DNA of 64,000 nt from Prochlorococcus sp. AG-355-O17. Its GTDB lineage: Bacteria > Cyanobacteriota > Cyanobacteriia > PCC-6307 > Cyanobiaceae. Positions within the stretch are counted from its first letter, which is position 1. Every line of letters begins with the position of its first letter. A program made the position numbers and the translations under genes. Shown here in pieces: positions 1-64,000 of this stretch. The DNA lies in assembly GCA_003280655.1 (NCBI GenBank), contig QCEK01000003.1, forward strand, positions 1 through 64,000, given 5' to 3'. A model generated the notes under the pieces. The model saw nothing but the letters and a program-made list of their open reading frames with translations. It was not told the origin of the DNA and searched no databases.

Positions 1-26
1 AATTATATTTAAATAATTTTTATATT

Positions 27-1817
27 TTGATAAAAACAAGTCCTAATAAAAAATTTATTTCATTAAAAAGACAACCACTAATAGTACTTATTTTTTCTTC
101 TATTTCCTTTTTATTGATTCTATGTAGGTTAATTTTTTTACAACTTTTAAATTATGAATCTTTTAAGAAGATGTCAGATGAGAATAGGATCAGACTTATT
201 GCTTCACAGCCAATAAGAGGAAAAATACTAGATAAAAATGGTTATGTTTTAGCAGATAGTAGAGTTAAATATTCTTTAATAATAAAGCCTCAATCTGTTA
301 ATAAAAGTAATTGGGAAAAACATAAATCAAGTATTTCTAACTTGTTAAATATTGATAGTAATGCAATTCAAAAAAAATACTCTGATGGTTTAAAAAATCA
401 GAAACTTTCAGTAATTATTCTTGATGATTTAAATGTAGATCAATTAATAAAATTTAAGGAGAATGAAGGTAATTTAATTGGTTTTGAAATAGCTACCAAA
501 TTAATTAGAAATTATCCTTATAAATCCCTTGCTGCCCATGTAATTGGTTATACTCAGCCAATTACTGAATTAGAATATAAATCCTTATCTAAGAGAGGTT
601 ATAAGTTAAATGACCTAATCGGTAGAACGGGAATTGAATATGTTTACGAAGATTTTATAAGAGGTGAATGGGGCGGAGAAATGGTTGAAGTAAATTCATT
701 AGGAAAATTTCAAAGATCATTGGGTATAAGACCTCCAGTACAAGGTAATGATATTGAACTAACAATCGATCTTAATCTGCAGTTAGTTGCTGAGGAAGTT
801 CTTAAAGATAAAAAAGCTGGAGCGATAATTGTAATGGATCCAAGAGATGGTGCAATAAGAGCAATGGCAAGTAAACCTACATTCGATTTAAATTTTTTTT
901 CAAAGGATTTTAAACCTGAGAAAGAATATAATGAACTTTTTAATTCTCCTGAAAAACCCTTATTTAATAGAGCATTAAATGCCTACGATCCAGGAAGCGT
1001 TTGGAAAATTGTAACGGCTTTAGCTGGCTTAGAAAGTGGAAAATTCCCTAGAGAAACAATGTTAGATACGAAACCATGTATAACTTATGGGAGCCAATGT
1101 TTTAGAGAGCATAATGATTTAGGCTTTGGGTTAATAGGTTATGAAGATGCTTTAAGAGTTTCTAGTAATACATTTTTTTATCAAGTAGGTTATGGAGTAG
1201 GAGTTGATGAAATACATAAGGTCTCACGAAAGCTTGGTTTTAATTCTTTATCTGGAATTGAAATTTCTGAACAAGAAAATATAGGATTAGTAGCTAGTAG
1301 TGAATGGGCTAAAGAAGGCAGAGGGTGGGGTCAACCAGGAAGAACCCCTTGGGTTCCAGAAGATATTGCGAGTATGTCTATTGGACAATTTGTTGTACAA
1401 GTCACCCCTATTCAAATAGCTAGAGCATATGCTGCAATAGCGAATGGAGGTTATCTAGTTACTCCCTATTTAGTTAAAAAAGATGAAGAAAATCTATCAG
1501 ATAAAAAACTTATTAAAGTCGATATCGATTCAAATAATATTCAGTTGATAAAAAGTGGTCTCAGGAAAGTAGTAGAGTCTGGCACTGGAGTATCGATTAA
1601 TTATGGAGTTTCAAATTTACCTCCAGTTTCAGGAAAAACAGGAACTGCTGAAGATGGTGCAGGTGGCTTAGATCACGCTTGGTTCGTTTGCTTTACTCCC
1701 TCTGAAAAAAGCGAATTACTTGTAGTTGCTTTTGCACAAAATACTCCTGGTGGGGGATCTGTTCATGCACTGCCTATGGCTAGAGAAATTTTAAAAGTTT
1801 GGAATGAAAAAGAATGA
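27..1817 (+). CDS. mrdA: Penicillin-binding protein 2 (peptidoglycan D,D-transpeptidase)
   Basis: This enzyme cross-links peptidoglycan during elongation and is anchored in the inner membrane. The 596-residue protein has one N-terminal membrane segment (about residues 17-40). The PBP dimerisation region follows, with the PBP2-like stretch NRIRL...PIRGKILDKNG. The transpeptidase domain carries all three motifs: S324-x-x-K327, S379-S-N381 and K537-T-G. The PBP2-type N-terminus favours MrdA over FtsI. The start is a TTG at 27. The frame stays open to the left window edge, so a start further upstream cannot be excluded. Confidence 0.9.
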   Translation: MIKTSPNKKFISLKRQPLIVLIFSSISFLLILCRLIFLQLLNYESFKKMSDENRIRLIASQPIRGKILDKNGYVLADSRVKYSLIIKPQSVNKSNWEKHKSSISNLLNIDSNAIQKKYSDGLKNQKLSVIILDDLNVDQLIKFKENEGNLIGFEIATKLIRNYPYKSLAAHVIGYTQPITELEYKSLSKRGYKLNDLIGRTGIEYVYEDFIRGEWGGEMVEVNSLGKFQRSLGIRPPVQGNDIELTIDLNLQLVAEEVLKDKKAGAIIVMDPRDGAIRAMASKPTFDLNFFSKDFKPEKEYNELFNSPEKPLFNRALNAYDPGSVWKIVTALAGLESGKFPRETMLDTKPCITYGSQCFREHNDLGFGLIGYEDALRVSSNTFFYQVGYGVGVDEIHKVSRKLGFNSLSGIEISEQENIGLVASSEWAKEGRGWGQPGRTPWVPEDIASMSIGQFVVQVTPIQIARAYAAIANGGYLVTPYLVKKDEENLSDKKLIKVDIDSNNIQLIKSGLRKVVESGTGVSINYGVSNLPPVSGKTGTAEDGAGGLDHAWFVCFTPSEKSELLVVAFAQNTPGGGSVHALPMAREILKVWNEKE

Positions 1818-1839
1818 AATTTTATTAGGTTTAAAACGT

Positions 1840-2364
1840 TTATGTTTTTAATTTTTTCATTTGTAAAAGTCTTTGAATAATATCTTCAATAGTTTTTGTA
1901 TCTATAGGTTTACTATATGAGGACAAAAGTTGTCTGCCTAATACTTGACTTCCTAAATGCACTAATTGAATGCGTAATGAGGTCAGCAGTTCTAACCCTA
2001 TGCCACCAGAAAATGTTGCAATTGCAATCGGTTGACCATTAAATAAATTCCTAAAGTCATCTCCCGAAATAGAAAGCCATGCTATGAAGTTTGAAAGAAT
2101 GGGAGGTATCGATCCATTATATTCAGGCGCACAAATCACCCATCTTTCAATTTTGAAAAGCTTTTTTTTTAATTCTTTTATTTCATTTGGAATATTTTCT
2201 TTGCTGTGAATTCTTGGATTAAATAATGGAATATCAAGAGTGGTAAGATCTAAAATTTCAGAACTTATTTTAAGTTCATTACTTTTTTCAAGAAATTTTT
2301 CAGAAAGTTCTAGATTTTTACCACAACTAGCCGTAATGATTATTAGATCTTTTGGTTCAGTCAT
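1840..2364 (-). CDS. NADPH-dependent FMN reductase family protein
   Basis: This is a flavodoxin-fold protein of 174 residues with the family signature PEYNGSIPP, which binds FMN phosphate and follows a typical NAD(P)H:FMN reductase core. Such enzymes reduce flavins or quinones with NAD(P)H in the cytoplasm. It lies 17 bp downstream of flv1 on the same strand, so it may be cotranscribed with the flavodiiron genes. A role as their electron donor is only inference. The ATG start at 2364 is clear. Confidence 0.8.
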   Translation of the reverse strand: MTEPKDLIIITASCGKNLELSEKFLEKSNELKISSEILDLTTLDIPLFNPRIHSKENIPNEIKELKKKLFKIERWVICAPEYNGSIPPILSNFIAWLSISGDDFRNLFNGQPIAIATFSGGIGLELLTSLRIQLVHLGSQVLGRQLLSSYSKPIDTKTIEDIIQRLLQMKKLKT

Positions 2365-2381
2365 AAATTAGATAAATAAAT

Positions 2382-4184
2382 TTAATAGTTAGCGCCTGTT
2401 TTGCGGTGATGAACTGCCGTTAGACTATCGGATTTTAGTATATTACCGTGTAGTACTTCAGCGTAAATTACCCAATGATCTCCACATTCCATTCTCTCTT
2501 TTACTGAAGCATCTAGCCATGCCAGTGATTCAGGAATAATTATCTGTTCATTAGGAGTTAATTCAATATTCATTCCTATAAATCTATCTTCTCCAGGTGA
2601 AAAGGGCTTTGTGAATCTTTTCAAAGGTTCTTTAAAATCTTTTTCACTAAGAATATTTAATGCGAATGAATCTCCTATTTGCAGAAGAGACTCTACTGAT
2701 CTATCTTTTGCTACTGCAATACTTAACCCGGGAGGAGAAAAACTTGCTTGACTAACCCAAGATGCAAGCATAGCTCCTTTAATATTATTCTCATCTTTGC
2801 CTTTAGAGGCTGTCAGGACACAAAGTGAACCAATTACTCTTCCAAGAGCTTGCAGCTTTGGATCTGTTTTGCTTGTAATCATTCCAGTATCTGATTTCCT
2901 GGGATTTTTCTTTACTTTTTTTATAATTTTTCTTCCAAAGTGAGTTCCTATTTCTTCTAGCTCTTTAATCTTTGGTTTATTTGGGCTGAATTTAATCCTT
3001 ATAGGGTCAAAACTAAACTTGAAACCACCGTCTTTTAATTTTGTTTCAAGTAAATCTATAGCTTCGCCGCTCCAGCCAAAACTACCAAAAATTCCTACTG
3101 GCTTATCTCTATTACCCTCTGCTAACAATGTTCCTAATGCACTAACTATCGGAGTTGGGGCGTGACCACCCAATGTGGGTGAACCTATTAAATATCCATC
3201 AGCATTTTGGATAGATTTTACAAGTAAATCATTGGGTGTAAATTCACAATTAATACTTTCAACTTCTACTGAGGTTCTATTTATCCCTTTAGCCAATGCA
3301 TCACCTATTGAGGCCGTATTTCCATATGCACTTGCATATATTAGAGCGATCTTAGGATTATTTGTTGAGGGATTTTCTCCCCATCTAATATAGTCATTTA
3401 AAAAGCTTTTTAAGCTATATTCGATCGCGGGACCATGTAATGGTGCAATAGTTTTAACGTCATAATCTGCAATTTTTTCAGTTATTGATACTACTTGATT
3501 AGACATTGGTGCCATCAAGCAATCATAAAAATGTTTCCTATCAATTTCTGTACTCACTCGATTTGTTTCAGACCAATCAGTAGAAGCAATGTGAGCAGAG
3601 AAAATTTTTTCACTAAGAAGTATCTCTTGATTACGTTCATAAATTATCAGGCCACCAGGCCAACGTGCTGTTGGAATAGGAATTAACTCTAGTGAAATGT
3701 TATCTAATTCTAAATTAAGTTCTTTTTTGATTATATTTATTTCAGGTAATTGAATTTCAATAAAGTTTTTTAAGGTAGGATTTCTTTGATTCCAAAGTTC
3801 GCTAATAAGTTTATAACCTGGATTAGAGCAAGTAATAGTTGTGTTTTGAAATTGGGTGCTTATATTCTTTATAGTTTCAATAATTTGGGGATTAATATGA
3901 CCAGAAATAAAGTTGATTTTACCTAAATTAAATTGATCGCAAAACCTAGAAATTACTTTATTAAACGAATCTAAATACTGCTTCTCAGGTGGATGAATAA
4001 TAAAAAGTTCCTTATGACTTCTAATGAAAAAAGTATTAAAAGAGGTTCCTTTTTCAAGGTTGAATTCAAGTTCAAATCTTTCTTTATTTTGGTCTAAGAA
4101 TCTTACACAAGAAAAATTTTCAGTAATTTCAAATTCTGTTAAATTTTGATTTTCTGCAAGTAAGCCTATATTAATATCTGACAT
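2382..4184 (-). CDS. flv1: Flavodiiron protein Flv1-type (A-type, degenerate diiron site)
   Basis: This is a three-module A-type flavodiiron protein of 600 residues: a metallo-beta-lactamase-like domain (about 1-270), a flavodoxin domain (about 280-425, with IYASAYGNTASIGDAL) and a C-terminal flavin reductase domain (about 445-600, ending HHRKTGANY). The diiron ligand motif HxExDH is replaced by a GHINPQ stretch, as expected for Flv1. In cyanobacteria Flv1 works with Flv3 to pass electrons from photosystem I to O2, making water without reactive oxygen. It lies 15 bp downstream of flv3, probably in one operon. It shares extensive C-terminal similarity with its neighbour, which suggests tandem duplication. 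Confidence 0.9.
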   Translation of the reverse strand: MSDINIGLLAENQNLTEFEITENFSCVRFLDQNKERFELEFNLEKGTSFNTFFIRSHKELFIIHPPEKQYLDSFNKVISRFCDQFNLGKINFISGHINPQIIETIKNISTQFQNTTITCSNPGYKLISELWNQRNPTLKNFIEIQLPEINIIKKELNLELDNISLELIPIPTARWPGGLIIYERNQEILLSEKIFSAHIASTDWSETNRVSTEIDRKHFYDCLMAPMSNQVVSITEKIADYDVKTIAPLHGPAIEYSLKSFLNDYIRWGENPSTNNPKIALIYASAYGNTASIGDALAKGINRTSVEVESINCEFTPNDLLVKSIQNADGYLIGSPTLGGHAPTPIVSALGTLLAEGNRDKPVGIFGSFGWSGEAIDLLETKLKDGGFKFSFDPIRIKFSPNKPKIKELEEIGTHFGRKIIKKVKKNPRKSDTGMITSKTDPKLQALGRVIGSLCVLTASKGKDENNIKGAMLASWVSQASFSPPGLSIAVAKDRSVESLLQIGDSFALNILSEKDFKEPLKRFTKPFSPGEDRFIGMNIELTPNEQIIIPESLAWLDASVKERMECGDHWVIYAEVLHGNILKSDSLTAVHHRKTGANY

Positions 4185-4199
4185 TTCAAAGACTTTTTT

Positions 4200-5975
4200 C
4201 TAATAGTGATTAGCAACTTTTCTGTGATGAACTGCTGTCTTGCATGATAAGTCAGAAACATTACCATTTTCAACAATTCCGTAAATTATCCAATGGTCTG
4301 GAGTCTCTAGCCTGGAACTAACCTTGCAATCTAAAAAGGCGAGTGAATCTGAAAGAACTGGCCCTCCTTCAGCGATGTTGCTAATTACATCTACATCAGC
4401 AAATCTATCAGCTCCAGGGGCAAATCTTTTTAAAAAATGTCTGAACATTTTTTGATAGTTATCTTCTCTCAGAATATTCACAACAAAACCCTTCTCAACT
4501 TGCATATATGATTCAATAGCCCTATCTTTTGCTACTGCAACTGTAATACCTGGTGGAGAAAAGCTTGCTTGACTAACCCAACTCGCGACCATTGCACTTT
4601 GTCTAAATGTAGAACCTTCGCCTTGGCTCGCTGTAACAACATATAATCCACCACTTAATCTACCTAAAGCTTTATCTAAATTTGAATCAAGGCTCTTCAT
4701 AGAGGCAATATTCTTCTTTTTATTGATCAATTGACCCAAGTCAGTTCCAGCTTCTTCGAACTGTTGATAAAGAATGGGATCTGGAATATTTTTAACTCTT
4801 AAGGGAGAGAAAGCTTCTTTTTGACCAAGTTCTCTTAATTTATTTGCTAAAGAATCTATAGGTTCATCATTTCCACCAAATGCATCATAAACTGCAGTAA
4901 ATTGTTTTGGTTTTAGTGCTGCAAATAAAGTACCGAGAGATTCTTTTAATTCGTTATCAGAGTCTACTGGCCATGTTGGAATGACTACTGCTTTTGATTC
5001 GGAAATTAAACTTGTTAATTCTTGCGGGTCAGAAGATCTTAAATCAATTAACTGAACCTGAGCATCTGCTTTGCTTATTCCATGAGATATCGCTTGACTT
5101 AGTCGATCACAATATCCATAGTCGCTTATGTAGCAAACTGACACAAAATCATTGCCTTTGCTTTTATTACTACTCCATTCTAGATATTTTCCTTTCCAAA
5201 AATTGACCTGATTATGGAGCAAAGGCCCATGACCAACAGCTATTGTTTTTAATTCAGGTAGCTTATCTATTCTTTTAATTGCCTGCATAACGCTTCTAGC
5301 GTTTGGACCCATAAGGCAATCGTAATAAAAACGGAAATCATCGTATATTTCTTTTTGATCAGTGTCAAAAAATTCGTCAGAACAATAATGGAGTCCAAAT
5401 GCATCACATGTATAGAGAACATTTGTACTATGATCATATGAAAATATGGTATCTGGCCAATGTAAATTTGGTGCACTTATAAATTCAATATTGTGCTCTA
5501 AACCACTATTAGGATTAGTTCCGAGATTTAAAAATTCTCCACTCTTAACTTCTAGACGTTTAAAGGGAATATGTATTTGGTCTTCAATAAATTTAAGTGC
5601 TAATTTTGATCCAACTACTGTGATGTTTTGGTTTAATTCTAAAAGATTACCTATTAAACCAGAATGATCAGGTTCTGTATGGCTAGTAATTAGATAATCA
5701 ACTTCTTGCGGATTTACCTTTTTCAGTAATTCTTCAAACCATAATTCTTCGAACTTTGCGTGACTAGTATCAATAATTGCTAGTTTCTCGCCTTTAATAA
5801 TGAAACTATTGTAAGTAGTTCCATTTCTTAAACCAAATTCAATATCAAATCTACTGCGATCCCAATCCAAAGATCTTATGGCACAAGAATCATCAGCAAA
5901 GTTTTGAGATTGAACCGTCAACTTGTTATTAGTTTGTGCCAATTTAGAATTACTTGTTTGGGCAGAGGTTATCAT
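4200..5975 (-). CDS. flv3: Flavodiiron protein Flv3-type (canonical diiron site)
   Basis: This is an A-type flavodiiron protein of 591 residues with beta-lactamase-like, flavodoxin and flavin reductase domains. All six expected diiron ligands are present: H99, E101, D103 (in HTEPDHSG), H172, D191 and H249. That identifies it as the Flv3-type partner of the downstream Flv1. Together they form the Mehler-like O2 photoreduction complex on the cytoplasmic side of the thylakoid. It is first in the flv3-flv1-FMN reductase run. It is divergent from alaS across about 119 bp that contain a small inverted repeat. Confidence 0.92.
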   Translation of the reverse strand: MITSAQTSNSKLAQTNNKLTVQSQNFADDSCAIRSLDWDRSRFDIEFGLRNGTTYNSFIIKGEKLAIIDTSHAKFEELWFEELLKKVNPQEVDYLITSHTEPDHSGLIGNLLELNQNITVVGSKLALKFIEDQIHIPFKRLEVKSGEFLNLGTNPNSGLEHNIEFISAPNLHWPDTIFSYDHSTNVLYTCDAFGLHYCSDEFFDTDQKEIYDDFRFYYDCLMGPNARSVMQAIKRIDKLPELKTIAVGHGPLLHNQVNFWKGKYLEWSSNKSKGNDFVSVCYISDYGYCDRLSQAISHGISKADAQVQLIDLRSSDPQELTSLISESKAVVIPTWPVDSDNELKESLGTLFAALKPKQFTAVYDAFGGNDEPIDSLANKLRELGQKEAFSPLRVKNIPDPILYQQFEEAGTDLGQLINKKKNIASMKSLDSNLDKALGRLSGGLYVVTASQGEGSTFRQSAMVASWVSQASFSPPGITVAVAKDRAIESYMQVEKGFVVNILREDNYQKMFRHFLKRFAPGADRFADVDVISNIAEGGPVLSDSLAFLDCKVSSRLETPDHWIIYGIVENGNVSDLSCKTAVHHRKVANHY

Positions 5976-6021
5976 AGAGTAATTAGCTTTATAAATTAAC
6001 TTTAGTTATATAGAATATAAA

Positions 6022-6043
6022 TTCGCGTGATTATTGTTGCGAA
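6022..6043. promoter_or_regulatory. Inverted repeat between flv3 and alaS
   Basis: The 5-bp arms TTCGC and GCGAA are separated by 12 bp in the divergent flv3/alaS spacer. It could be an operator for flv3 or alaS. The arms are short, so chance is quite possible and no regulator is assigned. Confidence 0.25.
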
Positions 6044-6094
6044 ATAACCGAAATTACGCTTTTCTTTTATTTTTAATCTTCTTATTCTGGATAA

Positions 6095-8755
6095 ATGACA
6101 TCTCAACTAATTAAAAAAATAGTTACTGGAGATGAGATAAGAAATGCTTTTTTAAAATTTTACAGTGAAAAATTACATAAAATCATTCCAAGTGCATCTT
6201 TGATTCCAGATGACCCTACGGTTATGCTCACAATTGCTGGAATGCTACCTTTTAAACCAGTTTTTTTAGGTTTAAAAGAAAGACCATCAAAAAGGGCTAC
6301 ATCTAGCCAAAAGTGCATCAGAACAAACGATATAGAAAACGTTGGAGTTACAGCTAGACACCACACTTTTTTTGAAATGCTTGGTAATTTTTCTTTTGGA
6401 GATTATTTTAAACGAGAGGCTATTCAATGGGCTTGGGAATTAGTTACTAATATTTATCAACTTTCTGTTGAAAATATAATTGTGAGTGTTTTTCACGAAG
6501 ACGAAGAGTCTGCAAAAATTTGGAGAGATGAAATTGGTATTCATCCAGATAGGATAGTGAAACTAGGCGAGGAAGATAATTTTTGGTCATCTGGCAAAAC
6601 AGGTCCTTGTGGACCTTGTTCAGAACTTTATTATGATTTTCATCCTGAAAAGGGTCTGCAGAATATTGATTTAGAAGATGGAGATCGTTTTATTGAATTT
6701 TATAATCTTGTTTTTATGCAATATAATCGTGATCCTAATGGAAAATTGACAGATTTAAAATTTAAAAATATTGATACAGGAATGGGTCTTGAAAGGATGG
6801 CTCAGATACTACAAAAAAAGCAAAATAATTATGAGACAGATTTAATTTTTCCTATCATTCAAAAAATTTGTGAGATTGCAAATATTGATTATTTTTCTTC
6901 AGATGATAAAAACAAAATTTCTTTAAAAATCATTGGTGATCATACAAGAGCTGTTATTCATTTAATTTCTGATGGAGTAGCAGCAAGTAATCTTGGCAGG
7001 GGATATATATTAAGAAGGCTTATTAGAAGAATGGTCAGACATGGGAGATTATTAGGTATAACAAATGAATTTTTACCTCATATTGCCACTGTTGGGATCA
7101 ATTTAATGCAAAATAATTATCCTGATTTAAAAAATAATAATGATTTAATTTTGAATGAGATAAAAATTGAAGAAATAAGATTTAGGGAAACTCTAGAAAG
7201 AGGAGAGAAATTGTTAGATGAGTTAATTTCTTCAGGGCAGAAATTGATTTCTGGTTTTAAAGCTTTTGAACTTTATGATACTTATGGATTTCCTCTGGAA
7301 CTTACTGTAGAAATTGCAGAAGAAAATAGTATCACTGTAGATGTAAAGGGTTTTGAAGAAGAGATGAATGCACAAAAAGAGAGAGCTAAAGCTGCTTCAA
7401 GTAATATTGATTTGACATTAGAGGGATCATTAGAACGAGAAATAGATCTTTTTAAAAAAACTGTTTTTAATGGTTACAATTCACTCCTTTCGGAAGCTGA
7501 AATAAAGGGCATATTCTTGGATTCAACATTAGTTAAGCAAGCAAGTGAGGGGCAGAAAGTTTTAATTGTTCTTGATCAGACAACTTTTTATGGAGAATCT
7601 GGCGGGCAAGTCGGTGATATTGGAACGATATTTTCAAAAGATGTAGAGGTCTTGGTTGATAATGTTATGCGAAAGAAAAAGGTTTTTTTACATTACGGAA
7701 CTATCAAAAAAGGAATATTAACTATTGGACAAAAAGTTAATACTAATGTTAACCCCTCTAATAGAGCTAAGGCTGCTGCAAATCATACAGCTACTCATTT
7801 ATTACAATCTGCGCTTAAATCAGTTGTTAACGAAAGTGTCGGACAAAAAGGTTCATTAGTAGCCTTTAACAAATTACGATTTGACTTTAATTCCTCTAAT
7901 CCTATTTCTAAAGATCAAATTTCTAAGATTGAGACTTTAGTTAACTCTTGGATTATGGAAAATCATGCCCTGGAAATAAAAAATATGTCTAAGAGTGAGG
8001 CTCTTGCAAAGGGTGCAGTCGCCATGTTTGGAGAAAAATATGATGATGAAGTGCGCGTTGTTAATGTACCAGGAGTTTCAATGGAACTTTGTGGTGGCAC
8101 GCATGTTAAAACTACATCCGAATTAGGTTCTTTCAAAATAATTAGTGAGGAAGGAATCTCAGCAGGAGTAAGAAGGATCGAGGCATTATCAGGTCAATCA
8201 GCATTAGATTATTTCAGTAATAGAAATTCTTTAGTAAATCAACTAAGTGATTTGTTAAAAGCAAATCCTAATCAACTTTTTGAAAGGGTTAATAATTTGC
8301 AAGCAGAGCTTATTAATAAGAATAAAGAGATACAAAAAATGAAAGATGAAATTGCATATTTTAAATACTCTTCTATAAAATCATCCGCAGAAATAGTAAA
8401 TTCTTTTTCAATTTTAGTAAATCAGATTGATGGCTTGGATGGGAATTCTTTGCAATCTGCAGCACTTAATTTAACTTCTCATTTGGGAAATAAAGCAATA
8501 GTGATTCTTGGGGGAATACCAAACCCAGAAAATAGAAAGTTGTTATTTGTAGTTTCTTTAGGTGATGATGCAGTAAAAATAGGATTGCATGCAGGCAAAT
8601 TAATTAATGAGATTGCAAGAATTTGTTCGGGAGGTGGAGGAGGAAAGGCTAACTTTGCTCAAGCAGGTGCTAAAGATATTGATAAGTTAAGTGATGCTTT
8701 AGATTATGCTAAAAATTATTTGCAAAAAACATTAGATAGTCATTCTGATAAATAA
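6095..8755 (+). CDS. alaS: Alanyl-tRNA synthetase
   Basis: This enzyme attaches alanine to tRNA-Ala and, in this genome, also charges the tmRNA. It has 886 residues, full length for the family. It has the N-terminal class II aminoacylation domain, an editing domain with the zinc motifs HTATH and CGGTH, and a C-terminal DHHA1 domain with a GGGGGK stretch. The start is an ATG at 6095. Its 3' end overlaps the convergent speA by 16 bp. Confidence 0.97.
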
Positions 8756-10686
8756 CTACTTTTTCTGAGACTAATTTCGATTTGATCCATTAATTTCCTT
8801 GCTTCTTCAATAGTTAATTTTTTTTGATCAATTGCTGATTCAGTATTAATTCTTATAGATTCGACCAAAGAAGCTGAACTGTAATCTAATAATTGTAAAA
8901 TTTCAGATTTACTGTCCTCTTTAATAATATTTTTGACCTTATATGAATTATCTTGATTTATGTCTATATGAACAACGTTTGTACTGCCAAATAAATTGTG
9001 CAAGTTTCCTAGTGCTTCTTGATAGGCTCCAGTCATAAAAATTCCAATTAGATAATCTTTATCTTCCTCTGGCTTATGTAAATTTAGTAATGATTTAATT
9101 TTTCCATCATCAATAAAATTATTTAGTTTCCCATCTGAATCACAAGTTAAATCTGCAAAGTTACCTTTGCAGAACGGCTCCTCTAAGTGCCTATGTATTG
9201 GTACTATTGGGAAAATCTGATTTATTGCCCAGCTATCGGGAATAGATTTAAAAATAGATAAATTTGCATAATAAGTTGATGCTAAAGTTTCTGTAATTTC
9301 AGATAAATCAGGGTGATTGATTTCATCATTATTCAGGTTAATAGAAATTTCTTTTGCGCAAGCCCAAGTAAGTTCTTCGGCATAAGCTCTTTCTGCTAAA
9401 CTTAAAAATCCTAACCTAAAAGCGACTAAGCAATCTTCTTTAAACTTTTTTGCATCATTCCATAGTTCAATTATTTGAGATAAATTTATTTTTTTATTTT
9501 TAAGTTTTTTTAATTCATAGAAAGTTTCAAGTAAATTTGAAATTATTAATTGTTGATTTTTTTTATCAAAAATTTGTAGTTTGGAACTGACATGGCTTGT
9601 TCCTAAGACATTAAAAATTAAAACTGAACAATGACTAATTATTGCTCTTCCACTTTCTGAGATTATGGTTGGATGCTTTATATTATTTAATTCACATGAA
9701 TCCTTAATAGTTGCAATTACATCGTTAGCGTAATTTTGAAGAGAATAATTAGTAGAGGTGTTGGAGGAGGTTTTAGTTCCATCAAAATCTATTCCTAATC
9801 CTCCACCAACGTCGATATATTGCATTGGGGCTCCTAGTTTGCATAGTTCAACATATATTTGACTCGCTTCTTGTAATGCGTCTTTGATCACAGCAATATC
9901 ACTTATTTGACTGCCTATATGAAAATGGAGCAATTTCATTTCGTTGATAAGATTTGCTTCTTGTAGTTCTTTTATTGTCAACATAATTTCTGGGATTGAT
10001 AATCCAAATTTGGAATTATCTCCAATAGATTTACCCCATCTACCACTACTTTTACTTGATAACTTTGCTCTAATTCCTATCAATGGAGTCGCGTTAAGTT
10101 CTTGAACTGCTTGAATAATCCTTTTTACCTCATCTCGTTGTTCAATAACTATTATTGGATTTTTGCCGAGTTTTCTGGCCAAAGTAGCAATCTCAACATA
10201 TTTTTTATCTTTATATCCGTTGCATATTAATAACGAATTTTGGTTTTCAAGAAGTGCAAGGCCAATTAATAGTTCTGATTTACTCCCTACTTCTAAACCA
10301 AAATTCCATTGGCTACCAAACTCTATTATCTTTTCTAGGACATTTTTCTGTTGATTACATTTGACAGGAAAAACGCCTTGATAAATGTTCTTATACTTAT
10401 AGGTTTTTATTGCTTTTAAAAAAGATTCATGTAATGCATTTAGTCGATCTTTCAAGATATCATTAAATCTTATGATCAATGGAGGATTTATTTCTCTACT
10501 TTTAAGTTCTTTGACAAGCTTAAAAAGATCAATCTCATTTTCAGATTTTCTATCTTTAGTTACTGATATATTTCCTTTGGAATTTATAGAAAAATATTTA
10601 TCTCCCCATTTGTCTATGTCATAAGTCGAAATACTATCTTCAATAGTCCAAATATTCTTTAATTTTTTCGGCTCAAAATTGGTCAA
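8740..10686 (-). CDS. speA: Biosynthetic arginine decarboxylase
   Basis: This PLP-dependent enzyme converts arginine to agmatine, the first step of polyamine synthesis. The 648-residue protein has the alanine-racemase-like barrel, with the PLP lysine at K109 in the FPVKCNQQ motif, and the glycine-rich [14 protein letters not shown] cofactor loop. The length and the C-terminal extension fit the SpeA family. It converges on alaS with a 16-bp overlap and is divergent from ndk. Confidence 0.95.
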
Positions 10687-10808
10687 TTTATGTCTTAGTG
10701 ATTAATAAATGTTTTTGAAATTAAATCAAAACAATATCTTTTATTTTAATGATTACTTGCCAAGTTACCACCTAAAAGTTGAATATACATAGAGTGATTA
10801 TTAACTAA

Positions 10809-11267
10809 ATGACAAAAGAGAGAACCTTTATTGCAATTAAACCTGATGGAGTTCAAAGAGGATATATTTCTGAGATTATTGGCAGATTTGAAAAAAAAGG
10901 ATTTAAATTGGTTGGATTAAAGCAATTAATTCCTTCAAAAGAACTTGCTCAAAATCATTATGGAGTTCATAGAGAAAGACCCTTTTTTGGTGATTTAGTA
11001 GACTTTATTTCGAGTGGTCCTATTGTAGCAATGGTGTGGGAAGGCGAAGGAGTTATTTTGAGTGCTAGAAAACTTATAGGTGCAACAAAACCTCTGGAAG
11101 CAGAGCCTGGAACAATTAGAGGTGATTTAGCTATTGATATTGGGAGGAATATAATTCATGGTTCTGATGGAGAAGATACAGCAAAGTTTGAAATTGATCT
11201 ATGGTTTAACGAAGAAGAATTATGTGAGTGGGAAACTTCTGATTCGAAATGGCGATCTGAAAATTAA
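10809..11267 (+). CDS. ndk: Nucleoside diphosphate kinase
   Basis: This enzyme balances NTP pools by transferring phosphate from ATP to NDPs through a phosphohistidine. The 152-residue protein has the N-terminal [13 protein letters not shown] signature and the active-site histidine H117 in the NIIHGSD motif. The length is normal. It starts with ATG and ends 3 bp before the convergent thiO-like gene. Confidence 0.97.
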
Positions 11268-11270
11268 AAT

Positions 11271-12380
11271 TTAAATCGCAAATCTATCTAAACTAAATTT
11301 TTCTAAAAAGCTTTTTTCTATTTCATTGAGATTTTTATTTTGAACTATTTTCAAAAGAAGATCACTTGTTATTGCAGCAAATAAAACTCCATTTCTGTAA
11401 TGTCCTGTAGCTATAAAAAGATTTTCAATTTTTGATTTTCCAATTATTGGTTTTAGATCTGGTGTGCAAGGTCTAAATCCCCACCAATGTTCCATTTGTG
11501 GCCAATTAATAGCTTCTGGCAATAAGGAGCGAATGCCTTCTTGCAGTTGTTTTATTCCATTAGGAGTATTGCCTTGATTAAATTTTGAATCTTTTTCAAC
11601 TGTCGCTCCAACTATGATAAGTCCATCATTACGGGGCACTAGATAAGTTTTTGGACCAAACATAACTCTTTTCAAAAAATTTGTTGGACCCTGTATTGAT
11701 AGCATTTGTCCCTTTACAGGAAAGACTGGAATCTTATTAAAAATTTTTTTACTCCAAGCACCGCTGCATATAATTGCTTTTTCGCAGTTAATTTTTTTTA
11801 TTTCCCCAGTGGCACATAAAACTGTTGCTCCTGTAATTTTGTTTTTTTCGAATGTCAAATCCTCTACTTCTGATCCCTCTTGAAATTCGACTCCATGCAA
11901 GGAGCATGCTATCTCAAGAGCACGCATCAGTCTTCTTCGGTTATCTATTTGACCATCTTGTTCAAAAAGTAAACCATGTTTCCAAATAGAATTAATTCCA
12001 TTAATTTCTGTTTGAAGATCTTTGTGATTTAAATATTTTCCATATTTTAAAGTGGGAAACTCTTCAAGATCTTCTTTGTTTTTAAAAGGTACTATAATGC
12101 CACATTTTTTTAAACCGCATTTAATATTACTATCTTGTTCAATACTTTTTATCCATTTTGGAATTAGACTTTGACTTTCTTGGCCAAATTTAAGTAATTC
12201 ATCTTCGAGCCCTTCGGCATGAGTAGCTAACATTCCTGCAGCAACGAATCCAGCAGATTCATTTCTGTTTTTGCTTAAAACTAAAACTTTGAAGTTATTT
12301 CTAGAAAATTCATACGCAATAGATAAACCTAAAAGTCCACCGCCAATGATTAAGATTGAATTTTTGGTTTCTTGTGCCAT
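11271..12380 (-). CDS. thiO: FAD-dependent glycine oxidase / ThiO-like amino acid oxidase
   Basis: This is a flavoprotein of the DAO family, 369 residues long. It has the dinucleotide-binding motif IGGGLLG near the N-terminus (about residues 12-18) and the C-terminal family stretch GHYRNGVLFAAITSDLL. ThiO oxidises glycine to the imine used to build the thiamine thiazole ring. The family also includes D-amino acid oxidases, so the exact substrate is inferred. It is divergent from gatB. Confidence 0.8.
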   Translation of the reverse strand: MAQETKNSILIIGGGLLGLSIAYEFSRNNFKVLVLSKNRNESAGFVAAGMLATHAEGLEDELLKFGQESQSLIPKWIKSIEQDSNIKCGLKKCGIIVPFKNKEDLEEFPTLKYGKYLNHKDLQTEINGINSIWKHGLLFEQDGQIDNRRRLMRALEIACSLHGVEFQEGSEVEDLTFEKNKITGATVLCATGEIKKINCEKAIICSGAWSKKIFNKIPVFPVKGQMLSIQGPTNFLKRVMFGPKTYLVPRNDGLIIVGATVEKDSKFNQGNTPNGIKQLQEGIRSLLPEAINWPQMEHWWGFRPCTPDLKPIIGKSKIENLFIATGHYRNGVLFAAITSDLLLKIVQNKNLNEIEKSFLEKFSLDRFAI

Positions 12381-12459
12381 TTAATAATTAATATTTTTAT
12401 TTGTGTTTTGGTCCTCTTTTCCTTTATATCCAATAATATTAATAAAGAGACTTTTTATA

Positions 12460-13932
12460 ATGAACAATTTGGAATCTTGGGAAGCTGTGATCGGTTTGGA
12501 AACTCATGTACAGCTTGATACGAAAAGTAAAATATTCACATCTGCGTCAACAGCTTTTGGTGATGCACCTAATACTCATATAGATCCTGTAGTTTGTGGG
12601 TTGCCAGGAACTCTTCCAGTGTTGAACGAGACTGTTCTTGAGTATGCTGTTAAAACCTCGTTAGCATTAAATTTGAATGTTGCAGAACATTGTAAATTTG
12701 ATAGAAAACAATATTTTTATCCTGATCTGCCTAAAAATTATCAAATTTCACAATTTGATGAACCACTAGCTGAAAATGGCTGGTTAGAGGTTGAAATAAT
12801 TGAAAAGGATAAAGAACCTTACATCAAAAAAATTGGCATAGAAAGGCTTCATATGGAAGAAGACGCCGGAAAACTAGTCCATTCAGGAAGTGATAGATTA
12901 GCTGGCTCTAAGTATTCTTTAGTTGATTACAATCGTGCCGGAATAGCACTTTGTGAGATTGTAAGTAAACCAGATATTAGATCTGGTAAAGAGGCATCTG
13001 AATATGCTTCAGAGATTAGAAGAACAGTTAGATATCTAGGAGTATCAGACGGAAATATGCAAGAGGGTTCATTACGGTGTGATGTCAATATTTCAGTTAG
13101 AAAAGGACCTAACGCTCCTTTTGGTACCAAAGTGGAAATAAAAAATATGAATTCATTTTCTGCAATTCAAAAGGCTTGTGATTATGAAATAGCCAGACAA
13201 ATAGAAGTTTATGAAAATGGAGGAAAAATTTTCCAAGAAACAAGATTATGGGATGAATCTAAGCAATTAACGAAAAGTATGAGATTAAAAGAAGGTAGCA
13301 GTGACTATAGATATTTTCCTGATCCTGATTTAGGTCCAATTGAAATAACAAAAGCCCAACAAGAAATATGGTTTAAAGAGCTACCAGAATTACCTTCAAA
13401 CAAAAGAAATAAATATGTAAGTAAATTTGGGTTGTCTGCATATGATGCAAGGGTAATTTCTGATGAAATAAGCATGGCAAACTTTTTTGAAGAAACAGTG
13501 GCAAATGGTGCCGAGGCTAAACTAGCTTCAAATTGGGTAACAAGTGATATTGTGGGCTATTTAAAATCAAACAAACTAAGTTTTAGTGAATTAAAGCTTA
13601 GTCCTGCAAATCTAGCTGAAATGATTAGCATGATTTCAAAAAATATAATTAGTGGAAAAATTGCAAAAGAAATTTTACCTGAACTTATTCAAAAAAATAT
13701 CTCTCCGAAAAAATTAGTTGAAGAAAAAGGGTTGGCCATGATATCTGATTCTTCAAGTATTTTACCAATAATTGATGAACTTATAAATGAGCATTCAAAT
13801 GAAGTTCAAGCATTTAAAAATGGCAAAACTAAGTTGCTTGGTTTTTTTGTTGGTCAACTTATGAAAAGAACCAAAGGTAAAGCTGACCCGAAACTTGTAA
13901 ATAAACTTCTTATGGAAAAATTGAATAGCTAA
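12460..13932 (+). CDS. gatB: Aspartyl/glutamyl-tRNA amidotransferase subunit B
   Basis: This is the tRNA-binding and activating subunit of GatCAB, which converts Glu-tRNA-Gln (or Asp-tRNA-Asn) to the amide form. The protein has the signatures WEAVIGLETHVQL and YFYPDLPKNYQISQ, and a C-terminal YqeY-like tail ending GQLMKRTKGKADP. The frame opens at 12403, but the ATG at 12460 is preferred. It is preceded by an AATAAAGAGA stretch and puts the family N-terminus at the right place, giving 490 residues. Confidence 0.95.
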   Translation: MNNLESWEAVIGLETHVQLDTKSKIFTSASTAFGDAPNTHIDPVVCGLPGTLPVLNETVLEYAVKTSLALNLNVAEHCKFDRKQYFYPDLPKNYQISQFDEPLAENGWLEVEIIEKDKEPYIKKIGIERLHMEEDAGKLVHSGSDRLAGSKYSLVDYNRAGIALCEIVSKPDIRSGKEASEYASEIRRTVRYLGVSDGNMQEGSLRCDVNISVRKGPNAPFGTKVEIKNMNSFSAIQKACDYEIARQIEVYENGGKIFQETRLWDESKQLTKSMRLKEGSSDYRYFPDPDLGPIEITKAQQEIWFKELPELPSNKRNKYVSKFGLSAYDARVISDEISMANFFEETVANGAEAKLASNWVTSDIVGYLKSNKLSFSELKLSPANLAEMISMISKNIISGKIAKEILPELIQKNISPKKLVEEKGLAMISDSSSILPIIDELINEHSNEVQAFKNGKTKLLGFFVGQLMKRTKGKADPKLVNKLLMEKLNS

Positions 13933-13935
13933 AGC

Positions 13936-14553
13936 CTAAAGATGCGCTTTTATCGTATTGATCCATTTATTTTGATCATCCGAATTATCTAAAATAATAT
14001 CTGAAAATTTTCTTTTTTCTTCGAAACTTAATTGAAAATTTATCAATTTATATGCTTCTTTTTCGCTAATTTTATCTCTTGTGATAAGCCTTTTTTTTTG
14101 TACTTCTTTAGGACATTTGACTAACCATATTTCAGTGCAAATATCTTCAAATTTTGCTTCAAACAATAATGGAATAACCAATACTATACTTTGATTATTT
14201 TTGTATTGACTGCATTCTTCTATCATTTTTTCTTTTATTAAGGGGTGAAGCAGTTTTTCAATCCATTCCTTGCTTTCTGAATGTTTAAAAATAATGTTCC
14301 TTAAAAGTTTTCTGTTTATTTCCCTTTCTGAATTGTTCTTATTATCAATAATTTTATTTCCAAAATAATCTAAAATTTTCTTATATCCATAGGTGTTTGG
14401 TTTGATTAATTCTCTTGATAAATGATCTGCATCTAATATTGGTATGTTTTTATGATTTCTAATGTAATTAGTTATGGTTGTTTTCCCACTTGCAATACCA
14501 CCTGTTAAACCAATTCTTCTTTGGTTATTTTTTGATTTTTGAAGAATATCCAT
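13936..14553 (-). CDS. coaE: Dephospho-CoA kinase
   Basis: This enzyme catalyses the last step of coenzyme A synthesis, phosphorylating the 3'-OH of dephospho-CoA. The 205-residue protein has the P-loop GLTGGIASGKTT (about residues 15-26) and the LIKPNTYG and VIPLLFEA family stretches. It converges on gatB with a 3-bp gap. Confidence 0.95.
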   Translation of the reverse strand: MDILQKSKNNQRRIGLTGGIASGKTTITNYIRNHKNIPILDADHLSRELIKPNTYGYKKILDYFGNKIIDNKNNSEREINRKLLRNIIFKHSESKEWIEKLLHPLIKEKMIEECSQYKNNQSIVLVIPLLFEAKFEDICTEIWLVKCPKEVQKKRLITRDKISEKEAYKLINFQLSFEEKRKFSDIILDNSDDQNKWINTIKAHL

Positions 14554-14629
14554 ATAATTAATAATAATCTAATTACTTAGTTTCTTTAGTATTAAAGAGT
14601 AGTTAGTATGAATTAAAATACCAAAAAGT

Positions 14630-15868
14630 TTGAGCCAGTTAGCCTCCAATTGGTCGTTTGTTGATGACATTAAGGTAACACCTAAGGGGTTTCTTTTTGC
14701 TGGGATATCTGCTGGCTTAAAAGCTTCTAATAAAAAAGATTTAGCACTAATACTCGCTCCAGAAGGAAGTATTTTTAGTGGGATGTTTACCCAATCAATA
14801 GTTCGAGCTTCTTGTGTGGATATTTGTGAGGAAAGGATTCAAACAACTTCAGGTTTTGTAAGAGCAATACTAATTAATTCTGGTCAAGCAAATGCATGTA
14901 CAGGAAATCTTGGCATTCAACATTTTCAAATTGCTACAGGCAAGATTGCGGAACTTTTAGAAATAAAAGAAGAAGAAGTTTTAATGTGCTCAACTGGTGT
15001 AATTGGTGTTCCAATACAAATCAATGATTTAGTAAAAAATCTACCGAATTTAGTTAGAGATTTAAAGGGTAATAATTTTCAAAATGCAGCAGAAGCAATT
15101 TTAACTACTGATTTGACTTTGAAAAAAGTTTCAATAGAGACGATTATTCAAGGTAGAAAAATAAAAATAGCAGGATTTGCAAAAGGTTCAGGAATGATTT
15201 ACCCCAACATGGCTACAATGCTTGCTTTTATAACCTGTGATGCGGGTATTGAAAAAGAAGATTGGGACAAAATGATTGCTATTGCAGTTAAAAAATCTTT
15301 TAATGCAATATCAGTTGATGGAGAGACAAGCACAAATGATTCTTTTGTTGGAATAAATGCAGGAGAGAAAATTGAAAGAAGGTTTTTCCCAATTATCCAA
15401 CAAGGGATTGATATCGTATGTCAAAACTTGGCAAAAAAAATTGCACGTGATGGAGAGGGAGCAAATTGTTTATTAGAAGTTTTGGTTCAAGGAGCAAAAA
15501 ATACTGATGATGCAATTGTCATCGCGAAATCTATTTGTAATTCTGCCTTAGTAAAAACTGCGATACATGGTTGTGATCCGAATTGGGGACGAATCATTTC
15601 TGCCGCAGGCAATTCTGGAGTTAAATTTAATTTATATGAGGTTGACTTGTATATAGGAAACGCTCAGATTTTGGAAAAAGGCAAGTTAAATAAATATGAT
15701 CCACAAAAAGTCACAGACTATATTAAGTCCAGAATGAGAGGAAGATATTTAGTTGATGATATTGTAAAAATTATGATCAATTTAAATTCTGGTGAATCGA
15801 AAGGCACTGCTTGGGGGTGCGATCTTTCTAAAACGTATGTTGAAATAAATAGCGAATATACTACTTGA
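14630..15868 (+). CDS. argJ: Bifunctional ornithine acetyltransferase / N-acetylglutamate synthase
   Basis: This enzyme recycles the acetyl group in arginine synthesis. The 412-residue precursor self-cleaves before T196 in the PNMATMLAF motif, giving alpha and beta chains. The start is a TTG at 14630. The last codons (N-S-E-Y-T-T, TGA stop) lie in a 19-bp sequence that is repeated 2.37 kb downstream with a TAA stop in phase. The present 3' end therefore appears to be one side of an insertion boundary. The enzyme itself looks intact. Confidence 0.95.
   Translation: MSQLASNWSFVDDIKVTPKGFLFAGISAGLKASNKKDLALILAPEGSIFSGMFTQSIVRASCVDICEERIQTTSGFVRAILINSGQANACTGNLGIQHFQIATGKIAELLEIKEEEVLMCSTGVIGVPIQINDLVKNLPNLVRDLKGNNFQNAAEAILTTDLTLKKVSIETIIQGRKIKIAGFAKGSGMIYPNMATMLAFITCDAGIEKEDWDKMIAIAVKKSFNAISVDGETSTNDSFVGINAGEKIERRFFPIIQQGIDIVCQNLAKKIARDGEGANCLLEVLVQGAKNTDDAIVIAKSICNSALVKTAIHGCDPNWGRIISAAGNSGVKFNLYEVDLYIGNAQILEKGKLNKYDPQKVTDYIKSRMRGRYLVDDIVKIMINLNSGESKGTAWGCDLSKTYVEINSEYTT
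15848..15866 (+). repeat. Left copy of 19-bp direct repeat (argJ 3' end)
   Basis: The sequence AATAGCGAATATACTACTT encodes the last six argJ residues. It is repeated perfectly at 18215-18233, and the flanking bases differ on both sides. The copies bracket the restriction-modification pair, as an attachment-site duplication or a homology-mediated insertion would. Confidence 0.85.
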
Positions 15869-15875
15869 TTCAAAA

Positions 15876-15892
15876 CCATTGCAGGGCAATGG
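15876..15892. other. Perfect hairpin just after argJ
   Basis: The arms CCATTGC and GCAATGG enclose a 3-nt loop 7 bp after the argJ stop. There is no T-run after it, so it is not a canonical intrinsic terminator. The half CAATGGATT (15887-15895) recurs near the right island end (18188-18196), so it may belong to the island boundary. Confidence 0.4.
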
Positions 15893-15913
15893 ATTCTAGC
15901 GATTTAAATTATA

Positions 15914-15928
15914 TATAACAGTGTTATA
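15914..15928. repeat. Palindrome TATAACA-G-TGTTATA at left island end
   Basis: This is a 15-bp perfect palindrome with one central base. Its right half, GTGTTATA, is the reverse complement of the TATAACAC motif found at 18089-18096 and 18151-18158. It could be a recombinase or regulator binding site. Confidence 0.45.
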
Positions 15929-15984
15929 ACCCTTGATTTCTACATATTTTTATTTTTTTGATATCTAATATCTTGAACTATCAA

Positions 15985-17034
15985 TTAGATTTGATACCCT
16001 CTTGATTGAATAAATTGATTTATATATCTATTTTCAGAGGATGGAAATTCAATCTTAATTTGTTTTTTTAGTGAATTTATTATTTTATTGCCTAATTTGC
16101 TCTGATATTTAGAATTCATACATTTTGAATACCAATTACTTAATTCAGACAAAGTTATGATCGACTGAATTTGAGATTTTATTCCAAGTTGATTAATTAT
16201 TGATGAAATAATTTTATGTTCTGCATCTTTACAAACGATTATTATTCTATCTGCTTGAATTGATTGATTAATATCAAAAGCAATCTCTTCAGTTAAAGAT
16301 ATGTGTTTTATTTGTATGGCAAGGCCAAAGTTTGCCCACATATCAAGACCTCTATCAGCAGCATTTGTAATTCCAACTCGAAATAGTTTTGCAGGGTATT
16401 CATTTGATGCAAAGGGATTATTTAATCCAAATATTTTTTTAGTGAAGTCTTCAAAATCATTAATTAACTCTTTTTTATCATTATTGATTTGCAACTTTAT
16501 TTTTATTCCCATTTCTTCAATTAAATTCGAAAAAAGAGAATAAACAGTAATTTCATAGATTTTATCAATACTTCTTTTTAGGCCAGGTTTTGATGAGAAA
16601 TTATTTAGAAATTCATTCAATTTAAATGTTAAAGAATTATTTTGGTCGCAGTAATTTAAAGCATCTGAAAGATCTGAAAATTTGTTTTTAAATCTTTTAT
16701 AGATATAAGCTTCAACATTCCCATTATTTTTTTTGTTTTCAATAGCAAGTTCTTTAAGCAACTCTGGAGGAATTGCGTTTTTGTTGAAGAGGTCATCTTG
16801 ATATTTTTGCGATGAAGTTGATATCCTTCCTACTAATAATTTGCAAATTTCATCTCTCCATTTTTTTGATTCATTTCTGTAGGTTTCTAAATCTTCTATT
16901 TCGAAATCACTAAACACTCTATCTCTAAACAATATTTCAGCAATTTGTATGGGTTTGTAAAAATGAACTCTACTTTTTTTTATTAACGAATCTAAGGCAA
17001 TTTTACTTGTTGAATTATCAAAATTTTCACTCAT
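15985..17034 (-). CDS. Type II restriction endonuclease, HaeII-like candidate
   Basis: The 349-residue protein is encoded directly behind a cytosine methyltransferase, with a 4-bp ATGA overlap (17031-17034), the usual arrangement of a type II pair. The stretch RGLDMWANFGLAIQIKH (D231 ... Q241-x-K243) resembles a PD-(D/E)xK-type core with Q in place of E. From memory it recalls the HaeII family, which cuts RGCGCY, but that assignment is tentative. No frameshift is visible, so the enzyme may be active. It is co-directional with, and translationally coupled to, the methyltransferase. Confidence 0.65.
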   Translation of the reverse strand: MSENFDNSTSKIALDSLIKKSRVHFYKPIQIAEILFRDRVFSDFEIEDLETYRNESKKWRDEICKLLVGRISTSSQKYQDDLFNKNAIPPELLKELAIENKKNNGNVEAYIYKRFKNKFSDLSDALNYCDQNNSLTFKLNEFLNNFSSKPGLKRSIDKIYEITVYSLFSNLIEEMGIKIKLQINNDKKELINDFEDFTKKIFGLNNPFASNEYPAKLFRVGITNAADRGLDMWANFGLAIQIKHISLTEEIAFDINQSIQADRIIIVCKDAEHKIISSIINQLGIKSQIQSIITLSELSNWYSKCMNSKYQSKLGNKIINSLKKQIKIEFPSSENRYINQFIQSRGYQI

Positions 17035-17987
17035 ACTGCCATTGGAATTTGTTCGAATCTATTAGTGCATTTCCTTTGTTCTTTTAAACTTTCTATCATT
17101 TGATGAGCGATTAATTTAATAACTGGAACTGTTACTGAGTTACCTGCTATTTTTCTCAACTGAGAGTAAGGAACATTAATAATATAGTTTTCGGGAAAAC
17201 CTTGTAATCTCATCATTTCTCGACTAGTTAATCTTCTTATCCCGTTGACAACTAGATAGTTATAACTTCCACCTGCCCTTAAAGCACAAGAGTATGGAAG
17301 CGCAGATATGTTACCTCCAATGTTTTCGTGCCAAATTGAAGGTATTGGTGCTTCTTTTTTTAATCCATTAAGTCTTTTTTGTTTAAGTCTTTCTGATAAA
17401 AAGTAATTTGATGGAACATTACTATCGTTTTCTAATACTTCTTCAAGTGATTTGAATTTTCCAAGTTTGGTCGGAAATGAAAAATTAATGCGGTTTTTAA
17501 AACCAACTATGTAAATTCTTTCTCTTTTTTGGGGAATACCAAAATCTAATGAATTTAAAATTTGGTAATAAATTGTATATCCTAAATCTTCTAAACAATT
17601 TTTTATTGTTTTAAAAGTTTTACCTTTATCATGATTTTTAAGTCTTTTTACATTTTCTAATAAAAATGCTTGAGGCCTTTTTTCTTTTAATATTTCATGA
17701 ATATTAAAAAATAAAGTTCCTCTAGTATCTTTAAAACCAAGTTCTTTTCCGGCGATACTGAAAGGTTGACATGGAAATCCTGCCAAAAGAATATCGTGAT
17801 CAGGAATGTCTTTTGGGTTGATTAAATTAATATCTCCGAAAGGTATTTCTCCAAAATTTGCCTCATATATTTTTTGTGCATATGGGTCTATCTCACTAGA
17901 AAAAACATTTTTACAACCAAAAGACTCAAATCCCAGTCGCAACCCTCCTGCTCCAGCAAATAAATCTATTGTTTTGTAATTTTGCAT
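17031..17987 (-). CDS. DNA (cytosine-5-)-methyltransferase
   Basis: This modification enzyme adds a methyl group to C5 of cytosine, shielding the host's sites from the partner endonuclease. The 318-residue protein shows the ordered C5-MTase motifs: I (LFAGAGGLRLGF, residues 9-20), IV (GFPCQPFSIAG with catalytic C73), VI (ENV 111-113), VIII (QKRER 152-156) and X (GNSVTVPV). It is transcribed first, with the endonuclease after it. Recognition specificity cannot be read from the sequence by eye. It lies within the repeat-bounded islet at the argJ end. Confidence 0.93.
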   Translation of the reverse strand: MQNYKTIDLFAGAGGLRLGFESFGCKNVFSSEIDPYAQKIYEANFGEIPFGDINLINPKDIPDHDILLAGFPCQPFSIAGKELGFKDTRGTLFFNIHEILKEKRPQAFLLENVKRLKNHDKGKTFKTIKNCLEDLGYTIYYQILNSLDFGIPQKRERIYIVGFKNRINFSFPTKLGKFKSLEEVLENDSNVPSNYFLSERLKQKRLNGLKKEAPIPSIWHENIGGNISALPYSCALRAGGSYNYLVVNGIRRLTSREMMRLQGFPENYIINVPYSQLRKIAGNSVTVPVIKLIAHQMIESLKEQRKCTNRFEQIPMAV

Positions 17988-18088
17988 ATTTGAATTATAA
18001 GTTTTTTTTCTAGTTTGATAACTTATTAATTTCGAAGAACAATATTTTTCATTAAAAAATATTTATTTTCCAACTGTTGTAGCACTTT

Positions 18089-18158
18089 TATAACACCACC
18101 TTAGTAATAGCAGTCGCTTTGACCCTGTCAAAAATGGTTTGTAACACCTATATAACAC
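18089..18158. repeat. TATAACAC motif cluster upstream of the methyltransferase
   Basis: TATAACAC occurs at 18089-18096 and 18151-18158, and the related GTAACACC at 18141-18148. They lie in the 240-bp region upstream of the methyltransferase that holds no other gene. They may be operators of the R-M genes or arm sites for the islet. Confidence 0.4.
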
Positions 18159-18214
18159 TAATCTTAGAACAAAGAACCTAGTGATACCAATGGATTTGCC
18201 GGTATATTTGTATC

Positions 18215-18233
18215 AATAGCGAATATACTACTT
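18215..18233 (+). repeat. Right copy of 19-bp direct repeat
   Basis: This is an identical copy of 15848-15866. In the argJ frame it reads N-S-E-Y-T-T followed by TAA at 18233-18235, a fossil of an argJ terminus. It also contains the stop codon of the small minus-strand gene at 18228. The ancestral argJ and that gene would therefore have overlapped tail to tail by 8 bp. Confidence 0.85.
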
Positions 18234-18470
18234 AAATTTTAGTAAATCTAATGGTAGATATTCATTAATATAGAGAAAAAGTATTGTAAAAGTTCCAATT
18301 ACCGAGCCTATAAAACCCCCAAAAAAATTAACCAATAATCCAGATTGTCTAATTATTGTTTCTTCGTTTTCTTCTTCATCAAAATTAGGAGAATCAACTA
18401 CTTTTAAGCGCTGATTGGTTGTTGGTTGTTTAAGTTGTTGGTGTCGGATGAGTGCTTCGAAATCAGGCAT
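18228..18470 (-). CDS. Small hypothetical protein with one C-terminal membrane segment
   Basis: I do not recognise a family. From the preferred ATG (18470) it has 80 residues: a polar, acidic N-terminal half (EEENEE) and one hydrophobic segment rich in glycine and phenylalanine (NFFGGFIGSVIGTFTILFLYI) near the C-terminus. A start at 18494 is also possible. The 5' part overlaps the end of the ParA-like gene out of frame by 67 bp (91 bp with the longer start). Being next to ParA, it could be a membrane partner, but that is only inference. The stop codon lies in the 19-bp repeat. Confidence 0.55.
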   Translation of the reverse strand: MPDFEALIRHQQLKQPTTNQRLKVVDSPNFDEEENEETIIRQSGLLVNFFGGFIGSVIGTFTILFLYINEYLPLDLLKFK

Positions 18471-19075
18471 GGAATTTGTGAGGCAATTGAACAATAAGCA
18501 GACCAGCCCGTCATTCGACGAGGATCTGATCTACCTAAATCGTCTACAGCTTCAAATACAGCATTGCCCGAAGCTTCTGCTTTATCAAAAGCTGAAAGTA
18601 ATGGTATAAATGTATCAAAAACATACAAACCAAAATTTTCTAGAGCTGCTTTGGCTTGTTGCGCTGCTTTTTGCTGTCTAAAATCAACTTTTACTATTAC
18701 TACTGCATGGTTAACTTTTAAGTTGCTTAATAAATTAGCTAGTTCAACAGTTAATTCTACTGATCTTGCTTTTGCAGTGGTAGGTAAGATAACTAAATCT
18801 GAACCATACGCTAAGTGTTTTAGTTCTTCTTGATCACTACTAGCCTGGCCATCAGTTATTACAATTTCTGATGATCGTGATGCTTTAGCAGCTGAACTAA
18901 CCGGGAAAACTGGAAATGGAAGATTGCCTCTTGATGCGTACGCTAGAGCAGATCTATTTTTGTCGGCATCGACTATGCAAACTTTTTTACCTTCAGAATG
19001 CCAAACACTTGCAAGGTGAATACTCGTACAGGTCTTGGCCACCCCCCCTTTTTGTCCGCAAACGGTAATGAACAA
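18404..19075 (-). CDS. ParA/MinD-like P-loop ATPase
   Basis: This is a deviant Walker ATPase of 223 residues with KGGVAKTCTS at residues 9-18, the switch stretch VDADKNRSA and a later ITDGQASS motif. The family positions chromosomes, plasmids or protein complexes such as carboxysomes. No ParB or partition site is nearby, so an orphan ParA that places some cytoplasmic cargo is plausible. The C-terminal tail (about 25 residues, rich in S/N/Q) overlaps the downstream small membrane-protein gene out of frame. Confidence 0.85.
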   Translation of the reverse strand: MFITVCGQKGGVAKTCTSIHLASVWHSEGKKVCIVDADKNRSALAYASRGNLPFPVFPVSSAAKASRSSEIVITDGQASSDQEELKHLAYGSDLVILPTTAKARSVELTVELANLLSNLKVNHAVVIVKVDFRQQKAAQQAKAALENFGLYVFDTFIPLLSAFDKAEASGNAVFEAVDDLGRSDPRRMTGWSAYCSIASQIPCLISKHSSDTNNLNNQQPISA

Positions 19076-19224
19076 TTTTTTATTTTTATTTCTTCTACTT
19101 TGGAGAATAATTTCTTAATGTCAAGAGAAATTGATTTTTAATGCTTTAAAACTTATTTTTTGAAATATTTTAAAGAAGTTAATATTTTAGATAACCTTAT
19201 AAAGTTCCTTATTTAAATTGGCTA

Positions 19225-20187
19225 GTGAAGAAAAGAATTGGATTAGGTACGTGGTCTTGGGGGAATAAGCTTTTCTGGAATTACCAATCTACAAATGACG
19301 ATGATTTACGTGAGACATATAATGAAGCGTTACGAAGAGGTTTCGATCTAATTGATACTGCAGATTCTTACGGTACTGGGAATCTTGAGGGCAGAAGTGA
19401 ATTGTTGATAGGAAAATTTTTACAAAATACTCCTTCAGCAAAGAAAAAAAGAATTCAAGTAGCAACCAAACTTGCACCTTACCCCTGGAGAATAGGTAAT
19501 AGAGGTTTTAATAAACCTTTTTTGAAAAGTTTAGAAAGACTTAATAACAAATTAGATATAGTGCAATTACATTGGTCAACTGCAAAATACAATCCTTGGC
19601 AGGAATTAGGGCTGTTGAATAATCTTTGCGATTTAAAAGATGAAGGCTTTGATTTTCAAATAGGCTTATCAAATATAGGCCCTAAAAGATTGATGAATTT
19701 AATTAATTTCTTAGCAAAAAGAGATCAGAGCATAAAGAGTGTTCAAATACAGTTTTCTTTGCTTGCTCCCGATTTAGGAAAACAATATCAGGTAAAAAAA
19801 ATTTGTGAAGAAAATAATATTGATTTTTTTGCTTATAGTCCTTTGTCCTTTGGAATACTTTGTATTGATCCAGATAAAGAACAGAATAAAGAAAAAAGTT
19901 TTATTCGCAATGCATTATTTGAAAACTATAAAAAGCCAACATATGAATTGCGGAGGTTTTTAAAAAGAATTGCAAATCAAAGATCAGTTTCCCAAGCGCA
20001 AGTAGCAATCAATTGGTGTTGTTATCAAGGAGCTATTCCGCTAGTTGGAATGCGAAAAAAATCTCAAGTTATAGATGTATCGAATGTATTCAAGTGGAAT
20101 TTAAATAAAAATGAATTTAAAGTACTTCAGGAATTGTCAAAAAAATGTTTAAAAAAAATGCCTAAAAATCCTTTTTCAAGCATTTAA
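19225..20187 (+). CDS. Aldo/keto reductase
   Basis: This is an NADPH-dependent oxidoreductase of the TIM-barrel AKR family, 320 residues long. It has an N-terminal IGLGTWSWGN, the catalytic-region stretch DLIDTADSYGTG (Asp and Tyr) and LNNKLDIVQLHW, and a C-terminal nucleotide-binding stretch IPLVGMRKKSQV. The substrate is unknown. The start is a GTG at 19225. It is divergent from the ParA-like gene. Confidence 0.9.
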   Translation: MKKRIGLGTWSWGNKLFWNYQSTNDDDLRETYNEALRRGFDLIDTADSYGTGNLEGRSELLIGKFLQNTPSAKKKRIQVATKLAPYPWRIGNRGFNKPFLKSLERLNNKLDIVQLHWSTAKYNPWQELGLLNNLCDLKDEGFDFQIGLSNIGPKRLMNLINFLAKRDQSIKSVQIQFSLLAPDLGKQYQVKKICEENNIDFFAYSPLSFGILCIDPDKEQNKEKSFIRNALFENYKKPTYELRRFLKRIANQRSVSQAQVAINWCCYQGAIPLVGMRKKSQVIDVSNVFKWNLNKNEFKVLQELSKKCLKKMPKNPFSSI

Positions 20188-20195
20188 TTAAATTT

Positions 20196-20333
20196 TTAGC
20201 TAGATATGTTCTTATTTTTTTTTATTTGACAACCACTATTCCATAGTTCATTGGGAAATTTTTCGCCAGTGAATCTAATAACTTTTGGTTTGAGATTTAT
20301 TATTAATTCATTCAGTTTTTTATTAGATTCCAT
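20196..20333 (-). CDS. Possible small protein (45 aa)
   Basis: This is a short open frame with an ATG start in the roughly 300-bp gap between the aldo/keto reductase and the tmRNA. The product is soluble and lysine/asparagine-rich, with a central VIRFTGEKFPNELWNSGC segment that looks more protein-like than random AT-rich sequence. I recognise no family. It converges on the reductase gene with an 8-bp gap. The rest of this gap shows nothing further. Confidence 0.35.
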   Translation of the reverse strand: MESNKKLNELIINLKPKVIRFTGEKFPNELWNSGCQIKKNKNISS

Positions 20334-20486
20334 TTTGCAAGATTCGATTTTTAATAAGATAAATTAATTTAAAACTTATCTTCTTAGTATTTATACTTAT
20401 AAAATTAAAAAAATTCTTTTTAATACAAGCATTTGCAGCAATATTTACACACTAAAAATTATCTATTACAACTTCTTTGTTATTTA

Positions 20487-20511
20487 AAAAAGTGGAGTCC
20501 TTCCAGACTCC
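20487..20511 (-). terminator. Intrinsic terminator of ssrA
   Basis: On the minus strand the arms GGAGTC and GACTCC (20511-20494, 6-nt loop) are followed by A-C and a run of six T residues. It closes the tmRNA transcript. Confidence 0.75.
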
Positions 20512-20775
20512 TCGTATCATTTGGTTGATAAGGCTGATATAACCCCATCTCCTTTAGGATCAAGCAGCAACTGGTGCTGTTTGACGGGAGAAACTAACGA
20601 TTTTGTTAGCATTTGTGTTTTTGCTCTAACCGAGCCGGCTTCAGTCACCTTCCTTATGCCCCGTCGAAACCATTACAACCCCAAATAGTGGAGTTGAGCG
20701 GAATCGAACCGCTGTCCGAAACATCGGTTGAGATCACCTAGTCCAATTGGACATTTATATTCTGACAGGCAAAAT
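20487..20775 (-). ncRNA. ssrA: Transfer-messenger RNA, circularly permuted two-piece form
   Basis: This RNA rescues stalled ribosomes and tags their products. On the minus strand the acceptor piece comes first: T-arm GGTTCGATTCC, 3' strand CAACTCCA. After only a few bases the coding piece starts with GGGGTTG at 20682. GGGGTTG pairs fully with CAACTCC, including the G3-U pair recognised by alanyl-tRNA synthetase. The tag frame (20610 to 20560) reads ANKIVSFSRQTAPVAA then TGA, the tag I know from Prochlorococcus. The 5' boundary near 20775 is approximate. Confidence 0.95.
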
Positions 20776-20812
20776 GGTTATTGAATAGTTTTTTTACTAA
20801 GTTTTATCGTAT

Positions 20813-21937
20813 ATGAATGTAGTGGCATCATCTCCGGAGGGACTAGAGAAATCTTTAGCAGAAGAAATTTCAAATTTAGGCGGATTTAATATTAATACTT
20901 ATAAAAGATTTATTAATTTTGAATGTGATTTTGAAACTTTTTATAGAGTTCATTTCTATTCCAGATTAGCTTTTCGTTTTTACAGAGAAATTGCAAGTTT
21001 TAATTGCTATGACAAGCAATCTTTATATGCGGGGGTAAGAGATTCATTTGATTGGTTAAATTGGTTGCACTTTGATAAAACGTTTAATGTTCAAGTAACT
21101 GGGAGAACATCTTCTTTAAGTCATACTCATTTCACAGCGCTTGAAGTAAAAAATTCTATAACTGATTTGCAACAGGCAGTTTGGAATAAAAGATCAAATA
21201 TTTCTCTAAATAATCCTGATTTTATAATTCATCTGCATTTAAATAATAATAAAGCAATTCTCAGTCTTCAAAGCAGCGTAGAAAGCTTACACAAAAGAGG
21301 CTATAGACCCGCAATTGGAAATGCTCCATTAAAAGAAAATTTAGCTTCTGGATTGATAAATATGACTGAATGGAATGGCAAAGTTCCATTAATAGATTTT
21401 ATGTGTGGCTCGGGTACTTTTTTAATTGAGGCAGTCAACCAATTCCTTGGAGTTCCCATAAATATTGATCAAGTATATCTTTTTGAGAATTGGTTGGACT
21501 TTAGGAAAGATATTTATCTTAATGAAAAAAATAAGGCAAAAAATAAAATTATAAATTATGAAAAATTACCAACAATAATAGGGTGTGAAATTAATAAAAA
21601 GGTTTTTGAGCAGGCGAATGTAAACTTATCATTAGCTGGACTTGAAAATTATATTGAGCTTATAAATAATGATTTTTTAGCACTCCAATTAAGTTGCAAA
21701 CCTGGGATAATCATATGTAATCCTCCATACGGTAAAAAATTAGGCGATGAAAATGAATTGATTTGTTTATACGAACAAATGGGAATCTTCCTAAAGAACA
21801 ATTTTTCAGGTTGGGAATTTTGGCTGCTAAGTGGAAATCCAAAACTAACAAAATATTTGAAAATGAAATCTTCATTGAAAATTCCCGTTAGCAATGGGGG
21901 AATAGATTGTAGATGGATAAAGTACTTAATAAGGTAA
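20813..21937 (+). CDS. THUMP-domain rRNA methyltransferase (RlmL/RlmK-like)
   Basis: This is a class I SAM-dependent RNA methyltransferase of 374 residues. The N-terminal part (about 1-160) looks like a ferredoxin-like/THUMP RNA-binding region. The catalytic part shows the SAM motif DFMCGSGTFLIEA and the NPPYG motif typical of N2-guanine or adenine methylation. It corresponds to the RlmL half of E. coli YcbY, which modifies 23S rRNA. The exact target is inferred. It is divergent from ssrA. Confidence 0.88.
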   Translation: MNVVASSPEGLEKSLAEEISNLGGFNINTYKRFINFECDFETFYRVHFYSRLAFRFYREIASFNCYDKQSLYAGVRDSFDWLNWLHFDKTFNVQVTGRTSSLSHTHFTALEVKNSITDLQQAVWNKRSNISLNNPDFIIHLHLNNNKAILSLQSSVESLHKRGYRPAIGNAPLKENLASGLINMTEWNGKVPLIDFMCGSGTFLIEAVNQFLGVPINIDQVYLFENWLDFRKDIYLNEKNKAKNKIINYEKLPTIIGCEINKKVFEQANVNLSLAGLENYIELINNDFLALQLSCKPGIIICNPPYGKKLGDENELICLYEQMGIFLKNNFSGWEFWLLSGNPKLTKYLKMKSSLKIPVSNGGIDCRWIKYLIR

Positions 21938-21938
21938 T

Positions 21939-22325
21939 TTATTTTTTGCCTAAAACGGCCTTTGTTGTCTTGCCTAAACCTTCTAATGTTTGAGGAAGAT
22001 AAGGTCCTTTAGCTAATTTTCCTCCAAGTTTTAAACTTAAGCCTGCAAGAAATAAATCGATAAATATTATGAGTAGTAAATTATATTCAATATTCCAGTT
22101 ATTATAATTTTTTAGAAAAAGGTAAAAAATAATATGAATGCAAATTAGTACTAATAATAGTAATGTGCTTCCAATTGCCAGAAATATTCCACCACTAATT
22201 AATCTTCTTTTTTCTCTATCCACTTCTTGAAGAGCTATTCTGACGTGTAAATCCATCACTGAACTTGCGATAGCCGAAATTCTAGAAGCTGTATTTGCAA
22301 AGTTTTTATTTTTGGGTTTTTCCAT
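21939..22325 (-). CDS. Phage-holin-superfamily-like membrane protein (DUF1469 type)
   Basis: The 128-residue protein has an N-terminal amphipathic helix (RISAIASSVMDLHVRIALQE) followed by two membrane segments and a lysine-rich tail. This layout matches the putative Actinobacterial holin-X / DUF1469 family, which is common in cyanobacteria and not lytic there. It is 1 bp downstream of the glycine-zipper gene and likely cotranscribed with it. DUF883-like and DUF1469-like genes often occur together. The function is unknown. Confidence 0.65.
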   Translation of the reverse strand: MEKPKNKNFANTASRISAIASSVMDLHVRIALQEVDREKRRLISGGIFLAIGSTLLLLVLICIHIIFYLFLKNYNNWNIEYNLLLIIFIDLFLAGLSLKLGGKLAKGPYLPQTLEGLGKTTKAVLGKK

Positions 22326-22326
22326 A

Positions 22327-22788
22327 TTATTTTCTGCCGCTGTTTAGGAGAGTTCCTATTAGTAAACCAATACCAGCCGCAATAGCAATAGATAATAGTG
22401 GTTTTTTTCTTATTGGACTTTCTATTTTGGGTCTAAGTGTATTGTTCAGTTCTTCTAATAATTCTTCTAATTGACTTTCTATAGGCTCAATTTTTTCTGA
22501 TATTTCCCAATTGTTTTCTCTTATAGAATCAATGATTTCAAATAGTTGGCTTTTTATTCCAATTGCTGAGTTTCCACTATGGCTAGCTATCACTTCAACC
22601 AAATCATCAATACTACCTTTTGTAGCTTCAAGGGTTTGTTGTGCAATGTTAGGCCATTTTTCTTTAATTAACGGTATTAAACTGTCAATTTTTTCAAGTA
22701 ACCATTGTTCTGATATAACTTCTTTTTCAGGAAGATCAGAGTTATCTTTTTTTTCTTCTACTTCTTTGGGAGGATGGTAAGTCTCCAT
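22327..22788 (-). CDS. DUF883-like protein with C-terminal glycine-rich membrane anchor
   Basis: The 153-residue protein has a long, mostly helical and acidic body followed by a C-terminal membrane segment with small-residue spacing (AIAAGIGLLIGTLL) and a basic end (NSGRK). The layout resembles the DUF883/ElaB-YqjD group, which are membrane-anchored and sometimes ribosome-associated. It is first in a two-gene run with the DUF1469-like gene. The family match is by pattern only. Confidence 0.6.
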   Translation of the reverse strand: METYHPPKEVEEKKDNSDLPEKEVISEQWLLEKIDSLIPLIKEKWPNIAQQTLEATKGSIDDLVEVIASHSGNSAIGIKSQLFEIIDSIRENNWEISEKIEPIESQLEELLEELNNTLRPKIESPIRKKPLLSIAIAAGIGLLIGTLLNSGRK

Positions 22789-22977
22789 ATATTTAAACTT
22801 ATTTATTTTAAGATTAGACCCTATTTTCTTAATTTGGAACCCTTATCTAAAGAATTTTGCGATTTATATAGAATAAAAACATATAAAAGTTTATTTACAT
22901 TTTATTGATCTACTCTGTTCTGTAAGAAGGTTTTGTTAAGCTATTACTGAATTAATTAAATTAGTTTAAATTTCATC

Positions 22978-23115
22978 ATGGATATTACATTTGCATCATT
23001 AATTTTTGCATCTCGCACAATCCCTACAGATTTTGGATTAGTAGCTGCAGCTATTGCAGGAGCTGGAAGTTTGCTATTCATTGCTTTACGATTTGTTCCT
23101 GATGCAAGTAATTAA
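22978..23115 (+). CDS. Small single-membrane-segment protein (45 aa)
   Basis: This small gene has an ATG start and a TAA stop. The polar N-terminus (RTIPTDFG) is followed by one alanine/glycine-rich membrane segment (LVAAAIAGAGSLLFIALRF) and a short tail. Size and layout resemble small photosystem or NDH subunits, but it does not match PsbI, K, M, T, X, Y or N, PsaI, J or M, or PetL, M or N as I recall them. Thylakoid location is inference. Confidence 0.65.
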   Translation: MDITFASLIFASRTIPTDFGLVAAAIAGAGSLLFIALRFVPDASN

Positions 23116-23198
23116 ATAATAGGAACCATCTATAAGAAAATATATCTTTATCTCAACTTTATTTTGAAAATAGATTTGCTTTATTTATCAACTAGATA

Positions 23199-23561
23199 AT
23201 GAATAAATGGGTTCTGCTTGAACATAAAGTTTATTTTCCTAACTCTGTAGATATTCATTATGATTTTCTTGTTGAAAATGGAATAGATTGTTTAACTTGG
23301 AAATTTTTAAAACTACCTCTATTAAATCAAGCTTCAATAGAAATTTACAAGCAGCCAAATCATAGACTTGTTTGGCTATCCAGGATAGAACACGTACTTT
23401 CTGATAATAGAGGGTTAGTAAAAAGAATTGATCATGGAATATTTAAAAACGTTTCTGATAAACTTGACTCTGAATATTATAGATTCATTTTGGATGGTGA
23501 ACTTCTTTATGGTTTGTTTGAAATTTCAGCTAATTCTTGCCGATTGAGCAAAAATTATTAA
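23199..23561 (+). CDS. Hypothetical protein with weak LigD-phosphoesterase-like pattern
   Basis: This is a 120-residue soluble protein. Its N-terminal pattern WVLLEHKVYFPNSVDIHYDF (an H followed by H-x-D-F) recalls the start of LigD 3'-phosphoesterase domains (QEHxxxxxHYDF). The rest is too short and divergent to be sure. It lies 76 bp upstream of smc on the same strand. It could be a conserved picocyanobacterial protein of unknown function. Confidence 0.6.
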   Translation: MNKWVLLEHKVYFPNSVDIHYDFLVENGIDCLTWKFLKLPLLNQASIEIYKQPNHRLVWLSRIEHVLSDNRGLVKRIDHGIFKNVSDKLDSEYYRFILDGELLYGLFEISANSCRLSKNY

Positions 23562-23637
23562 TATTCATTTATAAATAAACGTAATATTTCTATTGAGAAT
23601 TTTTGCAAATTAGTTATTCTTATTTAGCTATTGAGAC

Positions 23638-26600
23638 TTGAGATTGGTACATATCAATCAGGTCGAGTTTGAAAATTTTAAATCTTTTGGAGGAAATGTA
23701 AAAATTCCTCTTGAAGAAGGTTTTACGGTGGTTACGGGTCCTAACGGTTCTGGGAAAAGTAATATTTTAGATGGAATTTTATTCTGTTTAGGTCTAGCTA
23801 ATAGTAGAGGGATGAGGGCTGAAAGATTACCCGATCTAATAAATAACTCCAAAGTTAAAGAGGGTAAGTCATCAGAAACATCTGTATCGGTAAAATTTAA
23901 TATTCAAGATTGGTCTCCCAGAGAGGACCTTCCGCCTTTGGAACTAGAAGAAGAAGAAATTGCCCTTAATAAAGGTCAAAAAGAATGGTTAGTTTCCAGA
24001 AAATTAAGGCTTATGCCAGGTGGTTCTTATGCTTCTACTTATACTTCTGATGGAAAACAATGTACCTTGCAACAAATACAGAAAATATTAAGGGATATTA
24101 GTGTTGATCCTGAGGGCAGCAATGTTGTTATGCAGGGTGATGTGACAAGCATTGTATCAATGAATAATAAGGAGAGGAGAAATCTTATTGATGAATTAGC
24201 AGGAGTCGCACTTTTTGATACAAGAATAGAACAAACTAATGCAAAATTAAATGACGTTTTCGAAAGACAAGAAAGATGTGAAATTTTAGAAAATGAATTG
24301 CAATCTAGTAAAAATAAGCTTGAAAAAGAATGTGAAAAAGCAAAGCGATATAAAGAGTTAAAGGAAAAACTATTACAAATAATGGAACTTGAGAAAGTTC
24401 TTATTTTTGAAAAACAAGTTCTGCATTTTGAAGCTATAGAAAAAAAAGAAAGTGAAATTGAAAAAAATAAAATTTTATTTAATAAACAAAAAGAATCTAT
24501 TAGTAAAGAAATATCAGTCTTAGAAGATGCTTTGAAAATACTTGTTGATGAGCTTAAGGAGAAAGGAGAGGATAAATTAATAAAAGTGAATTCTGATATT
24601 GGAAGTATTAATTCTAGCTTGAGAGAACTTGATAGGATATCAAGTCTGAATAAAGAAGAAGGTATTAAATTACAAAAGCAGAGAGATGAAATTGCAATTT
24701 CTAAGAGGAAGATCGAGTCAGAAAAGATGAGACAAGAAAATTTCGATGATAATTTTTTAAATCAATTGAACTCGCAAATTGATGATGTTACTTTAAAACA
24801 CAAACTATCCAGAAAAAAACTTTCTGATGCGGCTGGAGAATCTGGAGAATTCTCAAAACAAAGTATAAAATTAAATGCTGAGCTTGAAAGTATAAAAAAT
24901 CAAATTAATCCTTTGGAAATCAAAAAAAGGAAAATTGAAGAAGAAACTATTCAAAATAATATTCAAAAAGATGAGATATTGTCTCAGATCGACTCCTTAG
25001 AAATAGAAAAGCAGAAACTTTTTGAGGGAAATGAAAGAAAAAAAGAGACATCCGATACAAAGAATAAAAATTTGGCAAGTAATAGTGCAGAAATTAATTC
25101 TTTAAAAAATGAAATTGATTTGTTAATTAAAACTAAATCAAGGCTAAATAACGAGCAATTAAGGCTTGAAAAGGATTTATCTAGATTCGAAAGCAGGAAG
25201 GAAGCTTTAAACGAATCTAGAGGTTCATATGCTCTCAGAATTCTCTTAGAAGCAGGTTTAGAGGGTATACATGGTTATGTAGCTCAACTTGGAGAGGTAA
25301 GTGAAAAAAATAGATATGCATTAGAAATTGCTGCTGGAAATAGATTAGGACAAATTGTTGTTGATAATGATCATATTGCTGCTAAAGCAATTGAAATTCT
25401 CAAAAAGAAGAAAGCGGGAAGATTAACTTTTTTACCTTTAAATAGAATTAACAGTAAAAAAAAGAATTATGCAATTTCAAGATTTGACAATAACAGGGAG
25501 AATGGGTTTATTGATAAGGCTATTAATCTAATTACTTTTGATGAAGTTTATTCAGATGTTTTTCGATATGTTTTTGGGGATACTTTGGTTTTTTCAGACT
25601 TATCCTCAGCTAGGTTATCTACACAAAAAAATAGGTTGGTTACCTTAAGTGGTGAATTATTAGAAACAAGTGGTGCTATTACAGGAGGTAGTAAGTTAAA
25701 CAAAGATTTGGCCTATAGGTTTGGAATTAATAATGATATTGATGATTCTAGTCCCATAAAAGAAAGATTATTAGTTATCGAAGAAGCTTTAAAAGAGTCA
25801 AATAATGATTTGATAATAAAAAATAATAGACTTAGTAAATTAAATTCTAATCACAGTCAAATAATTGAGGACTGTGCCACATTTAATACAGAAATTGAGG
25901 TCAATCAAGATTCTCTTAAGGCTGTCTCGCAAAGAATTGAAGAATGTAAATCGAGAGTAAATAAGCTTGATACTGCTAATAACTTACTAGTTAACGAGTT
26001 AGATCATTTAAAAAGTGAATTGAAGCCTTACCATGATAAGTTTGATCAATTACAAACCATTCAAAAGGCAAATCATGAAAAAAATCAAAAATCATCATTA
26101 ATAGCTTTTAATAATGATTTTAATAATCTTGATAAAAAACTTGAATTACTAATTAAGGAGAGAGATACATTAATAGATAAAAAGAATCAATTTGCTTTAA
26201 ATAAGGAGCGCATCAATAATTCATTAAAAATTACTTTGCTACAAGAAAAAAACTTGCAGGAATCTATTAAACAACTCGCAATTGCTCATAGTGAATGGAT
26301 AGATAAAAGAGATCAATTTAAAAAAGAGCTTTTAGATCTCGATAATCAAAAAAATTCTCTAGAAAAGGATTTAGGTTTGTTGAGAAGGAAGAGAGATGAA
26401 TTGAACTCTTCAATTTCAAATAAAAGGCAAGAATATAATAACTATCTGTTGAAGCTTGAATATCTTGAAAGGGATATGCATTCTCTTAAAGAAGAGATGA
26501 GGAGCGAGAAAATAAAATTAGAAAATTATAAAAAAGATCTTCCTAATCCTTCCCCTGAGTTTGGAGAATATGAAGGGAAGAGTCTTGAATCTTTGCAATC

Positions 26601-27228
26601 AGAAATTTCGATCATAAATACAAAACTAGAAAGCCTAGAACCTGTAAATATGTTGGCTCTTGATGAATTAGAAGAATTAATTGAGAGATTAAATGGTTTG
26701 CGAGAAAAATTAGAAATTCTATCTAATGAAAGATCCGAATTATTGCTGAGAATAGAAACTGTATCAACGATGCGTCAGGAGGCTTTTATGCAAGCATTTA
26801 CAGAAGTTGATAAACATTTTAGAGAAATTTTTGCAAATTTATCTGATGGAGATGGCTTTCTACAACTTGAAAATCCTAATTCTCCTTTAGAAGGAGGATT
26901 AACTTTAGTAGCTCATCCTAAAGGAAAAAATGTCAGAAGATTAGCCTCTATGTCAGGTGGTGAGAAATCTTTAACTGCTTTAAGTTTTTTGTTCGCTTTG
27001 CAAAAGTATAAACCTTCACCTTTTTATGCATTAGATGAGGTTGATAGTTTTTTAGATGGTATTAATGTTGAAAGGTTGTCAAAACTAATATCGAATCAGT
27101 CATCAAATGCTCAATTTATAGTCGTAAGTCATAGAAGGCCTATGATTAGTGCGTCTGAACGAACAATTGGGGTTGCGCAAGCAAGAGGTGCACATACTCA
27201 AGTTCTTGGGTTACCAAATGCTGCATAA
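23638..27228 (+). CDS. smc: Chromosome segregation protein SMC
   Basis: This condensin ATPase compacts and separates chromosomes. The 1196-residue protein has an N-terminal Walker A (GPNGSGKSN, about residues 34-42), long coiled coils, a central hinge (about 510-680, with LEAGLEGIHGYVAQLG and ITGGS), a second coiled coil, and a C-terminal head with the signature SGGEKSLTALSFLFAL and Walker B YALDEVD. Full length. The assigned start is TTG at 23638, with a TTG two codons later also possible. No ScpA or ScpB gene is adjacent. Confidence 0.96.
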   Translation: MRLVHINQVEFENFKSFGGNVKIPLEEGFTVVTGPNGSGKSNILDGILFCLGLANSRGMRAERLPDLINNSKVKEGKSSETSVSVKFNIQDWSPREDLPPLELEEEEIALNKGQKEWLVSRKLRLMPGGSYASTYTSDGKQCTLQQIQKILRDISVDPEGSNVVMQGDVTSIVSMNNKERRNLIDELAGVALFDTRIEQTNAKLNDVFERQERCEILENELQSSKNKLEKECEKAKRYKELKEKLLQIMELEKVLIFEKQVLHFEAIEKKESEIEKNKILFNKQKESISKEISVLEDALKILVDELKEKGEDKLIKVNSDIGSINSSLRELDRISSLNKEEGIKLQKQRDEIAISKRKIESEKMRQENFDDNFLNQLNSQIDDVTLKHKLSRKKLSDAAGESGEFSKQSIKLNAELESIKNQINPLEIKKRKIEEETIQNNIQKDEILSQIDSLEIEKQKLFEGNERKKETSDTKNKNLASNSAEINSLKNEIDLLIKTKSRLNNEQLRLEKDLSRFESRKEALNESRGSYALRILLEAGLEGIHGYVAQLGEVSEKNRYALEIAAGNRLGQIVVDNDHIAAKAIEILKKKKAGRLTFLPLNRINSKKKNYAISRFDNNRENGFIDKAINLITFDEVYSDVFRYVFGDTLVFSDLSSARLSTQKNRLVTLSGELLETSGAITGGSKLNKDLAYRFGINNDIDDSSPIKERLLVIEEALKESNNDLIIKNNRLSKLNSNHSQIIEDCATFNTEIEVNQDSLKAVSQRIEECKSRVNKLDTANNLLVNELDHLKSELKPYHDKFDQLQTIQKANHEKNQKSSLIAFNNDFNNLDKKLELLIKERDTLIDKKNQFALNKERINNSLKITLLQEKNLQESIKQLAIAHSEWIDKRDQFKKELLDLDNQKNSLEKDLGLLRRKRDELNSSISNKRQEYNNYLLKLEYLERDMHSLKEEMRSEKIKLENYKKDLPNPSPEFGEYEGKSLESLQSEISIINTKLESLEPVNMLALDELEELIERLNGLREKLEILSNERSELLLRIETVSTMRQEAFMQAFTEVDKHFREIFANLSDGDGFLQLENPNSPLEGGLTLVAHPKGKNVRRLASMSGGEKSLTALSFLFALQKYKPSPFYALDEVDSFLDGINVERLSKLISNQSSNAQFIVVSHRRPMISASERTIGVAQARGAHTQVLGLPNAA

Positions 27229-27273
27229 ACACACTTTTTTAAATTTATACGTCAGAATGATAAAAAGGAATTT

Positions 27274-28329
27274 ATGAGCTTGTCTAACACATCTGCTAAT
27301 AAGAATCTGCCTAACTCAGTTCCTAGCGAACGTTTATGGTTAAGGTCAGAATTAATGGGAACACAAGTGATAACTACTGATACTGGGAGGCGGCTAGGCG
27401 TAGTTGGCGAAGTTGTTGTTGATATCGATAGAAGAGAGGTTGTTGCTTTGGGACTAAGAGATAATCCACTTACAAGATTTTTACCAGGTTTGCCAAAATG
27501 GATGCCTTTAGAAAGTATAAAACAAGTTGGAGATGTCATACTAGTTGACTCCCTAGATTCTTTGAGTGAGAGTTTTTCTCCAGAAAGATATGGAAAGGTA
27601 ATTAATTGTCAAGTGATTACAGAATCTGGACAACTTTTAGGAAGAGTTCTTGGCTTTTCTTTTGATATTGAGACTGGGGATTTGATATCTCTTGTTATGG
27701 GTGCTGTTGGTGTTCCGCTTTTAGGTGAGGGAGTCTTAAGTACTTGGGAAATACCTGTTGAGGAAATTGTAAGTAGTGGTACCGATAGGATTATTGTTTA
27801 TGAAGGTGCGGAAGAGAAATTGAAGCAACTTAGTAGTGGATTACTTGAGAAACTTGGAGTTGGGGGTTCTTCATGGGATGAAAGGGAAGTAAATGGATAT
27901 TCAGCAAATCTTGTACCTGTTGAGAATCAATTACTTTCAGGTTCTGAATCCGAACAGCAAAATAATTTGGTCGAGGAATATGAAGAAGTTATTGAACAAG
28001 ATGATTATGAAGATGATTACGAAGATGATTATGAAGATGAACTTGAATATGTTGAAATAAAGGGTTCAGCAGAGGAAATTAATAACAGAAAAAAGCTATA
28101 TATGGAGAATGATGAGTCAGATCAGATGGAGAATCAAAAGAGTTTTAATCAAATAGATGAAAAAAACAACATTGATATTAAGCAAAAGAAACAATCAACT
28201 ACTAATTTAGCTTCGAAAAGACCAAGTCAAAATGCAACTGAAACTTTAGATATTGAACCACTGAATGAACAAAATTTAGTTCAAGATAATAAAAAATCAG
28301 AAGAGTTCGAAATTGATGATCCTTGGTAA
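27274..28329 (+). CDS. PRC-barrel domain protein with acidic tail
   Basis: The 351-residue protein has two PRC-barrel-like beta domains (about residues 25-100 and 105-185). A strongly acidic, low-complexity C-terminal half follows, including about four tandem D-D-Y-E units near residues 244-256. PRC barrels occur in photosynthetic reaction centre H subunits and in RimM, usually as protein-binding modules. The function here is unknown. It follows smc by 45 bp and may be cotranscribed. Confidence 0.8.
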   Translation: MSLSNTSANKNLPNSVPSERLWLRSELMGTQVITTDTGRRLGVVGEVVVDIDRREVVALGLRDNPLTRFLPGLPKWMPLESIKQVGDVILVDSLDSLSESFSPERYGKVINCQVITESGQLLGRVLGFSFDIETGDLISLVMGAVGVPLLGEGVLSTWEIPVEEIVSSGTDRIIVYEGAEEKLKQLSSGLLEKLGVGGSSWDEREVNGYSANLVPVENQLLSGSESEQQNNLVEEYEEVIEQDDYEDDYEDDYEDELEYVEIKGSAEEINNRKKLYMENDESDQMENQKSFNQIDEKNNIDIKQKKQSTTNLASKRPSQNATETLDIEPLNEQNLVQDNKKSEEFEIDDPW

Positions 28330-28332
28330 TAG

Positions 28333-29598
28333 TTAAAGTTTTTTTATTGACTTAACTATTATATAAGCAAGTTTTTGAGCAGCACCTTTATCCCCTCTTT
28401 CTTTTTTAAGATTATCTTTAATACGTTTTAATTGAGCTCTATTTTTAATAAGAAATAATACTTCTCTTGCAATTTCTCTGGGAGAAATATTACCTATCCT
28501 TTCTGGAACAATCATTTTTTTAGCTTTAATATTTGGCCAAGCAAAAACCTTCTTTTGTTTAAAATAAAAATTTTTAATTATAAAAGTTAGGAATCTATTT
28601 ATAAATGAAATTTTCCCAATTACTCCAAAAATCCCATCCCAGGCATTCATCATATTTAAATGTTGAGTTGGTAGAACGACTAACATTGGAAGGTTAATTG
28701 CTGCTAATTCTGCAGTATTTGCTCCTACAGTTGTAATTGCAAGATCACATTCTTTTAATATTTCATAGCAAGGATGTTTCTCAATTAGATAAATTTTTGT
28801 ATTTTTTGATGTTTCAACTACATAATCAAAACAAGAGTCTTTGAAGTTTTTAATTGTTTTGATTTTTGATGAGTAATACTTAGCAATTGGATTTTTGTTG
28901 CTTTGAAAAAATAAATATTCACTTTTATCAGTAGTTGGAGCAATTGGAATTATAAAATTTATATTTTGATTTTCTTTAGCAATATGATCTGCAACTTCTA
29001 AGAAGAAAGGAATTCCAACAGAAAGTTTTGCCTTTTTAGAACCAGGCAACAATGCAATGTAGTTTTTTTCTTTCTTTCCTAATGATATTTCACTTGTAAG
29101 TTTGATATCTGCCATCAAATCGCCAATGACTTTACATTTATATTTATATCTTTTAGGTATTAGATCTTTTACTTTTCCATTCATAGCAGCAATTGTGTTG
29201 GTCCATTGAGGCCATCGCGAAACCCATTCAGCATATGTGATATTTAAATAACCAAATCTTTTAGCTAATAAAATGCTCCAAAATTGATCTCCACCAAGGA
29301 AAATAACCACTCCTTTTTTTGGCCATTTTGCAAAAGAATGTGGTTTTATTAATAATTTCCAAAAACTTTTGGATTTTATAATTAATTCGAATTTATTCCA
29401 TGAATTTGCAACTAAAGATTCTTTCCCAGTGGCATTTGGGCAAGGAACTAGGACTAACCTAAGATTGAAATTGAGTTTATCTTCATCACGTAGTGATTTA
29501 TTTATTTTGTTAAGCTCATCCACTACAGGATTTACCCACGTAGTTAATTCACCAGGACCATTGGAAACTATAACTACTGCAACTGATTTTTTTTTCAT
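28333..29598 (-). CDS. Lipid-A-disaccharide synthase-related glycosyltransferase-like protein
   Basis: The 421-residue protein resembles cyanobacterial LpxB-like proteins (GT-B fold). It has an N-terminal VVIVSNGPGELTTWV, a mid-protein LLPGSKKAKL and a C-terminal TTVGANTAELAAINLPMLVVLPT nucleotide-sugar site. The substrate is unknown. The frame extends upstream to 29721, but that extension runs through the tRNA-Leu gene antiparallel to nothing real. The ATG at 29598 (MKKKSVAVV) is the sensible start. Confidence 0.82.
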   Translation of the reverse strand: MKKKSVAVVIVSNGPGELTTWVNPVVDELNKINKSLRDEDKLNFNLRLVLVPCPNATGKESLVANSWNKFELIIKSKSFWKLLIKPHSFAKWPKKGVVIFLGGDQFWSILLAKRFGYLNITYAEWVSRWPQWTNTIAAMNGKVKDLIPKRYKYKCKVIGDLMADIKLTSEISLGKKEKNYIALLPGSKKAKLSVGIPFFLEVADHIAKENQNINFIIPIAPTTDKSEYLFFQSNKNPIAKYYSSKIKTIKNFKDSCFDYVVETSKNTKIYLIEKHPCYEILKECDLAITTVGANTAELAAINLPMLVVLPTQHLNMMNAWDGIFGVIGKISFINRFLTFIIKNFYFKQKKVFAWPNIKAKKMIVPERIGNISPREIAREVLFLIKNRAQLKRIKDNLKKERGDKGAAQKLAYIIVKSIKKL

Positions 29599-29623
29599 TG
29601 CAGTTAAACAACAATACATTAAA

Positions 29624-29705
29624 TGCGGACGGCGAGACTTGAACTCGCAAGGCCGAAGCCACACGCTCCTTAGACGTGCGCGTCTACCAATTCCGCCACG
29701 TCCGC
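29624..29705 (-). tRNA. tRNA-Leu (anticodon AAG)
   Basis: This is an 82-nt type II tRNA with acceptor stem GCGGACG/CGTCCGC, discriminator A, long variable arm with a TTCG loop, and T-arm GCGAG-TTCAAGT-CTCGC. The anticodon stem CACGT/GCGTG closes the 7-nt loop CTAAGGA, so positions 34-36 read AAG (codons CUN). CCA is not encoded. Bacterial Leu tRNAs of this box usually have GAG, so A34 is notable. Confidence 0.93.
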
Positions 29706-29967
29706 AAAGGGTTTTCAGCAACCGGGGGAAACCTAAACCTTAAAAATATCATACATTATTGGCTGAAATAAGCATGTAGTTCTGAAAGAGTATTTTTGAA
29801 TATGATGAATAATTTTTCTATTGCATAAAACAAATATTTGTACATATATAACGTTCTAGGTTGTATTGTAAAAAATGTCCTCTAATCACTAAAAAAATTT
29901 TGTTAATTATTTTGGCAAATAATTTTTTATTTTAAGTCATTTTCATTTCTTCAATTTAATTTTCATA

Positions 29968-31317
29968 ATGGTTGAAAAAGTTTTAATTGCTAATCGTGGA
30001 GAAATAGCTTTACGAATTGTCAGAAGTTGTAGAGAACTAGGTATTGCAACAGTTGCAGTTTTTAGCACTATAGATAAAAAAGCATTGCATGTTCAGCTTG
30101 CTGATGAAGCGGTTTGCGTTGGGGATTCGTTAAGTAATAAGAGTTATTTAAATATTCCAAATATACTTGCTGCTGCTACATCGAGAGGAGTTGATGCTAT
30201 TCATCCTGGTTATGGATTTCTCGCTGAAAATGATAAATTTGCTGAGATGTGTAACGATCACGGTATAGTTTTTATTGGTCCATCTCCTAAAGCTATTAGA
30301 TCTATGGGAGATAAATCTACAGCTAAAGAAACTATGGAAGCAGTTGGAGTTCCAACAGTACCTGGAAGTAAGGGCTTGTTATCAAATGTTGATGAGGCTT
30401 ATAAATTGGCAGAAGATATTGGCTATCCGGTAATTATTAAAGCTACTGCTGGAGGAGGTGGAAGAGGGATGAGGTTGGTTGAAAACTCTGATAATCTCGA
30501 AAAAATGTTTAAAGCAGCTCAAGGCGAAGCAGAAGCAGCTTTTGGTAATGATGGTTTATATATGGAGAAATTTATAAAGAAGCCAAGACATGTAGAAATT
30601 CAAATTTTGGCGGATAGGGCGGGCAATGTTGTTCATTTAGGAGAGCGAGATTGTTCAGTGCAAAGAAGACATCAGAAGTTACTAGAAGAGTCTCCTAGTC
30701 CTGCAATTAATACTGACCTAAGGAAAAAAATGGGGAATGCAGCTATTGCTGCTGCAAAAAGTATCGGCTACGAAGGAGCTGGAACTGTTGAATTTTTAGT
30801 TGATGATGATGATAATTTTTATTTTATGGAAATGAATACCAGGATTCAGGTTGAACATCCTGTTACAGAAATGGTTACGGGAGTTGATTTAATAGCTGAG
30901 CAAATTAAAATCGCAAGCGGAGCAAACTTGGAATTTGATCAGGACGATATACATTTAAACGGTCATGCCATTGAATGTAGAATCAATGCTGAAGATCCCT
31001 CTCACAATTTCCGACCATCACCTGGAAAAATAACTGGGTGGCTTCCTCCTGGTGGTCCTGGTGTAAGGGTGGATAGTCATGTTTATACAGGTTATGAAAT
31101 ACCTCCTTTCTATGACTCGCTAATTGGTAAATTAATAGTTTGGGGGAAAGATCGTAATACTGCAATTAAACGTATGAATAGGGCTTTAAATGAATGCGCA
31201 GTAACTGGTATTCCTACAACAATCAACTTTCATTTAACCTTGCTGAATAAATCTAAATTTAAGGAAGGTAAAATACATACTAAATACGTAGAAGAAGAAT
31301 TATTGCCAAATTATTGA
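29968..31317 (+). CDS. accC: Acetyl-CoA carboxylase biotin carboxylase subunit
   Basis: This enzyme carboxylates biotin on BCCP at the start of fatty acid synthesis. The 449-residue protein has an N-terminal [13 protein letters not shown]-type stretch, the ATP-grasp glycine loop [14 protein letters not shown], and the active-site stretch [18 protein letters not shown]. Full length, ATG start. The 246-bp region upstream holds no other gene. Confidence 0.97.
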
Positions 31318-31338
31318 GAAGTAATTAAATGATTTCTA

Positions 31339-31650
31339 TTAAATATGTGTATGCAAAGCAAGTTTTATAAGTCCTTGCTGACCGACTAGGATCTCTCTTA
31401 AAAAGCTTATAATCCCAATCCAAATTACAGGTCCAACATCAACTCCTCCAATAGGAGGAATTATTTTTCTTGTTAAATTAAGAATAGAACTTGATGGTAA
31501 TGAAATTAACAACCATAAACCTTTATTTAAGTCAATTTTTGGGTACCAAGTAAGAATTAATCTTATTAGAAAAACTATAGTTAGATATGAAAGAGAAATT
31601 CCTAAACTAAGATCTAAAATTTGAAGAGAGTTAACAAGCAAGGAAATCAC
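31339..31650 (-). CDS. YggT family membrane protein (Ycf19-like)
   Basis: The 103-residue protein has two hydrophobic regions. The first contains LTIVFLIRLILTWYP, the typical YggT motif, and the second follows IIPPIGGVDVGPVIWIGI. Relatives include chloroplast Ycf19/CCB3, linked to cytochrome b6 maturation and thylakoid organisation. That role is known for the family and not shown here. It is divergent from psbX. Confidence 0.85.
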   Translation of the reverse strand: MISLLVNSLQILDLSLGISLSYLTIVFLIRLILTWYPKIDLNKGLWLLISLPSSSILNLTRKIIPPIGGVDVGPVIWIGIISFLREILVGQQGLIKLALHTHI

Positions 31651-31731
31651 AATTATTTAATTCATCTTAATAAATAACCCATTGAAACGTATTTAATTCG
31701 TATTATAAATTGAGAATTTAATATTTAAAAA

Positions 31732-31917
31732 GTGTTTCAAATCTCAAATTTATTACTAGTCGCAGATTTTTCTGCTGAAGTTGCAAATAATTCCGCAGTT
31801 GGAATGATAGGTAGTTTTATTGCTGCTGCTTTACTTATCGTTATTCCCGCTACTGCATTTTTGATTTTTGTCAGTCAGAAAGATTCTCTCGATCGTACTT
31901 CTACGGGAAGACGCTAG
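31732..31917 (+). CDS. psbX: Photosystem II protein PsbX
   Basis: This small PSII subunit near cytochrome b559 affects plastoquinone exchange. The 61-residue protein has one membrane segment, with the PsbX hallmark [24 protein letters not shown] near the C-terminus. The start assigned is GTG at 31732. The N-terminal 20 residues are longer than in many PsbX proteins. Confidence 0.9.
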
Positions 31918-31948
31918 TTTTTGTAGAAGTTTTAAGTACACTATATAT

Positions 31949-31970
31949 ATGGGGTATTTAAGTAACCCAT
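31949..31970 (+). terminator. Possible psbX terminator hairpin
   Basis: The arms ATGGG and CCCAT (12-nt loop), with weak extra pairing, lie between psbX and ycf66 and are followed by an AT-rich tract. This is a weak candidate. Confidence 0.25.
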
Positions 31971-31997
31971 TTAAAAAATAAATTTTGGAGAAAGAAT

Positions 31998-32927
31998 GTG
32001 GTCAATGCTAGTCTAAATTGGGCCAGTATTGTTGGTATTGTCCTCGCTGTATGTGGTGGAGGCCTTTATTTTTTAAGGTCTTTTAAACCTGCATTAGCGC
32101 GAGATTATGATGTTTTCTTCGCAGCTATAGGACTTTTGTGCGGTGGAATATTATTTTTTCAAGGCTGGCGATTAGATCCCATCCTTCAGTTTGGTCAGTT
32201 TTTGTTAGCAGGCACTACAGTATTTTTCGCATATGAAAGTGTGCGATTGAGGGGAGTGGCTACTGATCAAGCTCGAAGGTCATCTTATTTTGATGACGAA
32301 CCTATTTCTGATGTACCCAGAAATTCTAGAGGTCGATTTAGTGACGATTACGATAGGTTTGAAGAGGCTGAAAGACTTTCAAGAAGATTTAAACCTCAAG
32401 AAGATGAATTTGAGGAAGACTATATGGAGGGAAGATCTCGTAGGAGGAATGTTTCAAGAGCTATACCTTCTTCGGCTGCAAGCAAAAGTAGGGAAGCTAC
32501 AAGAGAAGCAGATCAGTTTAAAAATGAGGAACCTTTAAGAAGAAGAAGAAAGAATCTTCAAGATAAAAATAGTAATCAATCAGAAGGAAATAATTTTGGT
32601 GAGAGACGCAACTTATCCCGCAATGAAGTCAAAACAGGATCAAGACCTAGAATGAATCGGACAGTTTCTAGGCAAGATAATATTTCTTCGCCTGATGATT
32701 CTTCTTCATTAAGAAAGAAACCTACAAGATCTCCTATCAGGCAGCAAACTTCAACTGCTCAAGTAGAAGATGCTTCATTTAAAGATACTAATCAAATAAA
32801 GAAAACTCGTGATACTCGTAGAGTAAGTTCATCAGCTAGATCGAGTTCAAAAAATCAAAATGGTAGATATACCGTTGGAACAAACAAAAAGAAACCCAGA
32901 GATAACAGTTCTAGGTTTGATGATTAA
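31998..32927 (+). CDS. ycf66: Ycf66 family protein
   Basis: The 309-residue protein has three hydrophobic segments in the first 80 residues (ending FAYESVRLRG, the Ycf66 pattern). A long, highly charged, arginine/serine-rich tail of about 220 residues follows, with no visible fold. Ycf66 is conserved in cyanobacteria and some plastids, with an unknown role. The GTG start at 31998 is supported by a GGAG ribosome site 8 bp upstream. An ATG at 31996 is out of frame. Confidence 0.85.
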   Translation: MVNASLNWASIVGIVLAVCGGGLYFLRSFKPALARDYDVFFAAIGLLCGGILFFQGWRLDPILQFGQFLLAGTTVFFAYESVRLRGVATDQARRSSYFDDEPISDVPRNSRGRFSDDYDRFEEAERLSRRFKPQEDEFEEDYMEGRSRRRNVSRAIPSSAASKSREATREADQFKNEEPLRRRRKNLQDKNSNQSEGNNFGERRNLSRNEVKTGSRPRMNRTVSRQDNISSPDDSSSLRKKPTRSPIRQQTSTAQVEDASFKDTNQIKKTRDTRRVSSSARSSSKNQNGRYTVGTNKKKPRDNSSRFDD

Positions 32928-33203
32928 TTATAAGATTCCTGCCCATTTCAAGAAAGATTGTTGACTTAATAATTCAATTATAATTATTGCTAAAAAACCG
33001 ATCATTGCAAATCTTCCATTAGTTATTTCAGAATAACTACTCCACCCGAATTTATATTCATCTTCAATATCAATTAATTTTTCATCTAATTTAGTTTCTT
33101 CAGTTTGTTCATTGATGTAATTTCCATCTTTCTGCTGTTTTACAAAACTTTCATTTTCTAAATTAGTGTCTTCTGAGTTAATTTTTTCTTCTTTAGAATT
33201 CAT
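32928..33203 (-). CDS. High-light-inducible (Hli) protein with acidic N-terminal extension
   Basis: This is a one-helix chlorophyll-binding protein of the LHC superfamily. It has 91 residues. The C-terminal half has the motif EITNGRFAMIGFLAIIIIELL that binds chlorophyll through E and N. The first 50 residues are acidic and hydrophilic, longer than in typical 40-60 residue Hli proteins. These proteins protect the photosystems under high light. It lies 8 bp after the ABC transporter gene and ends directly against ycf66. Confidence 0.88.
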   Translation of the reverse strand: MNSKEEKINSEDTNLENESFVKQQKDGNYINEQTEETKLDEKLIDIEDEYKFGWSSYSEITNGRFAMIGFLAIIIIELLSQQSFLKWAGIL

Positions 33204-33211
33204 GTTTTTTG

Positions 33212-35194
33212 CTAATCCTTAAAATTATACTTATCAGAAGTCAATAATTTCCAGTCTCCTTTTCCATTTAATTCTAAAATATTTTCATGAAAATCTTTTA
33301 AACTAGGTCTATGTCCAACACTTATAAGAGAAAGTTCTCGTTCCTTTAATAAATTATATAGTTTTTTTTCAGTGTCAATATCTAAAGCACTAGTTGCTTC
33401 ATCAAGTACTGCAAATCTTGGAGAATTTAGCAAGAGTCTTGCAAAAGCCAATCTTTGTTGCTCGCCTAGAGAAAGAATTCGCGGCCAATCTTGTTTGATA
33501 TCAAGATTAGGGTATCGATCTACTAAGGTTTTTAAATTCACTTCATGAAGTACAGAAGTGAGGTGTTCATCACTAAATTTACTAACTTCTGTGGGATAAC
33601 ATAATTGTTCCCTTAAAGAACCAAGCAACATATAAGGTTTTTGAGGGATGAATAACAATTCCCCAATTTTTGGTTTTTTTATTACTCCATGGTCGGGTTC
33701 CCATAAACCACTAATCATTCTTAGTAAAGATGTTTTTCCACATCCAGAAGGTCCTACAACCAAAAGTGATTGATTATTTGCAATGCTTAAATTTAAATTT
33801 TTGATTATTGTTTTATTTGATCCTGGTGGGCAAAGATTAGCATCATTAATCAAAATTGAGGGATAATCAGATACAACGTTTTGATTGCTTGTGGGGTTAT
33901 TTTGACTAATAGATTCGACTTTTGATTGGAATCCCTCTAATCTGCCGATCCCAGCCGTAAATTTTGCGAGTTCTTCTATCTGATTAACAATGAAAAATAA
34001 TGAACTTTCCACCATTCCAAACGCAAAGCTTGCCTGAATAAAGCGCCCATAATCAATATCACCTTTAAAGTAAGGGATTGCCATTATTAAATAAGGAAAG
34101 AAATTTCCAGCATAATTAATGGATCTTCTCATGACATCAATTATTACTCTCCATATAATTAGTAAATTAAAGTTTCTTACCACTTCTCCTAAGCGTCTTT
34201 CAGTTTCACTTCGCTCAGGATTCTCCCCAGAGTAAAAGGCTATTGATTCTGCATTATCTCTAATATGTACTAAGCCATATCGAAAATCGGCTTCATATCT
34301 AAGTTGATCAAAATCAATCTTTACAAGATTTTTTCCAGCAATTAAAAGGATAGAAGTTGCAAATGCAGCGTAACCAAACAAAGAAAAAGTAAGTGTTGTA
34401 CTAATACTCCATAAAATAAGAATATTAAGTGAAAATGTTAGTAGGGCATCAAAAATACCTAATGTAAAAGAGAGACTTTGTCCGGTAAAAGCTCGGGTAT
34501 CATCCGTGATTCTTTGGTCAGGATTATCAACATCGGTTTGTTCTTCATCATTGGGATTTAATTGGTAATAAGCTTTATTAGTCATATAATCTTTAACCAA
34601 ACTTTTTGAAAGCCATTCTCTCCAAATTATTCCTAACTTATATGTAAAAAATATTTGGGAAACACGTATTGGTAGAGCCACAGCGAAACAACAAGCGTAA
34701 ATCCCCAATATCCGATAAAAACCATCTTCTTGTTTTTCTACCAAAGCATTTGTTAAATCTCTTGCAATGAATCCAATACCTGCGTTTATTCCGTTTACAG
34801 CTAAAAGCATTAATACAATTATCGCAAGGAATAACCAATGTAACCATCTACGGTTTTTTAATTGACGTCTTAAGCTAAAAAAGCTCCCTGAGCCAATTAG
34901 AAATAAGGCAGAAAAAAGTAATCCCCAGCTACCAGCCCAAATTGAATTGACAGTACTTACTACACCTCCGAAATACTTTTCAAGAAAAATTGGTTGAAAG
35001 CTTTCAAAAAAACTAATTATTCCTGTAAGACCAACAAGTACTACTCCTCCGACACAAAATAAAAGAGAAATCAAAAGCCATATGAATTGAAAGCCATTAC
35101 ATTGATCTATGGGAAGAAAAAAAGGTTGAGATAGCTTCCTTAATTTTTGTAATTGGTAGAATATTTTCGTTTTATTATTAATTGCTTTATTCAT
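33212..35194 (-). CDS. ABC transporter, fused permease and ATPase (SbmA/BacA- or ABCD-like)
   Basis: This 660-residue half-transporter has about six membrane segments in the first 400 residues, of the ABC_membrane_2 type. The ATPase domain has Walker A GPSGCGKTSLL, signature LSLGEQQRLAFARLL and Walker B FAVLDEATSALD. Relatives include SbmA/BacA and ABCD proteins that carry fatty acids, peptides or cobalamin. The substrate here is unknown. It is likely cotranscribed with the downstream hli gene. Confidence 0.88.
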   Translation of the reverse strand: MNKAINNKTKIFYQLQKLRKLSQPFFLPIDQCNGFQFIWLLISLLFCVGGVVLVGLTGIISFFESFQPIFLEKYFGGVVSTVNSIWAGSWGLLFSALFLIGSGSFFSLRRQLKNRRWLHWLFLAIIVLMLLAVNGINAGIGFIARDLTNALVEKQEDGFYRILGIYACCFAVALPIRVSQIFFTYKLGIIWREWLSKSLVKDYMTNKAYYQLNPNDEEQTDVDNPDQRITDDTRAFTGQSLSFTLGIFDALLTFSLNILILWSISTTLTFSLFGYAAFATSILLIAGKNLVKIDFDQLRYEADFRYGLVHIRDNAESIAFYSGENPERSETERRLGEVVRNFNLLIIWRVIIDVMRRSINYAGNFFPYLIMAIPYFKGDIDYGRFIQASFAFGMVESSLFFIVNQIEELAKFTAGIGRLEGFQSKVESISQNNPTSNQNVVSDYPSILINDANLCPPGSNKTIIKNLNLSIANNQSLLVVGPSGCGKTSLLRMISGLWEPDHGVIKKPKIGELLFIPQKPYMLLGSLREQLCYPTEVSKFSDEHLTSVLHEVNLKTLVDRYPNLDIKQDWPRILSLGEQQRLAFARLLLNSPRFAVLDEATSALDIDTEKKLYNLLKERELSLISVGHRPSLKDFHENILELNGKGDWKLLTSDKYNFKD

Positions 35195-35236
35195 TACTCG
35201 ACTATTTTTATAAGGTAAATTATAACTTTTAGCAGT

Positions 35237-35515
35237 CTATTGACCAAAGCTAATAAATGAAAGTGCCCAGTCAGGTAAATTTAAGTAATTCAAGATTGTC
35301 ATATCAAATTTATGAACTTTTGGAAAAGATTTATCTAATACCCACCATAAAAGAAAAGGGAGATTAAATAATATTTGTAGTTGCCATTTATAAGTTAAAA
35401 CCTTCCAAATTTTTAATAACTTAGTTTTGAGTGAATCGTCTAGATCTTCCCAATTTTTTGAAATTAAATTGAATAAATTTTTGGATTTTGTATTTAAGGA
35501 ATCTGGTGTATTCAT
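35237..35515 (-). CDS. Hypothetical protein (92 aa), possible membrane segment
   Basis: I do not recognise a family. The protein has a polar helical N-terminal half and a hydrophobic, tryptophan-rich stretch (LQILFNLPFLLWWVL, about residues 47-61). It lies between hinT and the ABC transporter on the same strand, 42 bp before the transporter, and may be its partner by position only. Confidence 0.6.
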   Translation of the reverse strand: MNTPDSLNTKSKNLFNLISKNWEDLDDSLKTKLLKIWKVLTYKWQLQILFNLPFLLWWVLDKSFPKVHKFDMTILNYLNLPDWALSFISFGQ

Positions 35516-35562
35516 TATGTTTTTTACTTATTTATAACCCATAAACTTTTCTTTCGAGAGTT

Positions 35563-35904
35563 TTAACCTGGGGGCCAATTCATTTTTCTTCCAGATAAAA
35601 AATGAATATGCAAATGAAAAACTGTTTGTCCGGATTCTGCTCCAGTATTAATTACTGTTCTCCAATTGGTTAAATTTTTTGATTTAGCTATTTTACTACC
35701 AACAAAAAGTAAATGCCCTAATAAATTTGAATCTTTTTCAATACAATCTAATAAACTAATAATTTGCTTTTTTGGGATCACTAAAAAATGTACTGGTGCT
35801 TGTGCTTGGATATCATTAAAAGCAATACAAAACTCATCTTCATAAAGCTTATCGCAGGGAATTTCTTCATCAATTATTTTTTGAAATATTGTAGTTTTAG
35901 TCAT
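35563..35904 (-). CDS. hinT: HIT family nucleotide hydrolase (HinT-like)
   Basis: This histidine-triad protein of 113 residues splits aminoacyl-AMP or nucleoside phosphoramidates. The triad H97-x-H99-x-H101 appears in VFHLHIHFL, with the usual GQTVFH context and a C-terminal WPPG. Full length. It lies 4 bp after def on the same strand, so the two are probably cotranscribed. Confidence 0.93.
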   Translation of the reverse strand: MTKTTIFQKIIDEEIPCDKLYEDEFCIAFNDIQAQAPVHFLVIPKKQIISLLDCIEKDSNLLGHLLFVGSKIAKSKNLTNWRTVINTGAESGQTVFHLHIHFLSGRKMNWPPG

Positions 35905-35908
35905 TAAA

Positions 35909-36514
35909 TTAATTAATAGATATTACGTCTTTTTCGTTGAACCCTTCCTTAATAAGTTCTTTTTTCAAATCATCTTTTGATGTAACTCTATCAACAAATA
36001 ATATTCCGTTTAAGTGATCCATTTCGTGTTGAATACACCTCGCCAGAAGTCCATCTGCTTTCATTTTACGTGGTCTACCCATTTCATCTCTAAATTTTAA
36101 TTTTATAGTTGATGGTCTTACTACATTCAAATATATGCCAGGTATACTTAAGCAGCCTTCTTCGTATGAATTAAGAGTTGTTCCAAAGTCTGTAATTTCT
36201 GGATTAATTAATATTAGAGGTTCTGCTGCTGAATTTTCAAAATTTACATCTATGACAAGAAGCTCTTTGTTGATACCAATTTGAGGTGCTGCAAGTCCAA
36301 TTCCTTTAGCTGCATACATGCTTTGAAGCATTTCTCTAGCAAGTTTTCTAATCGATTCGTCAACCTTAGTTATTCTTTTGGAATTTTGTCTTAATACATC
36401 ATCACCAAGTTTATAAATATCTAGAGATGGCTTACCTGTTTGTTCTTTTGCAATTCTTTCTGAGCTTCCATTTGTTTTTGACTTTTTTGCAAGTTGTGAA
36501 AAATGGTTTGCCAC
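35909..36514 (-). CDS. def: Peptide deformylase
   Basis: This enzyme removes the formyl group from new N-terminal methionines. The 201-residue protein has all three motifs: GIGLAAPQIG (71-80), EEGCLSIPG with metal ligand C121, and QHEMDH with H163, E164 and H167. The roughly 30-residue basic N-terminal extension is longer than in E. coli and common in cyanobacteria. Confidence 0.96.
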   Translation of the reverse strand: MANHFSQLAKKSKTNGSSERIAKEQTGKPSLDIYKLGDDVLRQNSKRITKVDESIRKLAREMLQSMYAAKGIGLAAPQIGINKELLVIDVNFENSAAEPLILINPEITDFGTTLNSYEEGCLSIPGIYLNVVRPSTIKLKFRDEMGRPRKMKADGLLARCIQHEMDHLNGILFVDRVTSKDDLKKELIKEGFNEKDVISIN

Positions 36515-36591
36515 GTTAAAAAAAGTTTTTAATTAAGAGTTTAGCTATAAAAATACTAGCACTTTAATTTACTTTCTTTATATTTTTTTAA

Positions 36592-38517
36592 ATGAGTAAT
36601 GATCATAAGTTAAAAGTTAGGCAAACTGAATCTAAAAAAAATGCTTTCAAGGAATTAACTATTATTAGGGATACCATTTTTTGGATTGATGTTGTTGGCG
36701 AAGGTCAAAATGAAAATGCCATTTTTGCAAGACCATTTAATGTTAAAGAAGCGTTTCCCCAGCAATTAACAAGTAAAAAATATAATATTAAAAATAATTT
36801 TCATGGATATGGTGGTAAATCTTATAAATGTATAGACTTTAAAAATAATTTTTATTTGATATGGATAGATCAGATTACCAAGGCAGTATGGTTTCAAATT
36901 TTTAAAGAGGCAGCTTCAACTTTTAGAAGCCAAAATAAATATCTCGTTTCAGTTCAAGAACCTCATCAACTATCTAAATCAATTGATGGAAATTTTGATT
37001 CTTCATTTGTCATTTCTGAAAAAAATTTTTTGTATGGAATTTGCGAAATAAATAATAGAGATTATTTATTTTCTTTAAATTTAAAAAAGACTAAACAAGA
37101 TATTCATCGAATAAAAAAATTTAAAAATTTTGCTGGAGAATTATCTTCTAATACATCTGCAAACTTACTTTCTTGGATTGAGTGGGATTCTCCATATATG
37201 CCCTGGGAGAAAAATGAGCTGTTTTTTGCTCTAATAGATTTAAATGGCGAGATACAAAAAATAAAAAAATTCTCAAATAAGCTGATAAATTCCAAAAAAA
37301 ACGTTTCTTTTTTTCAACCCTATTGGATAAGTGAAACACATTTGGTATGTTCTGAAGATAGTTCTGGGTGGTGGAACTTATTGTTTTTAGATGTTAGTGA
37401 AATTGAGAATATTCTGATTAAGAAAAGAGTAAAGAGAAATTTTATTGAATATGGAGAACCACAATGGGTCACTGGAATAGCATTCTTTTCAGGGACTATA
37501 AAAAATTTATTTTGTGTAGCAAAAAAAGAAAATAGTTTAATAGTTGAACAATATAAAGATCTTGAATTTGTAAAAGAATTTTCTACTCCTTTTACCTCAA
37601 TAAGTGATTTCAGTGTTTTTCGGAAAAAAGTTCTTTTAAAAGGTTATGGATCTGATTTTTTGGGAATTGTATTTGAAATTGATTTTGCAAAAAAAGTTTT
37701 ATCAAATTTTTCTGAGCATATATTTTTTGATCATATAAAAGATTGTTCAAAACCTGAAACATTTTGGTTTAAAGGTTTTGAGGCTCAATCTACTCATTCT
37801 TTTCTTTATAAGCCGCTTGTTGAAAATTTTAAAAAGCCACCGCTACTTGTTAGAGCACATAGCGGACCAACTTCATGTTTTGATGGATCATATAATTCTG
37901 AAGTTCAATATTGGACGTCGCAGGGATTTTTTGTTGCTGAAGTTAATTATGGAGGATCATCAGGATTTGGTAAAGAATATAGAGAGAGGTTGAATTATAA
38001 ATGGGGTATTGTTGATTCTTATGATTGCGAAGCACTAGCTCTTGAATTGATTAAATCAAATCAAGTTGATAGTGAAAAAGTAGTAATTTTTGGGAATAGT
38101 GCTGGTGGGTTAACTGCCCTAAATTGTTTATTATATGGGTCTATTTTTAAAGCAGCAATTTGTAAATATCCTGTTATTGATTTGAAGGATATGCATTACA
38201 ACACTCATAGGTTTGAAAAAGATTATTTAAATTCTTTGGTAGGAAATTATGCGAAAAACCATGATGATTATATAAATAGATCACCGATAAATAATATTAA
38301 CAAAATAAAAAAACCTATTTTATTGTTTCATGGAAAAAAAGATACAGTTATTTCTTATAAACAAACTTTAAAAATTCAAGAAATTTTGATTCAGAATAAT
38401 AAATATTCAGAAGTTATTTTTTTTGATAATGAAGGGCATGGTTTTAGAAATATTGAAAATAAAGAAGTAGTAATGCAAAAATCTCAGGAATTTTTAAAAA
38501 ATGCTTTTAATGTTTAA
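36592..38517 (+). CDS. S9 family prolyl oligopeptidase-like serine peptidase
   Basis: The 641-residue protein has an N-terminal beta-propeller-like half and a C-terminal alpha/beta-hydrolase domain. The catalytic residues are S503 (GNSAGG), D584 (HGKKDTV) and H616 (EGHGF). It is probably a cytoplasmic peptidase cutting oligopeptides, since no signal peptide is visible. Its 3' end overlaps the convergent sufS by 4 bp. Confidence 0.9.
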   Translation: MSNDHKLKVRQTESKKNAFKELTIIRDTIFWIDVVGEGQNENAIFARPFNVKEAFPQQLTSKKYNIKNNFHGYGGKSYKCIDFKNNFYLIWIDQITKAVWFQIFKEAASTFRSQNKYLVSVQEPHQLSKSIDGNFDSSFVISEKNFLYGICEINNRDYLFSLNLKKTKQDIHRIKKFKNFAGELSSNTSANLLSWIEWDSPYMPWEKNELFFALIDLNGEIQKIKKFSNKLINSKKNVSFFQPYWISETHLVCSEDSSGWWNLLFLDVSEIENILIKKRVKRNFIEYGEPQWVTGIAFFSGTIKNLFCVAKKENSLIVEQYKDLEFVKEFSTPFTSISDFSVFRKKVLLKGYGSDFLGIVFEIDFAKKVLSNFSEHIFFDHIKDCSKPETFWFKGFEAQSTHSFLYKPLVENFKKPPLLVRAHSGPTSCFDGSYNSEVQYWTSQGFFVAEVNYGGSSGFGKEYRERLNYKWGIVDSYDCEALALELIKSNQVDSEKVVIFGNSAGGLTALNCLLYGSIFKAAICKYPVIDLKDMHYNTHRFEKDYLNSLVGNYAKNHDDYINRSPINNINKIKKPILLFHGKKDTVISYKQTLKIQEILIQNNKYSEVIFFDNEGHGFRNIENKEVVMQKSQEFLKNAFNV

Positions 38518-39767
38518 GAATTGATTTTTAGAAAATCAATAGTATCTTTTAATTTTTCTATAAACATATCAATTTCTTCCTTATTAGTTGTGAAATTCAT
38601 GCTGATTCTAGCTGAGGATTTAATTCCAATGTATCTATGAAGAGGTTGACAGCAATGGTGGCCACTTCTGATGCAAATTCCTTTTGAATCAAGAATTTCA
38701 GCAATATCATTTGAATGTATATTTTTTATATAAAAGGTGGCAAGTGAGGCTCTGTCTGGATCTATCTCCGGCGATGGACCTATGATTTCAATATTGTCTA
38801 TTTGATTTAATTTTTCAAATAAATATTTAGTAATAGTCTTTTCGTATTCATGAATTTCATTCAATCCAATATTGTTAATATAATTAATTGCTTCTGCAAG
38901 ACCTATTGCTTCTGCAATGGCTGGAGTTCCAGCTTCAAATTTGTGTGGTAGCTCTGCCCAAGTACTTGTCTCTTCAAAAACATCTTGAATCATTTCGCCA
39001 CCTCCAAAGAGAGGAGGAATTTTTTCTAGGATTTCTTGTCTTGACCAGAGGAAACCAATACCTGTTGGACCGCATAGTTTATGTCCTGATCCAGCTAAAA
39101 AATCTATATTAAGATCAATCACATCCAGTTTTTGATGAGCCAAACTTTGGCATGCATCTATTAACACTAAAGAGCCTTTTTGTTTAGCTAATTTAGTTAT
39201 TTCTTTGATTGGATTACAGCAACCTAGAGTATTACTAACATGTACTAGGCTAACAAGTTTAGTTCTAGATGTTAGTTTTAATTTAAAGTCGTCTATATCT
39301 AATTTCCCGTCTTTATCTATACCTATAAATTTTAATTTGCATTTATTTTTTTCTGCAACCATTTGCCATGGAACAATATTACTATGATGCTCCATTATCG
39401 ATAAGAGAATTTCATCGTTTTCTTTTAATGAATATTCGCCCCATGATTTAGCTACTAGATTGATTGCCTCAGTGGCATTTCTTGTGAAAATAATTTCTTT
39501 TGCTGAATTCGCTTTTATATATTTGCTAATTAAATATCGTGAATTTTCGAATTCTTCTGTTGCTTTAGCACTTAATTGATGTGCCCCTCTATGTACATTG
39601 GCATTAAAGTTTTTGTAATATTCATCAATTTTTTTTAAGACTTGTATTGGTTTTTGTGTGGTTGCAGCATGGTCTAAATAAATAATTTGCTCATTACTTT
39701 TTTGGTTCTTATTTAAAAGAGGAAAGTCTTTCTTCGTTATTTCAGGAAAATTTTGAATCGTTTCCAT
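38514..39767 (-). CDS. sufS: Cysteine desulfurase SufS
   Basis: This PLP enzyme takes sulfur from cysteine for Fe-S cluster assembly. The 417-residue protein has the PLP lysine K230 in GSGHKLCGPTG and the catalytic cysteine C372 in RSGHHCCQP. It is last in sufBCDS, and its start overlaps the sufD stop by 1 bp (TAATG). No SufE gene is adjacent. Confidence 0.96.
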   Translation of the reverse strand: METIQNFPEITKKDFPLLNKNQKSNEQIIYLDHAATTQKPIQVLKKIDEYYKNFNANVHRGAHQLSAKATEEFENSRYLISKYIKANSAKEIIFTRNATEAINLVAKSWGEYSLKENDEILLSIMEHHSNIVPWQMVAEKNKCKLKFIGIDKDGKLDIDDFKLKLTSRTKLVSLVHVSNTLGCCNPIKEITKLAKQKGSLVLIDACQSLAHQKLDVIDLNIDFLAGSGHKLCGPTGIGFLWSRQEILEKIPPLFGGGEMIQDVFEETSTWAELPHKFEAGTPAIAEAIGLAEAINYINNIGLNEIHEYEKTITKYLFEKLNQIDNIEIIGPSPEIDPDRASLATFYIKNIHSNDIAEILDSKGICIRSGHHCCQPLHRYIGIKSSARISMNFTTNKEEIDMFIEKLKDTIDFLKINS

Positions 39768-40984
39768 TAATTCTCATTTAAAAGTTTATCAAGCAAATCC
39801 CATTTATCTTTTGAAATGGGAATAAATGAAATTATTTCTTGAAAGTAAGAACTTAATTGTAGTTTACTTGCTTCTGTTAATGTGATCCCTCTTGTTCGCA
39901 TATAAAAAAGTTCTTCTTCATTTAGTTGCGAAATTGTAGCTCCATGTTTGCATTTGACATCATCAGCAATTATTTCTAGTTGAGGTTTGGTATCTATTTG
40001 TGCGAGATTTGATAAAAGTAAATTTCTGCTTAATTGGGAAGCATCAGTTTTCTGGGCAATTTTCGGAACTATTATTGAACCTTCAAATATTGCATGTGAT
40101 TTATCATCTGCAAGGGATTTATTAATTTGATCTAGAAATCCATTTGGACCATTAAATTCTATTTTTGTATAGGTTGAAATTTGCTCATCTTTTTTTGTTA
40201 TTTGCATACCTTTGATATTTGTTTTAGCGTTTCCCGCAGTTTGTTTAATACTAATTTCAAATCTCGCGTAATTGAATTTGAAATGTAAAGATCCCAAGTT
40301 GTATGCACTATTTTTTTGTTGAATTACATTTAGTGAATTTAATAGATTGGATTTGTTTTCACCGTAAGAAACAACACCATGATTTACGGAACTATTTTCT
40401 TTCAAGCAAAAGAAAGTTGATTGAGATAATGAAGAGTTTTCTTTACCAAGATTTACTTGTAATAATTCAACATCACAATTCTTTTCTAAAAATATTACTA
40501 GGGTTTTTGCGTTTAAAGAATTACTTGACGCATGACTAAAAATTTCAATAGGAGGAATTTTTGATCCATTTATTTTTAATCCCAAAATATTATTTTTACA
40601 ACTTAAAGATAGATTTAGTAGGTCACTCCAATTTTCGTTTTGCTTAAAAAAAGATACCTGTTCCTTGATATATTTTTGTAATTCATCCTCACTTAATTGC
40701 TGTATTGAATAATTTTTCTCTATTAATTTAATTTTGCAATTCTCGCCAATTATGAATCTAATAATACTTTGAGAATTTTTCGGATATGGTGTCTCAAATT
40801 TTGAATCTTTTTCATTAATTGAGTAATTTAAAAAGTTTGACAATTTTGATTTATTTGAAAGTCTCCATAGTTCATTTTTAGGATTAGGGAGAGGGCTTGA
40901 TTGTAATTTATGAAGACAGATTTTTTGTATTTCTGTTAGGTTATCGTCCGATTTATTAGTTTTTATTTTTTCAATAATTTCCAT
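39767..40984 (-). CDS. sufD: Fe-S cluster assembly protein SufD
   Basis: This scaffold partner of SufB and SufC has 405 residues. The C-terminal beta-helix region carries the family stretch KCKHGATISQLNEEELFYMRTRG. The N-terminal half diverges, as usual for SufD. It lies 4 bp after sufC and is coupled to sufS. Confidence 0.95.
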   Translation of the reverse strand: MEIIEKIKTNKSDDNLTEIQKICLHKLQSSPLPNPKNELWRLSNKSKLSNFLNYSINEKDSKFETPYPKNSQSIIRFIIGENCKIKLIEKNYSIQQLSEDELQKYIKEQVSFFKQNENWSDLLNLSLSCKNNILGLKINGSKIPPIEIFSHASSNSLNAKTLVIFLEKNCDVELLQVNLGKENSSLSQSTFFCLKENSSVNHGVVSYGENKSNLLNSLNVIQQKNSAYNLGSLHFKFNYARFEISIKQTAGNAKTNIKGMQITKKDEQISTYTKIEFNGPNGFLDQINKSLADDKSHAIFEGSIIVPKIAQKTDASQLSRNLLLSNLAQIDTKPQLEIIADDVKCKHGATISQLNEEELFYMRTRGITLTEASKLQLSSYFQEIISFIPISKDKWDLLDKLLNEN

Positions 40985-40988
40985 TTGT

Positions 40989-41774
40989 TTAGATCTCTTT
41001 TATAAAGTTATCAGTCCATTCATACCCTTTTTCCTCAAGCTCTAGAGCAAGATCACTTGCACCAGTTTTTATGATTTGTCCGTCTGACATAACATGGACA
41101 TAATTTGGTTTAATTTCATCTAATAATCTTTGATAGTGGGTAATAAGTATAATTCCAGTTTGTGCATTAGATATTTTTTTAATTCCTGATGCCACTATTC
41201 TTAGAGCATCGATATCGAGACCAGAATCGGTCTCATCTAATATTGCTATCTTGGGCTCAAGTAAAGCCATTTGCAGAATCTCATTTCTTTTTTTTTCACC
41301 TCCGGAAAAGCCTTGATTTACACTCCTTGATAGGAATGCGTGATCCATTTTTACAATTTCTAATTTTTCTTTAACTAATTCTTCAAAATCAAAAGTATCC
41401 AATTCTTCTCTATTGAGGAATTTCCTTCTAGCATTAGTTGAAACTCTAAGAAACTCAAGATTACTTACACCTGGAATCTCAATAGGATATTGAAATCCAA
41501 GAAAAATTCCTGATTGAGATCTCTCTTCAGGTTCTAGAGAGTTGATGTTTTCACCTAAAAATTTTATGTCGCCATTTGTAATATTATACGAGGGATGTCC
41601 TGCAATGATTTTCGAAAGAGTACTTTTGCCACATCCATTTCTTCCCATAATGGCATGGATTTCTCCAGGATAGACAGTAAGTGAAACCCCTTTTAAAATT
41701 GTAAGATTATCAGTAGATGCAGAAAGATTTTCAACTTCTAAAATTGGATCTGATTCTTTCATTTTACTTTGCAT
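40989..41774 (-). CDS. sufC: Fe-S cluster assembly ATPase SufC
   Basis: This ABC-type ATPase drives SufBCD and has 261 residues. It has Walker [13 protein letters not shown], the signature [13 protein letters not shown] and Walker [13 protein letters not shown] possible alternative start is the Met at codon 5 (MKESDP). It is 21 bp downstream of sufB. Confidence 0.96.
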
Positions 41775-41795
41775 TTCAGTTTAGAAATTGATTAA

Positions 41796-43238
41796 TTAAC
41801 CTACTGATCCCTCTAGTTTAAGTGCCAGTAACTTATCTGCTTCAGCAGCAAATTCCATAGGTAATTGATTAAATACATCTCTGCAAAAACCGCTGACCAT
41901 CATAGATACTGCCTCCTCAAATTCTATACCTCTGCTTTGGAGATAAAAAAGTTGGTCTTCTGAGATTCTACATGTGCTTGCTTCATGCTCAATTTCAGAA
42001 TTGGGTTGTTGAGATTTGATGTAAGGGAATGTATTTGCAGAAGCTTGATCCCCTATTAACATTGAATCACATTGACTGTAATTTCTTGATCCTGTAGCTT
42101 TTGTTCCCATTTTGACAAGACCTCTGTAGCTATTTTTTGAGTTACCTGCACTAATACCTTTGCTAACAATAGTTGATTTAGTCTTAGGACCAATATGGAT
42201 CATTTTTGTGCCGGTATCTGCTTGCTGAAGATTATTGGTGAGAGCCACTGAATAAAATTCTCCTACAGATTCTTCCCCTAAAAGAAGACAGCTAGGATAT
42301 TTCCATGTAATTGCAGACCCAGTTTCAACTTGAGACCAGCTAATTTTACTTCTCTTACCTAAGCATTTTCCTCTTTTGGTGACAAAATTAAAAATTCCGC
42401 CAATACCTTCTTCATCACCAGCATACCAATTTTGCACTGTTGAATATTTTATTGAGGCGTCGTCTAATGCTATAAGCTCTACAACTGCTGCATGTAGGGT
42501 ATTTGTATCAAACATTGGAGCTGTACAACCTTCTAGATAACTTACAGAACTTGATTCTTCAGCAATGATTAGTGTTCTTTCGAATTGTCCTGAATCTCCA
42601 CTATTAATTCTGAAGTAGGAAGATAGATCCATAGGGCAGGTAACTCCTTTTGGGATATAAACAAAAGAACCATCACTAAAAACTGCAGAATTTAGCGCTG
42701 CAAAATAATTATCACTAGCTGGAACTACTGTACCTAAATATTTTTCAATCAAATCCGCGTGATTTTTTACTGCTTCACTAATTGAGCAAAATATAACTCC
42801 ATGTTCAGCAAGTTCTTCTCTAAAAGTTGTGGCTATAGAAACACTATCAAAGACAGCATCAACTGCTACATTTGTGAGTTTTTTTTGCTCCGTGAGGGGT
42901 ATTCCTAATTTGTCAAAAGTCTCAAGAAGTTTGGGATCGACTTCATCTAAGCTGGAAATTTTCTCTTTTTGCTTAGGAGCAGAGTAATAAATAATATCTT
43001 GATAATCAATTTTTTTATATCCTAATGCTGCCCAATCAGGCTCTTTCATTTTTTGCCATTTTTTAAAGGCTTTTAATCTAAAATCAAGAAGAAATTTTGG
43101 CTCTTCTTTTTTCTGTGAAATTAATTTTATGATATCTTCATTTAATCCCTTTTCTATTTTTTCAGTTTCAATATCAGTAACAAAACCATATTTGTAAGGC
43201 TCTTTTACTACATCTTTAACTAAATTTTCGTTGACCAT
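41796..43238 (-). CDS. sufB: Fe-S cluster assembly scaffold SufB
   Basis: This main scaffold, on which the new cluster forms, has 480 residues. The C-terminal core has the stretch [24 protein letters not shown] and the mid-protein [10 protein letters not shown] cysteine motif. It is first in the operon, and the 95-bp spacer to the divergent 117-residue gene should hold the suf promoter. Confidence 0.97.
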
Positions 43239-43333
43239 GTTATCAAAAATAACTTATTACAATTAGCTTTATATACTTTAACGAAAGATACCCCCAATAT
43301 TGAGTTTTTTTCCTTTATTAAAACTAAAAATTA

Positions 43334-43687
43334 ATGTCTAATCAACTTGATCCCTTGTCTAACCCATTAAACATAGAAACTATTCAAGAAATTGATAACC
43401 TTGATCTACCTATAATGCAGAAACATCATTTAAGAATTCTCGCTCATTGCCTCCAGATTTTAAAAATTATTAATGTAGATAATAGTTTGGAATATCAAAG
43501 TAAAAATTCACTGAGAGAATGGTGTGATAACCAATCCAAAAAATTTGATGATAAAAAATTTAGTGATCTTTTTTATGAGCAGTTAGAATCAACTTCGAAA
43601 AAATTAAGTACTTTTTCAAAAAAAATAGGTAAAAGTATTGAGGATTTAGAGATAGATGATTTAGTACTTCTAGTTGAAAAACGCTGA
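43334..43687 (+). CDS. Hypothetical protein divergent from sufB (117 aa)
   Basis: I do not recognise the family. The protein is helical and soluble, with no obvious helix-turn-helix. It has only two cysteines (in AHC and EWC), which is not enough for the cluster site of SufR. Many cyanobacteria have the sufR repressor gene at this divergent position, so this unrelated protein is notable. A link to suf regulation is speculation. Confidence 0.75.
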   Translation: MSNQLDPLSNPLNIETIQEIDNLDLPIMQKHHLRILAHCLQILKIINVDNSLEYQSKNSLREWCDNQSKKFDDKKFSDLFYEQLESTSKKLSTFSKKIGKSIEDLEIDDLVLLVEKR

Positions 43688-43872
43688 ATTCTCTTTTTAT
43701 TTAACTGATCCCGAAGAAAAAATATATTTTTGTTGAGTCGTTAACAAATTCAGGTAATAAAATTTAAAAAAAAAGAAAATTAATTTACATTTCAAAAAGA
43801 CCTGAAAATTAATTAATTTCTTTGATACCAACAGTTTTGAAGAGAAATATCAATTTTTAAAATTTTTTAGTA

Positions 43873-43888
43873 GTCAGAGGATCCTGAC
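43873..43888 (+). other. Hairpin in the leader of the DUF4912 gene
   Basis: GTCAG and CTGAC enclose the 6-nt loop AGGATC, 73 bp upstream of the GTG at 43962. It lies in a 274-bp region with no gene. It could be a leader-RNA structure, but there is no T-run and the function is unknown. Confidence 0.3.
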
Positions 43889-43961
43889 GACAGGCTAAAA
43901 AGACACACAAATCCTCAAAAAAAAGAACATACTGATCCCAAACAAAAACGGAGAATTTAAA

Positions 43962-45062
43962 GTGGCTGATGGGATCATGAATAAAGATCAATTACTCTCA
44001 CTAACCCTCAGACAATTACGTCAAGAAGCAAGTAAATTATCGGTCCCGCTTTACAGTCGCAAAACAAAAGCTGTTTTAGTTGATTTAATCCTTAAATATC
44101 AAGAAAAATCTACAAAAAAAATATACACTTCAACCCCTGAGTCCAAATCTGAAGAAATCTCCGAGTCCAAGTCTTTCAACACTGGTGAAGAAGTTAAAAC
44201 AAATGTAGTTTTCCTACCCCGAGATCCAGATTGGGCTTATGTTTTTTGGCAAATTTCTGATGCAGATAGAGAAAAAGCACAATCTTTGGGAGCCAATAAA
44301 TTATGTTTACGATTATTTGATGCATCTGGTTCTGAAGGAAGAAACTTGAATCAAGGAACACTAAGGGAGATAGCAGTTGATAGTTACAGTACCGAATGGT
44401 ATTTGCCAATCCCGCTTGCAGATAGAGATTATAAAGTTGAATTAGGTTACAAATATGGTTTTAACTGGATGTCATTGGCATTTTCTTCGATAAGCCATGT
44501 TCCTGGGTCTCATCCTTCTGAGCAAATTCTTGATAAATTTGTACCTTTTAATTTAAATTCTACTCCTGAGTCAATCCCAGATATTTCTAATCCTGTCGTT
44601 TCAGAACAAAATGGTATGCATGAAAGGTTATACCAAGCAGCAACTAACATTCCTCTAATAAGAACAGTTGGTTCAGAAGAATTTATGGAAAAAGTAAATT
44701 CAACAAACCTCAATGATAACCTTTCAGACTCAGGTGCTGGTAAATGGTCATCAGGTTTAAATGATTCTGGAAGTGGAATTGTTAAAAATAGATCTTTTTG
44801 GCTCGTTGCTGACGCTGAATTAATTGTTTATGGAGCTACGGAGCCTTCTGCAAAACTGACAATAGGTGGAGAAGATGTACCTCTTGCTGCAGATGGTACT
44901 TTTAGAATTCAAGTTCCATTTAGAGACGGGACTCAAAAATATGATATTAAAGCTGTTGATGTATCTGGTGAGCAAGAAAAAAGTATATCAATGAAATTCG
45001 ATAGAACTACACCACTTGACGATACTAATGAAAAAGATAATGCTGAGACTGAATGGTTTTAA
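43962..45062 (+). CDS. DUF4912 protein with N-terminal Rho_N/SAP-like domain
   Basis: The 366-residue protein starts with a SAP/Rho_N-like helical domain (LSLTLRQLRQEASKLSVPLYSRKTKAVLVDLIL). A DUF4912 region follows (FLPRDPDWAYVFWQI ... YRVELGY-type pattern), then a C-terminal part with a second beta-rich repeat. The first domain suggests nucleic acid binding. The function is unknown. The GTG start at 43962 has a GGAG ribosome site 7 bp upstream. An ATG at codon 6 is the alternative. Confidence 0.8.
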   Translation: MADGIMNKDQLLSLTLRQLRQEASKLSVPLYSRKTKAVLVDLILKYQEKSTKKIYTSTPESKSEEISESKSFNTGEEVKTNVVFLPRDPDWAYVFWQISDADREKAQSLGANKLCLRLFDASGSEGRNLNQGTLREIAVDSYSTEWYLPIPLADRDYKVELGYKYGFNWMSLAFSSISHVPGSHPSEQILDKFVPFNLNSTPESIPDISNPVVSEQNGMHERLYQAATNIPLIRTVGSEEFMEKVNSTNLNDNLSDSGAGKWSSGLNDSGSGIVKNRSFWLVADAELIVYGATEPSAKLTIGGEDVPLAADGTFRIQVPFRDGTQKYDIKAVDVSGEQEKSISMKFDRTTPLDDTNEKDNAETEWF

Positions 45063-45074
45063 TAAATTAAATTA

Positions 45075-45245
45075 ATGCTGAAAAAAATTGTCGCTTTTAC
45101 TCCATTGTTTGGGGCATTAACGTTTCCACTAATAGTTCCAATTACAATTTCTAAATTTGGTGTTAACTATGGAATTCTTAGTGCATTATTAATTTCTTCA
45201 TTATGGTTTATCGCTATGTTAAGAACTTCCGAAATGCCTCATTAA
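45075..45245 (+). CDS. Small hydrophobic protein (56 aa)
   Basis: The ORF has an ATG start 12 bp after the DUF4912 stop. It has two likely membrane segments (LFGALTFPLIVPITI and YGILSALLISSLWFIAML) and a short polar tail ending SEMPH. I know no family. It could be the last gene of the DUF4912 transcript. Confidence 0.6.
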   Translation: MLKKIVAFTPLFGALTFPLIVPITISKFGVNYGILSALLISSLWFIAMLRTSEMPH

Positions 45246-45277
45246 TTTAGTTAGATTTTTGGAAGTTTCTTAAAAAT

Positions 45278-46915
45278 ATGTATCAAGTTAGTGTAATTAA
45301 TATCAATTCTCCTTTTCTAGATCAAAAACCAGGTACCTCTGGATTAAGAAAAAGTACTTTAAAGTTTCAGGAAGAACATTATCTAGAAGTTTTTATTGAA
45401 GCAATCTTACAATCATTAGAAGATTTAAAAGGTTCAACATTAGTAGTTGGTGGTGATGGCAGATATGGCAATATTGAAGCAATAGAAAAAATTGTCCAAA
45501 TATGTATTGCTCATAAAGTTCAAAAGGTTATTGTTCCAAAATACGGTTTATTATCCACGCCTGCAACATCACATTTAATTAGAAAAGAAAACGCTATCGG
45601 TGGAATTATTCTTTCTGCAAGCCATAATCCTGGTGGGATTGATGGCGACTTTGGAGTGAAATTGAATATCTCTAATGGTGGCCCAGCTCCTGAGATCATT
45701 ACTAATAAGATTTTCAAGGCTTCACAATTACTAACAAGTTACAAAATTTGTAAAATTCAATTACCTGATTTTAGTGAATATGGAACTTATCCTTACGATG
45801 AAACTACCTTAGAAATTATTGATGGATTAACAGATTATTCTAATTTGATGGAGAAAATTTTTGACTTTGATCAAATTAGTGATTTTTTAAAAAAAGACTT
45901 CTCGTTAATCTTTGATGCAATGAATGCGGTTACAGGCCCATATGCAAAAAATATTTTTGTTGAAAAAATGGGTCTTGCACCTGATTGTGTCATGAATGGT
46001 AACCCTTTAAAAGATTTTGGAGGTTTACATCCTGATCCTAATCTTACTTACGCATCCCACTTGGCTGATTTGTTATTAAATAAAAAATCTTATAGTTTTG
46101 GTGCTGCATGTGATGGAGATGGAGATAGGAATATGATTTTAGGAAGTGGATGTTTTGTAAATCCTAGTGATAGCCTTGCAGTTATCACTGCTAACACAAA
46201 ATGTGTCCCTGGTTATAAAGATGGTATTACAGGTGTGGCACGATCCATGCCAACCAGCTCAGCTGTTGATAATGTTGCTCGAGCATTAAATATACCTTGT
46301 TTCGAGACACCTACTGGTTGGAAATTTTTTGGAAATCTTTTAGATTCTAATTTAATTACTTTATGTGGAGAAGAAAGTTTCGGAACAGGTAGTAATCATG
46401 TGAGAGAGAAAGATGGACTATGGGCAGTTTTGTATTGGTTACAAGTTTTAGCTGAGAAACAGTGTTCGGTAAGTGATTTGATGCAGAATCATTGGAAACA
46501 ATTTGGTAGGAATTATTATTCAAGACATGATTATGAGGCAATTCCTTCAAATATTGCTAATCAAATCTTTGGTAATCTAACTTCTATGCTCGATAATTTA
46601 AAAGGAAATAGTTTTGCGGGCCATTTAGTTAAAGTTGCAGATAACTTTTCATATTTAGATCCCGTTGATAATTCCATAAGTGAAAATCAAGGTTTAAGAT
46701 TGGTCCTCGATGATAATTCTCGAGTAATTGTGCGCCTTTCTGGAACTGGAACTAAGGGTGCAACATTAAGACTTTATTTTGAGAAATTTTTCGATCCTAA
46801 ACAGAATCTTTCGTTAAATCCTCAGATCGCTTTGAAACCTCTAATAGATGATTTAGATGCTTTATTGAACATTTCAAAACTTACTCAAATGGAAACTCCT
46901 ACAGTAATTACATAG
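45278..46915 (+). CDS. pgm: Phosphoglucomutase
   Basis: This enzyme interconverts glucose-1-P and glucose-6-P, which links glycogen to central metabolism. The 545-residue protein has the active-site serine S115 in SASHNPGG, the metal loop D279-G-D-G-D283-R, and the phosphate-binding RLSGTGTKG near the end. The length fits the large alpha-phosphoglucomutase family. Confidence 0.95.
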   Translation: MYQVSVININSPFLDQKPGTSGLRKSTLKFQEEHYLEVFIEAILQSLEDLKGSTLVVGGDGRYGNIEAIEKIVQICIAHKVQKVIVPKYGLLSTPATSHLIRKENAIGGIILSASHNPGGIDGDFGVKLNISNGGPAPEIITNKIFKASQLLTSYKICKIQLPDFSEYGTYPYDETTLEIIDGLTDYSNLMEKIFDFDQISDFLKKDFSLIFDAMNAVTGPYAKNIFVEKMGLAPDCVMNGNPLKDFGGLHPDPNLTYASHLADLLLNKKSYSFGAACDGDGDRNMILGSGCFVNPSDSLAVITANTKCVPGYKDGITGVARSMPTSSAVDNVARALNIPCFETPTGWKFFGNLLDSNLITLCGEESFGTGSNHVREKDGLWAVLYWLQVLAEKQCSVSDLMQNHWKQFGRNYYSRHDYEAIPSNIANQIFGNLTSMLDNLKGNSFAGHLVKVADNFSYLDPVDNSISENQGLRLVLDDNSRVIVRLSGTGTKGATLRLYFEKFFDPKQNLSLNPQIALKPLIDDLDALLNISKLTQMETPTVIT

Positions 46916-46948
46916 AATTGAAAGTAATGATTTTTCGATTTTATTTAT

Positions 46949-48238
46949 ATGCATTCAGAAAATTTATTTACTAATTATTCTCAAATAGAAAACAATGCAC
47001 CTTTGGCAGATAAATTAAGACCAAAGAATTTGGAAGATTTTTTTGGTCAACAACCAATCCTGAATGAGAATTCGCTCTTAAGAAGTGCAATATTAAATGA
47101 TAAGATTAGTAATTTTATTTTTTCTGGTCCTCCGGGTGTTGGAAAAACTACTCTAATTGAAATTATTTCTTTTAATACGCGGTCAAAATTAATAAAGTTA
47201 AATGCAGTATTATCAAGTGTTAAAGAATTAAGAAATGAAATTGCTAATGCAAAAGATAGATTAATAAATTCAAAAAGAAAAACAATTTTATTTATCGATG
47301 AGGTTCATAGATTTACATCAGTTCAGCAAGATGCTTTATTACCTTCAATAGAAAATGGAACTATAACTTTTATTGGTGCTACAACTGAAAACCCCTTCTT
47401 TGCAGTTAATAAAGCGCTTGTTAGCAGATCTCGTATTTTTACATTACTTCCTTTGGCAGAAAATGATTTGCAGAAAATAATACAAAAAGTCATTACTTAT
47501 TATTCAAAACAACAAGATTCAAAAAAGGTTTATTTAACTCAAGATGCTATAAATCATTTAATTAAATTTTCTGGCGGAGATGCAAGGACATTAATCAATG
47601 CGCTAGAGATGGCCATAGAAATAAATGCTGAAAATGGTGCTAAAGAAATCAATATTAATCTCTCAATAGCTGAGGACGCACTACAAAAGAAAAATATTGT
47701 TTATGATAAAAACGGACAAAATCATTACGATGTAATAAGTGCTTTTATCAAGTCCATAAGAGGTTCTGATCCAAATGCAACTTTATTCTGGCTTGCGAAT
47801 ATGCTGGAGGCTGGTGAAGATCCTAATTTTGTTTTTAGAAGACTACTTATATCTGCCAGTGAAGATATTGGAATAGCTGATCCTAATGCCATAGTAGTTG
47901 TACAATCCTGTTGTGATGCTTTTGATAGAGTTGGTTTTCCAGAAGGATTATATTTTTTAACGCAGGCTTCTTTATATTTAGCTATTTCTCCAAAAAGTAA
48001 TAGTACGAAAAGTATTTTTAAAGCAATTGAAACAATTAAATCTACTAATGCTTTTGATGTTCCACTTCATTTAAAAAATAACTCTAATGGTTATGTCAAT
48101 CCTCATAATTATCCAGGTAATTGGGTCGTACAAGAATATCTTCCTAAATCTTTAAGAGGTTTAAAAATATGGGAACCAAATAATAATGGATGGGAAAAAA
48201 CTCAATATGAAGAACTGCTTAAAAGAAAAGAAAATTAA
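46949..48238 (+). CDS. rarA: Replication-associated recombination protein RarA (MgsA)
   Basis: This AAA+ ATPase acts at stalled replication forks. The 429-residue protein has Walker A GPPGVGKTT (60-68), Walker B FIDEVH (115-120) and the sensor ATTENPFFAVN. The C-terminal RarA region has PNFVFRRLLISASEDIGIADP. Its 3' end overlaps the convergent phosphopantetheinyl transferase gene by 4 bp. Confidence 0.93.
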   Translation: MHSENLFTNYSQIENNAPLADKLRPKNLEDFFGQQPILNENSLLRSAILNDKISNFIFSGPPGVGKTTLIEIISFNTRSKLIKLNAVLSSVKELRNEIANAKDRLINSKRKTILFIDEVHRFTSVQQDALLPSIENGTITFIGATTENPFFAVNKALVSRSRIFTLLPLAENDLQKIIQKVITYYSKQQDSKKVYLTQDAINHLIKFSGGDARTLINALEMAIEINAENGAKEININLSIAEDALQKKNIVYDKNGQNHYDVISAFIKSIRGSDPNATLFWLANMLEAGEDPNFVFRRLLISASEDIGIADPNAIVVVQSCCDAFDRVGFPEGLYFLTQASLYLAISPKSNSTKSIFKAIETIKSTNAFDVPLHLKNNSNGYVNPHNYPGNWVVQEYLPKSLRGLKIWEPNNNGWEKTQYEELLKRKEN

Positions 48239-48891
48239 AAATTTTTCGAACAACAAATAATCTGAGGATTAAAAGAAGTTTTTTCTTCGTAGGCTAAAGC
48301 GATAGTCCAATTATGGAAGTTAATCTGTGAATAATTTAAATGTATATTTTTCTTCTTATGAATTAACTCTTTTGGCTTTTCAAAAAATTGCCAATCTTTA
48401 ATGTCTTTAGCTATTTTTCCATGATCCCATTTTATAGCCGCTTCAACGGCACACCATTGATTTAATATTATATTTTTTGTTAAATAATTATTATGGTTTG
48501 ATTTGTTGGTAAGAAAAAAATATTTTTTTGCAAATTTTATGTGGTTAAAATTTCTATCTGTTCTCTCAATATCAATCCCTATTTTGCCTTTATGCCAGAC
48601 TATAGTAATGGCATCTTTACAATGACTTAAACTGATATTTCCCATGCCAGATGGTAAAGTTGGAGGTTCTCCAGGTTGAGCATTAATTGGTATTTCGAGG
48701 GGGTCTAAATCAAAAAGTGTTGAAAGTGATTGTCGCAAATACGCTCTTGTTTCTAAGAAAATCTTTGATCTTGAATTTGTTAGGTTTTTTGCAGTTTTAA
48801 TTTCTTCTATAGTTGCGACATCTTGCACACCTTTAATCTCATAAAACCAAATTTTTGGTATTTTATATTCATACTCATTCAATAATTTCAA
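48235..48891 (-). CDS. 4'-phosphopantetheinyl transferase, Sfp/HetI family
   Basis: This enzyme transfers phosphopantetheine from CoA to acyl carrier proteins. The 218-residue protein has the metal motif GIDIER (D107, E109) and WCAVEAAIKW (E150, K154), in which the usual lysine before E150 is valine. The start appears to be TTG at 48891, with a second TTG three codons later. Its first base coincides with the bcp start on the other strand. Confidence 0.85.
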   Translation of the reverse strand: MKLLNEYEYKIPKIWFYEIKGVQDVATIEEIKTAKNLTNSRSKIFLETRAYLRQSLSTLFDLDPLEIPINAQPGEPPTLPSGMGNISLSHCKDAITIVWHKGKIGIDIERTDRNFNHIKFAKKYFFLTNKSNHNNYLTKNIILNQWCAVEAAIKWDHGKIAKDIKDWQFFEKPKELIHKKKNIHLNYSQINFHNWTIALAYEEKTSFNPQIICCSKNF

Positions 48892-49358
48892 TGGCTCTTA
48901 AGGTTGGCGACAAAGCACCAGAATTTAAATTAAAAGATTCTTTTGAGAAAGAAGTTTCTCTTAGTAATTTTAAAGGTAAAAGAATAATACTATATTTTTA
49001 TCCAAAAGATAATACTCCAGGATGTACTAAAGAAGCATGTAATTTTAAAGAGAATTGGGATTTACTCCAAAAAAATAACATTGTTGTGCTTGGTATTAGT
49101 AAAGATAATGCATCCTCTCATCAGAAGTTTATAGAAAAATTTAATTTACCTTTTATTCTTTTAACTGATCCTGAACCTTTCAAAGTCTCTTCTGATTATG
49201 ATAGTTATGGACTGAAAAAATTCATGGGAAAAGAATATATGGGGATGATGAGAAATACTTTTTTAATTGATACTGAAGGTAAAATCGAAAAAATTTACTT
49301 AAAGGTAAAAGCAGCAATAATGGCTGATCATATAATTGCAGACCTTGGGTTAAGCTAA
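48891..49358 (+). CDS. bcp: Thioredoxin-dependent thiol peroxidase (peroxiredoxin Q/BCP)
   Basis: This enzyme reduces H2O2 and organic peroxides. The preferred ATG at 48891 gives 155 residues, with peroxidatic C45 and resolving C50 in PKDNTPGCTKEACNF, exactly the BCP spacing. The frame opens at 48855, but that extension has no family support. It is head to head with the phosphopantetheinyl transferase gene. Confidence 0.95.
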   Translation: MALKVGDKAPEFKLKDSFEKEVSLSNFKGKRIILYFYPKDNTPGCTKEACNFKENWDLLQKNNIVVLGISKDNASSHQKFIEKFNLPFILLTDPEPFKVSSDYDSYGLKKFMGKEYMGMMRNTFLIDTEGKIEKIYLKVKAAIMADHIIADLGLS

Positions 49359-49361
49359 TTT

Positions 49362-50033
49362 TTATATAGATAGCTGATGAATAATCATCCCCTCCATAAC
49401 TAAATTAGGAGCATTGATAATATTTTCTTTTTTAGTTTTTAGAGATTTTGTGAGTAATTGAGAGTCTCCTCCACAGATTATTAAAATATCCTTTTCGGGA
49501 TTAAATAAACTATTAATCACGCCAATAAGAGAGTTGATTACTCCTTTTAAGATTGCTTCTTCTGTATTAATTAAAAAATCTTTGCTAGGAATATCATATT
49601 TTTTGGGAACTTTAAGATTTTTTGTATTTTGTTCCATTGATTTTAATTGTGTTAGAAAACCTGGCAGAAGTTGACCTCCAATAATAGATCCATTTGAATT
49701 CAATTTTGTTATTGATAATATTGTGCCAAAATCTGCAATTAGCAAATCTTTTTTGAAAGGGTTTTCAATAATTTTTAAAGCGGCAATACAGGCAAGAGCT
49801 CTATCAACGCCAAAATAATCAGGAAGATTTGATAATTGGATATCTTTAGTTTTTATTTCATTTTCTTTTTTCAGCAAAAAATTTGGTAGTTTTCCAACAG
49901 AAGCCCAAATTAATTGATCAAGATCTAAATTTTCGGGAAATTTTTGCTCTTTTTTGGTATGGAAGAATTTAGATTGATTTTTAGAATATTTAGCCCAATG
50001 AAGTCTACTATTACCAACTAGTAAAAAATTCAT
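49362..50033 (-). CDS. coaX: Type III pantothenate kinase
   Basis: This enzyme catalyses the first step of CoA synthesis. The 223-residue protein has an N-terminal LLVGNSRLHWAK phosphate loop, DRALACIAAL, DFGTILSI and a C-terminal GGDSQLL. The signatures deviate a little from E. coli-distant CoaX proteins but the order is right. Its start overlaps the cysH stop (ATGA). Together with coaE it supplies two CoA steps in this window. Confidence 0.87.
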   Translation of the reverse strand: MNFLLVGNSRLHWAKYSKNQSKFFHTKKEQKFPENLDLDQLIWASVGKLPNFLLKKENEIKTKDIQLSNLPDYFGVDRALACIAALKIIENPFKKDLLIADFGTILSITKLNSNGSIIGGQLLPGFLTQLKSMEQNTKNLKVPKKYDIPSKDFLINTEEAILKGVINSLIGVINSLFNPEKDILIICGGDSQLLTKSLKTKKENIINAPNLVMEGMIIHQLSI

Positions 50034-50761
50034 ATTTGATAATCATTGACATGGATACCACATTCTTGTTTAATCCCCCCAAATCTTGTATCCCTACCTT
50101 TTGTTTCGATACCATCGGGATTGCTTGAATGCCAATCTCCTACAGAAGAATAACCTTTGATAAAAAGTGGATGGGCAGGTAAATTATTCTCTTCCATATA
50201 ATAAAAAATATCTTTATTTGTCCAATTTAATAAAGGTCTTAAAGAAAGTCTTTGACGAATTATGTCTAGGAATTTCATTTTGTTTCTGTTCTCTGTTTGA
50301 CTTGATCTAACGCCGCTTGCCCAGCAGTAAATATTGTATTTTTCTAGACCATTTTCTAAAGGCTTTATCTTTCTTAAATCATGATATTTATCTAAATCAC
50401 TCGCTTTATTTGTTTCCCAAAGTTTGCCATATTTAGCCTCCATTCTTGCTGGAGATAATTCACTTTGTAGAACTTCTACTTCTAGGGATAACTCTTCAAT
50501 AAGCTTTTCAGCGTAATTGTATGTTTCTGGAGGTAGATAACCTGTATCTATCCAAAATATTTTGATTTTTTTTTGTAGACATAATTCACTAACCATTTTT
50601 AAAAGGACTGATGACTGTATGCCAAAACTTGTTGTAATAGCAAATTGATTATTAAACTTTTCATAACCCCAAGTAAGCATTTCTTGAGGCTTCATATCTA
50701 ATAGCTCTTGATTATATTTCCTTAAGTTAGGTTGAATATCTTTTTGGATTTTTTCAATCAT
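50030..50761 (-). CDS. cysH: Phosphoadenosine phosphosulfate reductase
   Basis: This enzyme reduces PAPS to sulfite in sulfate assimilation. The 243-residue protein has the nucleotide loop TTSFGIQSSVLL and the C-terminal catalytic cysteine C234 in ECGIH. The CC...CxxC cluster motif of APS reductases is absent (only YCWASGVRSSQTENR is seen), so it should use PAPS and thioredoxin. It is coupled to coaX by a 4-bp overlap. Confidence 0.93.
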   Translation of the reverse strand: MIEKIQKDIQPNLRKYNQELLDMKPQEMLTWGYEKFNNQFAITTSFGIQSSVLLKMVSELCLQKKIKIFWIDTGYLPPETYNYAEKLIEELSLEVEVLQSELSPARMEAKYGKLWETNKASDLDKYHDLRKIKPLENGLEKYNIYCWASGVRSSQTENRNKMKFLDIIRQRLSLRPLLNWTNKDIFYYMEENNLPAHPLFIKGYSSVGDWHSSNPDGIETKGRDTRFGGIKQECGIHVNDYQI

Positions 50762-50856
50762 TCTTCAATTTGACTATGAGTTTAATGTTATTTCGCTCAA
50801 TTTAAAAATTAATCGTATAGTTTAATAATACATTTACGAATAACAATATTTAGCTA

Positions 50857-52050
50857 ATGAAATCAATACAAAAACCAATAGTAATAGTTGGAGCAGGTTT
50901 TGCAGGCATGACATTTGCTTTAAATTTAAAGAATCTTAATCCTTCTTTACCGATTCTTGTGGTTGATTCTGAAACTAACTTTATATTTAAACCTTTAATG
51001 TACGAAGTTTTAAGTAAAGAAATAAGAAGTTGGGAAGCTACCCCAAAATTTGCAAATATTTTTTCTGATGCAGGAATTACTTTTTTAAGGAATTGTTTAA
51101 CCAAGATTTCTTTCAAAGAAAATATTCTAAAATTTAGCGATGATTTAGAATTAAGTTATCAATATCTTGTTATCTGCACAGGGTCTATTTCCAATAGTTT
51201 TTTAATAAAAGGTGTAGATGAAAATTGTTATTTTTTTAATGATGTGCATGATTTAAATAAATTAAATTCTTTTTTAAAAAAATCACAAAAAACTGCGCTT
51301 CATAAAAAAATATTTATAGTTGGAGGTGGCCCTTCCGGCATCGAGTTGGCATGCAAAATTAAAGATATATTTACAGATTTATTTGAAATTAATGTAATAG
51401 AAAAATCAAATGAAATACTTAATAAAAACAAAATTTTTAATAGAGAACAAGCAGAGAAGGCATTAGAAAAAAGAAAAATTAAAGTTCTTTTGAATTCCAC
51501 AGTTAAAGAAGTCTCAGAAACTAAAATTAGTATTTCTAGTGAGGTTGGAATAACTTCTTTGGATAAAGATATTGTGATTTGGACTGCAGGTGTTAAACCT
51601 AATTTGTCGTACTTAGAAACTGACGAAATAACAAAAAAATTTGGACGAATTTTAGTTAATAATAATTTGCAAATAAAAAACCATAAAAACTGTTTTGCTA
51701 TTGGCGATATTTCAGTTATTGATGGAATGGAGGATTTACCTATAACTGCACAGGTCGCTATGCAGGAAGGAAGTCATCTAGCTAATAATTTAGAACTTTT
51801 AATTCAAGGAAAAGATCCTTTACCATTTCAATTTCAAGACAACGGAGAAATGATTAGCTTAGGAATAGGCGAAGCTTCAATTTCTGGGCTTGGGGTTACT
51901 TTATCTGGGAAATTGGCTTTTGAGGCAAGAAGACTCATATATGCTTCCAAGTTGCCTGATATTACAGAAAGCTTAAAATCTGCATCTTCATGGATATTCC
52001 AAAAAAAAACTATTTTTAAAAAGTTTCTTAAAAAAGATTATTCCAATTAA
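50857..52050 (+). CDS. Type II NAD(P)H dehydrogenase (NDH-2)
   Basis: This single-subunit flavoprotein passes electrons from NAD(P)H to plastoquinone. The 397-residue protein has two dinucleotide motifs (VGAGFAGMTFA near residue 11, VGGGPSGIELA near 153) and the C-terminal FAIGDISVIDG FAD site. Membrane attachment is likely peripheral. It is 49 bp upstream of the transporter gene and divergent from cysH. Confidence 0.88.
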   Translation: MKSIQKPIVIVGAGFAGMTFALNLKNLNPSLPILVVDSETNFIFKPLMYEVLSKEIRSWEATPKFANIFSDAGITFLRNCLTKISFKENILKFSDDLELSYQYLVICTGSISNSFLIKGVDENCYFFNDVHDLNKLNSFLKKSQKTALHKKIFIVGGGPSGIELACKIKDIFTDLFEINVIEKSNEILNKNKIFNREQAEKALEKRKIKVLLNSTVKEVSETKISISSEVGITSLDKDIVIWTAGVKPNLSYLETDEITKKFGRILVNNNLQIKNHKNCFAIGDISVIDGMEDLPITAQVAMQEGSHLANNLELLIQGKDPLPFQFQDNGEMISLGIGEASISGLGVTLSGKLAFEARRLIYASKLPDITESLKSASSWIFQKKTIFKKFLKKDYSN

Positions 52051-52099
52051 ACTTTTTTGAAAGATTGTTTTTGGGTATATTGAGTAAAAAAAGTTTCGT

Positions 52100-53908
52100 A
52101 TGAATTTAATTGCAGTAGTTAGTAATAATTTTGATGCTTTTATAACGGTAGTTGTTTTAATAATGTCAATCATTTTGTTTATTAAAAATACTATTGCGCC
52201 AGAATTGACTGGTTTGTTATGTGTCGGAATATTTATAGCAACTGGGGTTCTTTCTCCTGAAAAAGCTCTAGCTGGATTTGGTAGCCCGTCTTTAATTACT
52301 CTTATGGGCTTATTTGCAGTTTCCTTTGCTCTATTTAAAAGTGGTGCCTTAGACAGAGTAAGAGAATTAATTTCTTCTGAAAGTATTAGAACTCCAAGGA
52401 AATTAATTTCTTTAATAGCTTTTTTGATTGCTCCAATATCTGGAATTGTACCTAATACTCCAGTAGTAGCATCTTTGTTACCTTTAATTGAAAGTTGGTG
52501 TGAGCGAAGAAATATATCACCATCAAAAGTTTTATTACCTCTTTCTTTTGCTACTTTACTCGGTGGAACTTTAACATTATTAGGTAGCTCAGTAAATCTT
52601 CTCGTAAGTGATATTAGTCAACAATTAGGTTATGGGGGTTTGGAATTATTTAGTTTGACTTCAATAGGGATTCCTGTATGGCTTATAGGTACAACCTATA
52701 TGATTCTAGTTTCTGACATCCTTTTGCCAGATAGAGGGAGAGATAAGGAATTTATTAACAATGTTGATATGAATATATATTTTACTGAAGTTACTATTCC
52801 CTCTACTTCAGAATTAGTTGGACAATCTGTCAAAAATAGTAGATTGCAAAGAAGATTTGACGTTGATGTTCTGGAATTGCAAAGAAATGGAAAAGTTATT
52901 CTTCCTCCTTTGGCTGATAGAAAGATTGAACCGGATGACCGATTAATAATCCGCGTTACAAGGGCAGACTTATTTAGATTGCAGCAGGAACATACCATTT
53001 TGTTAGGAGAAAACAAAACATCTTTCGACGGTGCTAATTTTTTCTCAGATGATGAAGGTACTAAAACCTTTGAAGCCCTTTTGCCAGCTGGCTCCACTCT
53101 AGCTGGTGCAAGTTTGAGAGAATTAAGATTTAGGCAGCGTCACAATGCAACAGTTTTAGCACTAAGGAGAGGTCAACAAACTGTCCAGGAGAGATTAGGT
53201 CAAGCTGTTTTAAGGGCCGGAGATGTTTTATTATTGCAAGCCCCGTTAGATTCCATAAGAGGTTTGCAAGCCAGTAACGATTTGCTTATTTTAGATCAAT
53301 TCGAAGATGATTTACCTTTCTTGATAAAAAAACCTATATCGATTGGAATTGCAATAGTTATGGTCGTTTTGCCTTCGGTTTCTAATATTCCATTAGTAGG
53401 TTCAGTCCTTTTAGCAGTCATTGCCATGGTGGCTTGTGGATGTTTAAGACCTGCAGAGATACAAAAATCAATTAGATTAGACGTCATTTTATTGTTGGGA
53501 TCTTTATCATGCTTTAGTGTAGCTATGCAAGTGACAGGATTAGCAGATTTAATTGCAGTCAATCTAAACTTTGCCCTTAATGGAATGCCTCTGTATTTTG
53601 CACTAGTCGTAATTTTTGTAACGACAGTTATTCTTACACAATTTATAAGTAATGCTGCTTCAGTTGCTTTAATTTTGCCCGTTGCTATTGAATTCTCCAA
53701 TGTTTTAGGCATTGCACCAAGTGCTTTAATAATGCTTGTTTTATTTGGCGCAAGTCAATCTTTCTTGACTCCAATGGGTTATCAAACAAATTTAATGGTT
53801 TATGGTCCTGGAAGATATAGGTTTTTTGATATTGCAAAATACGGAGCTGGATTAACGCTTATAATGTCATTTACTGTGCCAGCATTGATAATTTTAAATT
53901 ACGGATAA
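52100..53908 (+). CDS. SLC13 family sodium/anion symporter with TrkA_C domains
   Basis: The 602-residue membrane carrier has about ten membrane segments, split by a soluble insert (about 215-400) with two TrkA_C-like regions (VDVLELQRNGKVILPPLADRKIEPDDRLIIRV and a second copy ending LRAGDVLLLQAP). Family members take up sulfate or dicarboxylates with Na+. Sulfate is plausible near cysH but inferred. It is 5 bp upstream of ktrB. Confidence 0.87.
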   Translation: MNLIAVVSNNFDAFITVVVLIMSIILFIKNTIAPELTGLLCVGIFIATGVLSPEKALAGFGSPSLITLMGLFAVSFALFKSGALDRVRELISSESIRTPRKLISLIAFLIAPISGIVPNTPVVASLLPLIESWCERRNISPSKVLLPLSFATLLGGTLTLLGSSVNLLVSDISQQLGYGGLELFSLTSIGIPVWLIGTTYMILVSDILLPDRGRDKEFINNVDMNIYFTEVTIPSTSELVGQSVKNSRLQRRFDVDVLELQRNGKVILPPLADRKIEPDDRLIIRVTRADLFRLQQEHTILLGENKTSFDGANFFSDDEGTKTFEALLPAGSTLAGASLRELRFRQRHNATVLALRRGQQTVQERLGQAVLRAGDVLLLQAPLDSIRGLQASNDLLILDQFEDDLPFLIKKPISIGIAIVMVVLPSVSNIPLVGSVLLAVIAMVACGCLRPAEIQKSIRLDVILLLGSLSCFSVAMQVTGLADLIAVNLNFALNGMPLYFALVVIFVTTVILTQFISNAASVALILPVAIEFSNVLGIAPSALIMLVLFGASQSFLTPMGYQTNLMVYGPGRYRFFDIAKYGAGLTLIMSFTVPALIILNYG

Positions 53909-53913
53909 ATAAC

Positions 53914-55317
53914 GTGAAATTCGCAACTAATGTTTATAAGTTAAAAGATGCTTACAAAAAGCTATCTGTACCACAATTTACTATTGTTACAGGCTTATTT
54001 GTTATTTGCGTTGGAACTTTAATTTTGAGTTCTCCATTATGTTCATCTTCAAAGGTTGGTTTGTGGGAAGCATTTTTTACATCTACTTCTGCTATTACAG
54101 TTACTGGCTTAACCATAATAGATATTGGCGTTGATTTAAATTTCTTTGGCCAAGTTTTTTTGGCTTTTATGCTTTTATCAGGTGGTCTAGGATTAATGGC
54201 TATTACGACATTTTTACAAGGATTTGTTGTAAAGGGGACAAAGCTAAGAACTAGATTAGACAAAGGAAAGACTCTAGATGAATTTGGTGTTGGAGGAATT
54301 GGTCGAACTTTTCAAAGCATCGCTATAACTGCGATAAGTATCATATCCTTCGGCGCAATTATTTTATATTCTTTTGGATTTGTAGATATTCCAAATAATT
54401 GGGAAAGACTTTGGTCCTCGATTTTTCACAGCATATCTGCATATAACAACGCAGGATTTTCTTTAAGGTCAAATAGTCTCCAAGACTATAGAACAAATTA
54501 TCTGGTTAATATTGTTTTTGTTTTTCTCATTGTAATGGGTGGATTGGGATGGCGTGTCATTGATGATATTTGGAGTAATAAAAAAAATCTCTCTTATAAA
54601 AAATTAAGTCTTCATTCCAGACTAGTTATTAGGACAAGTTTGTCTCTAATATTATTCGGATCATTAGGATTTTTTATCACTGAAACATTGCTTAATAGTC
54701 AATTTTTTAATGATTTGAATTTGTTTGAACGTTTATTATCATCAATCTTTGAAACAGTAAGTGCAAGAACTGCAGGATTCACAAATTACCCAATCTCTTT
54801 GAGCTCTATATCAGATACTGGCCTATTGTTATTAATGACTCTAATGTTTATTGGAGCAAGTACCGGAGGTACTGGTGGAGGCATAAAAACAACTACATTT
54901 ATTGCTTTAATGGCTGCCACTAGATCAACTTTAAGAGGTCAGAAAGATGTAATTATTAGTAATAGATTAATTTCAGATAAAGTTATTCTAAAGGCAGTTG
55001 GTATAACGGTTGGATCTTTGCTTTTTGTTCTTTTAATGGCAATGCTGCTAAGTACAACTAATACTTTTATTGAGAAAGAATCTTTCACATTCTTAGAAAT
55101 CCTGTTCACTTGCATCTCTGCATTCGCAACGGTTGGGTTTGATATTGGTTTAACTGCAAAATTAAATCATTTCGGCCAATTTATTCTTATAGTTGGAATG
55201 TTTGTGGGCAGACTTGGCATCCTTTTGCTTTTAAGTGCACTTTGGCAGGCTCTTTATAAGAGTAGAATAGATAGACAAAAGAGAATTGGCTATCCTAGGG
55301 CTGATCTTTATGTTTAG
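53914..55317 (+). CDS. ktrB: Ktr potassium uptake protein, membrane subunit
   Basis: This is a Na+-dependent K+ channel-like transporter of 467 residues. It has the four repeated pore loops with the filter pattern TVTGL, NAGFS, TAGFT and TVGFD, which suits KtrB/TrkH. It starts with GTG, 5 bp after the SLC13 gene. KtrA follows 18 bp later. Confidence 0.93.
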   Translation: MKFATNVYKLKDAYKKLSVPQFTIVTGLFVICVGTLILSSPLCSSSKVGLWEAFFTSTSAITVTGLTIIDIGVDLNFFGQVFLAFMLLSGGLGLMAITTFLQGFVVKGTKLRTRLDKGKTLDEFGVGGIGRTFQSIAITAISIISFGAIILYSFGFVDIPNNWERLWSSIFHSISAYNNAGFSLRSNSLQDYRTNYLVNIVFVFLIVMGGLGWRVIDDIWSNKKNLSYKKLSLHSRLVIRTSLSLILFGSLGFFITETLLNSQFFNDLNLFERLLSSIFETVSARTAGFTNYPISLSSISDTGLLLLMTLMFIGASTGGTGGGIKTTTFIALMAATRSTLRGQKDVIISNRLISDKVILKAVGITVGSLLFVLLMAMLLSTTNTFIEKESFTFLEILFTCISAFATVGFDIGLTAKLNHFGQFILIVGMFVGRLGILLLLSALWQALYKSRIDRQKRIGYPRADLYV

Positions 55318-55335
55318 GATTCACTGAGTTTAATT

Positions 55336-56040
55336 ATGGCTGATTGGTGGCAGTGGTCTCAAAAGAGAGAAAAAGAAGCCCTTACTTTTGCAGTTGTTGG
55401 CGTTGGGAGATTTGGTACTGCTGTTTGTAGAGAACTTATAAGTAATGGTGCAGATGTTTTGGCTGCAGATTATTCGGAAAAAGCTATTGATGATTTGAGA
55501 CAATTAGAACCTTCTATAGAAGCTAGAGTTGTAGATTGTACTGATGAGGAGTCTATGAAGGAATCTGGAATTCTTGAAATGAATACTGTTGTAGTAGGTA
55601 TAAGTGAACCCATTGAAGCAAGTATAACTACGACACTTATTGCTAAAGATAGTGAAGGTAGCAAAGTGAAAAGAGTAATAGCAAGAGCTACGAGTGATTT
55701 GCATGAAAAAATGTTAAAAAGGGTAGGTGCGGACAAAGTTGTCTTCCCTTCCAGAATGCAAGGAGAAAGATTAGGTTTAGAACTTGTTAGACCAAATCTA
55801 ATTGAAAGATTAGAACTTGATAACCAAACTGGTATCGACGAGATAACTGTTCCTGAAGAATTTATTGGAAGATCTTTGAGAGATTTAAATTTGAGGAAAA
55901 ATTATTTAGTGAATGTTCTTGCAGCAGGACCTGCTGAAGAGTTGACAGTTAATCCTCCAGCAAAATATATTCTGGAAAGAGGAAATATTTTAGTAGTAAT
56001 GGGTAAAACTGCAGATTTACAGAAATTGCCTCAGAATTAA
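55336..56040 (+). CDS. ktrA: Ktr potassium uptake protein, NAD-binding regulatory subunit
   Basis: This RCK protein gates KtrB in response to ATP/NAD. The 234-residue protein has the Rossmann motif FAVVGVGRFGTAVCREL at its start and a C-terminal TrkA_C domain (about 150-230, ending GNILVVMGKTADL). It is cytoplasmic. It is the last gene of the NDH-2/SLC13/ktrB/ktrA run. Confidence 0.93.
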   Translation: MADWWQWSQKREKEALTFAVVGVGRFGTAVCRELISNGADVLAADYSEKAIDDLRQLEPSIEARVVDCTDEESMKESGILEMNTVVVGISEPIEASITTTLIAKDSEGSKVKRVIARATSDLHEKMLKRVGADKVVFPSRMQGERLGLELVRPNLIERLELDNQTGIDEITVPEEFIGRSLRDLNLRKNYLVNVLAAGPAEELTVNPPAKYILERGNILVVMGKTADLQKLPQN

Positions 56041-56045
56041 ACATT

Positions 56046-56348
56046 TTAATCAGATTTTTTATAGTATCTAATCCTTTGAGGAGCTTTTTTTAATCTTCTT
56101 ACGTTTTGTTTTTCAAGTTCATCTCTAAACTTATCGGTATTTAGATTTTTTTCAGAGAAAAATGATTTATCCTCTTTCTCGAAGTATTTTTTTATACCCT
56201 CTTGAATTAAAACTTTTGCCATATTACTAACTGTTCTAGATTCACTGTTAGCTAAAATACTTAATTGCTCACATATTAATTCTGGAAGAACTACTTGAAT
56301 TCTTGGAGATTTAGGCTTCCCATTAGTTGAGTTTTGCCGGGTAGCCAT
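56046..56348 (-). CDS. Ribbon-helix-helix (CopG-like) DNA-binding protein
   Basis: The 100-residue protein has a basic N-terminus and a RHH core (PRIQVVLPELICEQLSILANSESRTVSNMAKVLIQEGI, about residues 15-55), followed by a charged tail. RHH proteins bind inverted repeats as dimers and often repress their own gene. An 8-bp inverted repeat lies 30-67 bp upstream of its start. No toxin gene is adjacent in the usual order. Confidence 0.75.
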   Translation of the reverse strand: MATRQNSTNGKPKSPRIQVVLPELICEQLSILANSESRTVSNMAKVLIQEGIKKYFEKEDKSFFSEKNLNTDKFRDELEKQNVRRLKKAPQRIRYYKKSD

Positions 56349-56378
56349 GAGTCAAAGTTGATAACTGTTACTTATAAG

Positions 56379-56415
56379 TATACACAGTTAGTCAAGGATA
56401 CTATCTTTGTGTATA
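56379..56415. promoter_or_regulatory. Inverted repeat TATACACA / TGTGTATA, possible RHH operator
   Basis: The perfect 8-bp arms at 56379-56386 and 56408-56415 are separated by 21 bp. They lie between the divergent RHH gene and the 112-residue gene. On the minus strand the left arm contains a -10-like TATACT, placed about 30 bp before the RHH start. Autoregulation is inferred. Confidence 0.5.
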
Positions 56416-56433
56416 TTATTAATAAGGAAATTT

Positions 56434-56469
56434 ATGCCCGTATCAATTAATTTTTTTATTGTCCCATGA
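56434..56469 (+). CDS. Possible 11-codon leader ORF
   Basis: The ATG at 56434 has a good AAGGA ribosome site 4-9 bp upstream. The frame runs 11 codons and stops with TGA overlapping the next start (ATGA at 56466). It could couple translation of the 112-residue gene. It is short, so it may be chance. Confidence 0.3.
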   Translation: MPVSINFFIVP

Positions 56470-56804
56470 AAAATTCAAGAAAAATTGATTCTCCTAAAAG
56501 GTCGATAATTGATAAAAAGAAAAAAAGATTAGTTAATTCTGATCCGCACGATACTGAAAATAGTGATGTTTTGGTATCAGCTGTAATTAGTCCATATTTG
56601 TTAACTCATCTTCATCACATTCTTCAGCAGTCTGAGTACTATGCTAAAAAAGATGGTAGAAATTCTCACGCAGCTAACTTTGCGAAATTAAGAAAAGTTT
56701 TATGTTTAGACGCGAGAAGTATGGCAGATGCTTCAGCAAAAGAAATAAAAGATGCTGATAATGATTTATCTATAAATAAATATAATGAACAAAATGTAGC
56801 TTGA
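56466..56804 (+). CDS. Conserved-looking hypothetical protein (112 aa)
   Basis: I do not recognise the family. The protein has a basic N-terminus (about 20 residues), a helical middle (VISPYLLTHLHHILQQSEYYAKKDGRNSHAANFAKL) and a polar tail. It looks cytoplasmic. Its start overlaps a short upstream ORF, and it is followed 34 bp later by the Nif11-like gene. Confidence 0.65.
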   Translation: MKNSRKIDSPKRSIIDKKKKRLVNSDPHDTENSDVLVSAVISPYLLTHLHHILQQSEYYAKKDGRNSHAANFAKLRKVLCLDARSMADASAKEIKDADNDLSINKYNEQNVA

Positions 56805-56838
56805 AGTAATAATCTATTAATAAATCTATTTTAAAAAC

Positions 56839-57069
56839 ATGTTCAGTAATGCTGAAAAGCTCTATGAGTTAATAGCCAACGATTCCAAAAAGAAACAAAG
56901 TTTGTTTATGACAGCCTTAACAAATCCCAAAAAAGCCTTGGATAAAATATGTGACATTGGAAAAGAGTTAAATATTTCTGTGACCAAAGAAGAGGTTATT
57001 GAATATTTGAGTACTATTGATGATGAGGCAACTAAAATGTGGTTAATTAAGGCTCGAGGAGGTCTTTAG
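56839..57069 (+). CDS. Nif11-like small protein ending in a GG motif
   Basis: The 76-residue protein resembles a Nif11/nitrile-hydratase-like leader in pattern: AEKLYELIANDSKKKQ, then PKKALDKICDIGKELNISVTKEEVIEYL, ending A-R-G-G-L. In precursor peptides the GG marks the leader cut site before a core. Here only one residue follows, so it is a leader-like protein without a core. No lanthipeptide synthetase or peptidase lies in the window. Its 3' end overlaps a small convergent gene by 23 bp. The function is unknown. Confidence 0.7.
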   Translation: MFSNAEKLYELIANDSKKKQSLFMTALTNPKKALDKICDIGKELNISVTKEEVIEYLSTIDDEATKMWLIKARGGL

Positions 57070-57223
57070 GGACAGGTTTCGAATAATTATTATTTTGATT
57101 AGACATAGGTTTTATTCTTTTATTGTATCCACCTCCACCAGCTAAAGTCCAAAAAAACCAATAACTTGGAATTGCCAGAGCTGCAGCTATGAAAATCACT
57201 ACAATTTGTTCTATTCTTTTCAT
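57047..57223 (-). CDS. Small membrane protein (58 aa) convergent with the Nif11-like gene
   Basis: This ORF has an ATG start, one N-terminal membrane segment (IVVIFIAAALAIPSYWFFWTLA), a GGGG turn and a polar tail. It is unrecognised. The 3' end overlaps the Nif11-like gene by 23 bp on the other strand. Hydrophobic pattern and codon use look real. Confidence 0.55.
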   Translation of the reverse strand: MKRIEQIVVIFIAAALAIPSYWFFWTLAGGGGYNKRIKPMSNQNNNYSKPVPKDLLEP

Positions 57224-57296
57224 AGTTTAATTTTATTCCACAAAATATTTTTTTAGTAAATAAGCCACAGATTTTGTAAATTCTATTTTTAAAACA

Positions 57297-58925
57297 GTGA
57301 TTAGATTTGAAGGTGTAAGCAAAATTTATTCTACAGATGTTGTTTTAAAAAATATTAATTGGGAGATTAAGAAAGGAGAAAAAGTTGGCTTAGTTGGTTC
57401 TAATGGTGCAGGCAAATCAACCCAATTTAAAATTTTAATTGGCGAGGAAGAACAAACAAGTGGAACGATCATCAAAGAGGGAAATCCTAAAATTGCCCAT
57501 TTAAAACAGGAGTTTGATTGTAACTTGAATTTTTCAGTGAGACAGGAATTAGAAAGTTCTTTCAAAGATATACAAATTGTTGCCATTAAACTTTTAGAAA
57601 TTGAGAACAAAATGAAATTATTGGATATAAAAAAACCTTCCAATGAACTTGAAATACTTGTAAATCAACTCGCAAGATATCAAGCAAAATTTGAAGCTTT
57701 AGGTGGTTATAAAATGCAATCTGATGTAGAAAAAATATTACCAAAATTAGGATTTTCTATAAAGGATGCTGATAAATTAATTGGCGATTTTTCAGGTGGT
57801 TGGCAGATGAAAGTTGCACTTGGAAAAATAATCTTACAAAAACCAGATTTACTTTTACTGGATGAACCAACCAATCATTTAGATTTAGATACTATTTTCT
57901 GGCTGGAAGAATATCTATCTTCGCTTAAGATTGCAGTAATCATAATCAGCCATGATAGATATTTCCTAGATAAATTATGTAAAAAAATAATTTTTGTAGA
58001 TAGAGGCACCTCTGAAATATATAATGGGAACTATTCCTATTTTGTCGAACAGAAATCTTTAAATGAAGAATCTCAAAATAAGGCATATCAATTACAACAA
58101 AAAGAAATTGAGTTACAGAAGAGGTATATAGATAGATTTAGAGCTAGTGCAACTAGAAGTTCTCAAGCGAAGAGTAGAGAAAAACAATTAAAAAAGATTT
58201 CTAAAATTGAGGTCCCCAGAACAAAATCAAAAAGTCCTGTTTTTAATTTTCCAGAGTGTCCTCGCTCAGGAAAACTAGTTCTAAATATCAAAAATTTGTC
58301 TCATAGTTTTGAGGATAAAATTATATTCTTAGATGTTAATTTAAAGATTTCTTCGGGGGAGAAGATAGCAATATTGGGACCTAATGGCTGTGGTAAGTCA
58401 ACATTGCTTAAAATTATTATGAAAAAAATATTTCCTGAAATTGGGGAAATTAATCTTGGTAAACATAATATAATTACTAGCTATTATGAACAGAATCAAG
58501 CTGAAGCACTTTCACTTGAGGATAGGGTAATTGATTTAATATGTGATAAGTCTCCAGAATGGTCTCAAAAAAAAGTAAGAACATTTTTAGGCGGTTTTGG
58601 CTTTCAAAATGAAACTGTTTTTAAATATGTGAAACAACTTAGTGGGGGAGAAAAGGCAAGATTAGCATTGGCGCTAATGATAATTAATCCTAGTAATTTT
58701 CTTCTTTTGGACGAGCCAACCAATCATTTGGATCTGCAATCTAAGGAAAACCTAGAATTAGCAATTAAAAATTATAAGGGTTCATTATTAATCATTTCTC
58801 ATGATCGGTATTTTATTTCAAAGGTTGCAAATAGAATTATCGAAATTAAAGATTCAAAGTTATTTTCATATGATGGTAATTACGAATATTTTTTAGAAAA
58901 AACTCAAAGCCCCAAACAAATTTGA
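57297..58925 (+). CDS. ABC-F family ATPase (translation factor type)
   Basis: The 542-residue protein has two ABC domains in one chain and no membrane segments. Walker A motifs GSNGAGKST and GPNGCGKST, signatures FSGGWQMKVAL and LSGGEKARLAL, and the linker rich in K/R/Q (about 240-320) match ABC-F proteins such as Uup/EttA-type, which act on ribosomes. The GTG start at 57297 is assigned. The subfamily is not resolved. Confidence 0.88.
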   Translation: MIRFEGVSKIYSTDVVLKNINWEIKKGEKVGLVGSNGAGKSTQFKILIGEEEQTSGTIIKEGNPKIAHLKQEFDCNLNFSVRQELESSFKDIQIVAIKLLEIENKMKLLDIKKPSNELEILVNQLARYQAKFEALGGYKMQSDVEKILPKLGFSIKDADKLIGDFSGGWQMKVALGKIILQKPDLLLLDEPTNHLDLDTIFWLEEYLSSLKIAVIIISHDRYFLDKLCKKIIFVDRGTSEIYNGNYSYFVEQKSLNEESQNKAYQLQQKEIELQKRYIDRFRASATRSSQAKSREKQLKKISKIEVPRTKSKSPVFNFPECPRSGKLVLNIKNLSHSFEDKIIFLDVNLKISSGEKIAILGPNGCGKSTLLKIIMKKIFPEIGEINLGKHNIITSYYEQNQAEALSLEDRVIDLICDKSPEWSQKKVRTFLGGFGFQNETVFKYVKQLSGGEKARLALALMIINPSNFLLLDEPTNHLDLQSKENLELAIKNYKGSLLIISHDRYFISKVANRIIEIKDSKLFSYDGNYEYFLEKTQSPKQI

Positions 58926-59035
58926 TTACTTTTAATAAAATTGAAATTTAGCTAGGTAAGATCACTTATTTATCTTTACATTGTTTATCGTTTTTGATTA
59001 GTTTTAAAATATAAAAATAAGTTTTAGTAATTTAC

Positions 59036-59179
59036 ATGGAAAATTACGATTTCCAAGAAAAACAGTTTCAAATTTTTGATCCTATTGAAAGTTATTTTGA
59101 ATGCATTACTACTTGTGATATGAGGGATGGTAGGTGTATTTCTAAGTGTGTGGAAATACTTAAACGAAATGACAGTTAA
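59036..59179 (+). CDS. Twin-CX3C small protein (47 aa)
   Basis: This ORF has an ATG start and TAA stop. The four cysteines C23, C27, C34 and C38 form CX3C-X6-CX3C in an otherwise acidic, soluble protein. Such pairs can form two disulfides or bind a metal or cluster. I know no family name. It ends 5 bp before the convergent HtrA gene. Confidence 0.65.
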   Translation: MENYDFQEKQFQIFDPIESYFECITTCDMRDGRCISKCVEILKRNDS

Positions 59180-59184
59180 ATCTT

Positions 59185-60306
59185 TTAGTTATTTTGTAGA
59201 TTAGTTATATCGGTTGGGATTACTTTTAATCTAATAAATTTATTTCCACGCTTCAATAAAATATTTACTTCTTTATTTATACCATTTTTACTTATTTGGT
59301 CTATAACGTCTGAAGCGGTTTCAATATCTTTACTACCAACTTTTATTAAAATATCATCTATCTTTATTCCACTTTTTTCAGCTGGACTGTTCGGCACTAT
59401 ATATCCAACTTTTACGGCATTATTTTTTCTTTCAGAATTACTTTCTTCTATTAAACTAATCCCAATCATAGGATGTATTACTTTTCCATTTTTTATAAGT
59501 TGATAGGCAATTTCTTTGGCTTTATTAATAGGTATTGCGAAACTTAAACCTGCTCCTGGACCTGATCTTATCAAGGTATTGATACCTATTACCTCTCCAT
59601 CGCTATTCAACAGTGGACCTCCAGAATTGCCAGGATTAATAGCAGCGTCTGTTTGTATCAGTTCAAGTTTTTTATCATATATTCCTAATTGAGTGACGTT
59701 TCTATTTAGATTACTAATAATACCAAGCGTAACTGTGTTTTCCAGTCCGAATGGGTTTCCAACTGCTATAGCCCAATCACCAACTTTAATCCTTGCAGAA
59801 TCGCCCAATTTTGCTTTTGGCCAAGGTCCTTTACCTTCAATCTTCAGTACAGCTAAATCAGTAAAAAAATCTTGTCCTATAAGTTTTGCGTTTAATTTTT
59901 TGCCATTTGTTAAACCAACAATTACCTTATCTGATCCATTCACAACATGAGCATTCGTCATTACAAGTCCATCTGCAAATATAAATCCACTTCCTTGGTT
60001 TTGCTCTATCTTTTGTCGATTGTCATTCGGTAAATCTAATCCAAAAAATCTTTCAAAATATGGGTCTAGGAATAGTTGAGAATTTCTTGGAAATTTCCTT
60101 TGTTTTACATATCTTTGAGTATCAATAGTCACTACAGCTGCACCGGTTCTTTCTACAGCTCTAGTTATGAAAGATTTGTTTGAATATACATTAACTTCAT
60201 TAATTTTTGGTTTACTTAATGGTTGGGAAATTACTTTTGTAGGACATGTAATACCCACCGTGATTAATGAGGCGAATAGTAATAGCTTTTGGATGTATCT
60301 TTTCAA
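59185..60306 (-). CDS. HtrA/Deg-type serine protease with PDZ domain
   Basis: This is a periplasmic or lumenal quality-control protease. The 373-residue protein has an N-terminal signal peptide (residues 1-28), catalytic triad H120, D150, S228 (GNSGGP), and one C-terminal PDZ domain (about 270-365). It matches cyanobacterial HhoA/HhoB/HtrA, and which of the three is not clear. Confidence 0.92.
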   Translation of the reverse strand: MKRYIQKLLLFASLITVGITCPTKVISQPLSKPKINEVNVYSNKSFITRAVERTGAAVVTIDTQRYVKQRKFPRNSQLFLDPYFERFFGLDLPNDNRQKIEQNQGSGFIFADGLVMTNAHVVNGSDKVIVGLTNGKKLNAKLIGQDFFTDLAVLKIEGKGPWPKAKLGDSARIKVGDWAIAVGNPFGLENTVTLGIISNLNRNVTQLGIYDKKLELIQTDAAINPGNSGGPLLNSDGEVIGINTLIRSGPGAGLSFAIPINKAKEIAYQLIKNGKVIHPMIGISLIEESNSERKNNAVKVGYIVPNSPAEKSGIKIDDILIKVGSKDIETASDVIDQISKNGINKEVNILLKRGNKFIRLKVIPTDITNLQNN

Positions 60307-60439
60307 TTGATTTCTTATATTCTGCGAAAGATTTGATACCCTTATACTACTGTAATTTAAATATAACTAATAAGAAAAAAAAATTAATCTAGAGAATAAT
60401 TTATTAACTCAAATTAGCTAAATTTCTTTTTTTCGGGCT

Positions 60440-60742
60440 ATGATACTAATCATATATCTAAATCAATTTATAAGCTTAATGACTATTCTATTCCCAATCA
60501 TATACTCTGCTGCCTTAACCTATCTTGTTTGGAAAGCCTTTAAAGTAATGTCTAATGGTTGGGGTATATCCGATAATAAAAATAAGCGTTTCACTACATC
60601 TAGTCTTAAACAAAAAAAGTACACAATACATCCAGAGCTTCTAGATAAATCAGGAAACATAACAGAGGAGGAGCTATTAACCGTCAGATTTTCTAATGAC
60701 AATGACTCTACATTAGAAGAAAAAGGTTCAACAACTGATTAA
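60440..60742 (+). CDS. DUF2973-like small membrane protein
   Basis: The 100-residue protein has an N-terminal membrane segment and a soluble C-terminal part with the pattern YTIHPELLDKSGNITEEELLTVRF, close to the DUF2973 family of cyanobacteria. An internal ATG at 60479 would give a shorter N-terminus (87 residues) and is a reasonable alternative. The function is unknown. It is followed 23 bp later by the 127-residue gene. Confidence 0.75.
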   Translation: MILIIYLNQFISLMTILFPIIYSAALTYLVWKAFKVMSNGWGISDNKNKRFTTSSLKQKKYTIHPELLDKSGNITEEELLTVRFSNDNDSTLEEKGSTTD

Positions 60743-60765
60743 TCAAATTACATCTAAGGAAAAAA

Positions 60766-61149
60766 TTGGAATTAAGAAAAAAAATTGTCTCATCTGTAAT
60801 AAGATCTCTCAAGTTACCTCCAAGGTTTCGTTTAAAAATGGTTAAAGAAGATCCAGTAAGACTTGAATTAAGTCTTACTCCTTCTTACGGTAAAAATCCA
60901 GTAATTGTTGGTATAGTTGAATCTCTAGACCTAGTTGCGCGAAGAGATAGAGAAGGTAGATTACCCAGAGATCTTCAAGGTACTTGGGACTGGACGGTAA
61001 GGCATGGAAAAGTTAGTACAGGAGGTTGGAATCCTATGTTAAAAGAAGCATTGCAAACAATGTTTGATACAGGATTGCCAGCCATTGTGTATGAGGAATT
61101 AACTGGAGATGAATATCGACCTGTTGATGGTATGAGACATGTTAAGTAA
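60766..61149 (+). CDS. Conserved cyanobacterial hypothetical protein (127 aa)
   Basis: I cannot name a family. The protein is soluble and basic, with a conserved-looking core: GIVESLDLVARRDREGRLPRDL, then GTWDWTVRHGKVSTGGWNPMLKEAL. Its high arginine and glycine content differs from the Lys-rich neighbours and hints at real constraint. The TTG start at 60766 is assigned, with no good ATG earlier. Confidence 0.75.
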   Translation: MELRKKIVSSVIRSLKLPPRFRLKMVKEDPVRLELSLTPSYGKNPVIVGIVESLDLVARRDREGRLPRDLQGTWDWTVRHGKVSTGGWNPMLKEALQTMFDTGLPAIVYEELTGDEYRPVDGMRHVK

Positions 61150-61218
61150 ATAATTTATCATTTATCATAAATTCTTCCTCAAAACGTTAAAATAACTTGA
61201 AAGATAATCTAGTTAATT

Positions 61219-61365
61219 ATGAATAATGACAATCAACCAAGATTTGGCTTCGTAAATTTTGCAGAAACCTGGAATGGCCGTATGGCAATGATGGGTATTT
61301 TGATTGGTCTTGGTACTGAATTAATTACTGGACAAAGTATTCTTCGACAAATTGGAATAGGATAG
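61219..61365 (+). CDS. High-light-inducible protein (48 aa)
   Basis: This single-helix Hli protein has the LHC motif AETWNGRMAMMGILIGLGTELITGQ (residues 15-39), in which E16 and N19 are chlorophyll ligands. Hli proteins bind chlorophyll and protect photosystem assembly under light stress. It is short and complete, with an ATG start. Confidence 0.9.
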   Translation: MNNDNQPRFGFVNFAETWNGRMAMMGILIGLGTELITGQSILRQIGIG

Positions 61366-61370
61366 TTTTT

Positions 61371-61712
61371 TTAATTTACTTCTTCTGCTTGCACTTCAAT
61401 AGTACTTTCACTAGGCTTTTTATCAAATTGATTATTATTACTCATATTTTCTAGATTTGCTCCACAATTCATGCAGGTTTTACTTAAGCCTAATGATATA
61501 GCACCACATTTATTGCATGAATTAATTTTTGATTTGTAATAGTTAAAACCTATAAAAACTAAAATTACTAATAGTAGAGGAATTAAAAATAATAGGAGAA
61601 GGATATTACTAAGAAAGCTTAAGAAAAAGTTTATTCCAAAAATTGGAATTACTATAAGTATAATTAATGAGTAAGTAAGAAGATTTTTATTAGCTTTAAG
61701 AAAATAATTCAT
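61371..61712 (-). CDS. Membrane protein with C-terminal zinc ribbon (113 aa)
   Basis: The 113-residue protein has an N-terminal hydrophobic region of two membrane segments (about residues 12-56). It is followed by CNKCG...CMNCG, a CxxC-X11-CxxC zinc ribbon, and a polar tail ending EVN. Unnamed. It lies directly behind the YihY/BrkB gene on the same strand, 11 bp apart. Confidence 0.7.
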   Translation of the reverse strand: MNYFLKANKNLLTYSLIILIVIPIFGINFFLSFLSNILLLLFLIPLLLVILVFIGFNYYKSKINSCNKCGAISLGLSKTCMNCGANLENMSNNNQFDKKPSESTIEVQAEEVN

Positions 61713-61723
61713 CTTATTTATTG

Positions 61724-62653
61724 TTATTTATAATTTCTTTTTTTATTTAATAAAGTCATACTAGCAATAACTACGCTCCAGCACTGTCCAAAATATAAAA
61801 TCACTCCTAATAGCCATACCCACACAGTAAGTACAAGAAAACCTCCAATAAAACCATATGCTTGAAATCTTGATCCAAGTGAGAGAATACTTTTACTTAC
61901 TGCTAGGTTCAAAGTGGTTAGGCCAATTCCAATAAGAAAAGATCCAGGTAAAAGTGGTTTCAATGGAACTTTTCGACTGGGTAAGAGAGCCTGTAATAAA
62001 AGAGCCATTAAAGAAAATCCGATTAGTGGTATTGCAAACTGACCAACCTGTAATAGCGGCAACTTTAATAATAAATCAGAAATAAGATTATTAGATTTTG
62101 AAAGATTTTCTAAAACGTTACTTGGGATCATCCTAAGATTTGCGCTAATCTGATCTAGTACCATTAAAAAACCAATAAAGAATACTATTAAAAAGGCTTC
62201 AACTCTATTCCTAAGAAACCTCGAAGCTTGCACTCTCCAAGCAGCATTTCCTTTTTTAGAAGGAATTTCGTCTTCCCAAAGCCTATCCGAACCTCTTTGA
62301 AGAGATAGATATGCATTTCCTGCTGTAAAAAGCAAAAACATAGCCCCTAGAATACCTGCCCCAAAACCTTGATCTATCAAATTAAATAATGTTGTTTCTA
62401 CTAACTCAACTACTGAAGGCGGTAAAAGCTGAGCAGCAATAGCAATTATTTGTTGATCTAATCCCTCTTGTTTTCCTAGGAACCAAGAAGCTATTGAAAG
62501 AGAAATTAGAAGAATAGGAAAAAATGATTGAAGTGTGTAGTATGCAAATGCAGCACTTAAATCAATACAATCAGATTTGCTCCATCGCTCACAAGCTCCC
62601 CATAAACTTTTCAGTATCCATGTTGAACTTCTCTGCATATTAATTTTCTTCAA
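61724..62653 (-). CDS. YihY/BrkB family inner-membrane protein
   Basis: The 309-residue protein has six hydrophobic segments and the family stretch DLSAAFAYYTLQSFFPILLI near residue 35. The name (formerly ribonuclease BN) is not functional evidence. The role is unknown, possibly transport. It forms a likely pair with the zinc-ribbon protein gene. Confidence 0.9.
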   Translation of the reverse strand: MKKINMQRSSTWILKSLWGACERWSKSDCIDLSAAFAYYTLQSFFPILLISLSIASWFLGKQEGLDQQIIAIAAQLLPPSVVELVETTLFNLIDQGFGAGILGAMFLLFTAGNAYLSLQRGSDRLWEDEIPSKKGNAAWRVQASRFLRNRVEAFLIVFFIGFLMVLDQISANLRMIPSNVLENLSKSNNLISDLLLKLPLLQVGQFAIPLIGFSLMALLLQALLPSRKVPLKPLLPGSFLIGIGLTTLNLAVSKSILSLGSRFQAYGFIGGFLVLTVWVWLLGVILYFGQCWSVVIASMTLLNKKRNYK

Positions 62654-62729
62654 ATATTTTATTTATTTACTTATTTTTTATTGTATCTGATTAAGAAATT
62701 TTTCAAGCAATATTTTATTTATGATGCAA

Positions 62730-63530
62730 CTATTTTTCTAATAATAAATTGCCCCATGGCTTTAAAATTTCAACTTTTTCTTTAGATCTACAAGCAATTA
62801 ATGGAAAATTAACATCGCTCAAGTCTTGTCCTGAAACTAAATTTAAAGGATCTTTTTCTAACCACTCTATAGAACAATTGAGTTCTTTTAATAATAGCCA
62901 GGCTGCTGCAATATCCCATATCTTCGGGGTTGATTCTATTGCTCCGAAAGTTTGTCCCATCGCTACGCTGGTAAGATTTAAACTCGATACACCTAAGAGT
63001 CTAATTTTGCCAGGAAATACTGAGTTTGGTTTTTTTTGTAAAATTTTGATTGATCTACTACATAAAGAAATGCATTCACTTTGACGGTTATTTTGCCTGG
63101 GATCTATTTTCTTGTTATTTAACCAAACCCCTTTACTTTTAATTGAAACAAACTTTTTTTTCAATGTAGGAATTATTAAAAAAGAAGATTGTGGTTTACC
63201 ATCAAAGAATCTTGCTACAGATATAGACCAGTAAGGAATACCTGCAGCAAAATTTGTTGTTCCATCGAGTGGATCGACCACCCAATAAGCTTTTGAATTT
63301 GGAATTAACTTCTGCCCTTCTTCACTCAGGACGCCCTCACCTGGAGCTATTGAAGTTAAGCCATCTACGATTGTTTTGTCACTCCATAAATCACAACTTG
63401 TTAATAATGATCCATCTGCTTTATTGCTGGCGCTAATATTTCCAAAATCTTTTTTTTGACGTTGACTAACTAATTCAAATAAAGAATCTAATTCACTTAA
63501 TTGCTTATTAGTTAAATTTGGAGGATTCAT
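62730..63530 (-). CDS. Inositol monophosphatase family phosphatase
   Basis: This Mg2+-dependent sugar-phosphate phosphatase has 266 residues from the preferred ATG. The motifs are GEGVLSEEGQ (metal glutamate), VVDPLDGTTNFA (about 90-101) and WDIAAAWLLL. Relatives include SuhB, histidinol phosphatase and CysQ, so the substrate is not decided. The ATG at 63530 is chosen over the TTG at 63545, which would overlap the upstream gene by 13 bp. Confidence 0.9.
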   Translation of the reverse strand: MNPPNLTNKQLSELDSLFELVSQRQKKDFGNISASNKADGSLLTSCDLWSDKTIVDGLTSIAPGEGVLSEEGQKLIPNSKAYWVVDPLDGTTNFAAGIPYWSISVARFFDGKPQSSFLIIPTLKKKFVSIKSKGVWLNNKKIDPRQNNRQSECISLCSRSIKILQKKPNSVFPGKIRLLGVSSLNLTSVAMGQTFGAIESTPKIWDIAAAWLLLKELNCSIEWLEKDPLNLVSGQDLSDVNFPLIACRSKEKVEILKPWGNLLLEK

Positions 63531-63532
63531 CT

Positions 63533-64000
63533 TTATATATTGCAAATAGATTTTGTTTGTTTAATCGTATTATCGTTATCTAAACAGTTATTACTAATTT
63601 CAAGAAAAGTTAATCTTTCTAATTCATCTAAATTCAAATTGTAATTATAAATTGCATTGATATTCTTCGATTTCGCATCACTTAATTCTTTTTGTCTCAC
63701 TAATACAGCCTTTAAAGTTGATATCCCAACATCGTATCTCAGTCTTGCTAGCCTCAAAGACTCTTTAGTAGATAATATTTCTTTTGAGGTTGATAAGATT
63801 TTTTCTTCATTTAATTTTAAATTTAAGTAAGCTTTAGTGATATTTGTTTTTAGAATACTTTTAAGATTGTTGTAGGAATATTCTTCGCCTTTTGCTTGAG
63901 ATTTTCTTGATTTGTATGATTTTTTGTTTTTACCACCATTAAAAATATTCCATGATAAATTTAAGCTTATTGTATTTGAATAAGAGGAACCATATTCGTT
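63533..64000 (-). CDS. TolC-like outer membrane efflux protein, C-terminal part
   Basis: This gene is cut by the right window edge. The frame stays open to 64000, and only about 155 residues are visible. They form the second coiled-coil repeat of a TolC-family channel: a WNIFNGG start, long helices with KAY..., LRLARLRYDVGISTLKAVL, then the polar C-terminus ending CNI. TolC trimers span the outer membrane and work with efflux or type I secretion pumps. An internal TTG at 63757 is not the true start. Confidence 0.8.
   Translation of the reverse strand, partial: NEYGSSYSNTISLNLSWNIFNGGKNKKSYKSRKSQAKGEEYSYNNLKSILKTNITKAYLNLKLNEEKILSTSKEILSTKESLRLARLRYDVGISTLKAVLVRQKELSDAKSKNINAIYNYNLNLDELERLTFLEISNNCLDNDNTIKQTKSICNI

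What the first reader, a model, noticed from the sequence alone, without database searches (positions are those of the whole stretch)
15848..18235. R-M islet inserted at the argJ stop, bounded by a perfect 19-bp repeat that keeps the argJ terminus on both sides
The last 19 coding bases of argJ (15848-15866) recur exactly at 18215-18233. In the argJ frame the second copy still reads N-S-E-Y-T-T followed by an in-phase TAA, although it lies 2.37 kb from argJ. Flanking bases differ, so the repeat is exact. Between the copies sit only a methyltransferase and a restriction enzyme. This looks like site-specific insertion into a gene 3' end that rebuilds the target, as integrases do at tRNA ends, but here in a protein gene and with no integrase inside. 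The precision is unlikely by chance in AT-rich DNA.
Basis: partly seen in the sequence, partly recalled or inferred. Interest (0 to 1): 0.78.

Follow-up and report, generated by a model that had tools for sequence, protein, structure and literature searches.

The report
Gene cassettes inserted at argJ's end
In Prochlorococcus, an abundant ocean photosynthetic bacterium, small DNA cassettes carrying defence or cell-surface genes, mostly without any enzyme to move them, insert precisely at the end of a metabolic gene (argJ) and rebuild it, forming a hotspot that differs from strain to strain.

Summary
The 19-bp repeat is real, exact and unique in the genome. It bounds a 2,367-bp insert (HaeII-type restriction enzyme and C5-methylase) at the 3' end of argJ. 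Of 80 named Prochlorococcus loci, 35 are empty (one copy), 40 filled, 5 unscorable. Filled sites carry varied cargo, up to four cassettes in tandem. In 53 of 53 filled loci the argJ-proximal end still encodes N-S-E-Y-T-T-stop, in 34 synonymous spellings; the distal copy keeps the empty-site spelling at both Thr codons. So the incoming element supplies argJ's last codons.

Related genera carry the same hotspot and show the likely engine: a tyrosine-recombinase clade lying within 262 bp of an argJ-type core or argJ end in 31 of 31 hits examined. Window-type cassettes share its att geometry (11-bp-spaced arm repeats). Yet only 3 of 266 Prochlorococcus genomes carry such an integrase, and the window's genome none. 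Best reading: an integrase-less cassette integrated by an argJ-specific integrase acting in trans (inferred). It works like CIMEs and additive islands, but at a protein gene, with small defence or surface cassettes. New variant of a known kind; not a tycheposon.

The parts
14630..15868 (+). argJ, target gene (listed start TTG; true start not tested)
   Evidence: ORF; PF01960 ArgJ E 3.4e-129
15848..15866 (+). att core, argJ-proximal copy (attL): last 18 coding bases of argJ plus first base of the stop
   Evidence: exact 19-bp repeat; proximal end encodes NSEYTT-stop in 53 of 53 filled loci
15913..15930 (+). left arm: two 11-bp-spaced repeats ATATAAC AGTG TTATAAC
   Evidence: 6 of 7 matches at offset +44; nine class-A integrase elements of other genera have theirs at +46 to +48
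15876..15892 (.). small inverted repeat CCATTG-CAGGG-CAATGG just inside the left end
   Evidence: read from sequence; similar motifs after argJ in many type-A cassettes (by eye)
15985..17034 (-). cargo: HaeII-family restriction endonuclease
   Evidence: PF09554 E 1.4e-141; PADLOC REase_II; 1 of 266 genomes
17031..17987 (-). cargo: C5-cytosine DNA methyltransferase
   Evidence: PF00145 E 6.6e-95; PADLOC MTase_II
18088..18097 (+). outer right arm-like repeat TTATAACACC
   Evidence: read from sequence; not scored on its own; class-A elements L197 and L213 show a second repeat pair in this region (by eye)
18140..18157 (+). right arm: two 11-bp-spaced repeats TGTAACACCTATATAACA
   Evidence: offset -75; nine class-A integrase elements of other genera -76 to -78
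18215..18233 (+). att core, distal copy (attR): displaced original argJ end, in-phase TAA
   Evidence: distal copies match the empty-site spelling at both Thr wobble positions in 53 of 53 filled loci
18228..18494 (-). small convergent ORF (88 aa) whose stop lies inside the core; similar ORF found beside the ParA-like gene in relatives; not shown to be a gene
   Evidence: no Pfam match
18404..19075 (-). ParA-like gene, right-hand anchor, outside the insert
   Evidence: PF01656 E 4.6e-13; anchor in 94 locus entries

Best explanation
The 2,367-bp islet is a non-autonomous integrative cassette. Its circular form would carry an attP: right arm repeats, core, left arm repeats. A tyrosine recombinase of an argJ-specific clade recombined the attP core with the end of argJ. 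The crossover lies left of the first Thr codon, so the cassette supplies argJ's last codons and stop, and the original end is displaced to the far side next to the ParA-like gene. Cargo is one defence unit, a HaeII-type R-M pair. No such enzyme was found in the cassette or elsewhere in this genome, so it most likely acted in trans from a rare integrase-bearing element of the same class. Shown: the empty/filled site, target rebuilding, tandem arrays, an integrase clade tied to the same core in relatives, shared att geometry. Inferred: recombination by that clade, trans action, excision, the circular form, the transfer route.
For: Empty versus filled: 35 vs 40 of 80 named loci, 5 unscorable. The proximal argJ end is NSEYTT-stop in 53 of 53 filled loci with 34 spellings; outside the host-side Asn-Ser codons variation is confined to wobble and stop positions, while distal copies have the empty-site T at both Thr wobble positions in 53 of 53. 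Arrays: 77 cassettes in 53 loci; in the 40 named filled loci 27 hold one, 12 two, 1 three. Left and right ends of a type-A cassette share arm words: 10.9 shared 7-mers vs 6.4 permuted, 0 of 2000. Arm period 11 bp, z 14.6 left and 13.3 right. Integrase clade: 31 of 32 hits with E<=6.2e-66 were examined, and 31 of 31 lie within 262 bp of an argJ-type core (30) or of the argJ end (1); one of them (L197) is itself a row of the profile; none of 5 weaker relatives examined has such a core. Nine class-A integrase elements of other genera have left repeats at +46 to +48 in 9 of 9; integrase-less type-A cassettes have them in 42 of 49, at +42 to +49 (shuffled mean 3.9, max 8, of 50); window +44 left, -75 right. 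L213, in another genus, pairs an integrase with the YadA-anchor cargo type of Prochlorococcus cassettes. Integrase rarity: 3 of 266 genomes strongly; window genome no match at the limits used; 3 of 140 cargo ORFs. Presence is patchy: 22 changes on a 75-row tree vs 25.0 for shuffled labels.
Against: No excised circle or integrase assay. No helper in viral contigs or phage records, and only one weak hit among plasmids (24.5% identity, E 5e-6). By plain local alignment the window's left end scores higher against class-C elements (33) than class-A (26); its right end is 27 vs 24; the class-A call rests on arm position. Of 49 type-A cassettes 17 had a right end closer to class C. The one class-A integrase element inside the genus (L104) has its right repeat at -88, not -76 to -78, and the two class-C ones (L102, L041) lack the left repeat seen in class C of other genera. 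Only 1 of 12 shared-cassette pairs was clearly more alike than its flanks. The arm-pairing test was negative for type B.
Confidence: 0.85

Rival explanations
1. Immobile relic: cassettes once entered with an integrase that was then deleted, and now spread only by homologous recombination between the conserved argJ and ParA flanks.
For: Integrase in 3 of 266 genomes; 21 of 53 distal cores have lost the intact signature; 11 of 12 shared-cassette pairs are no more alike than their flanks.
Against: Arm repeats at the expected place persist in 42 of 49 integrase-less type-A cassettes and 13 of 13 type-B (10 of these at +68); left and right arms of one type-A cassette match each other; donated ends are diverse and synonymous. 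Relics should lose arms (inference).
Confidence: 0.22
2. A host-encoded tyrosine recombinase (389 aa, contig 5 of the genome; Xer-like by my reading only) does the job, as in Xer-exploiting elements.
For: The gene is in the window's own genome, so no outside helper would be needed.
Against: Not like the argJ integrases (best E 0.25); a dedicated integrase clade beside argJ cores exists; directly repeated arms point to an arm-binding integrase (established knowledge). dif likeness was not tested.
Confidence: 0.06
3. A small tycheposon.
For: Same host genus, tyrosine recombinases, cargo islands (PMC10872708, passages read).
Against: Defining features as quoted there (tRNA border, 4-200 kb, own tyrosine recombinase) are not met by the islet.
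Confidence: 0.04
4. Chance repeat or local duplication of the argJ tail.
For: AT-rich DNA; only 19 bp.
Against: 0 of 100 shuffles reached two matches; cores recur at the same place in 53 loci with different cargo; 0 signature hits on the opposite strand of the segments scanned.
Confidence: 0.01

Closest known systems
CIMEs and ICE/IME tandem accretion (definition read in PMC5704250 passages; ICESt1 at the 3' end of fda recalled)
   Same: Keeps attL and attR, lacks integrase and transfer genes, stacks in tandem at one gene end
   Different: Cassettes of 0.14-9 kb, often one gene; no conjugation family recognised in the proteins scanned; the commonest form here rather than an occasional decay product; integrase-bearing relatives examined in other genera are also small (3.6-10.3 kb between cores in the 12 measured)
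Additive flexible genomic island with repeated 20-bp tRNA-Lys ends in Methylopumilus (PMC10872708, passages)
   Same: Repeated copies of a gene 3' end, variable cargo, pelagic streamlined genomes
   Different: Target is a protein gene; integrase clade and arm sites identified here; individual cassettes resolved
Phage 21 / e14 at icd, SGI1 at trmE 3' end, dusA islands (icd recalled; SGI1 and dusA from abstracts in listings)
   Same: Integrase targets a protein gene; the element rebuilds it (icd, recalled)
   Different: Those carry their own integrase (recalled for icd and SGI1); here most copies do not, and the target is argJ
Tycheposons (Hackl et al. 2023, recalled; paper not held; described in PMC10872708)
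   Same: Prochlorococcus, tyrosine recombinase based, niche cargo
   Different: tRNA target, 4-200 kb, recombinase inside
Integron gene cassettes / integrase-less cassette arrays (recalled)
   Same: Arrays of small, often single-gene cassettes at one site, enzyme supplied from elsewhere
   Different: att is a core with directly repeated arms inside a housekeeping gene, rather than attC sites beside intI (attC was not tested here)

Membership tests
Tycheposon | borders a tRNA gene | tested here: not met
   Insert lies between argJ and a ParA-like gene; ARAGORN finds no tRNA at either end: nearest are a tmRNA at 20469-20778 and tRNA-Leu at 29623-29706
Tycheposon | encodes a tyrosine recombinase | tested here: not met
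   only two ORFs over 100 aa, RE and MTase
Tycheposon | 4-200 kb | tested here: not met
   2,367 bp
CIME (cis-mobilizable element) | retains attL and attR | tested here: met
   exact cores both sides, arms both sides
CIME (cis-mobilizable element) | has lost integration and transfer genes of an ancestral ICE/IME | tested here: inconclusive
   none present, but no conjugation family was recognised in the integrase-bearing relatives' proteins scanned either
Additive flexible genomic island | repeated insertions at one site, variable cargo, island grows | tested here: met
   77 cassettes in 53 loci, up to 4 in tandem
Tyrosine-recombinase integrative element at a gene 3' end | empty site in relatives; duplication of core; gene end rebuilt | tested here: met
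Tyrosine-recombinase integrative element at a gene 3' end | cognate integrase recombines attP x attB | not testable with these tools
   needs assay; association only
Integron cassette | attC site and IntI | not tested
   no attC model was run; no IntI-like gene looked for
Type II restriction-modification system (HaeII type) | HaeII-family endonuclease plus C5 methylase, adjacent | tested here: met
   specificity RGCGCY is recalled and untested

The most novel reading that the evidence does not exclude
A trans-acting gene-cassette system in picocyanobacteria: rare argJ-specific integrases serve a population-wide pool of integrase-less cassettes (surface proteins, R-M, others), giving Prochlorococcus an integron-like exchange locus built on arm-type att sites inside a housekeeping gene.
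Probability: 0.5. Interest if true: 0.87.

Novelty: new variant of a known kind. Interest (0 to 1): 0.77.

Why it matters
How streamlined Prochlorococcus gains and loses flexible genes is a central question; the recent answer points to tRNA-targeting tycheposons (PMC10872708, passages; Hackl 2023 recalled). This is a second, protein-gene-targeting route, occupied in about half of the close relatives scored (40 of 75), with small cassettes whose commonest cargo is a YadA-anchor surface protein (25 of a group of 29 ORFs match) and which also carry restriction systems, both plausible weapons against phage (inference). Because empty and filled sites, cores, arms and candidate integrases are all defined, the mechanism can be tested directly, and the argJ core may serve as a natural landing pad for engineering.

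Tried and rejected
Chance: rejected. Tycheposon: not met. The own-genome recombinases (contig 5; contig 28 beside tRNA-Ser) as cognate enzyme: no similarity to the argJ integrases better than E 0.25. Helper in viruses: nothing in viral contigs by the L102 integrase, by profile A1 or by the core pattern; nothing in phage records for three integrases; one weak plasmid hit. No solved structure matched profile A1 at E<=0.01. Cassette-versus-flank identity as proof of transfer: 1 of 12 pairs only. Assigning the window's ends by plain alignment: ambiguous, so arm position was used. No structure was predicted.

Rows dropped: of 100 loci (L033-L132) plus the window, L037 and L039 lacked the argJ end, 6 were duplicates, 5 ran off a contig, leaving 88 (53 filled, 35 empty). 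L033-L052 were chosen because they held two or three copies, so the array sizes are biased upward; the 80 named loci are the best of 491 argJ matches, so biased to close relatives. Hits with E<=6.2e-66: 31 of 32 fetched or held; the one left out is a broken fragment (G529 contig 22). A distant relative in G141 was not looked at. In one search one named filled locus (L104) fell out for a short flank. Arm tests used only cassettes of 400 bp or more.
Full report
WHAT WAS CLAIMED AND WHETHER IT IS THERE. The repeat AATAGCGAATATACTACTT is present at 15848-15866 and 18215-18233 on the + strand. With up to three mismatches there are no further copies in the window, and 0 of 100 shuffles gave two; with up to two mismatches there are no further copies in the 1.59-Mb genome. 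The repeat is the last 18 coding bases of argJ plus the first base of its stop, so 'last 19 coding bases' is off by one. argJ ends in TGA; the far copy continues into an in-phase TAA. Between them are a HaeII-family endonuclease and a C5 methylase, overlapping by 4 bp, both on the - strand.

EMPTY AND FILLED SITES. Using argJ and the ParA-like gene as anchors, 35 of the 80 named loci are empty (argJ end to ParA 175-178 bp), 40 are filled, and 5 run off a contig. All 35 empty loci hold a single core; 34 end in TAA. The window's insert adds 2,367 bp (2,542 vs 175). A genus search found the core with at most one mismatch in 139 of 200 genomes; in the listed part of the output many genomes have two or three same-strand copies 0.5-6.6 kb apart. 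The HaeII endonuclease is in 1 of 266 genomes of the genus: this one. Presence is patchy: 22 changes on a tree of 75 loci against 25.0 with shuffled labels (68 of 500 as low), at least 10 forced by well-supported branches.

THE TARGET IS REBUILT BY THE ELEMENT. After removing duplicates, 53 filled loci hold 77 cassettes: 34 loci with one, 15 with two, 3 with three, 1 with four (biased upward by the choice of L033-L052); among the 40 named filled loci alone, 27, 12 and 1 hold one, two and three. In all 53, argJ still reads N-S-E-Y-T-T-stop, in 34 different spellings. Within the E-Y-T-T-stop part, variation at the proximal copy is confined to codon third positions and the stop; the distal copy has the empty-site T at both Thr wobble positions in 53 of 53, although 21 of 53 no longer hold the intact signature. 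Hence the incoming element supplies argJ's last codons, selection keeps the peptide (inference from the synonymy), and the original end is displaced. Element-type bases start as early as the Glu wobble position in proximal copies (G in 11 of 53; 0 of 35 empty), while host variants of the Asn-Ser codons stay with argJ, so the exchange lies around AGC|GAATATAC. The core also holds the stop of a small convergent ORF (18228-18494), whose end is thereby kept too; this may be why the half ACTACTT is well conserved in decayed distal cores (inference).

ATTACHMENT-SITE ANATOMY. Left and right ends fall into a few types: left clusters of 54, 14 and 4, with smaller ones. Type A (54) has direct repeats 11 bp apart on both arms (autocorrelation z 14.6 left, 13.3 right; 50 cassettes over 400 bp). 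The repeat word differs between subtypes (TATAAC, GACAC, AAACAC, TACCAC, GCTTAC and so on; by eye), yet the left and right arms of one cassette match each other (10.9 shared 7-mers vs 6.4 permuted, 0 of 2000). The same test was negative for type B (14.0 vs 15.0), whose members are alike. The window is type A: ATATAACAGTGTTATAAC at 15913-15930 and TGTAACACCTATATAACA at 18140-18157. Cassettes range from 142 to 9,043 bp.

THE ENZYME. Of 140 cargo ORFs of at least 60 aa, three match the integrase profile: L104 (527 aa), L102 and L041 (57% identical to each other). Searches of 266 genomes found these three strongly (their own genomes) and distant relatives in a few more. The window's genome has two tyrosine-recombinase matches, one among core-type genes and one beside tRNA-Ser, neither similar to these. 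Outside the genus, 8 of 20 genomes examined (high-scoring argJ hits, not random) carry extra copies of their own argJ end (N-A-D-Y-T-T-stop, at most one mismatch) within 10 kb downstream. A profile of four integrases hits 44 of 400 family genomes at E<=1e-25. Of 32 hits with E<=6.2e-66 I examined 31 (one is L197, a row of the profile; one broken fragment was not fetched): all 31 have, within 262 bp of the aligned part of the gene, an argJ-type core (30; three of these with one deviating or unread base) or the argJ end itself (1). Five weaker relatives examined have no such core (L142-L144 by the E-Y-T-T signature; L237 and L238 by the looser one). Two classes appear: class A sits at the distal core, class C just after argJ or after another core. 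L197 (filled, with integrase) and L191 (no second copy in 10 kb) are from one genus and share the sequence beyond the core, an independent empty/filled pair.

LINKING CASSETTES TO ENZYME. Nine class-A integrase elements of other genera all have the 11-bp-spaced repeat at +46 to +48 after the left core and at -76 to -78 before the right core. Integrase-less type-A cassettes have it in 42 of 49, at +42 to +49 (shuffled mean 3.9, max 8, of 50), and on the right in 41 of 49, most often at -75 (13) but spread from -71 to -119; the window is at +44 and -75. Six class-C elements of other genera have TGTGA-type repeats at +69 to +72; type-B cassettes have an 11-bp repeat in 13 of 13, 10 of these at +68. 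Against this: L104, the class-A element inside the genus, has +46 but -88, and L102 and L041 lack the class-C left repeat. By plain alignment 13 of 13 type-B left ends match class C better and 39 of 49 type-A left ends match class A better, but the window's own left end scores 33 with class C and 26 with class A, and 17 of 49 type-A right ends prefer class C. L213, in another genus, has 3.6 kb between cores with only an integrase and a YadA-anchor protein among ORFs of 90 aa or more, the commonest cargo type of the Prochlorococcus cassettes.

CARGO. The largest similarity group of the 140 ORFs has 29 members; 25 of 29 match the Pfam YadA anchor, and by eye most begin with a signal-like stretch and end in a shared tail. 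Others: restriction enzymes and helicases, methylases, thiamine-binding protein, PEBP, BtuR/CobO, HNH, DnaB-like helicase, TPR and trypsin-like proteins. L102 and L041 add a serine recombinase; L102, L229 and L230 share a ParB-N6/N4 methylase. About 40 of the 140 ORFs were put to Pfam one by one, and the group of 29 besides. No capsid or conjugation family was recognised in the proteins scanned apart from scattered weak hits in one TPR-repeat protein, so the transfer route is open.

WHAT IS KNOWN. Searches of the held library gave no paper with Prochlorococcus + argJ + integrase, argJ + attB + integrase or argJ + integration site + prophage; nine papers hold Prochlorococcus and argJ, of which I saw the listing only. 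A wider search found 442 papers with three of five terms; none of the 15 listed holds argJ. The tycheposon paper is not held; I rely on passages of PMC10872708 and recall. CIMEs: passages of PMC5704250. So 'not in print' holds only for these searches.

VERDICT. The finding is confirmed and larger than thought: one cassette of an argJ-directed integrative system seen across the genus and in other genera of the family. Trans mobilisation is the most likely reading of the missing integrase but is inferred. Interest 0.77; new variant of a known kind.

Noticed in passing
G042 contig 1, 40.6-63.2 kb (L149, L150): argJ plus at least 16 kb upstream lie inverted relative to the ParA-like gene, with argJ cores at the breakpoint side; possible core-mediated or cassette-mediated inversion, or assembly error.
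   Followed up: partly
Cassettes in L046, L050, L090, L103, L107 and others: A group of 29 cargo ORFs, 25 of which match the YadA anchor, with variable middles and a shared C-terminus, is the commonest cargo: a possible surface-variation locus.
   Followed up: partly
L129, L122, L035, L061: Micro-cassettes of 142-217 bp between cores, with no ORF of 60 aa listed; remnants or gene-less att units.
   Followed up: no
L077, L038, L034, L044, L125: Cassettes whose left end is of one type and right end of another, suggesting fusion of neighbours after loss of an internal core.
   Followed up: no
G000 contig 28 (L147): A second tyrosine recombinase (404 aa) lies beside tRNA-Ser on a 4-kb contig: possible tycheposon fragment in the window's own genome.
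   Followed up: no
L102, L229, L230: Class-C argJ elements share a ParB-domain N6/N4 methylase, perhaps a hallmark gene of that class.
   Followed up: no
window 20469-20778: A tmRNA gene lies 2.2 kb beyond the distal core, past the aldo/keto-reductase-like gene; it is not a border of the insert.
   Followed up: no
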